Assembly: GCF_041320595.1 (NCBI RefSeq)
Contig: NZ_CP166625.1
Span: 1,251,501-1,315,500, forward strand
DNA length: 64,000 nucleotides
Source: Pleomorphomonas sp. PLEO
GTDB taxonomy: Bacteria > Pseudomonadota > Alphaproteobacteria > Rhizobiales > Pleomorphomonadaceae
Reading direction: 5' to 3'
This document shows, one piece after another, positions 1 through 64,000 of the stretch (its first letter is position 1; each line of letters starts with the position of its first letter). Both the position numbers and the translations under genes were made by a program. Below the pieces are notes generated by a model that saw nothing but the letters and a program-made list of their open reading frames with translations, was not told where the DNA came from and searched no databases.

Positions 1-172
1 CGGGGAAGTTTTCCCGGTCGAAGCCGGGCGCCAGGAAACCGTCGCGTCCGATCCAGGTTTGCCAGACCTCGAAGTTGATGCCGCGCTTGAGTTGAGGCGC
101 CGCCATGGCAAGGGAAACGCAAGCGGCAAGGCAGAGCATCGCGAGGCTAAGGACGCGATGGAGGCGGGGCAT
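1..172 (-). CDS. Secreted protein, N-terminal fragment (possible glycoside hydrolase)
   Basis: This is the first 57 codons of a minus-strand gene that runs off the left edge. The start is the ATG at 172. The product begins with MPRLHR, then a hydrophobic stretch (about residues 7-24) ending AMAA, which reads as a Sec signal peptide. The mature part begins with PQLKRGINFEVWQTW, which resembles the start of the TIM barrel in GH5-type cellulases. The glycosidase assignment is inference from this short stretch. The next gene is divergent. Confidence 0.5.
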   Translation of the reverse strand, partial: MPRLHRVLSLAMLCLAACVSLAMAAPQLKRGINFEVWQTWIGRDGFLAPGFDRENFP

Positions 173-355
173 GGGCGGTCTCCTCCGGCCGGACCGAACC
201 GGCGGTGCCCGATCATGCAGGGCTCGGGCCGTTGGCGCAATGCACCCGTACGGAAGGGGACGGTCTTCCGTCAGGCGTGCCAACGTGAGAGAAGGCAATC
301 AGAATTAAATCCCGGCGCGAGCATTCGCTCGCCCGGCAATATCGGTAGACCCGTC

Positions 356-964
356 ATGTTCCTCACCCTGGTCGACTTCGTCGGCTGTTTCGCCTTCGCC
401 CTCAGTGGTGGAACCCGCGCCGTGGAGCGGCGGCTCGATCCGTTCGGAATCGTCTTCCTGGCTTTCGTTGCCGCCACCTTCGGCGGCATCATGCGTGACG
501 TGGTGATCGGCGCCGTGCCGCCAGTGGCTTTCGTTACCTGGCATTATTTCGCAATCTCTTGCGCCGCCGGCTTCTGCTGCATCTTCGCCCACAATCAGAT
601 CGCCCGTCTTGCCGCGCCGGTGGCCGTGTTCGACGCGCTGGGCCTGGGGCTTTATGTGGTTGTCGGCACGCGCAAGGCGATGGAGGCCGGCCTGTCGCCG
701 CTGATGGCCGCGGTCGTCGGCATGATCACCGCCATCGGCGGCGGCATTGGCCGCGACATCCTGGCGGCGCAGACGCCGATGGTGCTGCACAAGGAGATCT
801 ACGCCCTGGCGGCGCTGATTGGCGCCCTGATGGTGTCGGTCGGCGACTACTATCACCTGCCATCCGTGCTGGTGGCCGTCGCCGGCGGCGGGCTGTCCAT
901 TCTGTTGAGGCTCGCCGCCATGCGCTGGGACTGGAACCTGCCGCCGCCGGCCGGCGGCTCCTGA
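356..964 (+). CDS. Trimeric intracellular cation channel family (UPF0126) membrane protein
   Basis: A 202-residue, very hydrophobic inner-membrane protein. It contains two copies of the UPF0126/TRIC three-helix unit: the first carries ALSGGTRAVERRLDPFG and ATFGGIMRDV, the second carries GTRKAMEAG and TAIGGGIGRDI. Family members are homologous to TRIC cation channels, and some (YadS/YicG-like) are linked to glycine transport; the substrate here is unknown. The ATG at 356 was chosen because the family motif starts a few residues later. The reading frame stays open upstream of it, but that extension has no membrane or family character. The gene converges on the old tRNA terminator at 1091-1125. 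Confidence 0.85.
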   Translation: MFLTLVDFVGCFAFALSGGTRAVERRLDPFGIVFLAFVAATFGGIMRDVVIGAVPPVAFVTWHYFAISCAAGFCCIFAHNQIARLAAPVAVFDALGLGLYVVVGTRKAMEAGLSPLMAAVVGMITAIGGGIGRDILAAQTPMVLHKEIYALAALIGALMVSVGDYYHLPSVLVAVAGGGLSILLRLAAMRWDWNLPPPAGGS

Positions 965-1090
965 ACGCTGCCACGTCCATAAGGGTGGAATGCCTCCTCA
1001 TCTGGCATGGATGCCGGGGAGGGGCGGGTGCGCTCATGCCATATGGCATTGCCGCGCGGTCAGCGCTTCACTCGCTTCGCTTCAAGTTCA

Positions 1091-1125
1091 AAATAAAAAA
1101 AAAGGCGCCGAAGCGCCATTTTTTC
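1091..1125. terminator. Bidirectional terminator, original tRNA-Val terminator
   Basis: GGCGC-cgaa-GCGCC hairpin at 1104-1117 flanked by a long A run on the left and T6 on the right, so it can end transcripts in both directions. On the minus strand it lies directly downstream of the displaced tRNA-Val 3' end (1143-1188). It was therefore probably the tRNA terminator before the island inserted. It also ends the plus-strand UPF0126 gene. Confidence 0.75.
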
Positions 1126-1142
1126 AGTCGTCCGGAAACCGG

Positions 1143-1188
1143 ATGGTGGGCGTGACAGGGATCGAACCTGTGACCCCTACGATGTCAA
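1143..1188 (-). repeat. att direct repeat, left copy (displaced tRNA-Val 3' end)
   Basis: 46 bp identical to 38397-38442. On the minus strand it contains the CCA end, the acceptor 3' strand, the T arm and the 3' side of the anticodon arm of tRNA-Val, but no 5' half. It should be the chromosome-derived tRNA end that was cut off when the island inserted. The match stops abruptly at 1189. Confidence 0.9.
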
Positions 1189-1319
1189 ATTTTGGACTAG
1201 GCATTTCGCGACTTTTGCCGAACTTTCCGCAAGTTGGCTAGGTGTATGATTTTGCTAACGAAAGATGGTGAAATCGTTGGATGGCGATTTCGAGGCTATT
1301 CCCTCGTTTCCGATTTTGT

Positions 1320-1338
1320 GGTGACTCTATGGTGACAC
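1320..1338 (+). repeat. Island-end 19-mer, left copy (candidate integrase arm site)
   Basis: GGTGACTCTATGGTGACAC, itself containing two GGTGAC units 11 bp apart. It recurs with a single mismatch at 38332-38350 near the other end of the island, in the same orientation. Short direct repeats at both ends of a tRNA-integrating element are typical arm-type binding sites for the integrase or excisionase; that role is inference. It lies 23 bp upstream of the integrase start codon, so it could also affect int expression. Confidence 0.5.
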
Positions 1339-1361
1339 TAAACGCTCAGTAGGGGTCACCG

Positions 1362-2615
1362 ATGGCGAGATTGACCAAGACAATCGTCGAGAAGGCCGAG
1401 CCAAAAGACAAGCCATATTTCGTGTGGTGCAGCGACCTTCCCGGCTTTGGTGTCCGCGTATTCCCCTCTGGTAAGCGGGTCTATTACATCGACTATCGCA
1501 ACCGCGATGGATCGCGAAAGCGGATGACGATTGGCCCTCATGGCAAGATCACCTGCGAGGAAGCCCGCAAACTCGCTATGGTGACACTGGGCGATGTGGT
1601 GAAGGGTGAAGACCCCGCTGAAGAGCGTCGGAGCCGGCGAACATCGCTGACGGTGTCGCAGCTCTGCGAGGATTACTTCGTCGCGGCTGATAAGGGGCTT
1701 GTCATCGGCCGGGCAGGGCGCCCTAAGAAGGCGTCGACGCTAACGCTCGACCGATCCATGGTGGAGGCGCATATCAAGCCGCTGCTCGGCAAGCGGCTCA
1801 TTATCGACTTGAAGCGATCCGATATTCAGAAGTTCGTCGGTTCGGTGACCGCCGGCAAGACGGCTAAGGCCAAGCCGGAGAAGTCTGGCAACCTGCGTGG
1901 ACGCATCCGCCGGCCGGGCGGACCTGGTGCCGCCTCACGGTGCACGCAAACCCTCGGCGCCATCCTGTCATGGGCGGTTTCTCAGGGTGTGATGGAGATT
2001 AGCCCAGCGGCCGGGGTTAAGAAGCCTGCGACCAACAAGCGAGAGCGGCGCCTGACGGCTGACGAGTTCAAAGCCCTTGGCACGGTGTTCGACGAGACGA
2101 CGGCCAATCCTTTCGAGGCATGGCAACCAGTTGCCGAGTTGCGGCTACTGGCGCTCACCGGGTGCCGGCTCGGCGAGGTCGAAAATCTCAAGTGGTCAGA
2201 GGTCGATTTCGAGGACTCGTTGCTCCGCCTTGAGGATACCAAGACGGGCCGCTCCGTCCGGCCGCTCAGCGAGGCGGCAAAGGACGTATTGCGTTCGATC
2301 AAGCCGAAGGAAGGGCATCCCTATGTGTTCCCGGCGGAGCGGCTACAGGGTCGGCCGTTCGCCGGCATGAAACGCGCATATCGCAAGTTGTTCGTCGACG
2401 CCGGTCTTGTGGGCGTGACGCCGCATGTTCTGCGGCATTCGTTCGCCAGCGTCGGCGCGGACCTCGGTTTCACCGACAGCACCATCGGCGCCATGCTCGG
2501 GCACGCCGGCAGCGGCATCACCAGCCGATATACGCATCGGCTCGACTCGGTGCTAATCGCAGCAGCAAACAAGGTGGCGGAGGAAATTTCCAAGCAGATG
2601 AGACAGCAAGAATGA
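1362..2615 (+). CDS. Site-specific tyrosine recombinase (island integrase)
   Basis: 417 residues, the usual size for P4/DUF4102-type integrases that target tRNA genes. Residues about 1-90 form the arm-binding DUF4102 domain (LPGFGVRVFPSGKRVYY, then GxxGxxTxxEAR). Residues about 95-215 form the core-binding domain. The C-terminal catalytic domain shows R269 (ALTGCRLGEV), K294 (DTKTGRS), H355-x-x-R358 (HVLRHSF), H381 (LGHAG) and the nucleophile Y390 (SRYTHR), so the enzyme looks intact. The ATG is preceded by AGGGG. It sits at the left island end next to the att copy and is the obvious enzyme for insertion into tRNA-Val. Confidence 0.95.
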   Translation: MARLTKTIVEKAEPKDKPYFVWCSDLPGFGVRVFPSGKRVYYIDYRNRDGSRKRMTIGPHGKITCEEARKLAMVTLGDVVKGEDPAEERRSRRTSLTVSQLCEDYFVAADKGLVIGRAGRPKKASTLTLDRSMVEAHIKPLLGKRLIIDLKRSDIQKFVGSVTAGKTAKAKPEKSGNLRGRIRRPGGPGAASRCTQTLGAILSWAVSQGVMEISPAAGVKKPATNKRERRLTADEFKALGTVFDETTANPFEAWQPVAELRLLALTGCRLGEVENLKWSEVDFEDSLLRLEDTKTGRSVRPLSEAAKDVLRSIKPKEGHPYVFPAERLQGRPFAGMKRAYRKLFVDAGLVGVTPHVLRHSFASVGADLGFTDSTIGAMLGHAGSGITSRYTHRLDSVLIAAANKVAEEISKQMRQQE

Positions 2616-2644
2616 TCTGTTGATACGATTTACGGAAATGCGCC

Positions 2645-3019
2645 CTACTTTTCTTCATCGTTGTTCGGCTCTATATTTTCTTTTTTTGCGATGAAATCAA
2701 TAATCTCCTTCATGGTTTCTGAGTTTGCAACTTTAGTCAGATAGCCCATCTTCTCCGTCATCGCGTCAATAGTATCCTCTAGTTTCTTTCTTACCTCAAA
2801 CTGCTCGTCGATTATTTCGTTATATTTACTTATTTTCCCGAGTATCTCCTCTTGGAACCCATCGAGCTTCTCATAAGGGTCGCCTTTTTCAAGGGTGATC
2901 ATTAGTCGAGAAATGATTTCGGCATTGATAGACCGCCCGTTGCGTGTAGCAGCCTCCTCAATTGCCTCCTTCATTTCGATTGGAAGTCTGATTTTCAGTT
3001 GCGGGTCATCGCGGGCCAT
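2645..3019 (-). CDS. Arc-type ribbon-helix-helix DNA-binding protein
   Basis: 124 residues. The N-terminus (DPQLKIRLPIEMKEAIEEAA, then GRSINAEIISRL) is an Arc/Mnt ribbon-helix-helix domain that binds operators as a dimer. The remaining ~75 residues are charged and predicted helical (DGFQEEILGKISKYNEIID and so on), perhaps an oligomerisation coiled coil. The gene is divergent from a second RHH gene at 3133. The 113-bp gap between them holds three operator-like repeats, which suggests that these proteins control the pair and the genes downstream. The gene is more AT-rich than its neighbours. Confidence 0.85.
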   Translation of the reverse strand: MARDDPQLKIRLPIEMKEAIEEAATRNGRSINAEIISRLMITLEKGDPYEKLDGFQEEILGKISKYNEIIDEQFEVRKKLEDTIDAMTEKMGYLTKVANSETMKEIIDFIAKKENIEPNNDEEK

Positions 3020-3048
3020 TTGTTACTCCCGATTGGCTGTGGTTATGC

Positions 3049-3107
3049 ACCACCGTGGTGTTGACCGCAATGAACCACGGTGGTACCCAATAATGGACCA
3101 TGGTGGT
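3049..3107. promoter_or_regulatory. Three operator-like near-palindromes between divergent RHH genes
   Basis: ACCACCGTGGT (3049-3059), ACCACGGTGGT (3074-3084) and ACCATGGTGGT (3097-3107) share the pattern ACCA-N2-GTGGT, with centre spacing of 25 and 23 bp. They fill the gap between two divergently transcribed ribbon-helix-helix genes. Repeated short near-palindromes are typical operators of Arc/MetJ-type proteins. Which protein binds is not shown by the sequence. Confidence 0.65.
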
Positions 3108-3132
3108 TCATCGTTGGTTAATCGAGGAGATT

Positions 3133-3336
3133 ATGAGCCAACTCGTTCAGATGAAAATTCGCATTCCTGAGGGCTTAAAAGCCTTCATCGAAGACGAAGC
3201 GAAAAAAAACGTGAGTTCGCAGAACTCCGAAGTCGTTCGGTGCATCCGATCGGCCATGAAAAAATTGGGCGCGGAAGAGGCTGCAACCTCACCGCGCCCT
3301 GGCCACAGCAATTCCCTGCAGGGAGAAAGCCGGTGA
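3133..3336 (+). CDS. Small Arc-type ribbon-helix-helix protein
   Basis: 67 residues. MSQLVQMKIRIPEGLKAFIE, followed by SSQNSEVVRCIRSAMKK, matches the beta-helix-helix pattern of Arc-family repressors. The ATG at 3133 is preceded by GAGGAG and is preferred over an in-frame start at 3100 that has no ribosome binding site and would run through the operator region. Its stop overlaps the GTG of the next gene, so 3133-4227 is probably one operon of four translationally coupled small genes. It could repress this operon and the divergent RHH gene. Confidence 0.8.
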   Translation: MSQLVQMKIRIPEGLKAFIEDEAKKNVSSQNSEVVRCIRSAMKKLGAEEAATSPRPGHSNSLQGESR

Positions 3337-3701
3337 ACCCACGGACTGATACCACAGTGGCCGATCCGACCGCAACGAAACCAACTTGGGAAGACATACT
3401 TGCGGGTCTCCGCGAGTTGAAGCGAATAACAGAGGAAGGCACCCATAGGGCCTCTTGCGTCGGGGAGTGGACGAACCTTCGATCACATCTATCGCAGATG
3501 GAAAACCCGCTGAACCGAGTAGAGGCGTTCCTGGTAACCTTCGATGCGATGGTCTCGCGCGGCCCAAGCGAGACGCTTTCGGAAGAGCAATGCGCAGCGC
3601 TTTCCTATCTGGCTCAGGATGCCATCGAAATATTCGATGCGCTCAAGTCTCGCTGGTCCAGCTCTTATGAAGCCGCATGTGAATTGGGGGGAAACCGATG
3701 A
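3333..3701 (+). CDS. Hypothetical island protein
   Basis: 122 residues from the GTG at 3333, which overlaps the preceding stop (GTGA) and follows GGGAGAAAG. A longer reading from 3240 overlaps the previous gene by about 100 bases and is less likely. The protein is mostly helical and charged (TWEDILAGLRELKRITEEG, then SEEQCAALSYLAQDAIEIFD). I recognise no family. The ATGA overlap with the next gene shows co-translation. Confidence 0.6.
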   Translation: MNPRTDTTVADPTATKPTWEDILAGLRELKRITEEGTHRASCVGEWTNLRSHLSQMENPLNRVEAFLVTFDAMVSRGPSETLSEEQCAALSYLAQDAIEIFDALKSRWSSSYEAACELGGNR

Positions 3702-3985
3702 TGCCCCTTTCTCAGGTTCCGCCAACCACCGACTCCCTACCCCTTCTCCCTGTCACCACCCTGCGCGAACTGCATCATGTCGCCGAGGGCATGGAAACTC
3801 CACTATGCAGGATGGACGGCATGCTGCGCGCAATGAGCGCGCTCGCCGAGCGGTTCGGGGAAAGTCCCGACCGGGCGGCGATAGCTGACGTTATCAATAT
3901 TGCCGAGGGTTTCATCAGTGAAATAGACGGTGCCCGCGAACACCTCGCAAGCGCCCTTCGTCCGTATGGGGAACGCATGAGATGA
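3698..3985 (+). CDS. Hypothetical island protein
   Basis: 95 residues; the start overlaps the previous stop (ATGA) and its own stop overlaps the next start in the same way. The sequence is acidic and helical (ELHHVAEGMETPLCRMDGM, INIAEGFISEIDGAREHL). It shows a loose internal resemblance in composition and helix spacing to the C-terminal half of the preceding protein. No known domain was recognised. The tight coupling and position between two DNA-binding proteins suggest a regulatory or maintenance role for the island (inference). Confidence 0.6.
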   Translation: MMPLSQVPPTTDSLPLLPVTTLRELHHVAEGMETPLCRMDGMLRAMSALAERFGESPDRAAIADVINIAEGFISEIDGAREHLASALRPYGERMR

Positions 3986-4227
3986 GCGATCGCACCTTGC
4001 TCAGGCGCTTTGAGGCGCCGATCTACCTGAAGGAAAAGCATGGCGTTGTAATCGCCACAGCGACGCTTGCCAAACTGGCGACGAACGGCGGGGGACCGGT
4101 CATGACGTACATGGGGCGATTCCCGTTCTACGGCACCGATGACCTTGACGCCTGGGCAGCGGAACGCATCTCGCCGCCTTGCCGGTCGACCTCTGAGCGA
4201 AAGGCGCTTGCCGCTAGCGATTCCTGA
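3982..4227 (+). CDS. Excisionase/AlpA-like small HTH protein
   Basis: 81 residues. The segment APIYLKEKHGVVIATATLAK, then MGRFPFYGTDDLDAWAAERI, is the winged-helix layout of MerR-like HTH_17/excisionase proteins: helix, turn, recognition helix, a wing ending in a Y/F-x-x-x-D-L-D-x-W motif. Such proteins (AlpA, Xis) act as recombination directionality factors or activators of integrase genes in islands. The ATGA overlap with the preceding gene makes it the last gene of the four-gene operon. It is the best candidate for the excisionase of this element. Confidence 0.65.
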   Translation: MSDRTLLRRFEAPIYLKEKHGVVIATATLAKLATNGGGPVMTYMGRFPFYGTDDLDAWAAERISPPCRSTSERKALAASDS

Positions 4228-4334
4228 CGCCCGCTTTCACAAGCTGACCAAATCATGCCGCCGGCCATCGTTGCCGGCGGTGTGCTCGCTTGCGCTCGTT
4301 CGCCATCATCACCAGCACCCTGAGGGGGGTAGGC

Positions 4335-5336
4335 TTGGTTACCGCCCCACAACGCCAGTTCTGGTTCGATTCCGTTCGTACATGTCGAGCGTTGTCACTA
4401 ATGGACCGCCATGTCGCCACGACGATCGGATTTGCCGTCCACGTCGGCGCAGCAGCATGCTTCATTTCCTACCGCCTAATAGGTGATAAGTCGGCCTGTA
4501 GTGAAGCCACCGCCATCCGGTCCGTCAAACGCCTGGAGACAGCCGGTTGGCTGAAGATTATTCGTTCTAGCGGCCGGCGGGCGAATACCTTCACCCTGGT
4601 TTTGCCGCCGCCTCTTCGCTTTCCTGAAGCGGAAGATATCCGCCAAGCGGCGGAAGTTGACGATGCAAAAAGAGACAAATTTGCCTCCTATCAGACTGTC
4701 AGGAATTCCTCGCCAGATGCGGGCGAACCCTTGCGAAGCTATGCGAGGGTTGAAGTCGAAGGCGAGGATGTAAACCCTCGCAGAGTTATGCAAGGGCTGA
4801 GTGTCGTTGAACCCTCGCAGAGCTGTGCAAGGGATGCAAAAGGTCAACTCTTGCAAAACGAGGTCCCAACCATTGCAGAGCTTTGCGAGTCCAAAAGAGG
4901 AAAAGAAAGAATAACCTATAGTCCGCTCACAGCTGACGACGGAAAACGCGGTGTGCTATTCGATCGGCTGTGGTCCCTCTGGGGAGGCGGTGCCTACGAG
5001 GACCGAGCGCGACGAAGGTTCAACAAGACGCTGGATGGCGGCGTTGACCCGGTCGCCATCATCGAAGCGGCAGAGCGTCGGCGAAGGCGGCTCGACCAGT
5101 CCGGACTTCAGGACGATAGCCGGCTCTATCTTTGGCTGCGCCGTGGGGACTGGCAGAGAGAACCGAGTGTTTCACAACTGGTCTTCGTCGAGTACGGCAC
5201 CGAGGCCGGCAGGGCTTGGGAAAGGCACTGGTTGAAGACGCGGCGCGTGCGTCCGTCCTGGCAGTGCATGCCGGGTCAGGGCTTTCGGCGAGGGCGGTAT
5301 TTCCCGAGCGAACTCCCACCAGACGACGTCACCTGA
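4335..5336 (+). CDS. Helix-turn-helix replication-initiator-like protein
   Basis: 333 residues from the TTG at 4335, chosen because GAGGGGGG lies just upstream; an earlier in-frame TTG at 4290 lacks a ribosome binding site. After APQRQFWFDSVRTCRAL comes an HTH region (ATTIGFAVHV, SEATAIRSVKRLETAGWLKI) of the type found in island and plasmid proteins named Rep-like or HTH_36. The middle is low-complexity and hydrophilic. The C-terminal third (LWSLWGGGAYEDRARRRFNK, DPVAIIEAAERR, LWLRRGDWQRE) is a conserved tail in such proteins. Repeated CCTCG/GCAAGG-type stretches around 4730-4870 match weakly to each other. The role in replication or control of the island is inferred. Confidence 0.6.
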   Translation: MVTAPQRQFWFDSVRTCRALSLMDRHVATTIGFAVHVGAAACFISYRLIGDKSACSEATAIRSVKRLETAGWLKIIRSSGRRANTFTLVLPPPLRFPEAEDIRQAAEVDDAKRDKFASYQTVRNSSPDAGEPLRSYARVEVEGEDVNPRRVMQGLSVVEPSQSCARDAKGQLLQNEVPTIAELCESKRGKERITYSPLTADDGKRGVLFDRLWSLWGGGAYEDRARRRFNKTLDGGVDPVAIIEAAERRRRRLDQSGLQDDSRLYLWLRRGDWQREPSVSQLVFVEYGTEAGRAWERHWLKTRRVRPSWQCMPGQGFRRGRYFPSELPPDDVT

Positions 5337-5501
5337 TGGTTATCAACAGCTTTGTTCGCGGCAGAATGGCGGGTTTTCGTCGCCAAAGATAACTCAATAC
5401 AATGCCAGAAAAGACGAGAAAGCCGGAGTAAGTGAACGGAAACTGGAGGCTGGCCGCGACTGACTTCCGTTCAGGCGATTTTATCGTAACATCAGGCCAT
5501 C

Positions 5502-5672
5502 ATGATTTGGCCCTTCACGACTTTCGAACGTCGCTCAGTCGGCACTCCCACGGACGAAGAACCCGCCGTCCTCACCAGCGCCATCGCTGGCACCACCGGC
5601 CTCGGTGTTGCGCTGAACCGCCTCGGTGAACGGCGCGGCCGGAACACGCATGGGGGCGGGGTCAAACTCTGA
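5502..5672 (+). pseudogene. Phage-gene remnant (possibly portal N-terminus)
   Basis: A 56-codon ORF starting MIWPFTTFERRSVGTPTDEE. The MxWPF-x(3)-E-x-R-S opening is reminiscent of the N-terminus of HK97-type portal proteins, but only this short piece exists, so it is a remnant or a chance ORF. It lies just upstream of clearer terminase remnants. The rest of the stretch 5337-5724 holds no other gene that I can support. Confidence 0.3.
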
Positions 5673-5724
5673 GGGGTCTCCACCCTCCCAACCGGCATAG
5701 ATCTCACGCGGAGATTTTTTTCTC

Positions 5725-6171
5725 ATGGCACTGGATTTTGACCTGCTTGGCGACCCGATCCCCGAGGGGTTCGGCAAGCGCGGCCGGTCCGTCCATATGC
5801 TCTCCGACGAAAAGCGTAGATTTGTCATGTAGTTGATGGCGTTCGACTGGTCGGTCGAGCAGATCGCTGCGGCGCCTTCGATCACTCCTCCGACTTTGCA
5901 CAAACATTATTTTCGGGAGCGGAAGCCGAGGGCGGAAGTCCGCTTCCGGGTAGAGGCAAAGCTCTTCACGGTACTGATGACCGAGACCGAAGCCCGCAAC
6001 GTCTCGACCATCGACAAATACGTCAAACACTTCGAGCGCCATGATGCCTGCGTGCCGAAATCGGCGTGAGGCAAGGCCCCGAAGGCACAGCCGATCGGCA
6101 AGAAGGATGAGGCGCCCCCCCTCGCGAGAACCGTGCACGAAACCACAAGCTGGGGGCAATTGGCCAACTGA
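5725..6171 (+). pseudogene. Broken phage terminase-small-subunit-like gene
   Basis: One frame reads MALDFDLLGDPIPEGFGKRG, then an in-frame TAG at 5830, then FDWSVEQIAAAPSITPPTLH with a recognisable helix-turn-helix (IAAAPSITPPTLHKHYF), a TGA at 6067, and a further conserved-looking tail (APKAQPIGKKDEAPP) to the TGA at 6169. The layout, an N-terminal HTH that binds phage DNA and a basic tail, together with the terminase-like fragment that follows at once, suggests a small terminase or related phage DNA-binding protein. Two internal stops make it a pseudogene. Confidence 0.6.
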
Positions 6172-6635
6172 TGCTGGGGAATTTCTTATGTACGGACAGA
6201 GAGATAAGACTTCGGCATGGTGTTTACCTGACACCTGATTTGCCGATCGACCATGCCGAGGCGGAGCGAGCCGGTGCAGTCTTCAAAAAGATCCGCCTGC
6301 TCGACGTACCGAGCACGCTCTCCATGGCGAAAGCGGTTAGTGAACTGTTCCATGACATCGTCGGGGCGATCTTCGGTTCGGAGGACGAAGACGGCGCCTG
6401 GCGCGTCCGCAACGTCTTTACGCTGGTGCTTAAGCGAGGAGTCAAGGTTATTGGGTCCTTCTGGCCTGAATCCCGCTTGCGGGTAATTCGCTCCCCAGTT
6501 GATCGGGCTATGTGCTTCTTGGCGGGTGCCAGGTTTATGTTGTTGTTGTTCTTCATCGTCCAACCAGAATGGTACTTACGCTTGAGAGACGGCGGGGGCC
6601 CTCTTTCTCAATGGGGGTACGGAGTCGTTTTGTGA
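6171..6635 (+). pseudogene. Truncated phage terminase large subunit
   Basis: The first ~90 residues (LPIDHAEAERAGAVFKKIRL, DVPSTLSMAKAVSELFHDIV, GAIFGSEDEDG, RNVFTLVLKRG) match the region in front of the Walker A motif in phage terminase large subunits of the LVPKKN type. The frame then loses similarity, and no ATPase or nuclease motif follows. The fragment starts at the stop of the preceding broken gene, the usual small-large terminase order. It is a dead prophage relic carried in the island. The following 6636-6897 contains no gene I can support. Confidence 0.6.
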
Positions 6636-6897
6636 ATGGGTTGTTGACTGATTGTGATCCGATTGGACCCCGATTTGGCACCAAGGCATGAGCAGCCTTC
6701 GTAGCGTTTCGTAGACCCTTTCGGTTTGCTAGCAAAGGATACGAACCCGCCTGTCAGGCATCTGACATCGCAGCCGGCAAAAAGCCTGTTCAGATGAGGC
6801 GAGCACCCAGGTGTCAGGGCGGGCTGCTCAGGGTTCCTTATCCGATGCGGCGTAAGCTGCTGTCGGGTTCAAATCGGCCGCGATGGCAGAGGTTGTC

Positions 6898-7266
6898 ATG
6901 ATCGAGCTTCGGTTCCAGTTGCGGGTGGACAGCGAAACGCGCATCGGCCCCGGCAAGGTCTCGCTTCTGGAGGCGGTTGCCCGCGTCGGCTCGATATCAG
7001 CCGCCGCGCGCGAGCAGGAGATGACCTACCGCCGCGCCTGGGAGCTCATCGACCACATGAACAAGGCTTTCGGTCAGCCCGTGGTCGTTGGGCACACCGG
7101 CAGTACGGGCGGCGCATCGCTGACCGAGCTTGGTGCGGAGATTGTTCGTCGCTATCGCCTCATCGGGCATTTGATCGACGAAGCCGCCGCTCCTCATCTC
7201 GCCGCGCTCGACGTTGCCATCCTGGTACCGGCATTGGAAGTCGACCCCGACAACGATCTAGACTAA
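6898..7266 (+). CDS. ModE-type winged-helix regulator (DNA-binding domain only)
   Basis: 122 residues with the LysR-like winged helix of ModE: GRIGPG-type opening (TRIGPGKVSLLEAVARVGSI), recognition segment SAAAREQEMTYRRAWELIDH and the wing (GGASLTELGAEIVRRYR). It lacks the C-terminal TOBE/Mop domains that bind molybdate or tungstate in full-length ModE, so it either senses metal indirectly or acts with another protein. The ATG at 6898 follows AGAGG and is preferred to the ATG at 6883. It stands first in the tungsten cluster and is separated from aor by a 329-bp AT-rich region with inverted repeats that are plausible targets. Confidence 0.88.
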   Translation: MIELRFQLRVDSETRIGPGKVSLLEAVARVGSISAAAREQEMTYRRAWELIDHMNKAFGQPVVVGHTGSTGGASLTELGAEIVRRYRLIGHLIDEAAAPHLAALDVAILVPALEVDPDNDLD

Positions 7267-7297
7267 AGATCAAATCGACGCCTGAAGCGTTGCTCTC

Positions 7298-7438
7298 AAT
7301 TATGTTTGTGAGGTTATAATTCCGTCGTTAGGCCTATATTGCGTCCAGATGGCCGATTACCAAGCAAATTACGTAGAAATATTTGTATTAAATATTATCT
7401 GCCCGTCACGAATTCAATTATGTCGGCCAAAACATAAT
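7298..7438. promoter_or_regulatory. Two AT-rich inverted repeats upstream of aor
   Basis: The 7267-7595 gap is markedly AT-rich. It contains AATTAT-N12-ATAATT (7298-7321) and ATTATGT-N8-ACATAAT (7417-7438); both are perfect in the arms and share the ATTAT core. They lie between the ModE-like regulator and aor and are candidate operators for it. The spacing differs from the classical ModE box, so the binding protein is inference. No gene is seen in the gap apart from an unsupported N-terminal extension of aor. Confidence 0.5.
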
Positions 7439-7595
7439 AGTATAGGTGCGTATTTTCTCCGATTTGCTTGGAGCGAAGACTTTCGGCATGGATGGTTCAG
7501 GCGAGCGTGAGCGTCACGCCGCCAACCATCGTTTTGGCAAGGCCGAAATCACGAGGCATTTGGGGACCTCCGGATCGGCAGTTGGAGGAAGAGCC

Positions 7596-9329
7596 ATGCC
7601 TAAAGTCATTCGCATCAACATGACGGATCTTTCGGTCCGCATCGATGAAGCGCCGGCCGCGTGGGCTGGTCTCGGCGGTCGCGCGTTGACATCAACGGTC
7701 GTTGCCGCCGAAGTGCCGCCGACCTGCCATCCGCTCGGCCCGAGCAACAAGCTCGTGTTCGCTCCAGGACTTCTGTCCGGCACGGCCGCTGGCAACGCAG
7801 GTCGCATGTCGGCTGGTGCCAAGAGCCCGCTGACCGGCACGATCAAGGAAAGCAACGCCGGTGGCACCTGCGGCCGCATGCTCGGTCGCCTCGACATCAA
7901 GGCGATCATCATTGAGGGTCAGCCCGCTCAGACCAATACGTGGTACCAGATCCGCATCAGCTCTTCGGGTGCGGTGATCGAGCCGGAAGCCGAAACGGTC
8001 GGCATGAACAATTTCGCCGTGCTGGAGTCGGTCGCCAATCGTTATGGAGAAGACAAGGGCGTCATCACCATCGGCTCGGCCGGTGAAAATCTGATGATGA
8101 TCTCGAACATCTCGACCCGTGACCCCGAAGGCAAGCTGCGCAGCTTCGGCCGCGGTGGTCTCGGCGCGGTCATGGGTTCGAAACGCATCAAGTTCATCAC
8201 CATCGATCAGGAGGGCACGCGCCCGGTTTCGTTGGTCGACTCGGCCGCCTTCAAGGCCGCCAACATGGTGTTCACCAAGGCCCTCAAGGATCATCCGGTT
8301 TCCGGCCAGGGTCTGCCGACCTATGGCACCGCCGTGCTGGTCAACATCCTGCACGAGATCGGCGGCCTGCCGACCCGCAACTTCACGTCGGGCCAGTGCG
8401 AGCATCATGACATGATCTCGGGCGAGCACATGTACGACACCATCGTCGCCCGTGGCGGCGAACCGACGCACGGTTGCTCGCTCGGCTGCGTGATCCAGTG
8501 TTCGCAGGTCTACAACGACAAGGATGGCAAGTACCTCACCTCCGGTTTCGAATACGAGACGATCTGGGCCTATGGCGCCGACTGCCTGATCGACAACCTC
8601 GATCTGATCGCCGAGTGCGACAACGTCATGGATGATCTCGGCGTCGACAGCATCGAGACCCCGGTGATGTTCGGCGTTGCCATGGAGGCTGGTGTCCTCA
8701 AGTTCGGTGATGGCACGGAAGTGCTGCGCATGCTGCGCGAGGAGATCGGCAAGGCGACGCCGCTCGGCCGCATCCTTGGCGGTGGTACTGGGCATGTTGG
8801 CAAGACCTATGGCGTTGCGCGCGTTCCCGTCGTCAAAAACCAGGCGATCCCTGCTTACGATCCGCGTGCGGTCAAAGGCATCGGCGTCACCTATGCCACG
8901 ACGACGCAAGGGGCCGACCACACCGCCGGCTACGCGGTGACGGCCAACGTGCTCAACGTCGGTGGCAAGGTCGATCCGCTGTCCAACGAGGGGCAGGTTG
9001 AGCTATCGCGTAATCTTCAGATCGCCACGGCGGCCATCGATTCGACCGGCCTCTGCCTGTTCATCGCCTTCCCGGCGCTCGACATTGCCGAGTGTCTGCC
9101 GGCGGCGGTGGATATGCTGAACGCCCGGTTTGGCGGCAGGCTGACGATGGACGACGTCGTCGGGCTCGGCAAGACCGTGCTCAAGCTAGAGCATGAGTTC
9201 AACCTCGCGGCCGGCATCGGGCCGGAGCAGGACCGCCTGCCCGAGTTCTTCGAGCTGGAGGCCATCGCACCGCACAACGTCAAGTGGGACATGGACCAGA
9301 AGGAACTGGCGAGCTTCTGGAACTTCTAA
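7596..9329 (+). CDS. aor: Aldehyde:ferredoxin oxidoreductase-family tungstoenzyme, catalytic subunit
   Basis: 577 residues, cytoplasmic (no signal). N-terminal AOR domain: GLGGRALTS, FAPGLLSGT and GRMSAGAKSPLTGTIKESNAGG, the loops that hold the bis-pterin tungsten cofactor. The cluster-binding cysteines are C294, C298, C302 and a distal C487 (DSTGLCLF). The spacing C-x3-C-x3-C differs from the C-x2-C-x3-C of Pyrococcus AOR. E321 (FEYETIW) and H442 (GADHTAGYA) align with the active-site Glu and His regions. Such enzymes oxidise aldehydes to acids (or reduce acids) with ferredoxin-like partners. The ATG at 7596 follows GGAGGAAGAG. Neighbours for cofactor synthesis and tungstate uptake make tungsten the likely metal. 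The substrate is unknown. Confidence 0.93.
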   Translation: MPKVIRINMTDLSVRIDEAPAAWAGLGGRALTSTVVAAEVPPTCHPLGPSNKLVFAPGLLSGTAAGNAGRMSAGAKSPLTGTIKESNAGGTCGRMLGRLDIKAIIIEGQPAQTNTWYQIRISSSGAVIEPEAETVGMNNFAVLESVANRYGEDKGVITIGSAGENLMMISNISTRDPEGKLRSFGRGGLGAVMGSKRIKFITIDQEGTRPVSLVDSAAFKAANMVFTKALKDHPVSGQGLPTYGTAVLVNILHEIGGLPTRNFTSGQCEHHDMISGEHMYDTIVARGGEPTHGCSLGCVIQCSQVYNDKDGKYLTSGFEYETIWAYGADCLIDNLDLIAECDNVMDDLGVDSIETPVMFGVAMEAGVLKFGDGTEVLRMLREEIGKATPLGRILGGGTGHVGKTYGVARVPVVKNQAIPAYDPRAVKGIGVTYATTTQGADHTAGYAVTANVLNVGGKVDPLSNEGQVELSRNLQIATAAIDSTGLCLFIAFPALDIAECLPAAVDMLNARFGGRLTMDDVVGLGKTVLKLEHEFNLAAGIGPEQDRLPEFFELEAIAPHNVKWDMDQKELASFWNF

Positions 9330-9335
9330 GTCGAG

Positions 9336-9566
9336 ATGATCATGTGGGTCACGGTCAAACTCTTCGCGACGTTTCGCGAAAACCGCTTCAAGGAGGCCCG
9401 GCGGCAGTATCCGCCGGGAACCACCGTTGCCGACGTGGCGACGGAACTTGAAATCGAGCATGGCCTGATCGGCATGATCTTCATTCATGGGCGCGCGGCC
9501 GAACTCGACCGCGTGCTTGATGAGGGCGACGTTCTGGCGCTCTTTCCTCTCCTTGGAGGAGGATAG
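9336..9566 (+). CDS. MoaD/ThiS-family sulfur-carrier protein
   Basis: 76 residues, beta-grasp fold pattern (VTVKLFATFRENR, PPGTTVADVATELEI, RVLDEGDVLALFPLLGGG). It ends in Gly-Gly-Gly, with the terminal Gly-Gly needed for thiocarboxylation, so it is a competent sulfur carrier for pterin dithiolene formation. It lies 6 bp after aor and is certainly co-transcribed. ATG 9336 or ATG 9342 are both possible starts. A dedicated MoaD beside aor is common and suggests a carrier for the tungsten cofactor. A strong terminator follows at 9648. Confidence 0.88.
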   Translation: MIMWVTVKLFATFRENRFKEARRQYPPGTTVADVATELEIEHGLIGMIFIHGRAAELDRVLDEGDVLALFPLLGGG

Positions 9567-9647
9567 GCCTCGCCTCCTAGGGGTCTGTCAGTCGGCAAGC
9601 CTGCGCCCCCAACGCGGACCTTGCTGTCGAGCATCGGAACCAACGTA

Positions 9648-9685
9648 GAGGAGGCCCATCCGCACGGGCCTCCTCAGCCGTTTTT
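9648..9685 (+). terminator. Rho-independent terminator after aor-moaD
   Basis: GAGGAGGCCC (9648-9657), an 8-nt loop and GGGCCTCCTC (9666-9675), a perfect 10-bp stem, then AGCCG and T5 at 9681-9685. It separates aor-moaD from the accessory genes that follow in the same direction. It should make the two enzyme genes a distinct, more abundant transcript or act as a partial terminator. Confidence 0.8.
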
Positions 9686-9709
9686 GAAGTCGGCAGGACG
9701 GAGGGAATT

Positions 9710-10477
9710 TTGCTTTCGAATGTGGAACTCCAGCGCTACAGCCGACACATCCTGCTTCGGGACATCGGCGGTCCTGGTCAGAACAAGCTGAAGGCTACCC
9801 GGGTTCTGTGCGTCGGTGCGGGCGGGCTTGGTTCGCCTGTGATCGAGTATCTGGCCGCTGCTGGTGTTGGCACGCTCGGGCTCGTCGACGACGACAAGGT
9901 CAGCCTCTCCAACCTGCAGCGCCAGGTGGTGCATTCAACGGCCAACGTCGGCAAACTCAAGGTCGAGAGCGCCAGCGAGCGCGTTGCCGCCATCAATCCC
10001 CATGTCAATGTCGAACTTCATCCGTTCCGTCTGGATGCCCATAACATCCAGGAACTGGTGAAGGCCTATGACATCGTGGTCGACGGGACCGACAACTTTC
10101 CGACCCGCTTCCTGGTGGCCGATACGGCCTATGCCTGCCGCAAGCCGCTCGTCACGGCGGGGGTGCTCGAATTCTACGGCTCCCTGACGACGCTGCTTCC
10201 TTACGAAACCGATGCGAGTGGGCAACTCAACCCGAGCTGGCGCTGCCTGATGCCCCGGGAGCCGGACACGGCCGCGCTGACCTGCTCCGAGGTTGGCATT
10301 CTCGGCAGCGTCGTCGGTGTGCTGGGCACGCTTGCCGCTTGCGAGGTGCTGAAGCTGATCACCGGCGTCGGCCAACCGCTCATCGGCCGGTTGCTGATGG
10401 TCGACATCCGCGACATGGGCTTCGATCTCGTCGACTACTACCGAAATCCGATGTCGCCTGTCTTCGGGCAAACTTGA
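9710..10477 (+). CDS. ThiF/MoeB-family adenylyltransferase
   Basis: 255 residues. It has the E1-like fold: RYSRHILLRDIGGPGQ opening, GAGGLGSPV nucleotide loop (about residue 37), LVDDDKVSLSNLQRQ with the Mg/ATP Asp and the Arg finger, and DGTDNFPTRF. The cysteine in LTCSEVGILG aligns with the reactive-Cys region. The two CxxC zinc pairs of classical MoeB are absent, as in ThiF/HesA forms linked to tungstoenzyme clusters. Expected role: adenylation of the C-terminal glycine of the nearby MoaD-like carrier. It starts with TTG at 9710 behind GGACGGAGGG. Confidence 0.88.
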   Translation: MLSNVELQRYSRHILLRDIGGPGQNKLKATRVLCVGAGGLGSPVIEYLAAAGVGTLGLVDDDKVSLSNLQRQVVHSTANVGKLKVESASERVAAINPHVNVELHPFRLDAHNIQELVKAYDIVVDGTDNFPTRFLVADTAYACRKPLVTAGVLEFYGSLTTLLPYETDASGQLNPSWRCLMPREPDTAALTCSEVGILGSVVGVLGTLAACEVLKLITGVGQPLIGRLLMVDIRDMGFDLVDYYRNPMSPVFGQT

Positions 10478-10487
10478 GGGGCGGCGG

Positions 10488-10847
10488 ATGACCGGGCAAA
10501 TCGAACTCATCGCCTTCATGGGATTGCGGACGCTGTTCAGCGAACGCGGCTGGCCCATCCCGAGGCTTGTCGATCTGCCAGAGGACATGACGGGTGAGGA
10601 ACTGCTCCATTTCCTCGCGATCGAAAGTGCCAAGGTGGAGGCCCTGATCGTCAATCGGTCGGCCATTGCCGTGGAGGATGCCGTCATCCATCCCGGCGAT
10701 CGGGTCACCCTTGTTCCCCCGGGAGTACCGGGGCCGCATCGCCTTTTGCTTGGCATTCATGGTCAGACCAAGCCTGCTCAACCGTTTGGCCTTTCTTTTC
10801 CGGCAGTTGCGGAAAAAGACGATGGCGACGAGGGCAACAGCCAATGA
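10488..10847 (+). CDS. MoaD/ThiS-like protein with C-terminal extension
   Basis: 119 residues. A beta-grasp core is visible (LPEDMTGEELLHFLAIES, EALIVNRSAIAVEDAVIHPG, DRVTLVPPGVPGPHR), but the usual terminal Gly-Gly is replaced by GPHR plus a ~30-residue basic and acidic tail. It therefore probably cannot carry sulfur directly unless it is processed. Its stop overlaps the next start (ATGA), so it is translationally coupled to the iron-sulfur protein. It may be a structural partner rather than a sulfur donor (inference). Confidence 0.65.
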   Translation: MTGQIELIAFMGLRTLFSERGWPIPRLVDLPEDMTGEELLHFLAIESAKVEALIVNRSAIAVEDAVIHPGDRVTLVPPGVPGPHRLLLGIHGQTKPAQPFGLSFPAVAEKDDGDEGNSQ

Positions 10848-12331
10848 CCCTCGACAGACCGGAAAGCCTTGCGCGGTCAGCCATGACCATCTGTGTCAAC
10901 TGCGAGCAATGTCGCGAGTTGATGGAGGATGCGCCGTGCCAGTATTTCCCAAGGCTGTTTAACCTCGCCGACCGCGCTAAGGCCGGTGGCAAGCCAGTAT
11001 CAGGTCTGGATCTGGCAGAGCTGATCGACCTCTGCAATGCCTGCGGGCAATGCCCCTGCCGCCCGGTTCAGAGCGATATTCGCCGGGCCAAGGATGCCTT
11101 CGTCGAGCGCGATGGGTTGCCGCTGGCCAGTCGCTTCATCGAGAATGTCCAATTGGTCGGGCGGGTCTGCGGCACCTTTCCCTCGCTGGTCAACGCCGTC
11201 ATGAGAAGCCCGCGGCTGGGCAAGCTGGCCCGTCGGCTGGTCGGCGTCCACGCGGATCGGAAGATGCCGTCGTTCCCGCGCGATCGCCTGGGGCGCTGGA
11301 TTGCCCGGCGCGGCCTCGATCGCCCGAAGCAAACGGAAGGGCGTAAGGTTACCTACTTCGTTGGCTGCACGGCGCGTTACATGTTCCCCGATGTCGCCAA
11401 GGCGACCATTGAGGTCCTGGAGAGAAACGGCATCTCCGTCTATGTGCCGGAGCAGAAGTGCTGCGGCATGCCGACCTACCTCGAAGGCGACAAGCCGTTC
11501 ACGCTTGATCTCGTCTCGGCCAATCTGCCGGTGCTGCAGCAATGCGTGGAAGACGGCTATGACATCGTCACGGCATGTCCGACCTGTTCGTTCATGTTCA
11601 AGTCGGTGCTGGCCCGCGATGCCCAGTTCTCGCCTGCCTTCCGCGACCGCATCCGCGCTCTTGGAGTCGATCTTGAAGGCGATACCGGGGCGATCGCAAA
11701 GCAGCTTGCCGCCGAAGTATCCGCTCCGTCGGGACGCACGAGCAGTGTCGCTCGGGAGTTTCTCGCCCCCTGGGTGGTCAACTATAATCTCGGGCTGCAT
11801 GCCGAGACCGATCGGGGCGACGTCGGCTATTTCGCAGCTTGGGATGCCCACCAGCGCATCAAGGTCGCCGCTCACGTCTTCGAGCTCGGAGAATATCTCG
11901 GGGTGCTTCATCGCGAGGGCGGACTGCATCTTCCCCCCATGGTAACATCCGAAAAGCTCTCCTATTTCCCGCCCTGCCACCTCAGGGAGCAGAACATGGG
12001 ACGCCCATGGCTCGATCTGCTCAACGAGGCGCCCAAGGCCGATGTTTCGCCAGTGGGGCAGCCGATGGATTGCTGTGGGCTTGGTGGCATCATGGGATTC
12101 AAAAAGGACTTTCATGCCGCTTCCCTGGCGATGGGGCGCGGCTTGATCGACAGGGTTGGGGAAGCGGCCCCGGACAGGATTGTGACCGAGTGCCTGGCCT
12201 GTCGGCTGCAATTCATGCAGATGCAGGAAAAGCCGGTTTCGCATCCAGTTGAGTTGCTGGCCGAGGCCTATCGAGCCGAAAAGGTCAGATTCCCTTTGAG
12301 TGAGATTGGCCAAGAGCGCGGAAGTCCGTGA
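10844..12331 (+). CDS. HdrD/GlpC-like iron-sulfur oxidoreductase with two CCG domains
   Basis: 495 residues, soluble. The N-terminus has two ferredoxin-type cysteine groups (C17, C20, C23, C32 and C64, C67, C70, C72). Two CCG (cysteine-rich, DUF224) domains follow: GCTARYMFP with QKCCGMP, and PPCHLREQ with MDCCGLGGIMGF. This is the architecture of heterodisulfide reductase HdrD and of GlpC-like electron carriers. Next to aor, it probably passes electrons from the tungstoenzyme to a membrane quinone or another carrier, in place of a ferredoxin (inference). It is coupled to the preceding gene by an ATGA overlap. Confidence 0.85.
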   Translation: MTLDRPESLARSAMTICVNCEQCRELMEDAPCQYFPRLFNLADRAKAGGKPVSGLDLAELIDLCNACGQCPCRPVQSDIRRAKDAFVERDGLPLASRFIENVQLVGRVCGTFPSLVNAVMRSPRLGKLARRLVGVHADRKMPSFPRDRLGRWIARRGLDRPKQTEGRKVTYFVGCTARYMFPDVAKATIEVLERNGISVYVPEQKCCGMPTYLEGDKPFTLDLVSANLPVLQQCVEDGYDIVTACPTCSFMFKSVLARDAQFSPAFRDRIRALGVDLEGDTGAIAKQLAAEVSAPSGRTSSVAREFLAPWVVNYNLGLHAETDRGDVGYFAAWDAHQRIKVAAHVFELGEYLGVLHREGGLHLPPMVTSEKLSYFPPCHLREQNMGRPWLDLLNEAPKADVSPVGQPMDCCGLGGIMGFKKDFHAASLAMGRGLIDRVGEAAPDRIVTECLACRLQFMQMQEKPVSHPVELLAEAYRAEKVRFPLSEIGQERGSP

Positions 12332-12349
12332 AAGGCTGGAGGCAAGTTT

Positions 12350-13603
12350 ATGGTGCAGTTGAGTTCTGATGCCTTCGCCTTCGGAGGTGATCTGATGCCG
12401 GTCGAGGAGGCCCTCGATTTGGTTGCCGCCAGGATTCCGCCGATCGGCGAGACGGAAAGCGTCGGGCTGATAGATGCCGACGGACGCTTTTCGGCTTCTG
12501 ACGTGATGGCCCCGATCGATCTGCCGGCTTTCGACAATTCCGCGGTCGATGGCTACGCCGTGGCTTATGCCGACTTGCTGGCAGGTGGACCAACTGTGCT
12601 GCCGATCAGCGCCAGGGTTGCGGCAGGCGAACCTGCCTCGGAGACCCTCGCCGCCAAGACGGCCGTGCGGATCTTCACGGGGGCTCCCATGCCGCCTGGT
12701 ACCGACACGGTATTCATGCAGGAAGACGTTGCTCTCGACGATGATGGACGCGTCGAATTGCCGCCTGGTCTCAGAAAGGGGGCAAACCGTCGCCCTCGGG
12801 GTGAGGATATAGCTGCCGGCAGCGTTGCCGTCCCCGCCGGGAAGAGGCTGGAACCGCGCGACATAGCTCTTCTTGCAGCCCTTGGCGTCACGTCCCTAAA
12901 GGTTCGCAGGCGTCCACGTGTGGCGGTCTTCTCGACCGGCAACGAGTTACGCGATCCAGGGCAGGCGCTCGGCGCGGCGGCGATCTACGATTCAAACCGA
13001 TTTTCGTTGCAGGTGATGCTGAAGCGAGCCGGATGCGAAGTGTCCGATCTCGGCATCCTGCCCGACAACCGCGACGTCACGGTCCAGCGTCTTGATGCTG
13101 CCAGCCATACGCATGATCTCATCGTTACCTCGGGCGGCGTTTCGACCGGCGAGGAGGACCATGTCCGAGCGGCGATCGCGGCCGGCGGTTCCATGGTGTT
13201 CTGGAGGCTCGGGATCAAGCCGGGGCGGCCGCTCGCCATGGGGATCATCAATGGAACGCCCTTGATTGGCCTCCCGGGCAACCCTGTCGCCGTTTTCGTC
13301 ACCTTCGCCCACGTGCTTCGGCCACTGGTGGTCGCGCTCTCGGGAGGCAAGCCGACGCCTCTGTCGGCCATGACCGTCTTCTCCGGCTTCGACTACCGGA
13401 AAAAAGCCGGCCGGCGTGAGTATGTCCGGGTGTCGTTGGAGCAGTCCGACGGCCGGACCGTCGCCCAAAAATACCCTGTCGATGGCGCGGGCGTGCTCAC
13501 GTCCCTGACTCGGACAGACGGGATGGTGGAGTTGCCGGAGTCCTGTACGGAAGTCAGGCGCGGCGATCCAATTTCGTTCTACGCCTACAGCCAACTCATT
13601 TGA
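12350..13603 (+). CDS. moeA: Molybdopterin molybdenumtransferase MoeA (first copy)
   Basis: 417 residues, full-length MoeA. Conserved parts: PAFDNSAVDGYAV, KTAVRIFTGAPMPPGTDTVF, RGEDIAAG, VAVFSTGNEL, YDSNRF, TSGGVSTGEEDHV, GIKPGRPLAMG and GLPGNPVAVFV. MoeA inserts the metal oxyanion into adenylated molybdopterin. All active-site loops look intact, so this copy should be functional, probably for tungstate in this context. It starts at ATG 12350, 18 bp after the iron-sulfur protein. Two more MoeA homologues follow downstream. Confidence 0.93.
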   Translation: MVQLSSDAFAFGGDLMPVEEALDLVAARIPPIGETESVGLIDADGRFSASDVMAPIDLPAFDNSAVDGYAVAYADLLAGGPTVLPISARVAAGEPASETLAAKTAVRIFTGAPMPPGTDTVFMQEDVALDDDGRVELPPGLRKGANRRPRGEDIAAGSVAVPAGKRLEPRDIALLAALGVTSLKVRRRPRVAVFSTGNELRDPGQALGAAAIYDSNRFSLQVMLKRAGCEVSDLGILPDNRDVTVQRLDAASHTHDLIVTSGGVSTGEEDHVRAAIAAGGSMVFWRLGIKPGRPLAMGIINGTPLIGLPGNPVAVFVTFAHVLRPLVVALSGGKPTPLSAMTVFSGFDYRKKAGRREYVRVSLEQSDGRTVAQKYPVDGAGVLTSLTRTDGMVELPESCTEVRRGDPISFYAYSQLI

Positions 13604-13674
13604 TGGCTGCCATGAGAGTCCTTTGGTTTGGTTCGGACGTCGAAGCAAACGTTGCGATTTAGAGGTTGGTCGAG

Positions 13675-15411
13675 ATGAATCTGCCAATCAGAAACTATGG
13701 CGGCGAGTGTGGGTCTCCCTTCGAAGACGCCACCGAGTGCGGGCCATGTCATCCGCGATTCAGGCCGCACCATCAGGCTGCCAGCCGGCGCCATGGGGCA
13801 CACGACGGCCAGATTCTTGCGGTACGATCACACTTCCTGACAACCGGGGCTGTGCCTGAAGGGGTGCCGTCGCCCCTGGTTCGATCCTGGCAGCGAAGCA
13901 GTCAGTTCGGTTTTGCCTCTCCAACGCTGAACAAGCAGCGTGACCGGCTCGCAGAATCGGGGATCAAATCCCTGAAGGAGCGCAACAACGACCTGATCAT
14001 GTCCGCTCTCGATGAGATGGCATCGCTCGGAGAGGAGTTAAGCGCCCAATGGGGTGTGGTCATTCTGACCGATCCTTCCGGTATTGTGCTGGCCCGCCAG
14101 GGCAATGGGTCGTTTTCCCTTGAGGCGGATCGGCTAGGGCTCAACGAGGGGTTCGATTGGTCGGAAGAGGCGATCGGGACGAACGCCATCGGGACGGTGG
14201 CGCTGGAAAGAACAGCTCTCACCATCACTGGCGCCGAGCATCTTTTCTGCCTCAATACGTCCATTAGCTGCTCGGCGGTGCCCATTCTCGATCCGTCGGG
14301 TGCGCTGGCTGGCGTGCTGGACGTCTCGACATCACTGTCGGTACCTCATGACTATCTGCCACTGCTGCTCAGGCGTTCCGCGCTCGAAATCGAACGTCGC
14401 CTGTTCGAGCAGCGCTTTCCGCGGCACCTGAAACTTCGGTTCCATTCCAGCGAACACCTTTTCGGTGGTATTCGCGACGGTCTTCTCGCTTTCGACGACG
14501 ATCGCTTGGTCGGCGCCAACCGCGCTGCGCTGGAGCTGATCGGGCACGATTGGCCGATGGTTGGGATGGTGCGATTTGAAGAGCTTTTCACCACTGGATA
14601 CGACACCGTTGAACGGATGGCGCTGTCCGGCAAAAGCAATCTTCGCTCGACTGATGGCAGAGAGTTTTTCGCGAGCCTGCAGCTACCAGCGAAATCGGCG
14701 CCCCTCACGCATTCGTCTTCGTTCGCCAGCTCGAACCGCGGAGCCGACGCGGATGAACCCGAGCAGGAAACGCGCCCGCATCTGATCATTTCGAAGATGC
14801 AGGAACGAGGCACGCTCAGATTCCGCAAAATGAAAGCCGGCCAGCTTCTTTACGGCGCCAATCTAGTGGACGCGTGCGGAGAGGCCATTCTGGTCTTCGC
14901 TTCGGGCCGGTATCGCTGTTTTGCATCGCATGAGGGTCGGGAACTAACCCTGTTCAGACTGGCGATCGGCGATGCCATACCCCTGGGTGCCGATCTCGCC
15001 GTCGAAGTTTGCGCGGATGGCGACGTCATCGTTATTCCGCGAACATTGTTCCAAAAGCTCCTGCGGAAATATCCCGAATTCGGTAGCTGCGTGATGCCGG
15101 TCATCGAGCGGCTGCTTGGTCAGTCGTTGGCCATGGTTGGCGATATGGCTTTCCGTAGCGTACGTCACCGGGTCATTCGCCATATTTGCACGCTCGCCGA
15201 TCACGAAGGGTGCGAGACGCAAACCGGTACTGTCATCGAAGGGGCGCCGAGCGGTGAAGAGCTCGCCACGGCGATCGGCGCTGCCCGTCAGTCCGTTTCA
15301 ACCGTTCTGGCCGAACTCATCCGTTGCGGTGAGGTGTACCGTCCTTCGCCCCGTACCCTAATAATACCGAATATCGACCGTCTCCGCGTGGAGCTGGAAA
15401 GCTCGGCTTGA
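13675..15411 (+). CDS. Hybrid AcoR-type (GAF) and Crp/Fnr-type transcription regulator
   Basis: 578 residues from ATG 13675 (AGAGG upstream). The N-terminal half is like AcoR-type activators: a PLVRSWQRS motif, then a GAF domain (WSEEAIGTNAIGTVALERTA, AVPILDPSGALAGVLDVS) and a PAS-like segment (GLLAFDDDRLVGANRAAL). The sigma-54 AAA+ domain usually found next is missing. Instead, the C-terminal ~190 residues are a Crp-like cyclic-nucleotide-type barrel (ERGTLRFRKMKAGQLLYGAN, DGDVIVIPRTLFQKLL) and a Crp winged helix (SGEELATAIGAARQSVSTVL). It probably senses a small molecule through GAF and controls the aor or tup genes with sigma-70 polymerase (inference). Confidence 0.85.
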   Translation: MNLPIRNYGGECGSPFEDATECGPCHPRFRPHHQAASRRHGAHDGQILAVRSHFLTTGAVPEGVPSPLVRSWQRSSQFGFASPTLNKQRDRLAESGIKSLKERNNDLIMSALDEMASLGEELSAQWGVVILTDPSGIVLARQGNGSFSLEADRLGLNEGFDWSEEAIGTNAIGTVALERTALTITGAEHLFCLNTSISCSAVPILDPSGALAGVLDVSTSLSVPHDYLPLLLRRSALEIERRLFEQRFPRHLKLRFHSSEHLFGGIRDGLLAFDDDRLVGANRAALELIGHDWPMVGMVRFEELFTTGYDTVERMALSGKSNLRSTDGREFFASLQLPAKSAPLTHSSSFASSNRGADADEPEQETRPHLIISKMQERGTLRFRKMKAGQLLYGANLVDACGEAILVFASGRYRCFASHEGRELTLFRLAIGDAIPLGADLAVEVCADGDVIVIPRTLFQKLLRKYPEFGSCVMPVIERLLGQSLAMVGDMAFRSVRHRVIRHICTLADHEGCETQTGTVIEGAPSGEELATAIGAARQSVSTVLAELIRCGEVYRPSPRTLIIPNIDRLRVELESSA

Positions 15412-15939
15412 TTTCCAGCATTGCGGCCGCTTTCTAACCGGGACGACCAGGCAAGCGCTTTCGTTGGCGTAATCCATGTTGCGCGAACGGCGCGTGACAT
15501 GTCGCCGCCAGCCAAGCTTCTTATCCATTTGGACCACTGGGCTAGGGAGAAACCTTGCCGCCCGACGCCTGTCGCCTAAGTGACAGCCTTTTCGCCCAAG
15601 TTAATGTAGCCAGAGTCAATCGTTTCAGTGGCTCATCGGGCGGAATACTGCCAGTCGCTTTGACTCGGGGAAAGCCCCCACCGTCGCTGAAACCGCACTG
15701 ACAATATGAGGACTTTGGCGACGAGGTGTTCGGCGACAGCAAGAAAGACATCTTGGAACTTGGTCGGCTTCGAACTTGAGGCCCTTGAAATTCAAGACAA
15801 AATTAACAAGTTAAACATGATCTCTATAAGCTGTCCGAAGGTCGATGTTCCAAAAGTCCCAGACGATGCGCAGAAAGAATAATTGGATCGCCACTGGTTC
15901 AAAACCATAGGTCGACCATAATACTACGTGGAATGCGGT
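15412..15939. other. 528-bp intergenic region upstream of tupBCA
   Basis: A weak terminator-like hairpin (CTGTCGC-ctaa-GTGACAG then CCTTTT, 15569-15592) may end the regulator transcript. Most of the rest is non-coding or degraded, apart from one small ORF listed separately. I looked for a Moco/Tuco-type riboswitch or a ModE box in front of tupB and saw no convincing match. A short GGTT-caa-AACC inverted repeat lies near 15896-15906. Confidence 0.4.
15706..15882 (+). CDS. Small ORF of unknown origin, possibly a gene remnant
   Basis: 58 codons from ATG 15706 to TAA 15880-15882. The C-terminal part (GFELEALEIQDKINKLN, SCPKVDVPKVPDDAQKE) looks protein-like and helical, but the N-terminal part (MRTLATRCSATARKTSW) does not. 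A neighbouring frame just upstream reads YEDFGDEVFGDSKKDILELG, so this may be a frameshifted relic. No family was recognised and there is no good ribosome binding site. Confidence 0.25.
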   Translation: MRTLATRCSATARKTSWNLVGFELEALEIQDKINKLNMISISCPKVDVPKVPDDAQKE

Positions 15940-16650
15940 ATGCAGCAGGACGTGACGCTTATTTCTTCGATTCTGCAGCTTCTCGCCGGAAATGGCGGGC
16001 CTTTTCTAAGTATTATTCTCCTCTCGCTTGAGGTCACGATCACCGCGGTCATCTGCGCGGGGCTCGTTGGGCTGCCTCTCGGCGCTGGTTTGGCTTTGGT
16101 GCGCTTTCGTGGGCGGACTGTGGTCATCGTTCTGGTCAATACGCTGATGGGTTTCCCACCCGTTGTCGCGGGTCTTGCGATCTTCCTGTTATTGTCGCGC
16201 TCCGGTCCGCTTGGCGGCCTGGGCCTGCTGTTCACGCCGAAGGCGATGATGATCGCGCAGTTCGTTCTGGTGTTGCCGATCATCGTGGCACTCACCCGAC
16301 AGACGATCGAAGACCTGTGGGTCGAATATCAGGACCATCTGACCTCGCTCGGAGCGGGGCGTCTGAGTTCCATCCCCACTCTGTTATGGGATGCCCGGTT
16401 TTCGCTGGTGACCACGATGCTGGCCGGGCTCGGACGCGCCAGCGCCGAAGTCGGCGCCATCCTGATCGTTGGCGGCAACATTGCCGGCTTTACGCGCACA
16501 ATGACGACTTCGATCGCCCTTGAAACATCGAAGGGCGATCTTCCCTTGGCCATGGCCCTCGGTGTCGTCCTCATGAGCCTAACGCTGGCAATCAACGGCC
16601 TCGCCTTCGGCATATCGCGCGTTGGCGCGCGCTTTTCCGGGAAAAGCTGA
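15940..16650 (+). CDS. tupB: Tungstate ABC transporter permease TupB
   Basis: 236 residues with about five to six membrane helices. It carries the permease EAA-type loop (EYQDHLTSLGAGRLSSIPTL) and the TupB/WtpB-type signatures MGFPPVVAGLAIFLLLSRSG, GRASAEVGAILIVGGNIAGF and TRTMTTSIALETSKGD. It forms the inner-membrane channel of TupABC, which imports tungstate with high affinity. The ATG at 15940 is preferred to an upstream GTG at 15928 that lacks a ribosome binding site. Its TGA overlaps the ATG of tupC. Confidence 0.92.
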   Translation: MQQDVTLISSILQLLAGNGGPFLSIILLSLEVTITAVICAGLVGLPLGAGLALVRFRGRTVVIVLVNTLMGFPPVVAGLAIFLLLSRSGPLGGLGLLFTPKAMMIAQFVLVLPIIVALTRQTIEDLWVEYQDHLTSLGAGRLSSIPTLLWDARFSLVTTMLAGLGRASAEVGAILIVGGNIAGFTRTMTTSIALETSKGDLPLAMALGVVLMSLTLAINGLAFGISRVGARFSGKS

Positions 16651-17378
16651 TGCGCGATACGACTTCCCTGCTGCCCCTGATCGTGCGGGATCTCCGTCTG
16701 GAAATCGATGGGCGGCTTCTCCTCGACATACCTAGTGCGCGCATTCAGAACAGGCGACGCAACGTCATTCTTGGCCCCAACGGCGCCGGAAAGTCGCTGT
16801 TTCTCAAGGTTTGCCACGGACTTATTCGGCCGACTTCGGGTAGTGTCGACTTCACATTCCCGGCGTCTGCTGCCGAGATCCGGCGCAAACAGGCGATGGT
16901 CTTCCAAAAGCCTGTGATGCTGCGCCGTTCGGTTCGCGCCAATTTCACCCATGCGCTCGCCATGGCTGGCGTCGGTTGGCGTGTGCGGCGGCGCATCGCG
17001 GATGAGGCGATGGCGCAGTTCGGGCTTTCCGATCTCGCCGACAGTCCGGCCCGCGTGCTGTCGGGCGGAGAGCAGCAGCGACTTGCCATTGCCCGGGCCG
17101 CCAGCCTCAATCCCGATCTGCTTTATCTCGATGAGCCGACATCGTCGCTCGATCCGACGGCCAGTCGCCAAATCGAGGACATGCTGGATGTTCTGCACGA
17201 ACGCGGTGTCACGCTTGTGCTGACCACCCACGACCTGGGCCTCGCGCGGCGCTTCGCCGACGTGATCTTCTTCTTTCACAACGGTCGGATTGTCGAAGAA
17301 AACGACGCCGAACACTTCTTCACCTCACCCAAAAGCGCTGAAGCGCAGGCTTTCCTTGAGCATCGCCTGTTCTGGTGA
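16650..17378 (+). CDS. tupC: Tungstate ABC transporter ATP-binding protein TupC
   Basis: 242 residues, a typical ABC ATPase: Walker A GPNGAGKS (about residue 43), Q-loop (AMVFQKPVML), signature LSGGEQQRLAIARA, Walker B LLYLDEPTSSLDP, D-loop and switch His (TTHDLGLARR). No C-terminal TOBE regulatory domain is present, which is normal for TupC. It powers tungstate import with TupB. The start overlaps the tupB stop by one base. tupA follows in the same operon. Confidence 0.92.
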   Translation: MRDTTSLLPLIVRDLRLEIDGRLLLDIPSARIQNRRRNVILGPNGAGKSLFLKVCHGLIRPTSGSVDFTFPASAAEIRRKQAMVFQKPVMLRRSVRANFTHALAMAGVGWRVRRRIADEAMAQFGLSDLADSPARVLSGGEQQRLAIARAASLNPDLLYLDEPTSSLDPTASRQIEDMLDVLHERGVTLVLTTHDLGLARRFADVIFFFHNGRIVEENDAEHFFTSPKSAEAQAFLEHRLFW

Positions 17379-17416
17379 AGCCGCGGCAAGGCCCCTCGAA
17401 ACTGGAGGAATTTCAA

Positions 17417-18253
17417 ATGCTACGTCGTACTTTCGTCACTGCTGCCGCGTCCGCTCTGGTCGCCATCGGCATGTTGTCATCGGTTCAGGCCGAGGATCGG
17501 TTCATCACCGTCGCCTCCACAACCTCGACCCAGGACTCAGGGCTCTTCAACGTTCTGCTGCCCGCCTTCACGGCCAAGACCGGGATCACCGTGAAGGTGA
17601 TTGCCCAGGGTACCGGCCAGGCGCTCGATACCGGGCGCCGGGGTGATGCCGATGTGGTGTTCGTGCATGCCAAGGCACAGGAGTTGAAGTTCCTCGCCGA
17701 TGGCTTTGGCGTGAAGCGCTACCCGGTGATGTACAATGACTTCGTCGTCGTCGGCCCCAAGAGCGATCCGGCTGGCATCAACGGTACCAAGGATGTCGCC
17801 GCCGCCTTCAAGACGATCGCCGACAAGAAGGCGCCCTTCGTCTCGCGTGGAGACAAGTCCGGCACCAATACCGCCGAGTTGAACCTGTGGAAGACGGCAG
17901 GTGTCGACCTGCAGGCTGTCCGGGGCGAGTGGTACCGCGAGATCGGACAGGGCATGGGCGCCACGCTCAATACGGCGAACGCCATGGCTGCCTACACGCT
18001 GTCGGATCGCGGCACCTGGATCGCCTTCGCCAACAAGGGTGACCTCGGCGTCGTCGTCGAGGGCGACAAGAAGCTGTTCAACCAATACGGCGTCATGCTG
18101 GTCAACCCGGCGAAGATCCCAACGGTCAAGGTGGATGACGGCCAGGCCTTTGTCGATTGGCTCGTGTCGCCCGAAGGGCAGGCCGTGATCGCCGGATATC
18201 ACATCGGTGACAAGCAGCTGTTCTTTCCGAACGCCAGTGATCCCAATGCCTGA
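17417..18253 (+). CDS. tupA: Tungstate-binding periplasmic protein TupA
   Basis: 278 residues. A Sec signal peptide (MLRRTFVTAAASALVAIGML, cleavage near VQA-ED) is followed by the TupA signature STTSTQDSGLFNVLLPAF, which contributes to oxyanion binding. Further typical parts are GTGQALDTGRRGDADVVFVH, FVSRGDKSGTNTAE and AYTLSDRGTW. It delivers tungstate to TupBC. The ATG at 17417 (GGAGGAA upstream) is preferred to an earlier in-frame start at 17375 that would put 14 hydrophilic residues in front of the signal peptide. Confidence 0.94.
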   Translation: MLRRTFVTAAASALVAIGMLSSVQAEDRFITVASTTSTQDSGLFNVLLPAFTAKTGITVKVIAQGTGQALDTGRRGDADVVFVHAKAQELKFLADGFGVKRYPVMYNDFVVVGPKSDPAGINGTKDVAAAFKTIADKKAPFVSRGDKSGTNTAELNLWKTAGVDLQAVRGEWYREIGQGMGATLNTANAMAAYTLSDRGTWIAFANKGDLGVVVEGDKKLFNQYGVMLVNPAKIPTVKVDDGQAFVDWLVSPEGQAVIAGYHIGDKQLFFPNASDPNA

Positions 18254-18301
18254 TAGGCGTCTCCGTGGACGGCCAGGGCAATCGGGTGAGAGGGCTTTGT
18301 G

Positions 18302-19456
18302 ATGTGTCGGACATCGCCTGTTCGCCGGGTCGCCCTGGAAGCGGCTTGGGCTTGGCTTGATAGTCAGGCCCTTGCGGTTTCTCAGGAAAAGGCTGCTGTC
18401 GGCCCCGAGGTTGTCGGTCGCGTCCTCGCGTGCGATGTCCAGAGCGAAGCCGACCTTCCGGCAACGTCCATATCGGTCGTCGATGGCTTTGCCGTTCGCG
18501 CCGACGATATTCTCGGTGCCAGCGACTATAACCTCATCCACCTTTCTCTTGGTCTCAGTGACGGGGATGAGGCCGGGCGAGCTGTCGCGGTTGTTTCCGG
18601 GAGGCCGATCCCTGCTAGGTTTGATACCGTTCTTCCCGTCGACTGCGTTGAACGGAGCGAGGGGGCGATCGAGGTCGCTTCGGCAGTGCCGCGCGGCAAT
18701 GGCGTCGTCCGGGCCGGACAAGCGGCGGCCTCTGGAAGTCGCCTCCTTTCGGCTGGGGCGCGCATAACACCGGCCGACATCATGCTGCTCCGCGAAGCTG
18801 GGTGCGCCGCGGTCACGCTCAAAGGGCAGTCCAAGATCGCGGTGATTTCCTTTGGGAGCAAAGGTGGAGCTGATACGTCCGGCGCCACGCTCGTTCAATT
18901 GATCGGGCGCGACGGTGCTCTCGCCTCGGAAATTGCGAGCTCTTCAACGGCTCTGTGTTTGGAGCGGTGTTCCGATGCCGACCTTGTCGTCGTTGTCGGC
19001 CGAAGCGGCTGGGGTGATGACGACGTTGCCGAAGGCCTGATCTGCCAACACGGCTCCCTCGATCACCATGGTCTAGCCCTTCGCCCCTGCAACAGTGTCG
19101 GTTTCGGTCATCTCGGCGGCGTTCCTCTCCTGCTGCTTCCCGGAGATCCGCTATCAGCCTGGGTGGCTTATGAGCTCCTCGTCGCGCGCTTGGTGCGGCG
19201 ATGGAGCTCCCTGCCTTCGCGGCTCGCCTATGGTAGCGAGCCCCGCGCGCTGAGCCGCAAGATCGCCTCGCCGGTCGGTACGGCGGACTGGGTGCCACTT
19301 CTTTACGAAGGCGATGGCAGGGTAACACCGGTTCCCATTCCCGCCGCATGCCCCGTGTCGGTCCTGGGTCGCGCGCAAGCCTTTGCGCTGATCCCGGCCG
19401 CATCAGAGGGGGTCGCATCCGGCGACAGCATCACCATCCATCCTCTCAAGAGCTGA
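18302..19456 (+). CDS. Divergent MoeA-family protein (active-site motifs eroded)
   Basis: 384 residues, aligning along its length with MoeA. The early SVVDGFAVRADD loop is kept. The later catalytic loops are changed: STGxEL has become SFGSKGGA, SGGxSxGxxD has become VGRSGWGDDD, the GxKPGxP loop is RPCNSVG, and PGNP is PGDPLSAW. It probably cannot insert metal alone and may have a structural or chaperone role, or be decaying. ATG 18302 follows GAGAGGG. It lies between tupA and the MoeA-binding-domain fusion. Confidence 0.8.
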   Translation: MCRTSPVRRVALEAAWAWLDSQALAVSQEKAAVGPEVVGRVLACDVQSEADLPATSISVVDGFAVRADDILGASDYNLIHLSLGLSDGDEAGRAVAVVSGRPIPARFDTVLPVDCVERSEGAIEVASAVPRGNGVVRAGQAAASGSRLLSAGARITPADIMLLREAGCAAVTLKGQSKIAVISFGSKGGADTSGATLVQLIGRDGALASEIASSSTALCLERCSDADLVVVVGRSGWGDDDVAEGLICQHGSLDHHGLALRPCNSVGFGHLGGVPLLLLPGDPLSAWVAYELLVARLVRRWSSLPSRLAYGSEPRALSRKIASPVGTADWVPLLYEGDGRVTPVPIPAACPVSVLGRAQAFALIPAASEGVASGDSITIHPLKS

Positions 19457-19471
19457 ATTGAGGACCGAGCC

Positions 19472-21496
19472 ATGACAGACTCCAACAAATCGCGAGCCAG
19501 CTCTTCCGAAGCCGCCACGACCGCTGAGATCGGCAAGGCGGCGCGTCAGGGGCAGTTTCTGGCGGTTGCCTCCCGCGCCGAGGCTGAAGAGCGTTTTCGC
19601 GCCCATCTCAAGCTTGGGCCGCTTGGCCTGGAAACGGTAGCGATCAGCAGCGCGCGGGGGCGCATCCTGGCCGAGGACCTGGCCGCCGCTGTCGATGTTC
19701 CCTGCTTCGACCGTTCGAATGTCGATGGTTTCGCGGTGCGCGCCTCCGATCTCGAACGGGCGGCCGCCGATGCGCCGGTGCGTCTCAAACTGAATGCCGA
19801 GCTGCTGACGCCGGGGGTCACGCCTGCGACGACCGTGGAGGCCGGTACGGCAACCGTTATCGCCACGGGCGGCATGGTTCCGCGCGGGGCCGATGCGGTG
19901 GTCATGGTCGAGCATACCGAGGTGGTCGAAGACGGCGGCGACAGCTTCGTTGAAGTAGTGCAGGCCCTGGTTCCCGGCTCGATGATCTCCGTGGCTGGCT
20001 CCGACATTGCCGCGGGCGAAACGGTTCTGCGGCGCGGCCTTGAGCTTGGCTCGCGCGAAATCGCCATGCTCGCGGCCATCGGCATTGCCGAAGTACCCGT
20101 CTTCCGCCGCCCGAAGGTGGCCATTCTCTCTACGGGCGACGAACTGATCGCTCCCGGTCAGCCGATGCTGCCCGGCAAGGTCTACGACAGCAACGGTCCG
20201 ATGCTCGCGGCGGCGGTCGAGGAGCTTGGCTGTGAGGCCATGAGTCTCGGGATCATCGTTGACGACCAATCCCTGATCGAAGCGGCCGTCGACAGAGCGG
20301 TTCGCGATGCCGATGTCATTCTTCTTTCCGGCGGCACGTCCAAGGGGGCGGGAGATTTTTGCTACCACGCCGTGGCTCGTTTCAGCGATCCCGGCATCGT
20401 GGTGCACGGTGTGTCGATCAAGCCGGGAAAACCGCTGTGCCTGGCCGTGACGGCTGGCAAGCCGGTGGTGATCCTGCCAGGTTTTCCGACTGCCGCGACG
20501 TTCACCTTCCATGAGTTCGTCGCGCCGGTGCTGCGTGCCTTCTCAGGCTTGCCAGCGCTCCGGCGCGAGACGGCGAAGGCGGAACTTGCCGTCCGCACGG
20601 CCTCCGATCCGGGGCGCACCGATTACGTCCTGGTATCGCTGGCGGAAAAGCCTGGGGGTGGGCTTGCCGCCTATCCGATGGGCAAGAGCTCGGGAGCGGT
20701 CACCTCGTTCTCGCTGGCTGACGGCTTCTTCTCCATTGCCGACGACAGCGACATGGCGCAGGCCGGAACGTCTGTCGAGGTGGCGCTCGTCGGTTCGGGC
20801 AAATCGGTCGCCGATCTCACCATCATCGGCAGCCACTGTGTCGGCCTCGACTATCTGGTCGGTCGCCTGGCTCGGGAAGGATTTTCGGCCAAGGTCCTGT
20901 CCGTCGGCAGCAACGGCGGGCTTACGGCGGCCAAGCGCGGTGAGTGCGATATCGCCGGTGTCCATCTCATGGACCCGGTCAGCGGTGTTTATAACGAGCC
21001 CTATCTGACTGCGGATCTCCGTCTTTGCAAAGGTTATGGCCGATTGCAGGGTGTTGTGTTCCGCAAGGGCGATCCGCGCTTCGAAGGCATGACACCGAAT
21101 GCAGCAGTGGCCGAAATACTCGCAGATCCGAGCTGCCTGATGGTCAACCGTAACGTGGGCAGCGGCACGCGCGTTCTGATCGATCGCCTGCTCGGGACTG
21201 CCAAACCCGCCGGTCACAGCCACCAGACACGGTCGCATAATGCGGTTGCCGTGGCTGTGGCGCAGAAGCGTGCCGACTGGGGGGTGGCCATCGAGACCAT
21301 GGCCAGCTTCTACGGGCTTGGTTTCCTGCCGCTTCAGGAAGAGCTCTACGACTTCGTCATTCCGGCCGCGCGCTTCGAACGGCCTGCCGTGCGGCGCTTC
21401 AGAGAGTTGCTCGCCGATCCAAGCGTGATCGAGGACCTGAAGCGCCTTGGTTTCCGTATTGGAAGTGGCGCCGCCGAACCATCCCAGCCCGGCTGA
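19472..21496 (+). CDS. moeA: MoeA fused to a periplasmic-binding-protein-like domain
   Basis: 674 residues. After a ~35-residue Ser/Ala-rich leader, residues about 35-450 are a complete MoeA (PCFDRSNVDGFAVRASD, ATVIATGGMVPRGADAVVMV, AILSTGDEL, LLSGGTSKGAGD, SIKPGKPLCLAV, LPGFPTAATF). Residues about 455-670 form a PBP-like_2 domain (GSHCVGLDYLVGRLAREGFS, SNGGLTAAKRGECDIAGVHL, NRNVGSGTRVLIDRLL, WGVAIETMASFYGL). There is no signal peptide, so the binding domain is cytoplasmic and may capture the oxyanion or cofactor for insertion or sensing. Such fusions occur in organisms with several moeA genes. This copy should be catalytically competent. Confidence 0.92.
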   Translation: MTDSNKSRASSSEAATTAEIGKAARQGQFLAVASRAEAEERFRAHLKLGPLGLETVAISSARGRILAEDLAAAVDVPCFDRSNVDGFAVRASDLERAAADAPVRLKLNAELLTPGVTPATTVEAGTATVIATGGMVPRGADAVVMVEHTEVVEDGGDSFVEVVQALVPGSMISVAGSDIAAGETVLRRGLELGSREIAMLAAIGIAEVPVFRRPKVAILSTGDELIAPGQPMLPGKVYDSNGPMLAAAVEELGCEAMSLGIIVDDQSLIEAAVDRAVRDADVILLSGGTSKGAGDFCYHAVARFSDPGIVVHGVSIKPGKPLCLAVTAGKPVVILPGFPTAATFTFHEFVAPVLRAFSGLPALRRETAKAELAVRTASDPGRTDYVLVSLAEKPGGGLAAYPMGKSSGAVTSFSLADGFFSIADDSDMAQAGTSVEVALVGSGKSVADLTIIGSHCVGLDYLVGRLAREGFSAKVLSVGSNGGLTAAKRGECDIAGVHLMDPVSGVYNEPYLTADLRLCKGYGRLQGVVFRKGDPRFEGMTPNAAVAEILADPSCLMVNRNVGSGTRVLIDRLLGTAKPAGHSHQTRSHNAVAVAVAQKRADWGVAIETMASFYGLGFLPLQEELYDFVIPAARFERPAVRRFRELLADPSVIEDLKRLGFRIGSGAAEPSQPG

Positions 21497-21552
21497 GCCA
21501 AGCCTTGCGGTCGCGCAAGCTGTGCTCAGAAGGGATTTTTAGAGAGTGAAAC

Positions 21553-22551
21553 ATGTCGCCCAGACTCGTTGATGGCTTCGGACGAGCAATCACCTATCTC
21601 AGGGTGTCCGTAACGGATCGCTGTAACCTCCGCTGCAATTACTGCATGGCGGGTGAGGTACAGTTCTCTCCGCGCCAGGATGTCCTCAGCATCGAGGAGT
21701 TGGAGTTTCTGACGTCCGCTTTTGTCGCCTGTGGCATCAGGAAGGTCAGGATTACCGGCGGTGAGCCGCTGGTGCGCAAGGGCTTCATGCATCTTTTCGA
21801 GGGGTTGTCGCGGCATCTGAAGAGTGGCGCGCTGGATGAGCTCTGCGTGACGACCAACGGCATTCTGCTGGCCAAATACGCCCAGGGGCTCGCCGATTAC
21901 GGTGTTCGGCGGGTGAACGTTTCGCTCGACACCCTCGATCCCGTGCGGTTCGCAGAGATCACCAGCGGCGGCGATGTCGAAGCGGTGCTGAGGGGCATCG
22001 AAGCTGCCCGCGCCGCCGGTCTGTCCATCAAGCTCAACGCTGTGGCCCAGAAGGGTTACATCGAGCGCGATGCCGAAACCCTCGTCCAGTTCGCCCAGGA
22101 TCTCGGGCTGGACATCTCGTTCATCGAGACCATGCCGCTCGGTGAGGTCAAGTCCAACTGCGCCGACCACTATCTGCCGCTCGGCGACCTGCGAAGCCTG
22201 ATCGCGCGCCGCTGGACATTGGCGGATACCGAGGAGACGACGGGCGGTCCGGCCCATTATGCTCGTATCGAGGAAACCGGAGGGCGGATCGGCTTCATCA
22301 CCGCGCTCAGCAACTGCTTCTGCGAGGGGTGCAATCGCCTGCGTCTGAGCGCGACCGGAGCGCTCTACACCTGTCTCGGCCACGACGAATTCACCGACCT
22401 GCGTTCGATCATTCGCCAGGAAGGGCGAGCCGCCGACCTGGAAGACGCCATCCGCTTGGCTATCACAGCCAAGCCGAGATCCCATGAATTCGGCTCTGCT
22501 CCCGTCCGGGAGCCGGCCCTGAAGCGGCTGATGTCAGCATTGGGAGGGTGA
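21553..22551 (+). CDS. moaA: GTP 3',8-cyclase MoaA
   Basis: 332 residues. Radical SAM motif C24-x3-C28-x2-C31 (CNLRCNYC), SAM-binding ITGGEPL, and the C-terminal cluster motif C-x2-C-x13-C (FCEGCNRLRL ... YTC) that holds the second 4Fe-4S cluster and binds GTP. It ends ALGG, and the terminal Gly-Gly is required for activity. It catalyses the first step of pterin cofactor synthesis with MoaC, which is not in this window. It is the last intact gene of the tungsten cluster. Confidence 0.95.
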   Translation: MSPRLVDGFGRAITYLRVSVTDRCNLRCNYCMAGEVQFSPRQDVLSIEELEFLTSAFVACGIRKVRITGGEPLVRKGFMHLFEGLSRHLKSGALDELCVTTNGILLAKYAQGLADYGVRRVNVSLDTLDPVRFAEITSGGDVEAVLRGIEAARAAGLSIKLNAVAQKGYIERDAETLVQFAQDLGLDISFIETMPLGEVKSNCADHYLPLGDLRSLIARRWTLADTEETTGGPAHYARIEETGGRIGFITALSNCFCEGCNRLRLSATGALYTCLGHDEFTDLRSIIRQEGRAADLEDAIRLAITAKPRSHEFGSAPVREPALKRLMSALGG

Positions 22552-22579
22552 GGCCTAAACTCCTACAGCGATACTCTAA

Positions 22580-23208
22580 CGTGAAGCCATTCGTGCTTTT
22601 GCCGAGCGTAACGGGTATGATCTCGTCGACGATTATATTTTGACGCGGCTGTTTCCAGTGCCGATCCAATTGAAAGCTGACCGGGCTTCGCCGCGTTGCT
22701 CGACCGCATCGAGACCAACGGAGTGAGAGCGGTCTTCGTCGAGGACGCGTCGCGTTTTGCACGCGATCTGCTTACTCAATATCTTGATATTCTGCTTCTG
22801 ATTGGTAGAGACGTAACCGTTCTGACCGCTACGGGAGACGATCTGACGAACACGACAGACCCGTACAAGGTGGCGATGCGGCAGATTGCCGCCGCCGTCG
22901 CACCGCTGGAAAAATCTCGCCTTGTCAGCAAACGGCTCAAAGTGGCGCGTGAGCGTAGACACGCCGCTGGCAAAAAGTGTGACGGCCGGCAGTCTCAAGG
23001 CGCATTGCAGCCAGACGTCGTCACTCTTGCCCAAAATTTGCACCGCAAACCCAGAAAGGGAAAGCGGATGTCACTTCGTGATGTGTCGACTGAACTACCT
23101 CGCCGTCGCCATGTCAGCGCGAAAGGATCTCCATTTTTGCCATCCGTTGTTCGTACAGTGGTTCAAGCAGGATTATTGCAACACTGTTCTGCATCCTCGC
23201 AGAAATAG
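22580..23208 (+). pseudogene. Serine recombinase (resolvase/invertase family), inactivated
   Basis: A decayed large serine recombinase. The frame REAIRAFAERNGYDLVDDYI at 22580 is broken by a frameshift near 22640; the next piece (AAVSSADPIES) hits a TGA where Arg is expected, then PGFAALLDRIETNGVRAVFV, EDASRFARDLLTQYLDILLL and APLEKSRLVSKRLKVAR continue. The catalytic N-terminal Ser region is missing. It lies between moaA and the CRISPR array and may mark the junction at which one of the cargo blocks was acquired. Confidence 0.8.
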
Positions 23209-23361
23209 TGTACCGCCTTCCGGTGAGATCGAAGCTACGCCCTGCAAGGGTACGCTTATGGGAAATCGCGGTGATCTTCAGGCCTTGGTGGGACGGTGGT
23301 CCGAACATGGAAATGCCGACGCTGGATTTCATGCACCACGGAGTGCATTGGCAGCCCGGTA

Positions 23362-23402
23362 GTCTTCGATACGCCCGGCAGGTATACGCCGTGAGGGGCG
23401 AC
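23362..23402 (-). repeat. Degenerate CRISPR repeat at the trailer end
   Basis: The stretch starts GTCTTCGAT and ends GTGAGGGGCGAC like the array repeat, but the middle is altered and expanded to 41 bp. It is separated from the first perfect repeat by 33 bp, a normal spacer length. Degenerate repeats mark the old, leader-distal end of an array, which agrees with the leader being on the right, next to cas2. Confidence 0.65.
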
Positions 23403-23435
23403 CATTAGATGCGCTTGTCCAAGCGAGAAATAGAG

Positions 23436-26400
23436 GTTTCGATCCGCGCCCCTGCGTGAGGGGCGACGGCTTGTCGTTCGCTCGTTCATGGGGTTTGGTT
23501 CGTTTCGATCCGCGCCCCTGCGTGAGGGGCGACCGCCGTTCGGCTTCGGCTGCGTGCCTGATCCGAAGTTTCGATCCGCGCCCCTGCGTGAGGGGCGACG
23601 CTCGGCGCCAAGCAACAAGGCCTGCCGGAGAAGTTTCGATCCGCGCCCCTGCGTGAGGGGCGACAGGACGCGGGTCACTTCGACCTCCGCAGCCAATGGT
23701 TTCGATCCGCGCCCCTGCGTGAGGGGCGACTCTCGATCATCGACCAGCGCGGATCAAAGTGGCTGTTTCGATCCGCGCCCCTGCGTGAGGGGCGACCGCC
23801 GGAGGCCGTCGATGCCCCGAACACGATAGAGTTTCGATCCGCGCCCCTGCGTGAGGGGCGACGCCTGCTTTTGGGCTATGGGCGTAGCCTGAACGGGTTT
23901 CGATCCGCGCCCCTGCGTGAGGGGCGACAAATCCTCGCCGGGGGCGGACCCCAAGGCGCTTGTTTCGATCCGCGCCCCTGCGTGAGGGGCGACGGCGCGG
24001 ATGAACGGAATTCCGTTGGAAATGGCGTTTCGATCCGCGCCCCTGCGTGAGGGGCGACGGTCGCCGGGGAAGGCGCGGATGGTCTGGTAGAAGTTTCGAT
24101 CCGCGCCCCTGCGTGAGGGGCGACGGAGGCCATAGACTGTCTTGCCGGCGCCGAGGTCGTTTCGATCCGCGCCCCTGCGTGAGGGGCGACATTGCGCCTA
24201 TCGCACCATGCTCGACTATCGCGAGTTTCGATCCGCGCCCCTGCGTGAGGGGCGACGACGCGCGGCGAGGCGCTCGACTGGTCGGAGAAGTTTCGATCCG
24301 CGCCCCTGCGTGAGGGGCGACCCGTCACTGCACTACCGCCATCGATAGAGTAGGTGTTTCGATCCGCGCCCCTGCGTGAGGGGCGACATTACCGGATCAT
24401 CAGGCGCAAGCGTAGCACCAGTTTCGATCCGCGCCCCTGCGTGAGGGGCGACAGGTAGTCTTCCATATAGGCGGCTGCGTTGTCGGCGTTTCGATCCGCG
24501 CCCCTGCGTGAGGGGCGACACGGGATTGCTCCATGTCGTCGTCGAGATCGACGGTTTCGATCCGCGCCCCTGCGTGAGGGGCGACTCTCCTCGGAGTTTC
24601 TCCTGCTTGATCAAAAGGTGTTTCGATCCGCGCCCCTGCGTGAGGGGCGACAGGCCGGCCCAAAGCCGTTGCGGTGCTGATGTCCGTTTCGATCCGCGCC
24701 CCTGCGTGAGGGGCGACCGCCATCCGGGCGACAACGGCGAGCACCGTCACTGTTTCGATCCGCGCCCCTGCGTGAGGGGCGACTGCGGGTATTACAAGCT
24801 GCCAACCAACGCGGATTGGTTTCGATCCGCGCCCCTGCGTGAGGGGCGACCATGGCGCCGAAGCATCGGATGGCCGCCGTGGTGGTTTCGATCCGCGCCC
24901 CTGCGTGAGGGGCGACAAGGTCACTGTCGAGCTGATGGGGTGATGCGATGTTTCGATCCGCGCCCCTGCGTGAGGGGCGACCTGCGGTCGCTCGACTATG
25001 TCACCGTCGAGGCGATGTTTCGATCCGCGCCCCTGCGTGAGGGGCGACGGCGGTCTGACGCCAGCGACGGGGTTGACCTTGACGTTTCGATCCGCGCCCC
25101 TGCGTGAGGGGCGACGGCGAGATGTAGATTTCCTGGCCGGGTTGGTTGACGTTTCGATCCGCGCCCCTGCGTGAGGGGCGACGAGCCTGGGGTGTTCCAT
25201 ATCCCAGAAGGTTGCTTTGTTTCGATCCGCGCCCCTGCGTGAGGGGCGACCTCCCAGCCAGCCAGCGGGTCGGCGGCTGTCGGCAGTTTCGATCCGCGCC
25301 CCTGCGTGAGGGGCGACTCCAAGCTCGGCCAGACGGTCCTCGACGATCTTGTGTTTCGATCCGCGCCCCTGCGTGAGGGGCGACAGGTTGGCCGGCGACA
25401 ACTGATCGGTCTTGCGCTGTTTCGATCCGCGCCCCTGCGTGAGGGGCGACAGGCCGATATCGCTGGCAGCCACGAGCTCTACGAGTTTCGATCCGCGCCC
25501 CTGCGTGAGGGGCGACTTCATGGGGCTGAAGGAAATCGCCGGGTCGACCTCGTTTCGATCCGCGCCCCTGCGTGAGGGGCGACTGGCGTCCATCTGGTCG
25601 ACGACGAAGACCTTATCGGTTTCGATCCGCGCCCCTGCGTGAGGGGCGACCAGCGCCACCGCCGGTGGCCGCGTCGGCGATAGAGTTTCGATCCGCGCCC
25701 CTGCGTGAGGGGCGACCAGCTTGCTGGACAAAACCGACCAGCCGGCAGTGAGTTTCGATCCGCGCCCCTGCGTGAGGGGCGACCTAAACTGACATTGACG
25801 CCGATGAGGCCAAAGTTGTTTCGATCCGCGCCCCTGCGTGAGGGGCGACTGGGGCATGACGTGGCGCGGATCGGCGAGTGGCTGTTTCGATCCGCGCCCC
25901 TGCGTGAGGGGCGACAGCGGCTTCGATGGCCGCCTCTATTGCTGGCCAGTTTCGATCCGCGCCCCTGCGTGAGGGGCGACAAGCGCACTGTCACCGGCGA
26001 CCCGGTGTTTGCTTCGTTTCGATCCGCGCCCCTGCGTGAGGGGCGACAACTGCGAGGGCAGCATTTTCGTTGCTCCACAAATGTTTCGATCCGCGCCCCT
26101 GCGTGAGGGGCGACTCAAGCCGCTGCCTGTCCGCGAGATCCTGCACCTGTTTCGATCCGCGCCCCTGCGTGAGGGGCGACGACCACGACGGTGGATGGCG
26201 GCGAGGTGATGGACGTTTCGATCCGCGCCCCTGCGTGAGGGGCGACAAGGTCGCGAGCCCAACGGGGCGCGACGTCAGCGTTTCGATCCGCGCCCCTGCG
26301 TGAGGGGCGACGCGTGGCACGCGATCCTTGAGAGCGCCGCGGCGGAGTTTCGATCCGCGCCCCTGCGTGAGGGGCGACCGCCAGCCTTGGGCCTGGGCCA

Positions 26401-29400
26401 TTATCCATGCCGGGTTTCGATCCGCGCCCCTGCGTGAGGGGCGACCCGGTGCCTCGGCGGCAAGCTGCTCGGCCGGGCACAGTTTCGATCCGCGCCCCTG
26501 CGTGAGGGGCGACGCAAGTCGTTGTGCTCGATGCCGCCAATCAAAGGTTTCGATCCGCGCCCCTGCGTGAGGGGCGACCGGCGGGCGTTGTCCTCGGTCG
26601 GGTGGGCATACATGTTTCGATCCGCGCCCCTGCGTGAGGGGCGACCTGGCGCGGAAGCGGAGACACTGTTCGGGTTGATCGTTTCGATCCGCGCCCCTGC
26701 GTGAGGGGCGACGACCGATCTGATGATCGGACTGCGCCAGCTTGATGTTTCGATCCGCGCCCCTGCGTGAGGGGCGACCGGGCCTCTAGAGACAGGCGAT
26801 GACGGTAAGGATGTTTCGATCCGCGCCCCTGCGTGAGGGGCGACGGCGTGGATCGGAACGACTGGATGGCCAATATCAGTTTCGATCCGCGCCCCTGCGT
26901 GAGGGGCGACCTCCGTCAGCGTGTCGGTGTCTTTGCTATTGAGGTTTCGATCCGCGCCCCTGCGTGAGGGGCGACCTCGCTCTTCTTGGGCACGTGCCGG
27001 CCACTGGACGGTTTCGATCCGCGCCCCTGCGTGAGGGGCGACATGTATCGGTGGCCGTGCTCGACATCTTTATCACCGTTTCGATCCGCGCCCCTGCGTG
27101 AGGGGCGACGGCATATTGTCGTCGGTGACCACCGGCTTCTGAAGTTTCGATCCGCGCCCCTGCGTGAGGGGCGACCGCCCTTGTGAGGCGGGTCTATGGG
27201 TTTAACGATGGTTTCGATCCGCGCCCCTGCGTGAGGGGCGACTTATTCAATCCCGGCGATATTGGTCCGTCTTCTTGGTTTCGATCCGCGCCCCTGCGTG
27301 AGGGGCGACGTGTCAGGCTCGCCCGTCACGTAGACGGTTGGACGTTTCGATCCGCGCCCCTGCGTGAGGGGCGACCCAGAAGGAAAGCCATCGTGCCGCC
27401 AAGGATGGTTTCGATCCGCGCCCCTGCGTGAGGGGCGACGTGACGGCACAATGACCACTGTCGGGGCGCTGGTGTTTCGATCCGCGCCCCTGCGTGAGGG
27501 GCGACAGTGCAATAGCGACACTGACCGCTTTTTACATAACGTTTCGATCCGCGCCCCTGCGTGAGGGGCGACGCCCTTGCCCTACGCATGGCGCTATTGC
27601 TCTAGGGTTTCGATCCGCGCCCCTGCGTGAGGGGCGACTCGACATCGGCTCCGGCCGGCGAGGATTTCGCAAGTTTCGATCCGCGCCCCTGCGTGAGGGG
27701 CGACCCCGAGGCGGACGCAGCCATCGCGGCTATGGCCGTTTCGATCCGCGCCCCTGCGTGAGGGGCGACGTCCGGCGGGGCCGGTGGAACGGGCATCGGC
27801 TGGTTTCGATCCGCGCCCCTGCGTGAGGGGCGACGAGCGTGACCACGTCCGGGTCGCCTTCCTGCTGAAGTTTCGATCCGCGCCCCTGCGTGAGGGGCGA
27901 CCGACGATGCGGATCTTGTGGGACGTGCCGAGCAGCGTTTCGATCCGCGCCCCTGCGTGAGGGGCGACGTTGGGGCATGACGTGGCGCGGATCGGCGAGT
28001 GGCTGTTTCGATCCGCGCCCCTGCGTGAGGGGCGACTCTCGTGCCCGCATTCATCAAAGCATCGAGGGTCTGTTTCGATCCGCGCCCCTGCGTGAGGGGC
28101 GACAACCCTAAGCGTCATCAACAGGAGTCGAGAACATGTTTCGATCCGCGCCCCTGCGTGAGGGGCGACAAGCCAAGTTGGGCCAAACTCATTGCGGATT
28201 GCATGTTTCGATCCGCGCCCCTGCGTGAGGGGCGACGAGCCGATCAACCTGCTTCTGCATGGACTGGCTAGTTTCGATCCGCGCCCCTGCGTGAGGGGCG
28301 ACTGTTCGCGTTTCGGCAGAGCGTCGCGCAATTCCTCGTTTCGATCCGCGCCCCTGCGTGAGGGGCGACGCACGGATCAGGCCAACACGGCGCTGGAAAA
28401 AGCGTTTCGATCCGCGCCCCTGCGTGAGGGGCGACCGTAGCCGGTGGCCCACCGACCGAGCTGGTACGGGTTTCGATCCGCGCCCCTGCGTGAGGGGCGA
28501 CGCGGCCGGCGGCAACATGCTTGCGGGTGATATTGAGGTTTCGATCCGCGCCCCTGCGTGAGGGGCGACCTCCAAGGTCGCGCAGTGCTTTCGGCATCGA
28601 AAACGGTTTCGATCCGCGCCCCTGCGTGAGGGGCGACCTGTCGGCGCCGCCGACCGGCGGGGTGGTGGGCAGGTTTCGATCCGCGCCCCTGCGTGAGGGG
28701 CGACGCCCATTCCTTGGGGATGGCCCTGCCGTAATCGGGGTTTCGATCCGCGCCCCTGCGTGAGGGGCGACTGTCCAATCTATTTCGCGCGCACGCGGGA
28801 ATAAGGGTTTCGATCCGCGCCCCTGCGTGAGGGGCGACTTGATCGCCTTGGGCGGTTGGGTACTATGGTCGATGTTTCGATCCGCGCCCCTGCGTGAGGG
28901 GCGACCGAACGCCTCGGTCAGCACTTCGGGCGACATGGCGTTTCGATCCGCGCCCCTGCGTGAGGGGCGACCGGACTCCATCGGCTCATTGGTCTGGCCT
29001 CCTGGAGTTTCGATCCGCGCCCCTGCGTGAGGGGCGACCATCGCCGATGGTGCAACCGACTTCTCAGTTGGTGTTTCGATCCGCGCCCCTGCGTGAGGGG
29101 CGACCGGCGCCGGGGCGATCGTGCTGGCCGATAAGCCGGTTTCGATCCGCGCCCCTGCGTGAGGGGCGACGATGGGGCACTTCCACACGGCGCTGCAACT
29201 CGAGGTTTCGATCCGCGCCCCTGCGTGAGGGGCGACCTTTGCGGAGTTTCCACCGTGCCAAAGCATGCGAGTTTCGATCCGCGCCCCTGCGTGAGGGGCG
29301 ACCGGTGTTCACGAGGTAGGTCATGGATCAACGCGAGTTTCGATCCGCGCCCCTGCGTGAGGGGCGACTCCCGATGGACCGGCGGCTGAAGCCCCAAACT

Positions 29401-29898
29401 TGGTTTCGATCCGCGCCCCTGCGTGAGGGGCGACATGCGGTCAGCCACCGAGCCAAAGTCGAATTTGTAGTTTCGATCCGCGCCCCTGCGTGAGGGGCGA
29501 CTTAAGGCCATCGGCCTCGCGCCGCAGCTCGTAGCGTTTCGATCCGCGCCCCTGCGTGAGGGGCGACAACGCCGCCAGATCCTGGACATCTGTTGTCACG
29601 AGTTTCGATCCGCGCCCCTGCGTGAGGGGCGACCGTCGATCGCCGCGTCAGCTTCCTGCTCGGCGGTGTTTCGATCCGCGCCCCTGCGTGAGGGGCGACG
29701 CGCGGTCATCTCAGCTGATCTCCTCATACTCGCTGTTTCGATCCGCGCCCCTGCGTGAGGGGCGACCTTCCCACTCGGCAACGCGTTCAATGTGCTCCGG
29801 TTTCGATCCGCGCCCCTGCGTGAGGGGCGACTCCGGCGCATCCGGCAGCATGGCCTCTGGCCAGGAGTTTCGATCCGCGCCCCTGCGTGAGGGGCGAC
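23436..29898 (-). CRISPR. Type I-C CRISPR array, 98 repeats and 97 spacers
   Basis: I counted 98 copies of a 32-bp repeat, all identical as far as I can see. On the plus strand it begins GTTTCGATCC and ends GGGGCGAC; in the transcribed minus orientation it begins GTCGCCCCTC and ends GGATCGAAAC, with an internal GCCCCT/AGGGGC stem, the classical type I-C form. Spacers are 33-36 bp. The repeat start spacing averages 66.3 bp. cas2 and the leader are on the right, so new spacers enter near 29866. One 34-bp spacer occurs twice (25850-25883 and, two bases longer, 27969-28004). Confidence 0.98.
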
Positions 29899-30089
29899 TG
29901 CTTATCTCCTACTGCATTGGTTCGAAAAGGAGAAGTCCGACGGCTGCGCGAAAGGGGAGCGACCAACATCGGTCGAGCCGCTCATAGACTCTGCCGGTCT
30001 CATAGATATTCACGATTTCAATGAACTGGCCTTGGTGCGAACCTCGCCGCCTTCTCTGCATCGCTTGACGTTCGCGCTGCTTTTCCCCG
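29899..30089 (-). promoter_or_regulatory. CRISPR leader
   Basis: 191 bp between the cas2 stop codon and the first (leader-proximal) repeat. This is where the array promoter and the adaptation signals should be. It contains no ORF I can support. A CTCATAGA octamer occurs twice, at about 29981 and 30000. I did not identify a clear -35/-10 pair. Confidence 0.7.
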
Positions 30090-30386
30090 TCAGACAATCA
30101 GCGTGCCGCCAAGGTCCACCGCCGGCTTTGCGCCGACATGCTCGATCCGGCGCTGCCAGTTGGCACCGAGGTAGTAGTAGCGCAGGCTGTCGGTCTCCGG
30201 CTTGATGATCGCCTCGAGCCTCGCCTTGAGCTGCGTCCACTGTGCCGGATCAACCTCGATCTCGAAGACCGAAAACTGCACGCGCTGGCCATAGTCGCGG
30301 CATGCCTTGGCGACCGAGCGGAGACGCGCCTTGCCTCCTGGCTCGATGGTGTTGACATCGTAGGTGACAAGAACCAGCACGGCCAC
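30090..30386 (-). CDS. cas2: CRISPR-associated endonuclease Cas2
   Basis: 98 residues. The N-terminal beta strand MAVLVLVTYDVNT carries the conserved Asp (D10), followed by RLRSVAKACRDYGQRVQFSV and FEIEV, the ferredoxin-like fold of Cas2. It forms the Cas1-Cas2 spacer integrase as the central dimer. It starts 3 bp after the cas1 stop and is the last gene of the cas operon, next to the leader. Confidence 0.97.
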   Translation of the reverse strand: MAVLVLVTYDVNTIEPGGKARLRSVAKACRDYGQRVQFSVFEIEVDPAQWTQLKARLEAIIKPETDSLRYYYLGANWQRRIEHVGAKPAVDLGGTLIV

Positions 30387-30389
30387 CTC

Positions 30390-31424
30390 CTATTTCCAGA
30401 ACCATGGCGGATAGGCATCAAGGTCGCCACGGAGGTGACGGGCCAGCATTTGGGCTTGGATGTAAGGCACAAGGCCGAGCGGCGCCTTCTCGTCGAGGAA
30501 GGGGTGCTGCCGTTCGTCTTTCTTGCGTTCCTGCCAAGCGGTCAGAACGGTTTTGCGCGCATCGTCCCGGAGAAACACGGCGCCGCTATCCTGGCGCTCG
30601 AAGTCGCCGGCCCGAAGCTGGCGGCGGTTGACGAGCGACAGCGCCAGCCGGTCGGCCAATACCGGCCGGAGTTCCTCCATGAGATCGAGGGCGAGCGATG
30701 GCCGGCCCGGTCGGTCGCGATGCAGAAATCCGACGGCGGGGTCGAGGCCGACAGCCTCTGCCGCCGCCCGGCAATCGTGGGTGAGCAGCGTGTAGAGGAA
30801 GGACAGCAGCGCGTTGATCGGATCGAGCGGTGGCCGGCGGGAGCGACCGGACCAGCGCAGCTCGGCGTCGGGGCTGCGGATCAGAAGATCGAAGACGGAG
30901 AAGTAGAGGTTGGCCGCCTCTCCTTCCGAGCCGCGCAGTTCGTCGACGCCGCCGTCGGATCGCTCAGCGCGGGCGAGAATACGGGCGAGGCGCTCGACGA
31001 CGCGGCCGATGGCTTCTGCGTCGGTGACGGGATATTCCCCGCCATAGTCCCGAAGAGCCCGCTGCAGCACGGCTCGCTGATTGGCCACCTTGCCGACCAC
31101 CAGCGAGCGGACGATTTCCGTCGGGGTGTCGGACGCAAGGTACTGTGCTCGGCGCAGCAGCACGTTGCCGGAAACCGGCCCCTCGATGCGCGCCTCGAAA
31201 CGGCCGTTGCGATCAAGCAGCACGACGACGATTCCGGCCGAGGCGCAGGCGCCGATCAGGGCAGGCGAGACGCTGATGGCGCCGAACACCACCAGCGAGG
31301 CCAGCATGTGCAGGGGCACCCTGGCTTTTTCTTCTCCGTCGACGAAAGCCACAACGTTCTCGCCGTCCTTGCGGAGGCTCGCCCCTTCGGTGGTGACGTA
31401 GACGGAATTGAGCAGCTTCTTCAT
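30390..31424 (-). CDS. cas1: CRISPR-associated integrase Cas1 (type I-C)
   Basis: 344 residues. N-terminal beta domain (NSVYVTTEGASLRKDGENVV, RVPLHMLASLVVFGAISVSP), then the helical catalytic domain with NALLSFLYTLLTHDC, the His in GLDPAVGFLHRDRPGR and the acidic DLMEEL motif for metal binding. It catalyses insertion of prespacers at the leader-repeat junction. The ATG overlaps the cas4 stop (ATGA). Confidence 0.97.
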   Translation of the reverse strand: MKKLLNSVYVTTEGASLRKDGENVVAFVDGEEKARVPLHMLASLVVFGAISVSPALIGACASAGIVVVLLDRNGRFEARIEGPVSGNVLLRRAQYLASDTPTEIVRSLVVGKVANQRAVLQRALRDYGGEYPVTDAEAIGRVVERLARILARAERSDGGVDELRGSEGEAANLYFSVFDLLIRSPDAELRWSGRSRRPPLDPINALLSFLYTLLTHDCRAAAEAVGLDPAVGFLHRDRPGRPSLALDLMEELRPVLADRLALSLVNRRQLRAGDFERQDSGAVFLRDDARKTVLTAWQERKKDERQHPFLDEKAPLGLVPYIQAQMLARHLRGDLDAYPPWFWK

Positions 31425-32095
31425 GGGGCATCCCCGGCAATGTCGGCGTCGACCATGCGCCGCCGGAAGGCCGCCGCCGAACGCCGCACGGCGGCCGGAC
31501 GACAGAGATCGGCGAGCGAACAGGCCTTGCAGCGACTGCGTTGAGACGTCGGTGGTGGGGTGCGGCCGGAGGCGAAGACGGCGGAGAGTTCGGCGATGGT
31601 GGCGAGCGTCAGCGACCGCAGGCCCTCGTCGAAAGGCACCTCCACTCGGCGACGCGTCTCGGCGTAGAAAAGGGCACCAGCCCGTACAGGCTGGCCCAGC
31701 ATGTCCTCAAGGCAGAGCCCCTGGGCACAAAGCTGGATGTCGTCGGCCCGGTGCAGTTTGGGTTTGCCGCGCTTGAGCTCGACCGGGAAGGCAATCTCGC
31801 CGCCGGCACCGTCGGGCGTGAACTCCACCAAATCGGCAACACCGGCAATGCCAAGCCGCGGCGAGGCAAGCTGCAGGTTGGTGACGCGCCTGAGGCCCTT
31901 CACCCGCCGGCTGCCGGGCTTGTCGACGGCGACGTGCAGCACATGCCCCTCGGCCGTGAAGCGGTTCTCCTCCCAGAGCCTTTCGAGGTGGATCAGCGCC
32001 GCCTGCCGGAGGCAATAGGCGGCGTGCTGCAGTGCCGAGAGCGGGATCGGCTCCCGCTCAGGTGCAATCGCCACCTCCGGCAGGGCCGGTGCCAT
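31421..32095 (-). CDS. cas4: CRISPR-associated exonuclease Cas4
   Basis: 224 residues. RecB-like nuclease: N-terminal Cys (ALQHAAYCLRQ), HVLHVAVD, GIAGVADLVEF with the catalytic Asp, FPVELKRGK with the ExK motif, QLCAQGLCLE, and the C-terminal cluster cysteines CKACSLADLC, which together with the first Cys hold a 4Fe-4S cluster. Cas4 trims prespacers and selects those next to the PAM. ATG 32095 overlaps the cas7 stop; a GTG three bases earlier is an alternative start. Confidence 0.96.
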   Translation of the reverse strand: MAPALPEVAIAPEREPIPLSALQHAAYCLRQAALIHLERLWEENRFTAEGHVLHVAVDKPGSRRVKGLRRVTNLQLASPRLGIAGVADLVEFTPDGAGGEIAFPVELKRGKPKLHRADDIQLCAQGLCLEDMLGQPVRAGALFYAETRRRVEVPFDEGLRSLTLATIAELSAVFASGRTPPPTSQRSRCKACSLADLCRPAAVRRSAAAFRRRMVDADIAGDAP

Positions 32096-33048
32096 CACAA
32101 CCGCTCGATGATCTCGACGCCGTCCGGCAGGCCGGCACGATCGATCTCGACGATGTAGTCGGAGAAGGCGCGGGCCGGTGGTGCGTTGTTGATCCGCGGG
32201 TCCTTCACATCACGGGAGGCGCCGTCGATGTTGCGGCCGACCTTTACCCGCTCGAACAGGGCGTGGGCGGGCGCGTTGCCGAGCGGCAGCGCATGCTTGA
32301 ACACGATCAGCTTGCGGCTGGCCATCTCGCCGCGCGCCGCAGAGTGGTCGTGCTCGAACATCTCCTCGAGCGCTTTGAACAACAAAGCAAGATCGGCCTC
32401 GCCGAAGCCGGTGCGCTCAGCGAGCTTGGCGGAAATGAAGCCATGGGCGCGATAAAGGCCGTAGGGCACGATATGTTTGCGCCCCATGGTGCGGTTGTCG
32501 GTGCGGTCGACACTGTCGTCGCCCTCGGCCTTCTGCTTCTTCTCGGCCTCGTTGGTGGCCGCCATCCGGGTGATGGAGATTTCCTGCGGCACGATCGGCT
32601 CGATTGACTGGGCGAAGGTGAGCTGCGCCGGGCCTCGCACCTGGCCACAGTTGACGCCGGTGCTCATGACGGCGCCGAAGGTTCGCACGTCGAAGAAATT
32701 GCGGCACATGAAGTCGGTCAGCTTCTTCGCCTCGGCGTCGTCCTTGGGGTTTAGCTTGGCGTCCTTGTCGACCTTGGCGTCGCTCGGGCGCAGGGCGCGG
32801 TAGGCCTGTCGGTGCTTGTCGTTGAGGATGGAGCCGTCCTCGACGTAGATGTGCAACCCGTCCTCGCCAGCGTGCGCGAAGTCGACATAGTTGCGGATTT
32901 TACGTTTCAGGCTGACGTCGGAAACGAGGCCGTGGTTGGTCTCCGGGTCGATGCGCGGCATGTTGCCGGCGTCCGGGTCACCGTTGGGGTTGCCGCGAAT
33001 GACGTCGAACAGCAGAACGAAATCATAGCGATTGGCGATGGCGGTCAT
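32095..33048 (-). CDS. cas7: Type I-C Cascade backbone subunit Cas7 (Csd2)
   Basis: 317 residues. It begins with the Cas7 RRM-type motif RYDFVLLFDVIRGNPNGDPD and shows GLVSDVSLKRKIRNYV, FFDVRTFGAVMSTG and GQVRGPAQLTFAQSIEPI. It polymerises along the crRNA; its thumb inserts flip out every sixth base of the guide-target duplex. This matters for the regulatory site described at 35784-35803. It overlaps cas8c and cas4 by ATGA. Confidence 0.97.
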   Translation of the reverse strand: MTAIANRYDFVLLFDVIRGNPNGDPDAGNMPRIDPETNHGLVSDVSLKRKIRNYVDFAHAGEDGLHIYVEDGSILNDKHRQAYRALRPSDAKVDKDAKLNPKDDAEAKKLTDFMCRNFFDVRTFGAVMSTGVNCGQVRGPAQLTFAQSIEPIVPQEISITRMAATNEAEKKQKAEGDDSVDRTDNRTMGRKHIVPYGLYRAHGFISAKLAERTGFGEADLALLFKALEEMFEHDHSAARGEMASRKLIVFKHALPLGNAPAHALFERVKVGRNIDGASRDVKDPRINNAPPARAFSDYIVEIDRAGLPDGVEIIERL

Positions 33049-34814
33049 TTCGCGGTTTCCTCCGAGGCGGTGTCGTCCTTGTGGGATTTGAAAAAGTCGT
33101 TGCGCTGGTGGTAGTAGCCGAGGCCGAACAGCGCCTGATCCTCGGCGGACAGCGAAGCGGGGAATGGATCAGCTGCCGGGTCCATCGCTCCCATGATCTC
33201 GCCGACCAACTTCTCGAGATTGACCTTTCGGCCGGGCGACTGCTTGCCAAGTTTGCTGAGGTGATTGGCCGAGCCACGCTCCAACAGCGAGAACACCTTG
33301 CGCGGCTGGGCAGAGGCGGCGCCGTAGAACTTGTCCTTGACGGTGGCATTCACCTTGCCGCCAAGGGCATCGGTCTGGATGCGTTCGTAGACAGCAAACA
33401 GCCGTCCGAGCCGGTATCCCTTGTTGGGGTAGTCGGGTTGCAGGGCCACAGGTGTATCCTCCCTGGAGAAATTTCTCACGATGATGGCTTTGAGCATGGA
33501 GACGCGCAGCGTGTTGACGTCCTGATCGGACCTCAGCCGCATCAGCACGTTGGACAGCAGCGTCAGCGGATAGGGCGTGCCGGCAAGGATCGAGCGCATC
33601 CACTCGCCGGCAAGATTGGGCGGCACGTTCTCGCGCTTGCCGAGCACGGCGGTTTCAACGAGATAGCGCCAGAGCGGTGGCGAGCCATCACGCGGCGGCG
33701 GCTCAAGCCGCATGTCCTCGACATAGCGGCGGTAGTTCTCGGCCAGCGTTCCGAAGTCCTTGTCGTAGTAGAAGCGGATCGACAGGCGGGCGGCGTTGGG
33801 TGCAAGGCCGAGCACGTAGAAACGGACGCCGTCGGCAAGTTCGGGCGCCACCTTTGACAACGGTTCGCCGGCCTTGATCTGGGCGAGCCTCGTGCCGACA
33901 AGGGCAGCCTGAGCCTTCTCGTCGATCGTCGCCTCTTCCGGGGCGCTGCCTTCGAACAGGCCGGCAAATATGTTTTCAGCTTCACGCTCCTTGTCGGCCT
34001 CGGAGGCGTCGGCCCAGAAGACAGTAGAGGCGTCGCCGATCTGGATGCGGTGGCCGCTGTCCCTTTCGAGGAAGCGGTTGAGCACGGTGGTGTAGGCGAA
34101 GGCGGCGGCCTCCGAGACCTGTGCGTTGTCGCCCTGCTCGTGACCATAGGACGTGAAGGCGTCGAGATTGAAGGAAACGATAGACGCTCCCGACGACTGC
34201 GCGCCCCAGACGCCCTTGATAGCCGGATGGAGACGCGCGACCGGCGCCCGGTCGCCTGACACCAGACAGATCGCCTCCGACTTGTCGCCGGAGGCCGACA
34301 GGCGCGCCCATAGCGCTCGCGCCGCCGGCCGGTCATGGATGCGGATGTCCCTGCGTCGCTCGCTTTCGAGCGCGAAGACGACGTTCTGATCCTTCATCTC
34401 CTGGGGCCAGCCGAGTTCGACGAAGCGCTCGGGCGTCCATGTCTTCAGGAAGCCGACGAGAGCGACAAGACCGGGGTCATCGGCCCCTCCGAGGTCGACT
34501 ATGTGGCGGTCGACGAAGGCCGCATGCTCGTCGGTGGTTCGCTTGCCCTCACCGGCTGTGACGCCGAGCACATAAGAGCTTTTGTCCCAAAGGAAGTTGG
34601 GGGCAATGCCGGCCGTACGCTTGATCGCCTGCGGCACGAACAGCTGTCGCGGCGTGCGCTTCTTGTCTTCGCCACGCAGATCGTGCGGCAAACCGACCGG
34701 TACACCGGCTTCGTCGAGCGCAATCAGGAAGCTGATCTTCTCCGACGAAAAACCAAAGGGCGGAGCGCCCTCCAGTCCATTGTAGGCGTGGACGAGAGAC
34801 GAGAGGATGCTCAT
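33045..34814 (-). CDS. cas8c: Type I-C Cascade large subunit Cas8c (Csd1)
   Basis: 589 residues from ATG 34814, which overlaps the cas5 stop. Longer open reading upstream runs inside cas5 and is not used. Typical Csd1 segments: MSILSSLVHAYNGLEGAPPF, IALDEAGVPVGLPHDLR, RTAGIAPNFLWDKSSYVLGV, and near the end YRLGRLFAVYERIQTDALGG and FGLGYYHQRNDFFK. It recognises the PAM (TTC in studied I-C systems) and recruits Cas3. In type I-C an internal start within cas8c produces the small subunit Cas11; I did not locate that start with confidence. Confidence 0.96.
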   Translation of the reverse strand: MSILSSLVHAYNGLEGAPPFGFSSEKISFLIALDEAGVPVGLPHDLRGEDKKRTPRQLFVPQAIKRTAGIAPNFLWDKSSYVLGVTAGEGKRTTDEHAAFVDRHIVDLGGADDPGLVALVGFLKTWTPERFVELGWPQEMKDQNVVFALESERRRDIRIHDRPAARALWARLSASGDKSEAICLVSGDRAPVARLHPAIKGVWGAQSSGASIVSFNLDAFTSYGHEQGDNAQVSEAAAFAYTTVLNRFLERDSGHRIQIGDASTVFWADASEADKEREAENIFAGLFEGSAPEEATIDEKAQAALVGTRLAQIKAGEPLSKVAPELADGVRFYVLGLAPNAARLSIRFYYDKDFGTLAENYRRYVEDMRLEPPPRDGSPPLWRYLVETAVLGKRENVPPNLAGEWMRSILAGTPYPLTLLSNVLMRLRSDQDVNTLRVSMLKAIIVRNFSREDTPVALQPDYPNKGYRLGRLFAVYERIQTDALGGKVNATVKDKFYGAASAQPRKVFSLLERGSANHLSKLGKQSPGRKVNLEKLVGEIMGAMDPAADPFPASLSAEDQALFGLGYYHQRNDFFKSHKDDTASEETAK

Positions 34815-35509
34815 CGCTTCACCTCCGACGATGTCGGGTGTGGCACTTTGACGACGCCATCCCTTAGCTCGGCGCGGAAGAACAGCGAGGGTCGGCCGGG
34901 TGCGGCATGGTCGATGTCGTAGAGCATGAAGCCGAGATCGCGCGGTTGGCCGAACCCGAGATCGGACGTCCGATCGGGCGGGTCGACGTCGGGGAACGGG
35001 CCATCCGGCGACAGCAGATCGAAGGCGGCGGGGAACTCGCGCGTGCCGAGACAGGGTTGATGGAAGCACTGGCCGCGGGCGGCGCGGCGGTTGAAAGTGT
35101 CGAGGTGCTTGCCTTCGTTGTCGTCGTCGCCAGCCCGCGTCGTCAGTTCGAAATGGGCCGAGATGACATAGGCGACGTCGACCAGCACTGTGGCGGCCCG
35201 CTGCTGACGGTCCTCGTCGACCAGAAGTTGGAAGTCTTCGAGGCTACCCCGGTTCATCGCCGTCTTGATCTTGCCGGCTGGCGCCTTGTGGCCAACCTCG
35301 TTGCGGCGGATCGACTGAAAACGGATCGGTTTCAGCACGCGAATTTCGTCGATGATCCAGCGGATTGCCGGCTTCCAATGGATGGCTTCGAGAATGCCGC
35401 GCGCCGCCGACGGCGTCATCACGTCATAAGAGACGCGCTCCACCTTCATCTCGGGGCGCGTGAAGCAGGCCCGGTCGCCAGAAACCTTCAGTCGGATGCC
35501 ATAGGGCAT
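34811..35509 (-). CDS. cas5: Type I-C Cas5 (Cas5c/d), crRNA-processing endoribonuclease
   Basis: 232 residues. MPYGIRLKVSGDRACFTRPE, VERVSYDVMTPSAARGILEA and IHWKPAIRW are the classical Cas5d N-terminus; GTREFPAAFDLL lies in the second half. In type I-C this protein replaces Cas6: it cuts the repeat hairpin and keeps the 11-nt 5' handle. ATG 35509 follows GAGGAG. Upstream in its probable mRNA lie a 10-bp hairpin and one isolated CRISPR repeat, a predicted substrate of Cas5 itself. It starts the cas5-8c-7-4-1-2 operon. Confidence 0.96.
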   Translation of the reverse strand: MPYGIRLKVSGDRACFTRPEMKVERVSYDVMTPSAARGILEAIHWKPAIRWIIDEIRVLKPIRFQSIRRNEVGHKAPAGKIKTAMNRGSLEDFQLLVDEDRQQRAATVLVDVAYVISAHFELTTRAGDDDNEGKHLDTFNRRAARGQCFHQPCLGTREFPAAFDLLSPDGPFPDVDPPDRTSDLGFGQPRDLGFMLYDIDHAAPGRPSLFFRAELRDGVVKVPHPTSSEVKR

Positions 35510-35529
35510 GCTTTCACTCCTCGAAATAG

Positions 35530-35616
35530 CCTCCGGGGAGAATCCCCGGAGGTTTTTCAGCTAGAGCGTGAAACACATAACTATGTTTCGATCCGCGCCC
35601 CTGCGTGAGGGGCGAC
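35530..35616 (-). ncRNA. Solitary CRISPR repeat plus spacer-like guide and hairpin (CreR/CreA-like RNA candidate)
   Basis: 35585-35616 is a perfect 32-bp copy of the array repeat in the same orientation, standing alone 5.7 kb from the array. On the minus strand it is followed by a 32-nt spacer-sized segment (35584-35553) and, where the next repeat would be, by a perfect 10-bp hairpin CCTCCGGGGA-ttc-TCCCCGGAGG (35552-35530). The segment starts ATAGTTATGTGTTTCAC, which matches the site at 35787-35803 in 15 of 17 positions behind a TTC PAM. This suggests a crRNA-like RNA, cut by Cas5 from the cas5 leader, that guides Cascade to its own upstream region. The function is inference. Confidence 0.75.
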
Positions 35617-35625
35617 AAGTGTCCA

Positions 35626-35718
35626 TCAGGACAACAGATCAATAACAACCTTGATGGCTAGCGCCAGAAGCTTCGACACAAAATCCCAGCGCCAGTCGTC
35701 GGATTTCCAGGGCTTCAT
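35626..35718 (-). CDS. 30-residue ORF between cas3 and the solitary repeat
   Basis: ATG 35718 to TGA 35626, preceded by GGAG with a 7-nt spacer, an excellent ribosome binding site. The peptide has a Trp-rich charged start (MKPWKSDDWRWDF) and a hydrophobic amphipathic end (VSKLLALAIKVVIDLLS), the general look of a small membrane-active toxin, though a leader peptide is also possible. It lies downstream of the predicted Cascade target and ends 10 bp before the solitary repeat, the place a CreT-type toxin would occupy. An overlapping 49-codon ORF (ATG 35788 to 35639) in another frame lacks a ribosome binding site. Confidence 0.45.
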   Translation of the reverse strand: MKPWKSDDWRWDFVSKLLALAIKVVIDLLS

Positions 35719-35783
35719 TGCTCAACTCCGGTGTGCACCTCGGCACCACCAAGAGATGGGATAAGATCCCTTCTTCGTCAAGG

Positions 35784-35803
35784 TTCATAGTAATGTGATT
35801 CAC
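35784..35803 (+). promoter_or_regulatory. Predicted Cascade target (TTC PAM plus 17-nt partial protospacer) upstream of the cas5 operon
   Basis: Plus strand: TTC (35784-35786) then ATAGTAATGTGATTCAC (35787-35803). Compared with the solitary-repeat guide, positions 6 and 12 differ, 1-5, 7-11 and 13-17 agree, and the match ends at position 18. On the minus strand a TACTAT lies inside the target and TTGACG (35781-35776) directly beyond the PAM, so a bound Cascade would block a promoter here. No full promoter was proven. Confidence 0.65.
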
Positions 35804-35811
35804 AAACAGTT

Positions 35812-38049
35812 TTACCAGATCTGGCTTTCTGTCGCCAAATACTCCGCGTCGTCCCACAGCAGTCCAACGCCATCCGTGTAGAGATCGGGCGTTTGCAGCA
35901 CGGCGAACTGGTCGCCACGCAGCCCCTCCTGTTCGAGCCGCACGTGGCCGAGGGCCATCAGTCGCGCCCGCGCCTTGGGCGGCACCTGAACGACGAAGCC
36001 CTGTAAGGCACGGGCGAGAGCGCCAGACGGGACGTCCTTCAAGCCAAGCTTGTCCAGGACCTTCGCTGCTTCCGGCTCACTTGCCACGATTACCGGCAAC
36101 AGACCGCTGTCGATCATCCGGAAATTCTCGCCGATAGTGCGATAGGCAAAGCTAGTCGTGCCGAGGGCGCCATCGAGGCGGAGCTTTTCGAGGATGCACT
36201 CGCGGTCGAGGTCATCCCCTACTCGCCAGAACACCTCCTCGAAATAGTCGGTGATGGCTGCGGGCGAGAACAGATCGCCATGCTTGCCCTTGATGCGCTC
36301 GAAATCGCCGATCAGTCCCTCGATCTCCCGCGGCGTCGTGTAGCCGACCGGTTTGAAAACCGTGACTATACTCTTGTCAGGATCGCGCCGGCCTTCGCGG
36401 TTGACGCGCCCCGCCGCCTGCGCCAACTGATCCAGCCCCGCTTCGGCGCGGAAGGCGCAGGGAAAATCGAGATCGACGCCGGCCTCGACCAACGATGTGG
36501 CGATCAGCCGACAGGGCAGATCATGCTTCAAGCGATGCCGGACATCGGCGAGGATGCGGCGACGATGTACGGCGTATTGCCGGGTCGTCAGGTGGATAAT
36601 GCCGTCGAGACCAGCTTCGCATGCCTGCTTGAAGAGATCGAGCACGTGAGCACGGCTGTTGGCGATCACCAGCGCTTGCGGTCGGTCGGCGAGCGCTGAG
36701 ACGAGGGCGTCATTGTCCATCTCGCCGGTAAGTTCCAGGCGGACGCGGCGCAGCTGACGGCTGAGGCCCTCCGGATCTGGCGCCAGCTCGCGGTCGGCGA
36801 GCGGCAGGCCGTGCTTAGGGAAATGCTTCTTGCCAAGCGCCGGCTGCGTCGCTGTACAGAGCACCACCGAGGTGCCGTAGTTGTTCGCCAGTTCGTTGAT
36901 CGCCCGCATGATCGGTATCAGGAAGGGGCGCGGCAGTGTCTGTGCCTCGTCAAGCACGATCACCGAGCGAGCGATGTTGTGCAGCTTGCGGCAGCGCGAG
37001 GGTCGATGGGAAAAGAGGCTTTCAAACAGCTGGACGTTGGTGGTGACGACGACGGGCGCGTCCCAGTTCTCGCGCGCCAGCTTCAGCTTGTCGCGGTCGG
37101 CGCGCGACCTAAGCTCCTCCTCGTCGAGCGCCGAGTGATGCTCGAGCACATGTTCGTCGCCCAGCACGTCTCGGAAAATATCGGCTGTTTGGTCGATCAC
37201 CGACGTGAAGGGGATGGCGTAGATGATGCGGTCGAGCCCGTGGGCGCGGGCGTGCTCCAGCGCAAAGGCGAGCGAGGTCAGCGTCTTGCCGCCGCCGGTT
37301 GGCACCGTCAGCGTGAACAGGCCCAGCGGATCGCTGGCCTTCGCGCGAACATGGGCGAGCACCTCGGCACGCAGGCGATTGACCGGGTTGTCGGCCGCGG
37401 CCGTGGTCTTGTTCGTCATGTAGGCGTCAAAACCGGAGATGAAGCCGGGCAGCAGGTCGGCAAGGCGCCGCCATGCGCGGTCGATGGTCAGCCCCTCGAC
37501 CCGGGCGTAGAATTGCTCGGTGTCCTGGAAGTCGGCGTCGGCGAGGCAGGAGAACAGCATGCGGCCAAGCATGGCAAACGAGAAGCCGGGCTGGTCGGTC
37601 TGCTTCAGCTTCTTGACGAGGCCGACGGTATCGACATCGTTGGGCAGATAGCTCGTCCACGCCGGATCGAGACCATCGGGATCGAACTCGGCCAGACGCG
37701 CATGCAGCGAGCTACCGTCGCCGGTCCAATCGGGAAGGCCGGCGTGATGTCCGGCGACGGCGTAGGCGACGAGGTCGGCCATCAGCTTCTCTGGGCCGAC
37801 CCAGTTGCGCTTGCGGACGAGATAGGCACCGGCCAGCGAATGCTCGACGGATGGCCCGCCCCTCAGCCTGCGATCGAACCCCTCGGTTGCCTTGCCAATA
37901 TCGTGGTAGTGTCCGGACAGGCGGGCGGCGCCCTGCATGCCGAACGACGCCGCCATCAGTGCGGCCAGACCGGCCACAGCTTCGAGGTGGTCCGGCAAGG
38001 TTTGCCAATCACCGCGACACGAATCGCCGGTGGAATGCGCGTAATGCAT
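35812..38049 (-). CDS. cas3: CRISPR-associated helicase-nuclease Cas3 (type I-C)
   Basis: 745 residues. N-terminal HD nuclease with DH20-21 (PDHLEAVAGL), the GHYHDIGKATEGFDRRL motif (H47, H49, D50) and AGHHAG; SF2 helicase with Walker A GGGKTLTSLAFALEHA, DEAQ box (VLDEAQTLP), SAT-like CTATQPA and motif VI QAAGRVNREGRRD; C-terminal accessory domain. It degrades DNA marked by Cascade. It is separated from cas5 by about 300 bp with its own control elements, so the effector nuclease and the Cascade operon can be regulated differently. Confidence 0.97.
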   Translation of the reverse strand: MHYAHSTGDSCRGDWQTLPDHLEAVAGLAALMAASFGMQGAARLSGHYHDIGKATEGFDRRLRGGPSVEHSLAGAYLVRKRNWVGPEKLMADLVAYAVAGHHAGLPDWTGDGSSLHARLAEFDPDGLDPAWTSYLPNDVDTVGLVKKLKQTDQPGFSFAMLGRMLFSCLADADFQDTEQFYARVEGLTIDRAWRRLADLLPGFISGFDAYMTNKTTAAADNPVNRLRAEVLAHVRAKASDPLGLFTLTVPTGGGKTLTSLAFALEHARAHGLDRIIYAIPFTSVIDQTADIFRDVLGDEHVLEHHSALDEEELRSRADRDKLKLARENWDAPVVVTTNVQLFESLFSHRPSRCRKLHNIARSVIVLDEAQTLPRPFLIPIMRAINELANNYGTSVVLCTATQPALGKKHFPKHGLPLADRELAPDPEGLSRQLRRVRLELTGEMDNDALVSALADRPQALVIANSRAHVLDLFKQACEAGLDGIIHLTTRQYAVHRRRILADVRHRLKHDLPCRLIATSLVEAGVDLDFPCAFRAEAGLDQLAQAAGRVNREGRRDPDKSIVTVFKPVGYTTPREIEGLIGDFERIKGKHGDLFSPAAITDYFEEVFWRVGDDLDRECILEKLRLDGALGTTSFAYRTIGENFRMIDSGLLPVIVASEPEAAKVLDKLGLKDVPSGALARALQGFVVQVPPKARARLMALGHVRLEQEGLRGDQFAVLQTPDLYTDGVGLLWDDAEYLATESQIW

Positions 38050-38331
38050 TTAAACCCCCGCGAGCAATCTGAGCGCGCCCTCAATTGCCGTCAACGAGCT
38101 TAAAACTGATTCAGTCGGTTCCACACCAGACTTTTGGTAAACGCACTCGAGTGCGTGCCTATATGGAAGGCCGAAGTGAGCCGCTTGGGTTTACCTCAAG
38201 CGTCAAGTTCCAAGTCGGTCGGAGCCCTTACGAGCGAACCGACCACAATCCCTGTAAAAAGTACTAATTGCCAGTGCCGCCGAAACCTCGCCGGAAGCTA
38301 AGGCTCAAGGCTTACCCATCGCTGGTTCACT
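38050..38331. other. Non-coding end of the island upstream of cas3
   Basis: About 280 bp between the cas3 start and the right island end. It should contain the cas3 promoter, but I see no clear -35/-10 pair, no copy of the solitary-repeat target and no ORF I can support. Confidence 0.4.
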
Positions 38332-38350
38332 GGTGACTCTTTGGTGACAC
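38332..38350 (+). repeat. Island-end 19-mer, right copy (candidate integrase arm site)
   Basis: GGTGACTCTTTGGTGACAC, one mismatch from 1320-1338 and in the same orientation, 46 bp inside the right att copy. It pairs with the left copy as a likely arm-type recombinase binding site; the role is inferred from position and symmetry. Confidence 0.5.
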
Positions 38351-38351
38351 C

Positions 38352-38389
38352 AAAAAGCAAAGGGCTCAGCGATTTCTCGCTAAGCCCTT
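38352..38389 (-). terminator. Island-borne replacement terminator for tRNA-Val
   Basis: Minus strand: a 13-bp stem (AAGGGCTTAGCGA / TCGCTGAGCCCTT, one G-U pair) with a 4-nt loop, then TGCTTTTTG. It lies immediately downstream of the intact tRNA-Val. Because the original tRNA terminator stayed at the left end (1091-1125), this one must have come with the island. Confidence 0.75.
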
Positions 38390-38396
38390 GGAAGGA

Positions 38397-38472
<76 letters not shown>

Positions 38473-38625
38473 GTTTTCCGTTTTTGCGGGGCCGCCTTAT
38501 CGGCGGCGTGGGCGGGGATATAGCGTCCTTTCCTTCCCCATGCAAGGGGCTAAAGACGCTTTTCCGAATTCCCCTTCAAACCCTTGATTTAGAAATCGAT
38601 TCCCGTTGAAAATCCGCGCTCGCCC

Positions 38626-38988
38626 TCAGGCGGCCGCCAGCATCTTCTCCACCTCGCGCACGAGATCCTTGAGATGGAAGGGCTTGGACAGCACCTTTGC
38701 ATCCTTGGGGGCCTGACTGTCGGGATTGAGAGCCACGGCGGCAAAGCCGGTGATGAACATGATCTTGAGGTCGGGATCGAGTTCGGTCGCCCGGCGAGCC
38801 AGCTCGATGCCGTCCATTTCCGGCATGACGATATCGGTCAAGAGCAGCGTGAAGGGTTCTTCGCGCAGTCGCTCGTAGGCGCTCCGGCCATTGTCGTAGG
38901 AGACGACGTCGTAGCCGGCATTGGCGAGCGCCTTGGCCAGGAAACGGCGCATGTCGTTGTCGTCTTCGGCCAGGAGAATACGGTTCAT
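38626..38988 (-). CDS. cpdR: Cell-cycle response regulator CpdR
   Basis: 120 residues, a single CheY-like receiver domain with no output domain. Acidic pocket E8, D9, D10; phospho-acceptor D52 (LLLTDIVMPEMDGIE); Thr in MFITGFAAVAL; K107 region (KVLSKPFH). The sequence is close to the CpdR pattern of alphaproteobacteria. Unphosphorylated CpdR primes the ClpXP protease to degrade CtrA and other cell-cycle factors. A degenerate CtrA-like site (CTAA-N7-TTTA on the minus strand, 39078-39064) lies upstream and could be the known CtrA control, but it is weak. Confidence 0.93.
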   Translation of the reverse strand: MNRILLAEDDNDMRRFLAKALANAGYDVVSYDNGRSAYERLREEPFTLLLTDIVMPEMDGIELARRATELDPDLKIMFITGFAAVALNPDSQAPKDAKVLSKPFHLKDLVREVEKMLAAA

Positions 38989-39358
38989 TTGCGGTTCCGG
39001 TCAGATGAGAAGCGGCGTCGGGCCGCACGATAATCCAACTATCTCACAAGAGCACCGTCAGGGTAAACTTGTGGTTAGCGGCTCCGGTTTTCGGGCTATT
39101 TCCCCTGTGTAGAACTTTTCGGGGGTGCGTTCAAACCCCGTAGTGGAGCGCATTTGACTTTTGGATTGTCCAAGAGGGCGTCGGCGGGCTTCCTGCCCAC
39201 CCTTGGCGGGCGATGAGGACAGGGGCGCCGAGGCGGCTCAGCCACCTTAGCAATGGACAGGTTCGGCAAAACAGGGCAGATTCCAGAATCAGGAGTGCAG
39301 AAGCCCTGTTTTCCGGCCATCAGCGGGTTGGCAGCTAGGCTCTACGGACTGGAGAAGG
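38989..39358. other. Divergent intergenic region between cpdR and the N-formylglutamate amidohydrolase gene
   Basis: About 370 bp holding promoters for both flanking genes. I see TTGACTTTTGGATTG near 39154 and the weak CtrA-like site noted for cpdR, but no RNA gene or ORF I can support. Confidence 0.35.
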
Positions 39359-40255
39359 ATGCGCGTCGTCACCGATTTCCTCTCGGAACCGCCCTTCGAG
39401 ATTCTGTCCCCCGTGGAGCAGACTCATCCTTTCGTCTTCAACTCACCGCATTCCGGCACTGCCTATCCGGAAGACTTCCTCGCCGCCAGCCGGCTCGACC
39501 GGCGCCGCATCCGTCTGTCGGAAGACGCGCATGTGGACAAGCTGTTCATGCATGTCGTCACGGCCGGCGTACCGCTGTTGCGAGCGCATTTTCCGCGCGC
39601 CTATCTCGACGTCAATCGCGAACCCTACGAGCTCGATCCGCGCATGTTCGATGGGCGACTGCCGGCTTTTGCCAATGTTCGCTCCATCCGGGTTGCCGGC
39701 GGTCTCGGCACGGTGCCGCGCGTCATTTCCGAGAGCGAGGAAATCTACGCCGGACCGATGCCGATAGAGGCGGCGCTCGACCGGATCGAGACGCTCTACA
39801 AGCCCTACCATGCCGCGCTCACGCGCCTCCTTGCCCAGACACACGTGCGCTTCGGCCGGGCCGTGCTGATCGATTGCCACTCGATGCCGTCGTCAGTAAG
39901 GGGGCAGGACGCCAAGGGGCGGTCCGATTTCGTGCTCGGCGATCGTCACGGTACCTCGGCATCGCGGGCGCTGACCGACCACGCCGCCGGGGCGCTCACC
40001 GCGCTCGGCTATAAGGTGGCGATCAATCGGCCTTATGCCGGCGGTTTCATCACCGAACATTATGGCCGGCCGGCCAAGGGGCTGCACGCCCTGCAGATCG
40101 AGATCAACCGCTCGCTGTATATGGACGAGCGAACGCTCGATCCGCATTCCGGCTTTGTCCGCCTTACCGCCGAACTCGCCGACTTCATCGACGGCTTGTT
40201 GCGGCTGCCGCTCGAGGTGGTCTGTCCTTCCCCTGGCCGCTTCGCGGCTGAGTGA
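39359..40255 (+). CDS. N-formylglutamate amidohydrolase family protein
   Basis: 298 residues, soluble. HPFVFNSPHSGTAYPEDF has the metal-binding His/Glu-type motif of the FGase family; ARAYLDVNREPYELDP, DRIETLYKPYH, VLIDCHSMPS and QIEINRSLYMDE are further hallmarks. Members hydrolyse N-formylglutamate to formate and glutamate (last step of a histidine-degradation route), but no other hut genes are near, so the substrate is not certain. The 3' end, including the stop codon, lies in a 30-bp tandem repeat. Confidence 0.88.
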   Translation: MRVVTDFLSEPPFEILSPVEQTHPFVFNSPHSGTAYPEDFLAASRLDRRRIRLSEDAHVDKLFMHVVTAGVPLLRAHFPRAYLDVNREPYELDPRMFDGRLPAFANVRSIRVAGGLGTVPRVISESEEIYAGPMPIEAALDRIETLYKPYHAALTRLLAQTHVRFGRAVLIDCHSMPSSVRGQDAKGRSDFVLGDRHGTSASRALTDHAAGALTALGYKVAINRPYAGGFITEHYGRPAKGLHALQIEINRSLYMDERTLDPHSGFVRLTAELADFIDGLLRLPLEVVCPSPGRFAAE

Positions 40256-40316
40256 TTGGCTCCCGGCCGTTTCGCGACTGAATGATGGGCTCCCGGTCGC
40301 TTTGCCGCCCAGTGAC
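40235..40316 (+). repeat. 30-bp tandem repeat (2.7 copies) spanning a stop codon
   Basis: Units at 40235-40264, 40265-40294 and a partial one at 40295-40316, of the form GGCCG-YTTCGCG-RCTGA-TGATTGGCTCCC with few differences. Each unit encodes PGRFA-x-E/Q followed by TGA in the frame of the upstream gene, so the real stop is the first of three in-phase stops. The repeat probably arose by slippage. Confidence 0.7.
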
Positions 40317-40385
40317 AACCAACAGTCTTTGAAACGTTTCGGAAATTGCGCCTCTGGCGCGGCCTTGCAGCCCGAGATAGGCTTC

Positions 40386-40477
40386 AAAAGAAAAGGGGCC
40401 GTCGCGAACGCGGCGGCCCAAGTCTTAGGGAGGAAACGCCCAAGGAGGGCGGACAGCACAGAAACCTGCGCTGTACC
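40386..40477 (-). ncRNA. Candidate small RNA (suhB/alpha-r8-type)
   Basis: Minus strand, about 90 nt. The 3' end is a strong terminator: GGGCCGCCGCG-ttcg-CGACGGCCCC then TTTTCTTTT (40419-40386). In front of it lie GCCCTCCTTGGGCG and TTTCCTCCCTAAGACTTGG, with exposed anti-Shine-Dalgarno motifs, which resemble the conserved end of the rhizobial suhB/alpha-r8 (MmgR) sRNA family as I remember it. A promoter TTGACC (40511-40506), 17 bp, CATTTT (40488-40483) gives a start near 40477. There is no coding gene on this strand. The family name needs a covariance search. Confidence 0.55.
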
Positions 40478-40703
40478 CCACTAAAATGCCGACTTTCGTC
40501 GTATTGGTCAACCCCTCGCGGTAGAAGGTTAACACTTGGTTCGCGTTTTAGTGGGGGATGACGCCGCCAGCAATCGACGCGGTCATGGAAGGAAAATCTG
40601 GATTTCTTCGAATCCAAAAATAAAAACAACGGGATGAACCAGTCGTCAAGGCACAGTTGCAACGTTGCGCTTTGTCTTCATGTTATGTGGGAACATATCA
40701 GAC

Positions 40704-41483
40704 ATGCAGATCACACCCATCTCCAAAGCCTTCTTCGACCGGTTGGCCGATGCGGCCTCGGCGGCGATCATACCGCATTTCCGTACCGCGCTCGCCGTTG
40801 AGAACAAGCTCGAGGGCGCCTTCGATCCGGTAACGATCGCCGACAAGGCCGGCGAGATGGCGATGCGGGAGCTGATTGGCGCTGCTTATCCCGACCACGG
40901 CATTCTGGGCGAGGAATTCGGTAATGCCGGGCTCGATCGGGAAAATGTCTGGGTGCTCGATCCGGTTGATGGCACGCGCTCGTTCATCGCCGGCATTCCG
41001 CTGTGGGGCACGCTGATCGGTCTGAGGTCGGGTGGCCGAGCGGTTCAGGGCATGATGGCGCAGCCTTTCACCGGCGAGCGCTTTTATGGTGACGGTACCT
41101 CGGCCAGCTATAGCGGCCCCGGTGGCGAGCGCTCGCTTCGGACGCGGCCTTGCGGCGACATTTCACAGGCAACGCTGTTCACCACTTCGCTCCACGCCTT
41201 CAACGACTCCGATCGCGCGACCTATCTGGCCGTCGAGCGGCAGGCGAGGCTCGCCCGCTACAGCGCCGATTGTTACGCCTATTGCATGGTGGCGGCCGGG
41301 CAGGCCGACCTCGTCATCGAGGCGGGGCTTCAGCCTTACGACATCACGGCACTGATCCCGGTGATCGAGGGCGCCGGCGGCGTCGTCACATCCTGGACCG
41401 GTGGCAGCCCCATCGACGGTGGCCGCGTGGTCGCGAGCGGCGACCCGCGCCTGCACGAGCAGGTGCTGAAACTGCTGAGCTGA
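40704..41483 (+). CDS. hisN: Histidinol-phosphatase (inositol monophosphatase family)
   Basis: 259 residues from ATG 40704, the usual HisN length; longer readings from 40665 or 40680 lack a ribosome binding site. IMPase metal motifs: E in GILGEEFGN, DPVDGTRSFIAGIPLWGTLI, and the C-terminal D in PYDITALIPVIEGAGG. The DGTRSFIAG-P-WGTL variant is that of HisN-type histidinol-phosphatases, which convert histidinol phosphate to histidinol. The gene stands alone and is convergent with the lipase gene. Confidence 0.8.
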   Translation: MQITPISKAFFDRLADAASAAIIPHFRTALAVENKLEGAFDPVTIADKAGEMAMRELIGAAYPDHGILGEEFGNAGLDRENVWVLDPVDGTRSFIAGIPLWGTLIGLRSGGRAVQGMMAQPFTGERFYGDGTSASYSGPGGERSLRTRPCGDISQATLFTTSLHAFNDSDRATYLAVERQARLARYSADCYAYCMVAAGQADLVIEAGLQPYDITALIPVIEGAGGVVTSWTGGSPIDGGRVVASGDPRLHEQVLKLLS

Positions 41484-41486
41484 AGT

Positions 41487-42434
41487 CTATTCCGACGAGC
41501 CTGGAATGAAGGCGTCAAAGGCCGCCCAGAACTGGGCGGCGTAGACCTCGCGTTCCATCAGCACCTCATGGCGAGCGCCGTGGATCAGCACGTAGGCCGG
41601 GTTGCGCAGGCGGCGCGCCATGGTCTCGATGGCGAGGCGACTCACTACCGTGTCGGCACCTGAATTGACCAGCATCACCGGCGCCGGCGTGTTGTCGGCG
41701 AGATCCGGCGCGGCGAGACGATCGAACATGCGTGTCGCAGCCGATACCCAGCCGAGCGTCGGCGCGGCCAGCCGGTAGATCGGCTGGGCGGTGTAGATCG
41801 CCTCGTTGACGCGGTAGCGGTCGGGATCGGATGTCAGCGGGCTGTGCTCGAACGTTCTCGCCTTGCTTGCACGGCGGCGCTGGCCGGGAATGTAGCTGGG
41901 GCCGGCGCCGCAATAGACGGCGAAGCGCAGCAGCAGCCGGCGGAAGCCCGGCACGGTCGCCCTGTTGGTAAGGCCGAGCATCGGCGCCGTCAGCACCAGC
42001 CGGTCGAAGGTGGGAGCGAGAAAGCGGCCGGCCGACAGCAGAATGCCGCCACCCATCGAATGTCCCAGGGCAAAATAGGGCGGCGGGCAGTCTGGCAGGA
42101 CGACGCGGCGGCGAAAGGCCTCGATATCGCGCAGGTAGTGCCGGAACGATCGGACATGGCCCTTGCCGGGGTCACCGGCAAGCCGGGTCGATCCACCCTG
42201 GCCGCGCCACTCCAGGATCGCCACGGCAAAACCGCGTTGTCTCAGGCGCTCGACGACGTGAAAATATTTCTCGATGGTCTCGGACCAGCCGGGGAACAGG
42301 CAGACGGTGCCCTTCACTCCGCCCGGCAGCGCCGGCCAGCGGGCGGTGCGCAGGCGAACGCCGTCGGAGGTGGAGATCATTTCCTGCCGGCAGCCGGCAG
42401 GGATCGGATTGTCGGCGAGATCGAGAAGATCCAT
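41487..42434 (-). CDS. Alpha/beta hydrolase, lysophospholipase/monoacylglycerol lipase type
   Basis: 315 residues from ATG 42434, chosen for GGGGAG five bases upstream (an in-frame start at 42461 lacks this). Hydrolase_4 features: LFPGWSETIEKYFHVVERL, ILEWRGQGGS, nucleophile motif GHSMGG, catalytic Asp in VNSGADTVVS and His in GARHEVLMERE. Probably a cytoplasmic esterase acting on lysophospholipids or monoacylglycerols; the substrate is inferred. It is divergent from hsp20, whose promoter lies just upstream of its start. Confidence 0.85.
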   Translation of the reverse strand: MDLLDLADNPIPAGCRQEMISTSDGVRLRTARWPALPGGVKGTVCLFPGWSETIEKYFHVVERLRQRGFAVAILEWRGQGGSTRLAGDPGKGHVRSFRHYLRDIEAFRRRVVLPDCPPPYFALGHSMGGGILLSAGRFLAPTFDRLVLTAPMLGLTNRATVPGFRRLLLRFAVYCGAGPSYIPGQRRRASKARTFEHSPLTSDPDRYRVNEAIYTAQPIYRLAAPTLGWVSAATRMFDRLAAPDLADNTPAPVMLVNSGADTVVSRLAIETMARRLRNPAYVLIHGARHEVLMEREVYAAQFWAAFDAFIPGSSE

Positions 42435-42547
42435 GAGCGCTCCCCGGCGGCCACTTGCCATTCAGGCAGTCGCCGCCGCGCCGTTTCTAGCACGAGGGAA
42501 GCGGCGCGCGCCATCGCCGGCAGGGGCTGAAGCGGTGTCGTCCCCCT

Positions 42548-42575
42548 CTTGAAAAGCGTTTTTGCCGCCCCAAAT
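42548..42575 (+). promoter_or_regulatory. RpoH (sigma-32) heat-shock promoter of hsp20
   Basis: CTTGAAA (42548-42554), 13 bp, CCCCAAAT (42568-42575). This is a near-perfect match to the RpoH consensus CTTGAAA-N13-CCCCATNT and is placed about 115 bp upstream of the hsp20 start, leaving room for the RNA thermometer. Confidence 0.8.
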
Positions 42576-42691
42576 CAAGGAACGCGGACGCCCTTGATGG
42601 GGTTCGCGGCGACCGGACGTTTCGCCTCGCAGAGGGGAACAGAAAGCCGGTCGGCCAATCCAAGACTGTCGCTCAACTGGAGGACATCATG
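42573..42691 (+). promoter_or_regulatory. ROSE-type RNA thermometer in the hsp20 5' leader
   Basis: The leader can form successive hairpins (ATCAAGG...CCTTGAT, GACCGG...CCGGTC). The last, next to the start codon, pairs TGTCGCTC with GGAGGACA. The TCGCT opposite AGGA of the Shine-Dalgarno is the UYGCU motif with the G-G mismatch that defines ROSE elements. It should hide the ribosome binding site at normal temperature and melt on heat shock. Confidence 0.75.
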
Positions 42692-43150
42692 CGTAATTTC
42701 GACCTTTCCCCGCTCTATCGCTCGACCATCGGCTTCGATCGCCTGTTCACGCTGCTCGACCAGGTGTCGACCAGCGACGCGTCGGCCCAGTCCTATCCGC
42801 CCTACAACATCGAGCGTACCGGCGAGAATGACTATCGCATCACCATCGCCGTCGCCGGCTTTTCCGAAGACGAGCTGACGATCGAGGCCCGCGAGGGCGT
42901 CCTGACGGTCAAGGGCGAGAAGAAGCCCGAGACCGAAGGCAGCGGCCATGAGATGCTTTATCGCGGCATCGCTGCCCGCGCCTTCGAGCGACGCTTCCAG
43001 CTTGCCGATCATGTCGAGGTGAAGGGCGCCTCGCTGGAGCACGGCCTCCTGCACGTCGATCTCGTGCGCGATATTCCCGAGAGCAAGCGGGCGCGGACGA
43101 TTCCGATCGGCAAGGGCGAGGCCCCGCAGATTGAAACGACCCTCAACTGA
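42689..43150 (+). CDS. Small heat-shock protein, Hsp20/IbpA type
   Basis: 153 residues. N-terminal MRNFDLSPLYRSTIGFDRLF, then the alpha-crystallin domain (PPYNIERTGENDYRITIAVA, DELTIEAREGVLTVKGEK, RGIAARAFERRFQLADHVEV, GLLHVDLVRDIPE), with the C-terminal IPI motif that docks into neighbouring dimers. It is an ATP-independent holdase that binds unfolding proteins. It is controlled at two levels: an RpoH promoter and a ROSE thermometer directly upstream. A terminator follows at 43209. Confidence 0.95.
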   Translation: MRNFDLSPLYRSTIGFDRLFTLLDQVSTSDASAQSYPPYNIERTGENDYRITIAVAGFSEDELTIEAREGVLTVKGEKKPETEGSGHEMLYRGIAARAFERRFQLADHVEVKGASLEHGLLHVDLVRDIPESKRARTIPIGKGEAPQIETTLN

Positions 43151-43208
43151 TGTGATCTGATGACACCGGCGAGCGGAGATCGCTTCGCTCGCCGCTCTAT
43201 CCAATGAC

Positions 43209-43237
43209 GAAGGGCGCCCCGTAAGGGACGCCCTTTT
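43209..43237. terminator. Bidirectional terminator between hsp20 and threonine aldolase
   Basis: AAGGGCGCCCC-gtaa-GGGACGCCCTTTT: a stem of about 9 bp followed by T4 on the plus strand. It lies between two convergent genes and should end hsp20 transcripts. A close relative of this hairpin occurs at 55603-55626. Confidence 0.7.
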
Positions 43238-43265
43238 GCATATTGGCTTTTCGAATCAGGCCGTC

Positions 43266-44318
43266 CTACTTGCCGAGCGCCTTCAGGAAGTGGTCGACCT
43301 CGTGCGCGGCGGTGGCAAACGAGGTGACGAGGCGGACGAGATCCTCGTCCGCGCCCGGTTTCTCGCTGTCGCCGAGGCCTTCGGGATTCCACTCGTAGAA
43401 CTGGGCGCCGGCCGCCTTGAGGCGGGCACTGACCGGCTTCGGCCAGATGGCGAACACTTCGTTGGCTTCTGGCTCCCAGAGAATGCGACCGGTGGAGAGT
43501 TGGCTGATGCCGGTGGCGAGGCGCTTGGCCATGGTGTTGGCGTGGAAGGCATTGTCCAGCCAGTGGCCACGGTCGAAATAGCCCTGGAACTGGGCGGCGA
43601 CGAAACGGCTCTTGGAAAACAGCTGGCCGGCCCGCTTCCTGATATAGCCGAAATCCTCGGCCTTCTTGGTGTTGAAGAAGACGACGGCCTCGGCGCACCA
43701 GCAGCCGTTCTTGGTGCCGCCGAAGGACAACACGTCGACGCCGGCCTTCCAGGTGATGTCGGCCGGCTGGCAGCCGAGGAAGGCAAGCGCGTTGGCAAGG
43801 CGGGCGCCATCCATATGGACCTTCAGGCCATAGGCGTGGGCGACGGCGGCGAGCGCGGTGACTTCCTCCACCGTGTAGACGGTGCCCCATTCGGTCGACT
43901 GGCTGAGGGAGACGGCAACCGGGCGACCGTGATGGACGGCGGCGGGGAAATAGCGGCCGATCGCCGCTTCCAGCGCGTCGGGCGTCAATTTGCCGCGGTC
44001 GCCGGGAATGGTAACGAGGCGGCCGCCCGATAGGAACTCCGGCGCACCGGCTTCGTCGCAGGCGATATGCGCCACGTCATGGCAGAGCACGATGCCGGCC
44101 GGCTTCATCACCGAGGCGAGCGACAGCGAATTGGCGGCCGTGCCGGTGGCGACGAAGAAAACGGAGACGTCGTGCTCGAACACCTCCGAGAACCAGTCGA
44201 CGGCGACGCGCGTCTGGTCGTCGGCGCCATAGGCGGGAACGGAGCCGTTTCCGGCATTGAGGAGGGCATTGGCCACTTGCGCCGAAGCGCCGGCCCAGTT
44301 GTCGCTGGCAAAGTACAT
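43266..44318 (-). CDS. ltaE: Low-specificity L-threonine aldolase
   Basis: 350 residues from ATG 44318 (MYFASDNWAGAS, the usual family start); the open frame continues upstream to 44378 without family similarity. Fold-type I PLP enzyme: VFFVATGTAANSLSL, HDVAHIACDEAGAPEF, VHMDGARLANAL and the PLP lysine in LSFGGTKNGCWCAEAVV. It cleaves threonine and allo-threonine to glycine and acetaldehyde. Monocistronic and convergent with hsp20. Confidence 0.93.
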   Translation of the reverse strand: MYFASDNWAGASAQVANALLNAGNGSVPAYGADDQTRVAVDWFSEVFEHDVSVFFVATGTAANSLSLASVMKPAGIVLCHDVAHIACDEAGAPEFLSGGRLVTIPGDRGKLTPDALEAAIGRYFPAAVHHGRPVAVSLSQSTEWGTVYTVEEVTALAAVAHAYGLKVHMDGARLANALAFLGCQPADITWKAGVDVLSFGGTKNGCWCAEAVVFFNTKKAEDFGYIRKRAGQLFSKSRFVAAQFQGYFDRGHWLDNAFHANTMAKRLATGISQLSTGRILWEPEANEVFAIWPKPVSARLKAAGAQFYEWNPEGLGDSEKPGADEDLVRLVTSFATAAHEVDHFLKALGK

Positions 44319-44902
44319 GGAGCCGAGTTTAGCCTTCTCAGTCTCGGGCGACAGCCGCCGAGTTTGCGCACCACCCATGCAGGCCGTTCATGCCGGCGTC
44401 AATCCGGATTTCGCCCCCAAAATAATGGGTCAGGATGGTTGACGGGACCGCAAGGTTATGCAAATAACGCATCGCACATTCGGGGCCGCGATAGTTTGGT
44501 TCCAAGTGGGCAGATCCGGGGGCTCGGGTCGGCTTTTCGGAGGAAAGGACGACCAGTGCATTTTCCCGATCCACGGGTCGCGGTTTTTGCTTGCCTCGCC
44601 GAGGTAACCAGTGCAAAGCGCGAAACGGAGGGTTCCGGGGGAGGAGTGAGCTTCGGGATCATCTGGCGAAACGGCTATCGAAGCTGTCTCCTTGTTCCGG
44701 TTTGACGGGATGAGGACGACGGCTGTCGCTGTCGCGTCGTCCGGCCGCTGCGCTGGAACGGCATCGCCTAAGTGGACGGACGGTCCACAGCGGGGTCATA
44801 AGCGGGTATATAAGGAATACCCCGCTCCTCGCGCGGAAGCGTCCGGAAAGAGACACCCTTCGGCGGGCCATAGTCCGCCGGTATACTGATGAGGACTTCG
44901 CC
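44319..44902. other. 584-bp control region between ltaE and gltB
   Basis: No ORF I can support. The plus-strand half next to gltB is GC-rich and holds the promoter and palindrome described at 44772-44812 and a CGGCGG/CCGCCG hairpin near 44863-44882, just upstream of the gltB ribosome binding site. The ltaE-proximal half shows no recognisable feature beyond an ATGCAAATAACGCAT-like imperfect palindrome near 44457-44471. Confidence 0.4.
44772..44812 (+). promoter_or_regulatory. gltB promoter candidate with overlapping palindrome
   Basis: TCCACA (44784-44789), 17 bp, TATATA (44807-44812) is a reasonable sigma-70 promoter about 90 bp upstream of gltB. The -35 hexamer is overlapped by a perfect inverted repeat GTGGAC-ggacg-GTCCAC (44772-44788), a possible operator for a regulator of glutamate synthase. 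The regulator is unknown. Confidence 0.45.
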
Positions 44903-49627
<4,725 letters not shown>

Positions 49628-49761
49628 CCGTGAGGGGCGGCCTTCGGGCCGTCCCGCCCCACCGAGACAGAAAAGGGTCCTCAAGCTCGCCTCGCGAGTG
49701 GCGCCAATGGAAGCGCCCGCGAAACAGCGGCCGGACCCATACAGACGAGACGGAGTGAAAG

Positions 49762-51180
49762 ATGGGCAAGGCTACCGGCTTCCTTGAGTTCGAGCGTCAG
49801 GAGCTCAAGTACCAGAAGGTGGACGACCGCGTTCGCCACTACAACGAATTCACTGTTCCGCCGCTGGAAAGCGACATGCAGACCCAGGGTGCCCGCTGCA
49901 TGGAGTGCGGCGTTCCCTACTGCCACCGCGGCTGTCCGGTGAACAACCAGATCCCGGACTGGAACGACCTCGTCTACAACGGCGACTGGGAGACGGCCGC
50001 TCGCAATCTCCACTCGACCAACAACTTCCCGGAGTTCACCGGTCGCGTCTGCCCGGCTCCCTGCGAGGCGGCCTGCACGCTGAACCTGTTCGACACCCCG
50101 GTGACAATCAAGCAGATCGAGTACACCATTGCCGAGCGGGCGTGGAAGGATGGCCGCGTGCAGCCGGAGATCGCCAAGGTCAAGACCGGCAAGAAGGTGG
50201 CGGTGATCGGTTCGGGCCCGGCGGGTCTCGCCGCCGCCCAGCAGCTCGCTCGCGCCGGCCATGACGTGCACGTCTACGAGAAGAATGCCCGTGCCGGCGG
50301 CCTTCTCCGCTACGGCATTCCCGACTTCAAGCTCGACAAGCACATCGTCGAGCGGCGCGTGCAGCAGATGGTCTCGGAAGGCGTCGTCTTCCACTTCAAC
50401 GTCAACGTCGGCGTCGACGTGAAGGTCGAGGACCTCAAGGCCGAGTATGACGCCGTACTGCTGGCCGGCGGCTCGGAAAAGTCGCGCGACCTGCCGGTGC
50501 CGGGCCGTGAGCTGCGGGGCGTTCACTTCGCCATGGAGTTCCTGCCGCAGCAGAACCGCCGCGTCGGCGGCGAGCCGCTCGGCTCCGTCGACCCGATCTC
50601 GGCTCTGGGCAAGCGCGTCGTCGTCATCGGCGGCGGCGACACTGGTTCGGACTGCATCGGCACCTCGAATCGCCAGGGTGCCACCGCCGTCGTGCAGCTG
50701 GAAATCATGCCGAAGCCGCCGGAGAAGGAAGACAAGCTCACGACCTGGCCGAACTGGCCGCTGAAGCTCAGGACCTCGTCGAGCCATGAGGAAGGAGCCG
50801 AGCGCCTGTTCGGCGTCACTGCCACCGCCTTCGAGGGCCAGAACGGCGTCGTCAACAAGGTGCATTGCGTCAAGGTCGATGCCAAGTTCCAGCCGGTTCC
50901 CGGCACGGAATTCACCATCGATGCCGACCTGGTGCTGTTCGCCATGGGCTTCGTGCATCCGGTGCATGAAGGCATGATCAACGAGCTCGGCGTCGACAAG
51001 GACGGTCGCGGCAACGTCAAGGCCACCGAGGTCGATTACCGCACCTCGGTCGACAAGGTGTTCGCGGCCGGCGATATGCGGCGCGGTCAGAGCCTCGTCG
51101 TCTGGGCGATCCGCGAGGGCCGGCAGGCAGCGCGCGCCATCGACGAGTTCATGATGGGCGTCTCCGTGCTACCGCGCTGA
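49762..51180 (+). CDS. gltD: Glutamate synthase small subunit
   Basis: 472 residues. The N-terminus has cysteine groups for two 4Fe-4S clusters ([35 protein letters not shown]). Two Rossmann motifs follow: FAD ([20 protein letters not shown]) and NADPH ([16 protein letters not shown]), and the C-terminal FAD loop ([17 protein letters not shown]). It passes electrons from NADPH to the FMN of GltB. It lies 134 bp after gltB in the same direction. A terminator follows at 51205. Confidence 0.97.
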
Positions 51181-51204
51181 GCGAGAGATAGGACAACAAT
51201 CGAG

Positions 51205-51233
51205 CGGCCGGGTTCCGTGAGGAAGCCCGGCCG
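51205..51233 (+). terminator. Terminator after gltD
   Basis: CGGCCGGGTTCC-gtga-GGAAGCCCGGCCG, a long GC stem with one bulged base, followed by TTGTC. It lies between gltD and the convergent DUF459 gene and may serve both directions. Confidence 0.65.
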
Positions 51234-51271
51234 TTGTCATGTTCAGGCATAGAGAAGGCTCGTTGTCCCCA

Positions 51272-52405
51272 TTACCTCAGCGCGGTGGCATCGTATCGAC
51301 CGGGCACCGGATCGAGCGGCAGCCCCTCGACGACGAGACGATGGAGGGCGGTGCCGGGTTTCGGCGGCGCGATGTCGGCGGCGGTGATCAAACGATCCTC
51401 ACCGGCGGCACTGGGATCGTTCAAGAGCATCACCAGCCCGCCGCCCGACACCTGTCGCATCAGGTTTGCCGTGGGAGCGGTGACGTCGAGGGCGCCAGCA
51501 AGGCTCTGCTGGACGTAGAAGGCCAGCTTGCGGGCGCCGGAGCGGGTAAAGCCTATGCCATCCTTCAGGCGCAACTGCCGCACCTGCCCGTCGAGGTCGG
51601 GGCCGCTCGCCACGAAGGCGCCGCTCTGCGAGAAGGGCTCCCAGACATCGACATAGGTTGCCCCCTTCTCGCTCGCCTCGTCGCGGATGACGCCGTCGAT
51701 ATAGGTGACGTCGTTGGTGTCCGGCGCACTGGCGACCGGCACAAGGCCGACCCATTGGAAGGGCACGGCATGCTCGCGCGACACGCGCATCAGTTCGTTG
51801 AGTCGCGCCTTGTAGATGGTTTCCCAATCGGCCGAGGGAAAGTTGACCACCCGGTCGGGAAGTTCGATCGGCCGGCCGTCGGCGCGGCCGATCATGGCAA
51901 CGACGGCGGCGGGTCGCGGCTTGTCCGAGAGACGCGTTTCCAAGAAGGCCTTCCAGTCGATATCGCCCGTCGAGGCGAGGCCGGCATCGTCGATGGTCTT
52001 GGTCTCGATGCGAATGTCCGGCCGGTCGGCAAAGGCGACGTCGAGGCCGCGGCCAAGGTCGGCGGCCAGTTGGTCGCCGATCACCAGGACGACACGCGCG
52101 TCGTCCTGTTTGGGGTTCTGCGGTTTGACGACGATGGCCGGCGCCGCCGCCGTCGTGGCCTTGTGCTGGCCGGCGGGTGGCACCTTGATGATTCGAGCCC
52201 GAGGCGCGACCGGCGCGACCGGTTCCGGCCGGCCAATGCCGAACAGGCGCATCAGGAACGGACGATTGTCGGGTTGTGGCTCGACGACCTCCGTCTGTGT
52301 CCCCCGTTGCACGATGATCCGCTGCTGGGCGTACGACGGCAGCCCCGCCACGATCAGCGCGGCGGCGACAACGACCGTCAGGGCTTTTGCCCGGCGGAGC
52401 GGCAT
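51272..52405 (-). CDS. DUF459/SGNH-hydrolase-fold exported protein
   Basis: 377 residues. It starts with a Sec signal (KALTVVVAAALIVAGLPSYA) and a Pro/Arg-rich linker, then an SGNH-like domain (VVLVIGDQLAADLGRGL, VVAMIGRADGRPIELP, PFQWVGLVPVASAPDTND, and a DGIGFTRSGARKLAFYV block with a late Asp/Gly-His region). The catalytic Ser of the GDS motif is replaced by Gln (GDQLA), so it may be non-catalytic or use another residue. DUF459 proteins occur near envelope genes, and a lytic transglycosylase lies just upstream in the same direction, 47 bp away. Confidence 0.8.
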   Translation of the reverse strand: MPLRRAKALTVVVAAALIVAGLPSYAQQRIIVQRGTQTEVVEPQPDNRPFLMRLFGIGRPEPVAPVAPRARIIKVPPAGQHKATTAAAPAIVVKPQNPKQDDARVVLVIGDQLAADLGRGLDVAFADRPDIRIETKTIDDAGLASTGDIDWKAFLETRLSDKPRPAAVVAMIGRADGRPIELPDRVVNFPSADWETIYKARLNELMRVSREHAVPFQWVGLVPVASAPDTNDVTYIDGVIRDEASEKGATYVDVWEPFSQSGAFVASGPDLDGQVRQLRLKDGIGFTRSGARKLAFYVQQSLAGALDVTAPTANLMRQVSGGGLVMLLNDPSAAGEDRLITAADIAPPKPGTALHRLVVEGLPLDPVPGRYDATALR

Positions 52406-52452
52406 AGGACGAGCCTCCCGACACGCGTCGCTTTCGGCCCATCCGGCCGGCT

Positions 52453-53724
52453 TCAGCCGCCCCGCAGCAGCGCCAGCAGTTCGAGCGACGCATTGCCGGT
52501 GACGGCGAGGCCGCGTTGCGCCTCATAGGCGCGGATGGCGGCGACGGTTTGAGGACCGACCTTACCATCGATCTTGTCGAGAGGGAATCCGATCGCCCTG
52601 AGACGCGCCTGCACCTCGGCGCGGCCGGCCTCGTCGAGCGGCGTGTAACCGCGCGGCCAGGGCGTGACGAACGGACCGCCGCCGGCGATGCGGTCGGCGA
52701 GATGGCCGACGCCGAGGGCGTAGGCATTGGCGTTGTTGTAGCGCTTGATCGCCTGGAAGTTCCGCAAGGTGAGGAAGGCCGGGCCGCCGGGGCCGGCCGG
52801 CAGCAGCAAGGTGGCCTGATCGCCGGGGCGCGGGAAAGCGCCACCGGTGGCGCGGGTGAAGCCGCGCGCCGTCCAATCGGCGAGCGATGCCGACCGTCCT
52901 TCCAGCGACGTGTCGAAGCCCGGCGGCAGGATCACCTCGTAGCCCCAGGTAGCACCGGCCTGCCAACCGGATTTCTGCAGATAATTGGCGGTGGAGGCGA
53001 GCGCGTCCGGCACCGAGGACCAGATGTCGCGGCGGCCGTCGCCGTCGAAGTCTACGGCGTAGCCAAGATAGGTGGTGGGGATGAACTGCGTCTGGCCCAT
53101 GGCCCCGGCCCAGGAGCCGACCATGTGGCGGGCGTCGACGTCGTGGTGCTCGAGGATGCGCAGAACGGCGTTGAGCTGCTGGCGGCCATAGGCGGAACGC
53201 GAGCCGCCGCGCCAGCCGAGCGTGGCGAGCGCCCGCACGACGTTCTTCGCCTTGGTGGGATCGCGGAGGATGGCGCCGTAGGTGCTCTCCATGCCCCAGA
53301 TGGCAACGACCACCTCGCGATTGACGCCATAGGTCGCCTCGACGCGGTCGAGCAGCGAGCGGTAGCGCACCAGCACGTCGCGTCCGGTGGCGATGCGGCT
53401 TTCCGCCGCCATGTCGTCGAGATAGTCCCAGATGGCGCGGGAGAATTCCGGCTGGCTCGTCGCCTTGGTCAACACGTCATCATCGGGGCCGACACCAAGG
53501 AAGGCGGCGACGAAGGTGGCGCGCGATACGCCGCGCGCCTCGGCGGCCGGCCACTGGCTTTCGACGAAGGCCGTGAAGGCTGGTGGTATCGGACCATCGG
53601 CGAGCGGCGGCAGGCCGGGCTCATTGGAGGATGCGAAATCGTTGCCGAGGATGGCGCAGGCGCCAAGCAGGGCGGCAAGCGACAGGGCGGCGGTGCACCG
53701 GATGATCCGTGACATGTTCCGCAT
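52453..53724 (-). CDS. MltB-type lytic murein transglycosylase with peptidoglycan-binding domain
   Basis: 423 residues from ATG 53724 (AAGGAG upstream); longer open reading to 54171 has no support. A lipoprotein signal ends in LLGAC at residue ~22. The SLT_2/MltB catalytic domain includes the catalytic Glu in VVVAIWGMESTYG, ARHMVGSWAGAMGQTQFIPT and YAVDFDGDGRRDIW. The C-terminal peptidoglycan-binding domain (QARLRAIGFPLDKIDGKVGP, AAIRAYEAQRGL) anchors it to the wall. It cleaves glycan strands to anhydro-muropeptides. It is divergent from galU. Confidence 0.93.
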   Translation of the reverse strand: MRNMSRIIRCTAALSLAALLGACAILGNDFASSNEPGLPPLADGPIPPAFTAFVESQWPAAEARGVSRATFVAAFLGVGPDDDVLTKATSQPEFSRAIWDYLDDMAAESRIATGRDVLVRYRSLLDRVEATYGVNREVVVAIWGMESTYGAILRDPTKAKNVVRALATLGWRGGSRSAYGRQQLNAVLRILEHHDVDARHMVGSWAGAMGQTQFIPTTYLGYAVDFDGDGRRDIWSSVPDALASTANYLQKSGWQAGATWGYEVILPPGFDTSLEGRSASLADWTARGFTRATGGAFPRPGDQATLLLPAGPGGPAFLTLRNFQAIKRYNNANAYALGVGHLADRIAGGGPFVTPWPRGYTPLDEAGRAEVQARLRAIGFPLDKIDGKVGPQTVAAIRAYEAQRGLAVTGNASLELLALLRGG

Positions 53725-53967
53725 GGCTGACGCTCCTTTTTCCTGCCCGAAATGTCTTTCCAGAGACGAGACTTGTGGTAAACGATCGGTTAAATTCCTT
53801 AGTGTTTCGTCCTCGGCTGTTCGGCTTTCGGACCGTTCGCAAAGGAATTTATTCAACCGACCCCACGATTCCAAAATTAAACATTTTTCCGCTATTGATG
53901 GTCCCGCCCACGCGGCAGACGCCCAGACGTCCGGACCGTCGCCAGAATTGCCGCTCAGGAGTACTTC

Positions 53968-54843
53968 ATGTCCAAACGTATTCGTAAAGCCGTTTTCCCC
54001 GTCGCTGGCCTCGGCACTCGTTTCCTTCCGGCCACCAAGGCCGTGCCCAAGGAGATGATGACTGTCGTTGACCGGCCGGCGCTCCAATATGTTGTCGACG
54101 AGGCCAAGGCGGCCGGCATCGAGCATTTCATTTTCGTCACTGGCCGTGGCAAGGAAGTGATCGAGAATCACTTCGACCTCGCTTTTGAGCTCGAGGCGAC
54201 ACTGATCGCCCGCAACAAGACGGCGGCGCTCGAAGAGCTGCGTGCCGAGCGCCCGGCCGCCGGAACCACCTCATTCACCCGCCAGCAGGAGCCGCTCGGT
54301 CTCGGCCACGCCGTCTGGTGCGCCCGCGATATCGTCGGCGACGAACCTTTCGCGGTGCTGTTGCCGGATATGCTGATGAAGCACTCCACGCCGTGCCTGA
54401 AGAGCATGGTCGATGCTTATCAGGTCAGCGGTGGCAATATCGTCAGCCTCGAGGAATGCGATCCGGCCCAGACGTCGTCCTACGGCATCGTCGCCCTCGG
54501 CAACACGCTGGCCCCCGACGTGTTCGAAGTCACCGACATGGTCGAGAAGCCCAAGCCGGCCGATGCGCCGTCCAACTTCTACATTTCCGGCCGCTATATC
54601 CTGCAGCCGCGCATCTTCGAGCTCCTGAGCAACCAGGAGAAGGGCGCCGGCGGCGAGATCCAGCTCACCGATTCCATGCTGCGCCTTGCCAAGGAACAGG
54701 CTTTCTGCGGCGTGCGCTTCCGTGGCACCACCTTTGATACCGGCACCAAGCTCGGCTTCCTCAAGGCCAACATCGCCTACGGCAGCGAGCGCACGGACAT
54801 TGATCCGAATATCGTCAACGAGCTGAAGTCGGTTTTGGGTTGA
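53968..54843 (+). CDS. galU: UTP-glucose-1-phosphate uridylyltransferase
   Basis: 291 residues. Nucleotide-binding motif FPVAGLGTRFLPATKAVPKE, then VDRPALQYVVDEAKAAGI, EPLGLGHAVWCAR, LLPDMLM, and FYISGRYILQPRIFELL. It makes UDP-glucose for envelope and capsule polysaccharides. ATG 53968 is preceded by a weak CAGGAG. It is monocistronic with a clear terminator behind it. Confidence 0.96.
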   Translation: MSKRIRKAVFPVAGLGTRFLPATKAVPKEMMTVVDRPALQYVVDEAKAAGIEHFIFVTGRGKEVIENHFDLAFELEATLIARNKTAALEELRAERPAAGTTSFTRQQEPLGLGHAVWCARDIVGDEPFAVLLPDMLMKHSTPCLKSMVDAYQVSGGNIVSLEECDPAQTSSYGIVALGNTLAPDVFEVTDMVEKPKPADAPSNFYISGRYILQPRIFELLSNQEKGAGGEIQLTDSMLRLAKEQAFCGVRFRGTTFDTGTKLGFLKANIAYGSERTDIDPNIVNELKSVLG

Positions 54844-54878
54844 TCCCGAACGGTTCACGGACGATGTCGAATATTGGA

Positions 54879-54903
54879 GGCCGCCTTCGGGCGGCTTCTT
54901 TTT
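54879..54903 (+). terminator. Terminator after galU
   Basis: GGCCGCC-ttcg-GGCGGC with a UUCG tetraloop, followed by TTCTTTTT, 36 bp after the galU stop codon. Confidence 0.85.
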
Positions 54904-54949
54904 GTCTGGGCCTCAATCGCCAGCGGCCTCCGGCCCCAAGGCTTCCAAT

Positions 54950-55510
54950 CTATAGTGTGACGGAGTTAGGCCCGCTGTCTCCGTGGTTTCGGCAGAAGAA
55001 TGCGAAATCGCGCAGGAACTGCTCGGCGAGGTGCCGATTAGCCGGGGCTTTCACAGTTTCCAGGATCGCGTCCGGCGTTTCCTTCATCACGGGAAGACGA
55101 AAGAAAAGGTCGCGGTTGAAATTGGAGCTTATGGTCGACAGCACGGTTCGCAAGATCGACAGCATGTCGTCTCCCCGGTGGGATGCATGTACCAGCGCGA
55201 TCGGCTTGCCGACCACCTGATCGCCGGACACCAGCCAATCGATGGCGTTCTTCAAACCGCCGGGAATACTGCGGACATATTCGGGGCTCGATATGAGAAG
55301 CCCGTCGCTTTGAGAAACCATCGCCAAGAAAGCCCCAACGCTGTCGGGCAAATTCGAGCCTTCCAAATCGGGCGAGAAGACGGGTAAATCGCCCACCCCA
55401 TTGAAAACGTCCAGAGTGATGTCCTCAGGGGCGATTGCCTGCAACGCTCTCAACAATGCCGTGTTGGTTGAGGCGTGGCGGGCACTGCCGGAGATTGCCA
55501 GTATCTTCAT
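54950..55510 (-). CDS. NAD(P)H-dependent FMN reductase-family protein
   Basis: 186 residues with a flavodoxin-like fold: KILAISGSARHASTNTALL (FMN phosphate loop), GLLISSPEYVRSIPGGLKNA (the conserved PEY...PG-LKN-A flavin site) and IDWLVSG. Such enzymes (AzoR/ChrR/ArsH-like) reduce FMN, quinones or azo compounds with NAD(P)H. The precise substrate is not indicated. Lower-GC stretches and the tail HGDSGPNSVTL are unusual but not diagnostic. Confidence 0.85.
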   Translation of the reverse strand: MKILAISGSARHASTNTALLRALQAIAPEDITLDVFNGVGDLPVFSPDLEGSNLPDSVGAFLAMVSQSDGLLISSPEYVRSIPGGLKNAIDWLVSGDQVVGKPIALVHASHRGDDMLSILRTVLSTISSNFNRDLFFRLPVMKETPDAILETVKAPANRHLAEQFLRDFAFFCRNHGDSGPNSVTL

Positions 55511-55602
55511 TGGCCGAATCTATCGCCACTCATAGGCACTCGCAATAGATCGCCGTTCGGCGGTCCAGTCAAAGGCCGCAGCTCCGGCATTCAGAAATAG
55601 CG

Positions 55603-55626
55603 AAGGGCGCCCCGAGGGACGCCCTT
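55603..55626. terminator. Hairpin downstream of serA
   Basis: AAGGGCGCCCCGAGGGACGCCCTT can form a stem (AGGGCG/CGCCCT with further GC pairs). It lies 28 bp beyond the serA stop. It lacks a real T run in the serA direction, so termination is uncertain. It nearly duplicates the hairpin at 43209-43237. Confidence 0.4.
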
Positions 55627-55653
55627 GTTGTCAGCTGTCGATGATGGAGCCTA

Positions 55654-57240
55654 TCAGAACTTCAGCGCCTTTACCTGGCGGACCACCGGCATGGCCTTGA
55701 CCTTGTCGAGCACGTCGGCCGGCACATCGCCGTCCACCTCAACGAGGCAGATGGCATCGGCGCCCTGTTCGAGGCGGCCGAGGGCGAAGGTGGCGATGTT
55801 GATGCCGGCGTCGCCCAGAAGGCCGGCGAACTTGCCGATGAAGCCCGGCTTGTCCTCGTTGGTAACGTAGATCATCGACGGCGCGAACTCGGCGTCCATC
55901 TTGATGCCCTTGATCTCGACGATGCGCGGATGACCGTCGGCGAACACGGTGCCGGCGATCGAACGCTCCTGGCGGTCGGTGGTCAGCGTCAGGCGGATCA
56001 GGCTTTCGAAGTTGGCCGAGGCGTTGTTGCGCACTTCCGCCACGGCGATGCCGCGCTCCTTGGCCATCACCGGCGCCGACACCATGTTGACCGACTGCAG
56101 CAGCGGCTTCAGCACGCCGGTGATCGCCGCGGCGGAGAGCGCGCGGATGTTCATGCCGGCCACTTCGCCTTCGTATTCGATGCGGATCGCCTTCAGGCCG
56201 GTCTCGGTGAGCTGGCCGGCAAACGAGCCCAGGAGCTCGGCGAGCTTGACGAACGGCGTCAGGCGCGGCGCCTCCTCGGCGGTGATCGACGGCATGTTGA
56301 GGGCGTTCACGACGGCGCCCTTCATCAGGTAGTCGGACATCTGTTCGGCGACCTGCAGAGCGACATTCTCCTGCGCTTCCGTGGTGGAGGCGCCGAGATG
56401 CGGCGTACAGACCACGTTCGGGTGGCCGAACAGCGGGTGGGCGGTAGCCGGCTCGGTCTCGAACACGTCGAGGGCGGCGCCGGCGACATGGCCGGAATCG
56501 AGCGCTGCCTTGAGGTCGGCCTCGACGATCAGGCCGCCACGGGCGCAGTTGATGATGCGCACGCCCTTCTTCATCTTCAGGATGGCGGAGATGTCGATGA
56601 TGTTGCGCGTCTTCTCGATCAGCGGCACATGCAGCGTGATGAAGTCGGCGCGGCGGAACAGATCATCGAGTTCCACCTTCTCGACGCCGAGTTCGATGGC
56701 GCGCTCGGCCGACAGGAACGGGTCGTAGGCGATGACGCGCATCTTCAGGCCGACGGCGCGGTCGGCGACGATCGAGCCGATGTTGCCGCAGCCGATGACG
56801 CCGAGCGTCTTGTTGGTCAGCTCGACGCCCATGAAGCGGTTCTTTTCCCACTTGCCGGCATGCGTGGAGGCATTGGCCTCGGGAAGCTCGCGGGCCAGCG
56901 CGAACATCAAGGCGATGGCGTGCTCGGCGGTGGTGATCGAGTTGCCGAACGGCGTGTTCATGACGATGACGCCGCGCGCCGTGGCGGCGGGCACGTCGAC
57001 GTTGTCGACGCCGATGCCGGCGCGGCCGATCACCCTGAGGTTCTTGGCGCTGGCGAGCAGCTTTTCCGTGACCTTGGTGGTGGAGCGGATGGCGAGGCCG
57101 TCATAGTTGCCGATGATCTCGGCCAGCTTGTCCTTGTCCTTGCCGAGATCGGGCTGGTAGTCGACTTCGACGCCGTGATCCTTGAAGATCTGAACGGCGG
57201 TGGCGGACAGCTTGTCGGAAATGAGAACGCGAGGAGCCAT
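55654..57240 (-). CDS. serA: D-3-phosphoglycerate dehydrogenase
   Basis: 528 residues from ATG 57240 (AGGA upstream). Long-type SerA: catalytic domain (APRVLISDKLS, GLAIRSTTKV), NAD-binding domain (GRAGIGVDNVD, GVIGCGNIGSIVADRA, catalytic Arg in INCARGGLI, catalytic His in VVCTPHLGASTTEAQ), then an intervening allosteric-substrate-binding domain and a C-terminal ACT domain (MIYVTNEDKPGFIGKFAGLL, GDAGINIATF) that senses serine. It starts serine synthesis from 3-phosphoglycerate. serC lies upstream in the same direction, so the order is serC-serA. Confidence 0.97.
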   Translation of the reverse strand: MAPRVLISDKLSATAVQIFKDHGVEVDYQPDLGKDKDKLAEIIGNYDGLAIRSTTKVTEKLLASAKNLRVIGRAGIGVDNVDVPAATARGVIVMNTPFGNSITTAEHAIALMFALARELPEANASTHAGKWEKNRFMGVELTNKTLGVIGCGNIGSIVADRAVGLKMRVIAYDPFLSAERAIELGVEKVELDDLFRRADFITLHVPLIEKTRNIIDISAILKMKKGVRIINCARGGLIVEADLKAALDSGHVAGAALDVFETEPATAHPLFGHPNVVCTPHLGASTTEAQENVALQVAEQMSDYLMKGAVVNALNMPSITAEEAPRLTPFVKLAELLGSFAGQLTETGLKAIRIEYEGEVAGMNIRALSAAAITGVLKPLLQSVNMVSAPVMAKERGIAVAEVRNNASANFESLIRLTLTTDRQERSIAGTVFADGHPRIVEIKGIKMDAEFAPSMIYVTNEDKPGFIGKFAGLLGDAGINIATFALGRLEQGADAICLVEVDGDVPADVLDKVKAMPVVRQVKALKF

Positions 57241-57435
57241 GGGAGTCATCCTGGTTGGGTGGCGCCTCGCACCTTCTCCGGTCCCTTCGGGTTGGAAGGG
57301 TGAGCGGAAGAGACCGGTGGCGCCGGATGGAATGTCACTGCGGCTGAAGATTGGTTTCCCGTCCCGCTTGGCGGGAAGGGGAGGAGAGGGTGCGGCGGCG
57401 CACCCTCTTTCCGAAAGCGCTTGTCGGATCGACTG

Positions 57436-58611
57436 TCAGGCGGCCTTGGAAAGCCCGGCCAGCGCCTTGGCGAAGGCCCAGTCGATCCATGGCGTCAGGC
57501 CGGCAACGTCGGCGGTCTCGACGGTGGCACCACACCATATCCTGAGGCCCGGAGGGGCGTCACGGTAGGAGGCGATGTCGAAGGCGACGCCTTCCTTCTC
57601 GAGGAGGCCGGTCAGCGTCTTGACGAAAGCCTGCTGGCCCTCGATGTCGAGGGCAGCGACTTGCGGGTGGACGAAGCTCAGGCAGACCGAGGTGTTGGAG
57701 CGGATCGCTTCGGTCTTGGCCAGGAAGGCGACCGACGGCGTCTTGGCGACCCAGTCGGCAATGGCCTTGGTGTTGGCATCGGCGCGGCCGACCAGCGCTT
57801 CAAGGCCGCCGATGGCGTCGGCCCACTTCAGCGCATCGATATAGTCCTCGACGCAGATCATGGAGGGCGTGTTGATGGTGTCGCCCTTGAAGATTCCTTC
57901 GATCAGCTTGCCGCCGGAGGTGAGGCGGAAAATCTTCGGCAGTGGCCAGGCCGGCTTGTAGCTCTCAAGCCGCTCGACGGCGCGCGGTGACAGGATCAGC
58001 ATGCCGTGACCGCCTTCGCCGCCCAGAACCTTCTGCCAGGAGAAGGTGACGACGTCGAGCTTGTCGAACGGCAGGACTTGAGCGAAAGCGGCGGAGGTGG
58101 CGTCGCAAATGGTGAGGCCCTGGCGATCGGCCGGGATCGCGTCGCCGTTGGGAACGCGCACGCCGGAAGTGGTGCCGTTCCAGGTGAACACCACGTCGCG
58201 GTTAAAATCGACCTTGGCGAAGTCGACGATGTCGCCATAAGGCGCCTCGAAGACACGGGCGTCGAGTTTCAGCTGCTTGACGACATCCGTCACCCAGCCG
58301 GAGCCGAAGGACTCCCAGGCCAGCATGTCGACCGGACGAGCACCGAGCAGCGACCACAGCGCCATCTCGACGGCGCCGGTATCGGAAGCCGGTACGATGC
58401 CGATGCGATAATCGGCGGGAACGCGCAGCACCTTGCGGGTGATGTCGATCGCCTCAGCGAGCTTGGTCTTGCCGATTTTGGCGCGATGGGAGCGGCCGAC
58501 CGGCGCCCCCTTGAGTGCCTCGACGGTCCATCCTGGGCGCTTGGCGCAGGGGCCGGAGGAAAAGCGGGGATTAGCCGGCTTCAAAGCCGGCGCGGCAGTG
58601 GCGTCAGTCAT
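57436..58611 (-). CDS. serC: Phosphoserine aminotransferase
   Basis: 391 residues, the alphaproteobacterial/Methanosarcina-like SerC type. [15 protein letters not shown] at the start, [49 protein letters not shown], and the PLP lysine in [19 protein letters not shown]. It transaminates 3-phosphohydroxypyruvate, the SerA product, to phosphoserine. It precedes serA by 195 bp and both probably form one unit, although a separate serA promoter is possible in the gap. Confidence 0.96.
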
Positions 58612-58728
58612 GTAACTATCCTCTCAGATAGGTGCTCCTCGGTGGGGAGGAGTGTCCCGCCGCCTGAGCTATCGGAAAGGCCGCGCGCCGTCAAGTCGGG
58701 TGAAAGCAGTTCGACCAAAGGTGTTGCC

Positions 58729-58766
58729 AAAAGACAAACGGCGGGAAGACCGAAGTCTTCCCGCCG
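58729..58766 (-). terminator. Terminator after the outer-membrane protein gene
   Basis: Minus strand: CGGCGGGAAGAC-ttcg-GTCTTCCCGCCG, a perfect 12-bp stem with a UUCG loop, followed by TTTGTCTTTT. It ends the Omp25-like gene, whose stop is about 28 bp upstream. Confidence 0.9.
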
Positions 58767-58793
58767 CTGTCCGAAGTTAAAGCAGGCTAATTC

Positions 58794-59627
58794 TCAGTTG
58801 AGATAATAGCGCAGGCCAAGGCGCACCTCGTGGGCGGCGATGCCCTCGTAGTTGATTTTGGTGGTCTTGCCCGCGGACCCATCTGACAGCCGCTCAGTTA
58901 CCGAACCCGTCTCCGCGTCGCCGAGGTTGAGGTAGCGGTAGCCCAGATCGAGGCTGAGGCGATCGCTGAGGGGATACTCGACACCGGCCATTAGCGCCCA
59001 GGCGAAGTTCCACTTGCCCTCGCCCTTGGGATAATTGCCGCTAAAGCCGTCCTGAGCGCTGGATTTGACGTCGCTGGTCTTGAGATAGGAAGCGCCGGCG
59101 CCGGCGCCGAGATATGGCTTCAGGCCATGGAAGTCGCCGAGGTCGGCGTAGACGTTGGCCAGCGCGCTATAGGCGGTGATCTTGGCGCGCTCGGAGTCTT
59201 CCCATCTGCCGCTCGGTGCCATCGGGCATCCTACACTTGGGTCCTGACAGAAGGCCGAGCCCTTGAATTTGGCCGGCGTCTCATAGTCGAGCGTCAGGTC
59301 GGTGCGGAGATAGTCGTTGAACTTGTAGCCGACGCCGACGCCGACATCAGCGGCGCCCCCCATCTTTTCGCTACCAAGTTCGCCGTTGTTGCCGAAGCTG
59401 CCCCAGGTACGGTCGCTCAAAATGCCCTTAGGGGCCTGATAAAGTTTGTAGCCGATGTCGCCGCGGAGATACCAGCCGCCGACAGCCGGCAGCGGCATCG
59501 GTTCGGGCGCCTCGATGACCGGCGGATATTCCACCGGCATATCGGCGGCGCGGGCGACACCGGAGAAAGCCGCGAGGCCGAATGTCGCAGCCACGGCCAG
59601 AGAGAGGTTCATTGTGAGACTGCGCAT
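58794..59627 (-). CDS. Omp25/Ropb-like outer-membrane beta-barrel protein
   Basis: 277 residues from ATG 59627 (GGAAGGA upstream). A signal peptide (NLSLAVAATFGLAAFSGVARA) ends before ADMPVEYPP. The mature protein is an eight-strand-type OMP barrel: GWYLRGDIGYKLYQ at the start, alternating strands such as DVGVGVGYKFNDYLRTDLTL, LKPYLGAGAGASYLK, WALMAGVEYPLSDRLSLDLG, YRYLNLGDAE, and the final strand HEVRLGLRYYLN ending in an aromatic-aliphatic pattern. It is a structural outer-membrane protein of Rhizobiales. A perfect CtrA-type site (59714-59728) lies 87 bp upstream. Confidence 0.9.
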   Translation of the reverse strand: MRSLTMNLSLAVAATFGLAAFSGVARAADMPVEYPPVIEAPEPMPLPAVGGWYLRGDIGYKLYQAPKGILSDRTWGSFGNNGELGSEKMGGAADVGVGVGYKFNDYLRTDLTLDYETPAKFKGSAFCQDPSVGCPMAPSGRWEDSERAKITAYSALANVYADLGDFHGLKPYLGAGAGASYLKTSDVKSSAQDGFSGNYPKGEGKWNFAWALMAGVEYPLSDRLSLDLGYRYLNLGDAETGSVTERLSDGSAGKTTKINYEGIAAHEVRLGLRYYLN

Positions 59628-59713
59628 GGTTCGATCCTTCCGAACAAGCATGATCGCGAGGCGGCGAGCCGCCGATCATCATCGCTTTCGGATCGATTAT
59701 TAGGGCAAGTCGG

Positions 59714-59728
59714 TTAATTGTGACTTAA
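59714..59728 (-). promoter_or_regulatory. CtrA-type binding site upstream of the outer-membrane protein gene
   Basis: TTAA-TTGTGAC-TTAA: two TTAA halves with the exact 7-bp spacer of the CtrA consensus, flanked by GG and CC. A further CTTAACC lies 10 bp beyond. CtrA control of outer-membrane protein genes is known in alphaproteobacteria, and cpdR, a CtrA-proteolysis factor, lies in this window. Binding is inference. Confidence 0.55.
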
Positions 59729-59845
59729 CCACGTCCCTTAACCTTGATGATTGGTAAAACCGATCAATCGGCGGGTTTCCAGCCAATAAAAAATGCCCCG
59801 GCGACGCGATGCGGGCCAGGGCGAGTTTCAAGAAGCTCTGTAACC

Positions 59846-61192
59846 TCAGATAGCGGCGTTGCCGATCGCCTCGACGATGTCACCGACCGCCGCGTCGACC
59901 AGATCGGCGTTGTCGCCTTCTCCCATGACGCGAATCAGCGGCTCGGTGCCGGAGGCGCGGACAAGAATGCGGCCGCCAGCGCCGAGCCGGCTCTCGGCGG
60001 CAACGATCGCCGCCTTGACGCTCTCGTTGTCGAGCGGCTTGCCGCCCTTGACGCGGACATTCCTCAGCAGCTGCGGCACCGGATCGAAGCGGTGGCAGAC
60101 CTCGCTCACCGGCTTGCCGGAGCGCTTGACGACGGCCAGCACTTGCAGGGCGGCGACCAGGCCGTCGCCGGTGGTGGCGTAATCGGAGAGCACGATGTGG
60201 CCGGACTGTTCGCCGCCGACGTTGTAGCCGCCGGACCGCATCGCCTCGACCACGTAGCGGTCGCCGACCTTGGTGCGGACGAGTTCAAGGCCAATACCCT
60301 GGAGATAGCGTTCCAGGCCGAGATTGGACATGACGGTGGCGACGATGCCAGGCCGTGCGAGGCGTCCGTCTTCCTGGAAGGAGGCGGCGACGACGGCCAT
60401 CAGCTGGTCGCCATCGACCACCTGTCCCTTCTCGTCGATGATGATGACGCGGTCGGCGTCGCCATCGAGGGCGATGCCGATATCGGCCCTGACCTCGCGC
60501 ACCTTCTCGGTAATGGAGGCAAGGCTGGTCGAGCCGCAGTCGCGGTTGATGTTGAGGCCGTTGGGATCGACGCCGAGCGTTACGACTTCGGCGCCGAGTT
60601 CCCACAGCACTTCCGGGGCCACCTTGTAGGCAGCGCCGTTGGCGCAGTCGACCACCACGCGGAGACCTTCGAAGGAGATGTGGCGGGAAAGGGTCCGCTT
60701 GGCCGATTCCACATAGCGGGCGCGCTCGCCGTCGACGCGCTTGGCGCGACCGAGATCGGCGGGGGCGGCGAGACGGCCGGAGAAGTCGCTGTCCAGCATG
60801 TCCTCGATCGCCAGCTCGACCTCGTCGGACAGCTTGTAGCCATCGGGGCCGAACAGCTTGATGCCGTTGTCGGCAAAAGGATTGTGCGAGGCGGAGATCA
60901 TCACGCCGAGGTCGGCCCTGAGGGACCGCGTCAGCATGGCGACGGCCGGCGTCGGCACCGGGCCGGTCAGGAAGACATCGACGCCGACGGCGGTGAAGCC
61001 GGCGGTCAGCGCCGGCTCGATCATGTAGCCGGAGAGGCGGGTGTCCTTGCCGATGACGACACGGTGGCGATGGTCGCCGCGATGGAAGGCGAGGCCGGCG
61101 GCCATGCCGACCTTGAGGGCGATTTCCGGGGTAATGGGCCAGCTGTTGGCCGTGCCGCGGATGCCGTCGGTTCCGAAAAATCTGCGTGCCAT
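59846..61192 (-). CDS. glmM: Phosphoglucosamine mutase
   Basis: 448 residues from ATG 61192 ([20 protein letters not shown]), the exact family length; the frame stays open upstream without similarity. The phosphoserine loop is [18 protein letters not shown], the metal loop [11 protein letters not shown], the sugar loop [13 protein letters not shown] and the phosphate loop [16 protein letters not shown]. It converts glucosamine-6-phosphate to glucosamine-1-phosphate for peptidoglycan and lipid A. It is monocistronic here. Confidence 0.97.
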
Positions 61193-61343
61193 GTCGTTCG
61201 TCCGCGCTTTCCTCGTATGGCGCCGACCCAGGCGCTTCATTCTTTTCTGCGGTCTGGATGATAAATGGCCGGTGAACGGGAAAGAGTCAAAAATTGTGAA
61301 CGACTGTTACGGCTTGGCGTCCTGAGGAACAGGCTGAAACCGA

Positions 61344-62372
61344 TCAGCGCTCGGTCAGCTTCAGCTCGATACGGCGGTTCTTGGCGTTGACCTCGTCGCT
61401 GTCGCCCTCTTCCAGCGGCTGGAATTCGCCGAAACCGGCGGCCACCAGGTGATTGGGCGAGATACCCTTGCTGATCAGATACTTGACCACCGATATGGCG
61501 CGCGCCGACGAAAGCTCCCAGTTGTCGCGGAAGCGACCGTTGCCGGACATCGGCCGGGCATCGGTATGGCCATCAACGCGTAGAACCCAGGCGATCTCGG
61601 GCGGGATCTGTCCTTCGAGCTGCAATAATGCGTCGGCCAGCTTGTCGAGTTCACCGCGACCGGCCGGATTGACCTCGTCGTTGCCGGAATCGAACAGCAC
61701 TTCCGATTGGAAGACGAAGCGGTCGCCGACCACACGGATGTCGGAGCGCTGCGACAGGATCTCGCGAAGACGTCCGAAGAAGTCGGAACGATAGCGGGCA
61801 AGTTCTTGAACACGCTGGGCCAGTGCCACGTTGAGGCGCTTACCGAGATCGGCGATCTTGGCCGAACTTTCCTTGTCGCGGGATTCGGAGGCGTTGAGGG
61901 CATCCTCAAGGGCGGCGATCTGCCGCCGTAGCGCCGAGATCTGCTGGTTGAGCAGCTCGACCTGGGCGAGCGCCCGCTGGCTGGCCCGCTTTTCGTCCGA
62001 AAGTTGGGAGGCGAGCGCCTGCATCTTGGTATCGGCGGCGTCGTTGGCGCCGGACTGGTTGGCGATCAGGCCCTGGAGGTTGTCGCGGGCGGCCTGCGCG
62101 TCCTTGAGGTTCGATTCCAAGAGCGACACATTGTCCTGCAAATCGCGGTTGGAGGCGCGCTCCATGGCCAAGAGCTCGGTCAACTCGGCGATCTGGGCGT
62201 TGAGACGGCCGAGCACGGTGTCCTTGTCGGTGATCTGCTGGCTCAGAAAGAACTGGGCCAGAGAGAAGATCGACAGCAGAAAGATGATCGACAGCACCAG
62301 CGTGGTGAGCATGTCGACAAAGGCCGGCCAGTAGTCCTGCTGGGTCGAAAACCTGCGGCGTCCGAGGGCCAT
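61344..62372 (-). CDS. MotB/OmpA-domain membrane protein with coiled coil
   Basis: 342 residues. One N-terminal membrane helix (AFVDMLTTLVLSIIFLLSIF, with the Asp and the layout of MotB/TolR-type proteins), a long coiled coil (about residues 50-195, e.g. LNAQIAELTELLAMERASN, RQIAALEDALNASESRDKE), and a C-terminal OmpA-like peptidoglycan-binding domain (VRVVGDRFVF, LRVDGHTDARPMSGNGRFRD, NWELSSARAISVVKYLISKG, NRRIELKLTER). It pairs with the MotA-like gene just upstream. No flagellar genes are near, so it is probably an envelope or proton-channel device rather than a flagellar stator. Confidence 0.88.
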   Translation of the reverse strand: MALGRRRFSTQQDYWPAFVDMLTTLVLSIIFLLSIFSLAQFFLSQQITDKDTVLGRLNAQIAELTELLAMERASNRDLQDNVSLLESNLKDAQAARDNLQGLIANQSGANDAADTKMQALASQLSDEKRASQRALAQVELLNQQISALRRQIAALEDALNASESRDKESSAKIADLGKRLNVALAQRVQELARYRSDFFGRLREILSQRSDIRVVGDRFVFQSEVLFDSGNDEVNPAGRGELDKLADALLQLEGQIPPEIAWVLRVDGHTDARPMSGNGRFRDNWELSSARAISVVKYLISKGISPNHLVAAGFGEFQPLEEGDSDEVNAKNRRIELKLTER

Positions 62373-62481
62373 GGTCGGTCAATCTCCGTATCGAAGCAAA
62401 AGCCGTCTAGAGCGGCCTCCTGCTTCGCGTCTCTTTCAGGCAATTCCGGACGGAAACCGCCCGCACTTTTCCTGGAATTGC

Positions 62482-63483
62482 TTAGCCGCGTTCCGAGCGC
62501 TCGACGGCGCCAGTCAGAAGCTCCAGTAGCCGGCGGATCTCCTTTTGCTGCTCGCCCTGGCTTTCCGCCCAGGCGCGCACCAGTTGCTGCTCGGCGCGCA
62601 TGTGCTGGACAAGCCCCTGGATGCCCTCGGCGAGATTGGCCATCGCCTGACCGGAGCGGTTGCCGGTGCCGCCGTCCTGGATCTGCTTGGTCAGGTGCTC
62701 GAGGGCGCCGCGCAGGTCGTCGATGTTCTGGGCGTCGCGGATGCTGGCGCCGACGTCGCCGGCCGAGTCGAGTTCGGCCTGGGTGGACAGCCAGTCTTCG
62801 AGGTCGAGGTAGAAGCGGTTCTGTGCTTGCCCGGCCTGAAGGTCGAGGAAGCCGACGATCAGCGAGCCGGCAAGGCCGAACAGCGAGGACGAGAAGGCCG
62901 TACCCATGCCGCTGAGCGGCGCCTGCAAACCGCTCTTCAGGTCTTCGAAGATGACGCTGGCCGTGCCTGAGCCGACGTCGAGGCCCTGAATGGTGGCGCC
63001 CACCGAGTTCACGGTGGCGATCAGGCCGTAGAAGGTGCCCAACAGGCCGAGGAACACCAGAAGGCCGGTCATGTAGCGGGAGATGTCGCGCGCCTCGTCG
63101 AGACGGGTGGCGATCGATTCGAGCAGCGAGCGCATGGCCGAGGCGGAGATGGCTCGCTGGCCAAACCGGTCACCGAGTAGCGTCGCCATAGGCGCGAGCA
63201 ACACCGGCTGCTTGCGCACCTCAAGGCCAGGCTCGCCGAAACGGTAGGTGTTGACCCAGCGCACCTCGGGAAACAGGCGAACCACCTGCCGGAAGATCAG
63301 CAGAATGCCGACCAGCGCCACCGAAAAGATCAGGCCGTTGAGGCCGGGGTTGGCCATGAAGGCTGTCTTCAGCTGCCGCGACAGCAACAGGCCGACGAAG
63401 GCAGCGATGACCAGGAACACCGCCATCCGCCAGAGATACACCTGGGGGCTGGTGAGCTTAATGCCGGACGCGTCTTTGGCCAT
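62482..63483 (-). CDS. MotA/TolQ/ExbB-like proton-channel family protein
   Basis: 333 residues from ATG 63483. Two N-terminal membrane helices (VYLWRMAVFLVIAAFVGLLL, GLIFSVALVGILLIFRQVVR), then the MotA/ExbB core helices (TGLLVFLGLLGTFYGLIATV, SGMGTAFSSSLFGLAGSLIV) with the conserved T/S and Gly of the ion path, and a hydrophilic C-terminus with a coiled coil (QLVRAWAESQGEQQKEIRRL). It lies 109 bp upstream of the MotB/OmpA-like gene in the same direction, and the two proteins should form a stator-like complex. Its cellular task is not known. Confidence 0.87.
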   Translation of the reverse strand: MAKDASGIKLTSPQVYLWRMAVFLVIAAFVGLLLSRQLKTAFMANPGLNGLIFSVALVGILLIFRQVVRLFPEVRWVNTYRFGEPGLEVRKQPVLLAPMATLLGDRFGQRAISASAMRSLLESIATRLDEARDISRYMTGLLVFLGLLGTFYGLIATVNSVGATIQGLDVGSGTASVIFEDLKSGLQAPLSGMGTAFSSSLFGLAGSLIVGFLDLQAGQAQNRFYLDLEDWLSTQAELDSAGDVGASIRDAQNIDDLRGALEHLTKQIQDGGTGNRSGQAMANLAEGIQGLVQHMRAEQQLVRAWAESQGEQQKEIRRLLELLTGAVERSERG

Positions 63484-63612
63484 GGTTCTATCGCTTGCTC
63501 TCACTGATCGCGGCGCACAGTAAACGCGATTTACGGCGAAAAGAGCAAGGCATACGGCCGGTTCCCCCGAATTTTTCGGGGGAAGCCCATCAGTTTATAC
63601 GGCGCGTTGCCG

Positions 63613-64000
63613 TCAGGCCTTCCTGAGGGTGGCGAGAAGCTGGGCGTGGATCGCCTCGTTGCCGGCCACCAGCGTGCGGGAGGCGTGCATATCATCCTTG
63701 CCGGCCTTGTCGGTAATGAAGCCGCCGGCCTCCTTGATCATCAGCCAGCCGGCCGACGTATCCCACGGGTTGAGGTCGTCTTCCCAGAAGCCGTCCAGCT
63801 TGCCGGCGGCGACGTAGCAGAGGTCGAGAGCGGCCGAGCCGAGGCGGCGGATGCCGGCGCAGTTGGCCATCACCTGCCGGAGTTCGTTGAGATAGCGCGG
63901 ATGATTGCCGCGGCCGAGGTGTGGCACGCCGGTGCCGATGACGCATTCGGGCATTTCGCGGCGCGCCGAAACGCGCAGGCGACGGTCATTGACGAAGGCG
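63613..64000 (-). CDS. suhB: Inositol-1-monophosphatase SuhB, C-terminal part
   Basis: The last 129 codons of a gene that continues past the right edge. Visible parts: AFVNDRRLRVSAR, LGSAALDLCYVAAGKLDGFW, the IMPase Asp motif NPWDTSAGWLMIKEAGGFIT, and HAQLLATLRKA at the end. The N-terminal metal motifs are outside the window. SuhB-type proteins hydrolyse inositol monophosphate and also influence rRNA transcription in some bacteria. Confidence 0.9.
   Translation of the reverse strand, partial: AFVNDRRLRVSARREMPECVIGTGVPHLGRGNHPRYLNELRQVMANCAGIRRLGSAALDLCYVAAGKLDGFWEDDLNPWDTSAGWLMIKEAGGFITDKAGKDDMHASRTLVAGNEAIHAQLLATLRKA

Follow-up and report, generated by a model that had tools for sequence, protein, structure and literature searches.

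What is the role of a single CRISPR repeat isolated between cas3 and cas5 in a type I-C locus? In Pleomorphomonas sp. PLEO, such a repeat lies within a complete I-C locus on a 64,000-nucleotide stretch of contig NZ_CP166625.1 (the window; Table 1), in the order cas3, target, small ORF, solitary repeat, guide, hairpin, cas5c. A sequence-only reading of this DNA had proposed that the repeat yields a guide with which Cascade silences cas5-8c-7-4-1-2, a small gene in front of it, or both. We consider it probable that the element is a CRISPR-addiction module resembling CreTA, here in type I-C, whose predicted toxin is likely a peptide.

Table 1. Parts of the type I-C locus in the window (positions counted from its first nucleotide).
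Feature	Position	Strand	Remark
CRISPR array, 98 exact repeats	23436..29898	-	converted from genome coordinates
cas8c, cas7, cas4, cas1, cas2	30090..34820	-	same I-C locus as cas3 and cas5c
cas5c, predicted repeat-processing nuclease	34811..35509	-	part of complete I-C locus
Strong GC hairpin, predicted guide-RNA 3' end	35530..35552	-	starts 33 nt past repeat
Guide, 17 nt	35568..35584	-	pairs with target except at positions 6 and 12; pairing ends at 18
Solitary CRISPR repeat, creA-like, 32 bp	35585..35616	-	identical to array repeat
Small ORF, 30 codons, MKPWKSDDWRWDFVSKLLALAIKVVIDLLS	35626..35718	-	predicted membrane peptide, proposed toxin (creT-like)
Shine-Dalgarno-like GGAG	35726..35729	-	7 nt ahead of small-ORF ATG
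Weak predicted promoter: -35 TTGACG (35776-35781), 17-nt spacer, -10-like CATCTC (35753-35758)	35753..35781	-	
TTC PAM (35784-35786) and protospacer-like target (35787-35803)	35784..35803	+	just downstream of cas3 stop
cas3	35812..38049	-	part of complete I-C locus

The lone repeat was confirmed as a perfect copy of the array repeat, with 98 of the 99 exact copies in the genome belonging to the nearby array. The minus-strand bases past it, ATAGTTATGTGTTTCAC, agree with the plus-strand target at 15 of 17 positions, with misses at 6 and 12, the next miss at 18, and a flanking TTC, all as the sequence-only reading had stated. A scan of the 5.48-Mb genome for TTC plus guide, ignoring positions 6 and 12 and tolerating as many as three mismatches, returned the window target and the guide itself and no others. 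The match is far from chance, since none of 3700 shuffled guides reached at least 12/15 plus TTC and no other genome site was found. An Rfam search of positions 34500-36500 at E <= 0.1 gave no match.

Guide-target coupling recurs across I-C loci. From 178 Cas5c loci, 23 were dropped (11 without cas3 upstream, 12 with duplicate junctions), leaving 155 distinct cas3-cas5 junctions, 60 of them at least 120 bp long and 95 shorter; some genome matches without a locus were left unused, including 7 of 37 places in one search, and 4 of 56 plasmid records with a match were examined. Matches were scored over 15 guide positions (6 and 12 unscored) plus TTC, and an own best match of at least 11/15 was counted. 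By this measure, 29 of 37 handle candidates in the long junctions have their own TTC-flanked target (28 of 36 without the window), compared with 4 of 2183 swaps of guides onto the other junctions and 13 of 3700 letter-shuffled guides (100 shuffles for each of 37 candidates); at 12/15 or better, 26 own matches stand against one swap and no shuffle. The covariation among related I-C loci by which the sequence-only reading proposed to check its claim is present, and it strongly supports a crRNA-like element that would guide Cascade. Among the 95 short junctions, no handle with its own TTC target was found (the junctions alone were scanned, and an element elsewhere in the locus is possible).

The guides themselves are nearly unrelated between loci, with 28 distinct guides among the modules and a mean pairwise identity of 4.97 of 17. 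Positions 6 and 12 are mismatched in 24 and 22 of the 29 modules, respectively (about 75% is expected of unconstrained bases), and positions 18-30 match the target in 105 of 377 cells across the 29 modules; no pairing constraint is apparent in the letters at positions 6, 12 and beyond 17. Eight of the 37 candidates lack an own TTC target: L029 (second candidate), L037, L052, L054 (two), L133, L134 and L181. L133 and L134 match at 15/15 but are flanked by GTC and GCC, and one of the two L054 candidates reaches 13/15 with TTT instead of TTC. L037, whose handle is shifted and whose seed matches only in part, was excluded from the modules. Folding was abandoned as a measure of repeat-stem conservation, the rule being passed by 27 of 29 modules but also by 1176 of 1450 shuffles.

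The space between target and repeat commonly holds a small ORF. The sequence-only reading had not itemised the GGAG-led 30-codon ORF of the window as a feature; its maximum 17-residue hydropathy is 2.05. ORFs were picked by a rule blind to composition and called hydrophobic at a 17-residue hydropathy of at least 1.6. Hydrophobic picks of 30-54 codons were obtained in 11 of the 17 forward modules with a pick, compared with 96 of 1694 picks from shuffled sequence and 1 of 13 from the antisense strand (all modules with room); the other six forward picks are not hydrophobic, including that of the window, where the rule ranked an overlapping TTG ORF above the hydrophobic ATG ORF. Target and repeat are less than 120 bp apart in five modules, the rule found no ORF between them in L120, and the ORFs of L010 (guide match 15/15) and L016 (11/15) look broken. 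For three related hydrophobic ORFs, pN/pS was 0.63 vs 0.79 and 1.06 in the other frames, a pattern in which protein-level selection is only weakly visible.

A second, unrelated peptide occurs in modules of the opposite orientation. Seven of the 29 modules are inverted, and six of these encode a conserved xRRxYAxRxxxGxxxIxxELDLEPP/I-like peptide. Over 15 pairs, pooled pS was 0.79 and pN 0.28 (ratio 0.36, with 1.02 and 2.56 in the other frames), as for a peptide under purifying selection, and this codon pattern argues for a peptide rather than an RNA product. A profile of the inverted-module peptide, run against 377 genomes of the order, gave one strong match (3.3e-15), which lies in G200, the genome that carries module L111, at a distance of about 100 bases from cas5, and 13 further matches with E of 0.01-0.095. 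A Pfam search of seven peptides and two neighbouring ORFs gave just three matches, all below curated cut-offs.

Promoter-like sequence and a hairpin complete the module. The window promoter agrees with consensus at 7 of 12 positions, and 0.285 of shuffles are equally good, so it is weak alone; a stricter sigma-70 scan of the window region gave no promoter. Counted from the first base of the PAM complement, its -35 element starts at a distance of 5 nt. Of 20 modules with an opposite-strand target, 15 have their best -35-like hexamer beginning between -6 and +12 relative to the PAM, within a search range of -29 to +30 that had no position control; promoter matches are modest, with 27% of shuffles on average scoring as well. 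A hairpin follows the guide in 22 of 29 modules, compared with 54 of 1450 shuffles, and in the window it sits about where a second repeat would be.

If the element is an addiction module, the repeat and its creA-like guide would direct I-C Cascade onto the likely promoter of the small ORF. A probable small membrane toxin would thereby be kept silent, and the cell would likely come to depend on its CRISPR effector. I-C crRNA is described as processed by Cas5 (PMC10651486), and Cas5c would here cut the solitary repeat, giving an RNA of handle and guide whose 3' end is set by the downstream hairpin. Cascade would occupy the target, at the -35 region, without triggering Cas3, presumably because pairing stops at 17. 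The ORF product would be toxic, loss of Cascade or its inhibition by an anti-CRISPR would release it, and cells losing CRISPR immunity would likely be poisoned. The order of ORF and guide suggests that the two may share one transcript, in which case any leak from the promoter would yield the very guide that closes it. The anatomy, the guide-target match and the covariation across unrelated guides are evident at the level of sequence.

Known systems, compared here as abstracts and excerpts describe them, resemble the element to different degrees. CreTA, a CRISPR-regulated toxin-antitoxin (I-B in haloarchaea, I-F in Acinetobacter), likewise has a repeat-derived guide that partially matches a PAM-flanked site close to a promoter, that of a small, SD-led ORF in the cas locus, and unpaired guide positions at or near every sixth (6, 11 and 18 in I-F; PMC10097628). 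In the window, an ectopic repeat beside cas genes is followed by a spacer-like guide partly complementary to a PAM-flanked site, which is predicted, weakly, to be a promoter, with an SD-led ORF for a putative toxin just downstream. However, the present modules are of type I-C, with one perfect repeat and a hairpin where most CreTA cases have two degenerate repeats; toxin ORF and guide run in the same direction, whereas they are divergent in I-F; and two unrelated kinds of peptide toxin are predicted, whereas described CreT toxins act as RNA, as in a type VIII toxin-antitoxin system. Mini-ORFs accompanied the RNA toxin in the I-B and I-F cases (PMC10097628, PMC8501985), which counts against the peptide-toxin reading. 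CreR, a cas-regulating RNA reported in I-B, I-E and V-A (PMC13131331) and not paired with a toxin gene, also guides the effector as a crRNA-like RNA to a promoter in its own cas locus, and the ORF-less relatives L123-L125 look CreR-like; in contrast, a small peptide ORF separates target from repeat in the window and in 17 further modules (by the blind rule). CrePA, whose protein toxin typically has a KilA-N domain (PMC12737573), is similar in having a protein toxin, here predicted, repressed by a crRNA-like RNA and a CRISPR effector; membership was rejected for the 30-aa hydrophobic window peptide, which has no Pfam match at E <= 1. Racr, or solitary repeat units of phages, with a described I-C case (PMC10651486), are carried by viruses or other mobile elements and inhibit CRISPR, and they share the solitary repeat; here, however, it lies between cas3 and cas5 of a complete host cas locus, not on a mobile element, and its guide has a matched local target.

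Module presence is scattered on a Cas5 tree of 129 of the 155 loci (Cas5 below 55% identity or short was dropped). Forward modules (22) required 19 changes, with a shuffled mean of 20.6, and inverted modules (7) required seven; junctions without any insert required 26 (shuffled mean 33.6, 3 of 500 as low), and presence of any insert is somewhat clustered. None of the five loci nearest to the window in Cas5 carries the module, and the other two I-C junctions of the genus are 12 and 18 bp long, vs 302 in the window.

Such scatter, together with 95 of 155 junctions that are short and showed no such element within the junction, would be odd for core regulation, and it bears on the main rival, a CreR-like autorepressor, in which the guide would bring Cascade to the cas5-8c-7-4-1-2 promoter, effector level would limit its own synthesis, and the small ORF would be incidental or a leader peptide. 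The module does lie ahead of cas5, which transcription could reach by read-through; inverted-module targets are 3-114 nt away from the start of cas5, and repression could extend to this gene; L010 keeps its 15/15 guide despite a broken-looking ORF; and in ORF-less L123-L125 the target, a promoter-like sequence (TTGACG, 17-18 nt, A-rich -10) and the repeat fall within about 80 bp, directly before cas5. In the window, however, the target lies upstream of an SD-led ORF, about 170 bp from the repeat and about 280 bp from cas5, with a strong hairpin separating guide from cas5; the target-ORF-repeat-guide order is kept in inverted modules, and their peptide is conserved. We regard autorepression as rather unlikely. 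Of the sequence-only reading, the Cascade-guiding element is strongly supported, and silencing of cas5-8c-7-4-1-2 is less likely to be its purpose than silencing of the small gene; autorepression may be an added effect, or the main effect in L123-L125.

Both effects could be combined if one promoter served toxin ORF, guide and read-through into the cas5 operon, a single Cascade site then guarding the toxin and tuning the effector. Orientation is shared in 22 of 29 modules, and the haloarchaeal I-B creTA region is described as containing a strong promoter for downstream cas genes (PMC9458426), but 15 of the 22 forward modules have a hairpin of 8 or more pairs separating guide from cas5, and the other seven of the 29 modules are inverted. 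We find this arrangement quite improbable. That the repeat is a relic, a stray array copy with a chance match, accords with its identity to the array copies, which a recent duplication would leave, but is highly improbable for the window and hardly tenable for the family, given matching in 28 other junctions with nearly all different guides; such an origin of the match was rejected on the strength of the swaps and shuffles.

The standalone-repeat survey of Shmakov et al. 2023 reportedly describes, for many type I systems, mini-arrays whose spacers match the promoters of cas genes or of cargo genes, and it may already list some I-C loci. Our literature search, mostly of abstract beginnings and passages, found no such module in type I-C.

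Beyond an addiction module in the window, a broader proposal is evenly poised between right and wrong. Interchangeable guard cassettes that work in either orientation would have been gained and lost repeatedly at the cas3-cas5 junction of I-C loci, making it a hot spot. In each cassette a Cascade-guiding single repeat would lock the promoter of a peptide toxin, of which there would be two or more unrelated kinds (membrane peptides or the RRRYAFR...ELDLEPI peptide), and the cell would be poisoned once I-C Cascade is disabled by phage anti-CRISPRs or by mutation. The cassettes would form a peptide-toxin branch of addiction modules, and their naturally evolved guides would read out the I-C pairing rule (6 and 12 ignored, stop at 17, binding without cutting). 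The 28 distinct guide-target pairs are a natural dataset on the bases that I-C Cascade must pair for stable binding without cutting, useful for I-C based repression tools. If the proposal is true, peptide toxins held in check by the I-C effector serve to protect the I-C loci themselves; this would help to explain the persistence of such loci and would equip hosts with a response to anti-CRISPR phages.

On its minus strand the window carries all the genes of a type I-C locus (cas3, cas5c, cas8c, cas7, cas4, cas1 and cas2), and the 302-bp cas3-cas5 gap contains, in transcription order, a target, a weak promoter-like sequence, an ORF, a solitary repeat, a guide and a hairpin before cas5 is reached. 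The guide and target agree at 15 of 17 positions, and the PAM-flanked target is unique in the 5.48-Mb genome besides the guide itself (up to three mismatches), bearing out the sequence-only reading of a solitary-repeat guide with a matching site beside TTC. The solitary repeats of 28 relatives share 13–31 of 32 bases with that of the window, a comparison among solitary repeats; the window's module, whose repeat equals the array copies, may be young.

Features of the type I-C locus in the window
Feature	Position	Description
CRISPR array	23436-29898	98 exact repeats
Solitary repeat	35585-35616	Perfect, same sequence as the 98 array repeats
TTC-flanked target		First element of the junction, directly past the cas3 stop
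Small ORF		30 codons, with GGAG motif, between promoter-like sequence and repeat
Strong hairpin		Between guide and cas5

Cas5c loci were drawn from the 80 best among genome contigs, the window's order, class, phylum and genus, four other families, and four plasmid records. The 178 loci yielded 155 distinct cas3-cas5 junctions after removal of 12 duplicates and 11 loci without cas3 upstream; 95 junctions were shorter than 120 bp and 60 longer, 40 of them 250–399 bp. Repeat handles were called at eight or more of nine bases of GGATnGAAAC on either strand, and the next 17 bases, taken as the guide, were matched to either strand of their own junction, with positions 6 and 12 left unscored. The window prompted this omission, which makes the 28 other loci the independent test.

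Long junctions held 37 handles (in 35 of 60) and the 95 short ones 3, whose best own matches have no TTC beside them. For 29 of the 37 handles the best own match covered at least 11 of 15 positions beside TTC, compared with 4 of 2183 pairings with other junctions and 13 of 3700 shuffled guides; at 12 or more of 15 with TTC, the counts were 26, 1 and 0, respectively. Guides are almost unrelated between loci (mean identity 4.97 of 17; only 3 of 378 pairs reach at least 12), which means that guide and target changed together, the covariation among related I-C loci by which the sequence-only reading was to be checked. Two loci in one genome (L133 and L134) show a 15/15 guide-target match flanked by GTC and GCC instead of TTC, possibly another PAM.

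Type I Cascades skip reading every sixth guide base, a rule with which the mismatches at the unscored positions 6 and 12 (24 and 22 of 29 modules) agree. Since this is near the ~75% expected of unread bases, both positions look neutral for pairing. Positions 1–5, 7–11, 13 and 14 were mismatched 0–4 times each, positions 15–17, which formed part of the selecting score, 8–12 times, and the unscored positions 18–30 agree in 105 of 377 cells (28%).

Twenty-two modules are forward, running from target to guide toward cas5, and seven are inverted. Target and repeat lie at least 120 bp apart in 24 modules, in which ORFs were picked by a fixed rule blind to composition, and closer in five (L018, L067, L123, L124, L125). 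The rule found an ORF in 17 of 18 such forward modules, and 11 of the 17 encode a peptide with a membrane-like stretch (e.g., MRIPSWGEHDFWSSIVAIVVLAFIKILVWTVSE in L101, MRLPPLKEPEFWSNVAIITVYVLVKLVRLCNNP in L029 and MQYPNEHFKLYRRISAILRLALGVLRLIMMLRFIL in L169); for picks from all 24 modules the corresponding counts are 96 of 1694 after shuffling and 1 of 13 in antisense. It picked an overlapping TTG ORF in the window, where the hydrophobic one is the ATG ORF, and none in L120. Protein-level selection is only weakly visible in the hydrophobic class; the ORFs of L010 and L016 look broken, and the L010 guide match is intact. A different peptide of ~26–32 aa occurs in all but one of the seven inverted modules; its synonymous sites are almost saturated with change (pS 0.79), its amino acids have changed far less (pN 0.28), and the other frames lack this pattern. 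A search of 377 genomes from the order with its profile gave one strong match, located ~100 bases away from cas5 in the L111 genome, and 13 more (E 0.01–0.095) that look like noise.

Twenty modules have an opposite-strand target, and in 15 of them the best -35-like hexamer starts between -6 and +12 relative to the PAM, a count that has no position control. Promoter matches are modest, with 27% of shuffles equally good on average, and the window's promoter is poor by sequence scan. Hairpins of at least eight pairs lie 3′ of the guide in 22 of 29 modules, starting 22–44 nt after the repeat (54 of 1450 shuffles). In three of the 22 forward modules (L010, L029 and L101), inverted arms of 9–16 nt flank repeat and guide, the 3′ arm ending no more than 3 nt from where cas5 translation starts (equally good in 0, 5 and 0% of 60 shuffles each); as the arms enclose repeat and guide and reach this start, cas5 translation there might depend on repeat cleavage.

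On the Cas5 tree of 129 loci, the 22 forward modules require 19 changes, compared with a mean of 20.6 after shuffling, and the seven inverted ones require 7. Inserts of any kind are mildly clustered ("none", 26 changes; shuffled mean 33.6). The window's five nearest relatives are without a module, I-C cas5 occurs in 3 of 14 genomes of its genus, and the other two junctions measure 12 and 18 bp. Another 11 of the 60 long junctions (L017, L019, L025, L027, L031, L034, L058, L066, L107, L113 and L173, the last with a broken copy) encode a conserved protein of ~90–115 residues with a GIY-YIG-like start (VYKITWPNGKIYVGSDLTD); Pfam GIY-YIG reached the L058 ORF at E 0.21, under the cut-off, and did not match the L107 ORF.

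Toxin-antitoxin modules are often gained and lost, and the scattered presence fits such an accessory cassette better than it fits a permanent regulator of the cas genes. Of the two roles first proposed, silencing of a small gene gains from the peptide ORFs and the distribution, while cas autorepression fits less well. Candidates for CreR-like elements are the ORF-less short modules L123–L125, whose target, promoter-like sequence and repeat lie within ~80 bp directly 5′ of cas5.

A 2023 survey of standalone repeats reportedly may include I-C cases, and no priority is therefore claimed for the I-C module. The CreTA papers cited here concern types I-B and I-F, and CreR types are given as I-B, I-E and V-A in a review (PMC13131331). 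The I-F and I-B CreTA modules studied have a mini-ORF, yet their toxin is an RNA (PMC10097628, PMC8501985), which counts against the mechanism proposed below. So do the five modules with a short target-repeat distance, the lack of an ORF in L120, the broken-looking ORFs of L010 and L016, the weak selection in the hydrophobic class and the poor promoter of the window. Judged from sequence, the module has the anatomy of CreTA and would work alike. Cas5c would cleave the solitary repeat, and the guide RNA, with its 3′ end at the hairpin that takes roughly the place of a second repeat, would load Cascade. Cascade would then bind its target by the putative toxin gene's -35 element, where it would block polymerase; short pairing would keep Cas3 from being recruited, and the predicted toxin would be made once Cascade fails.
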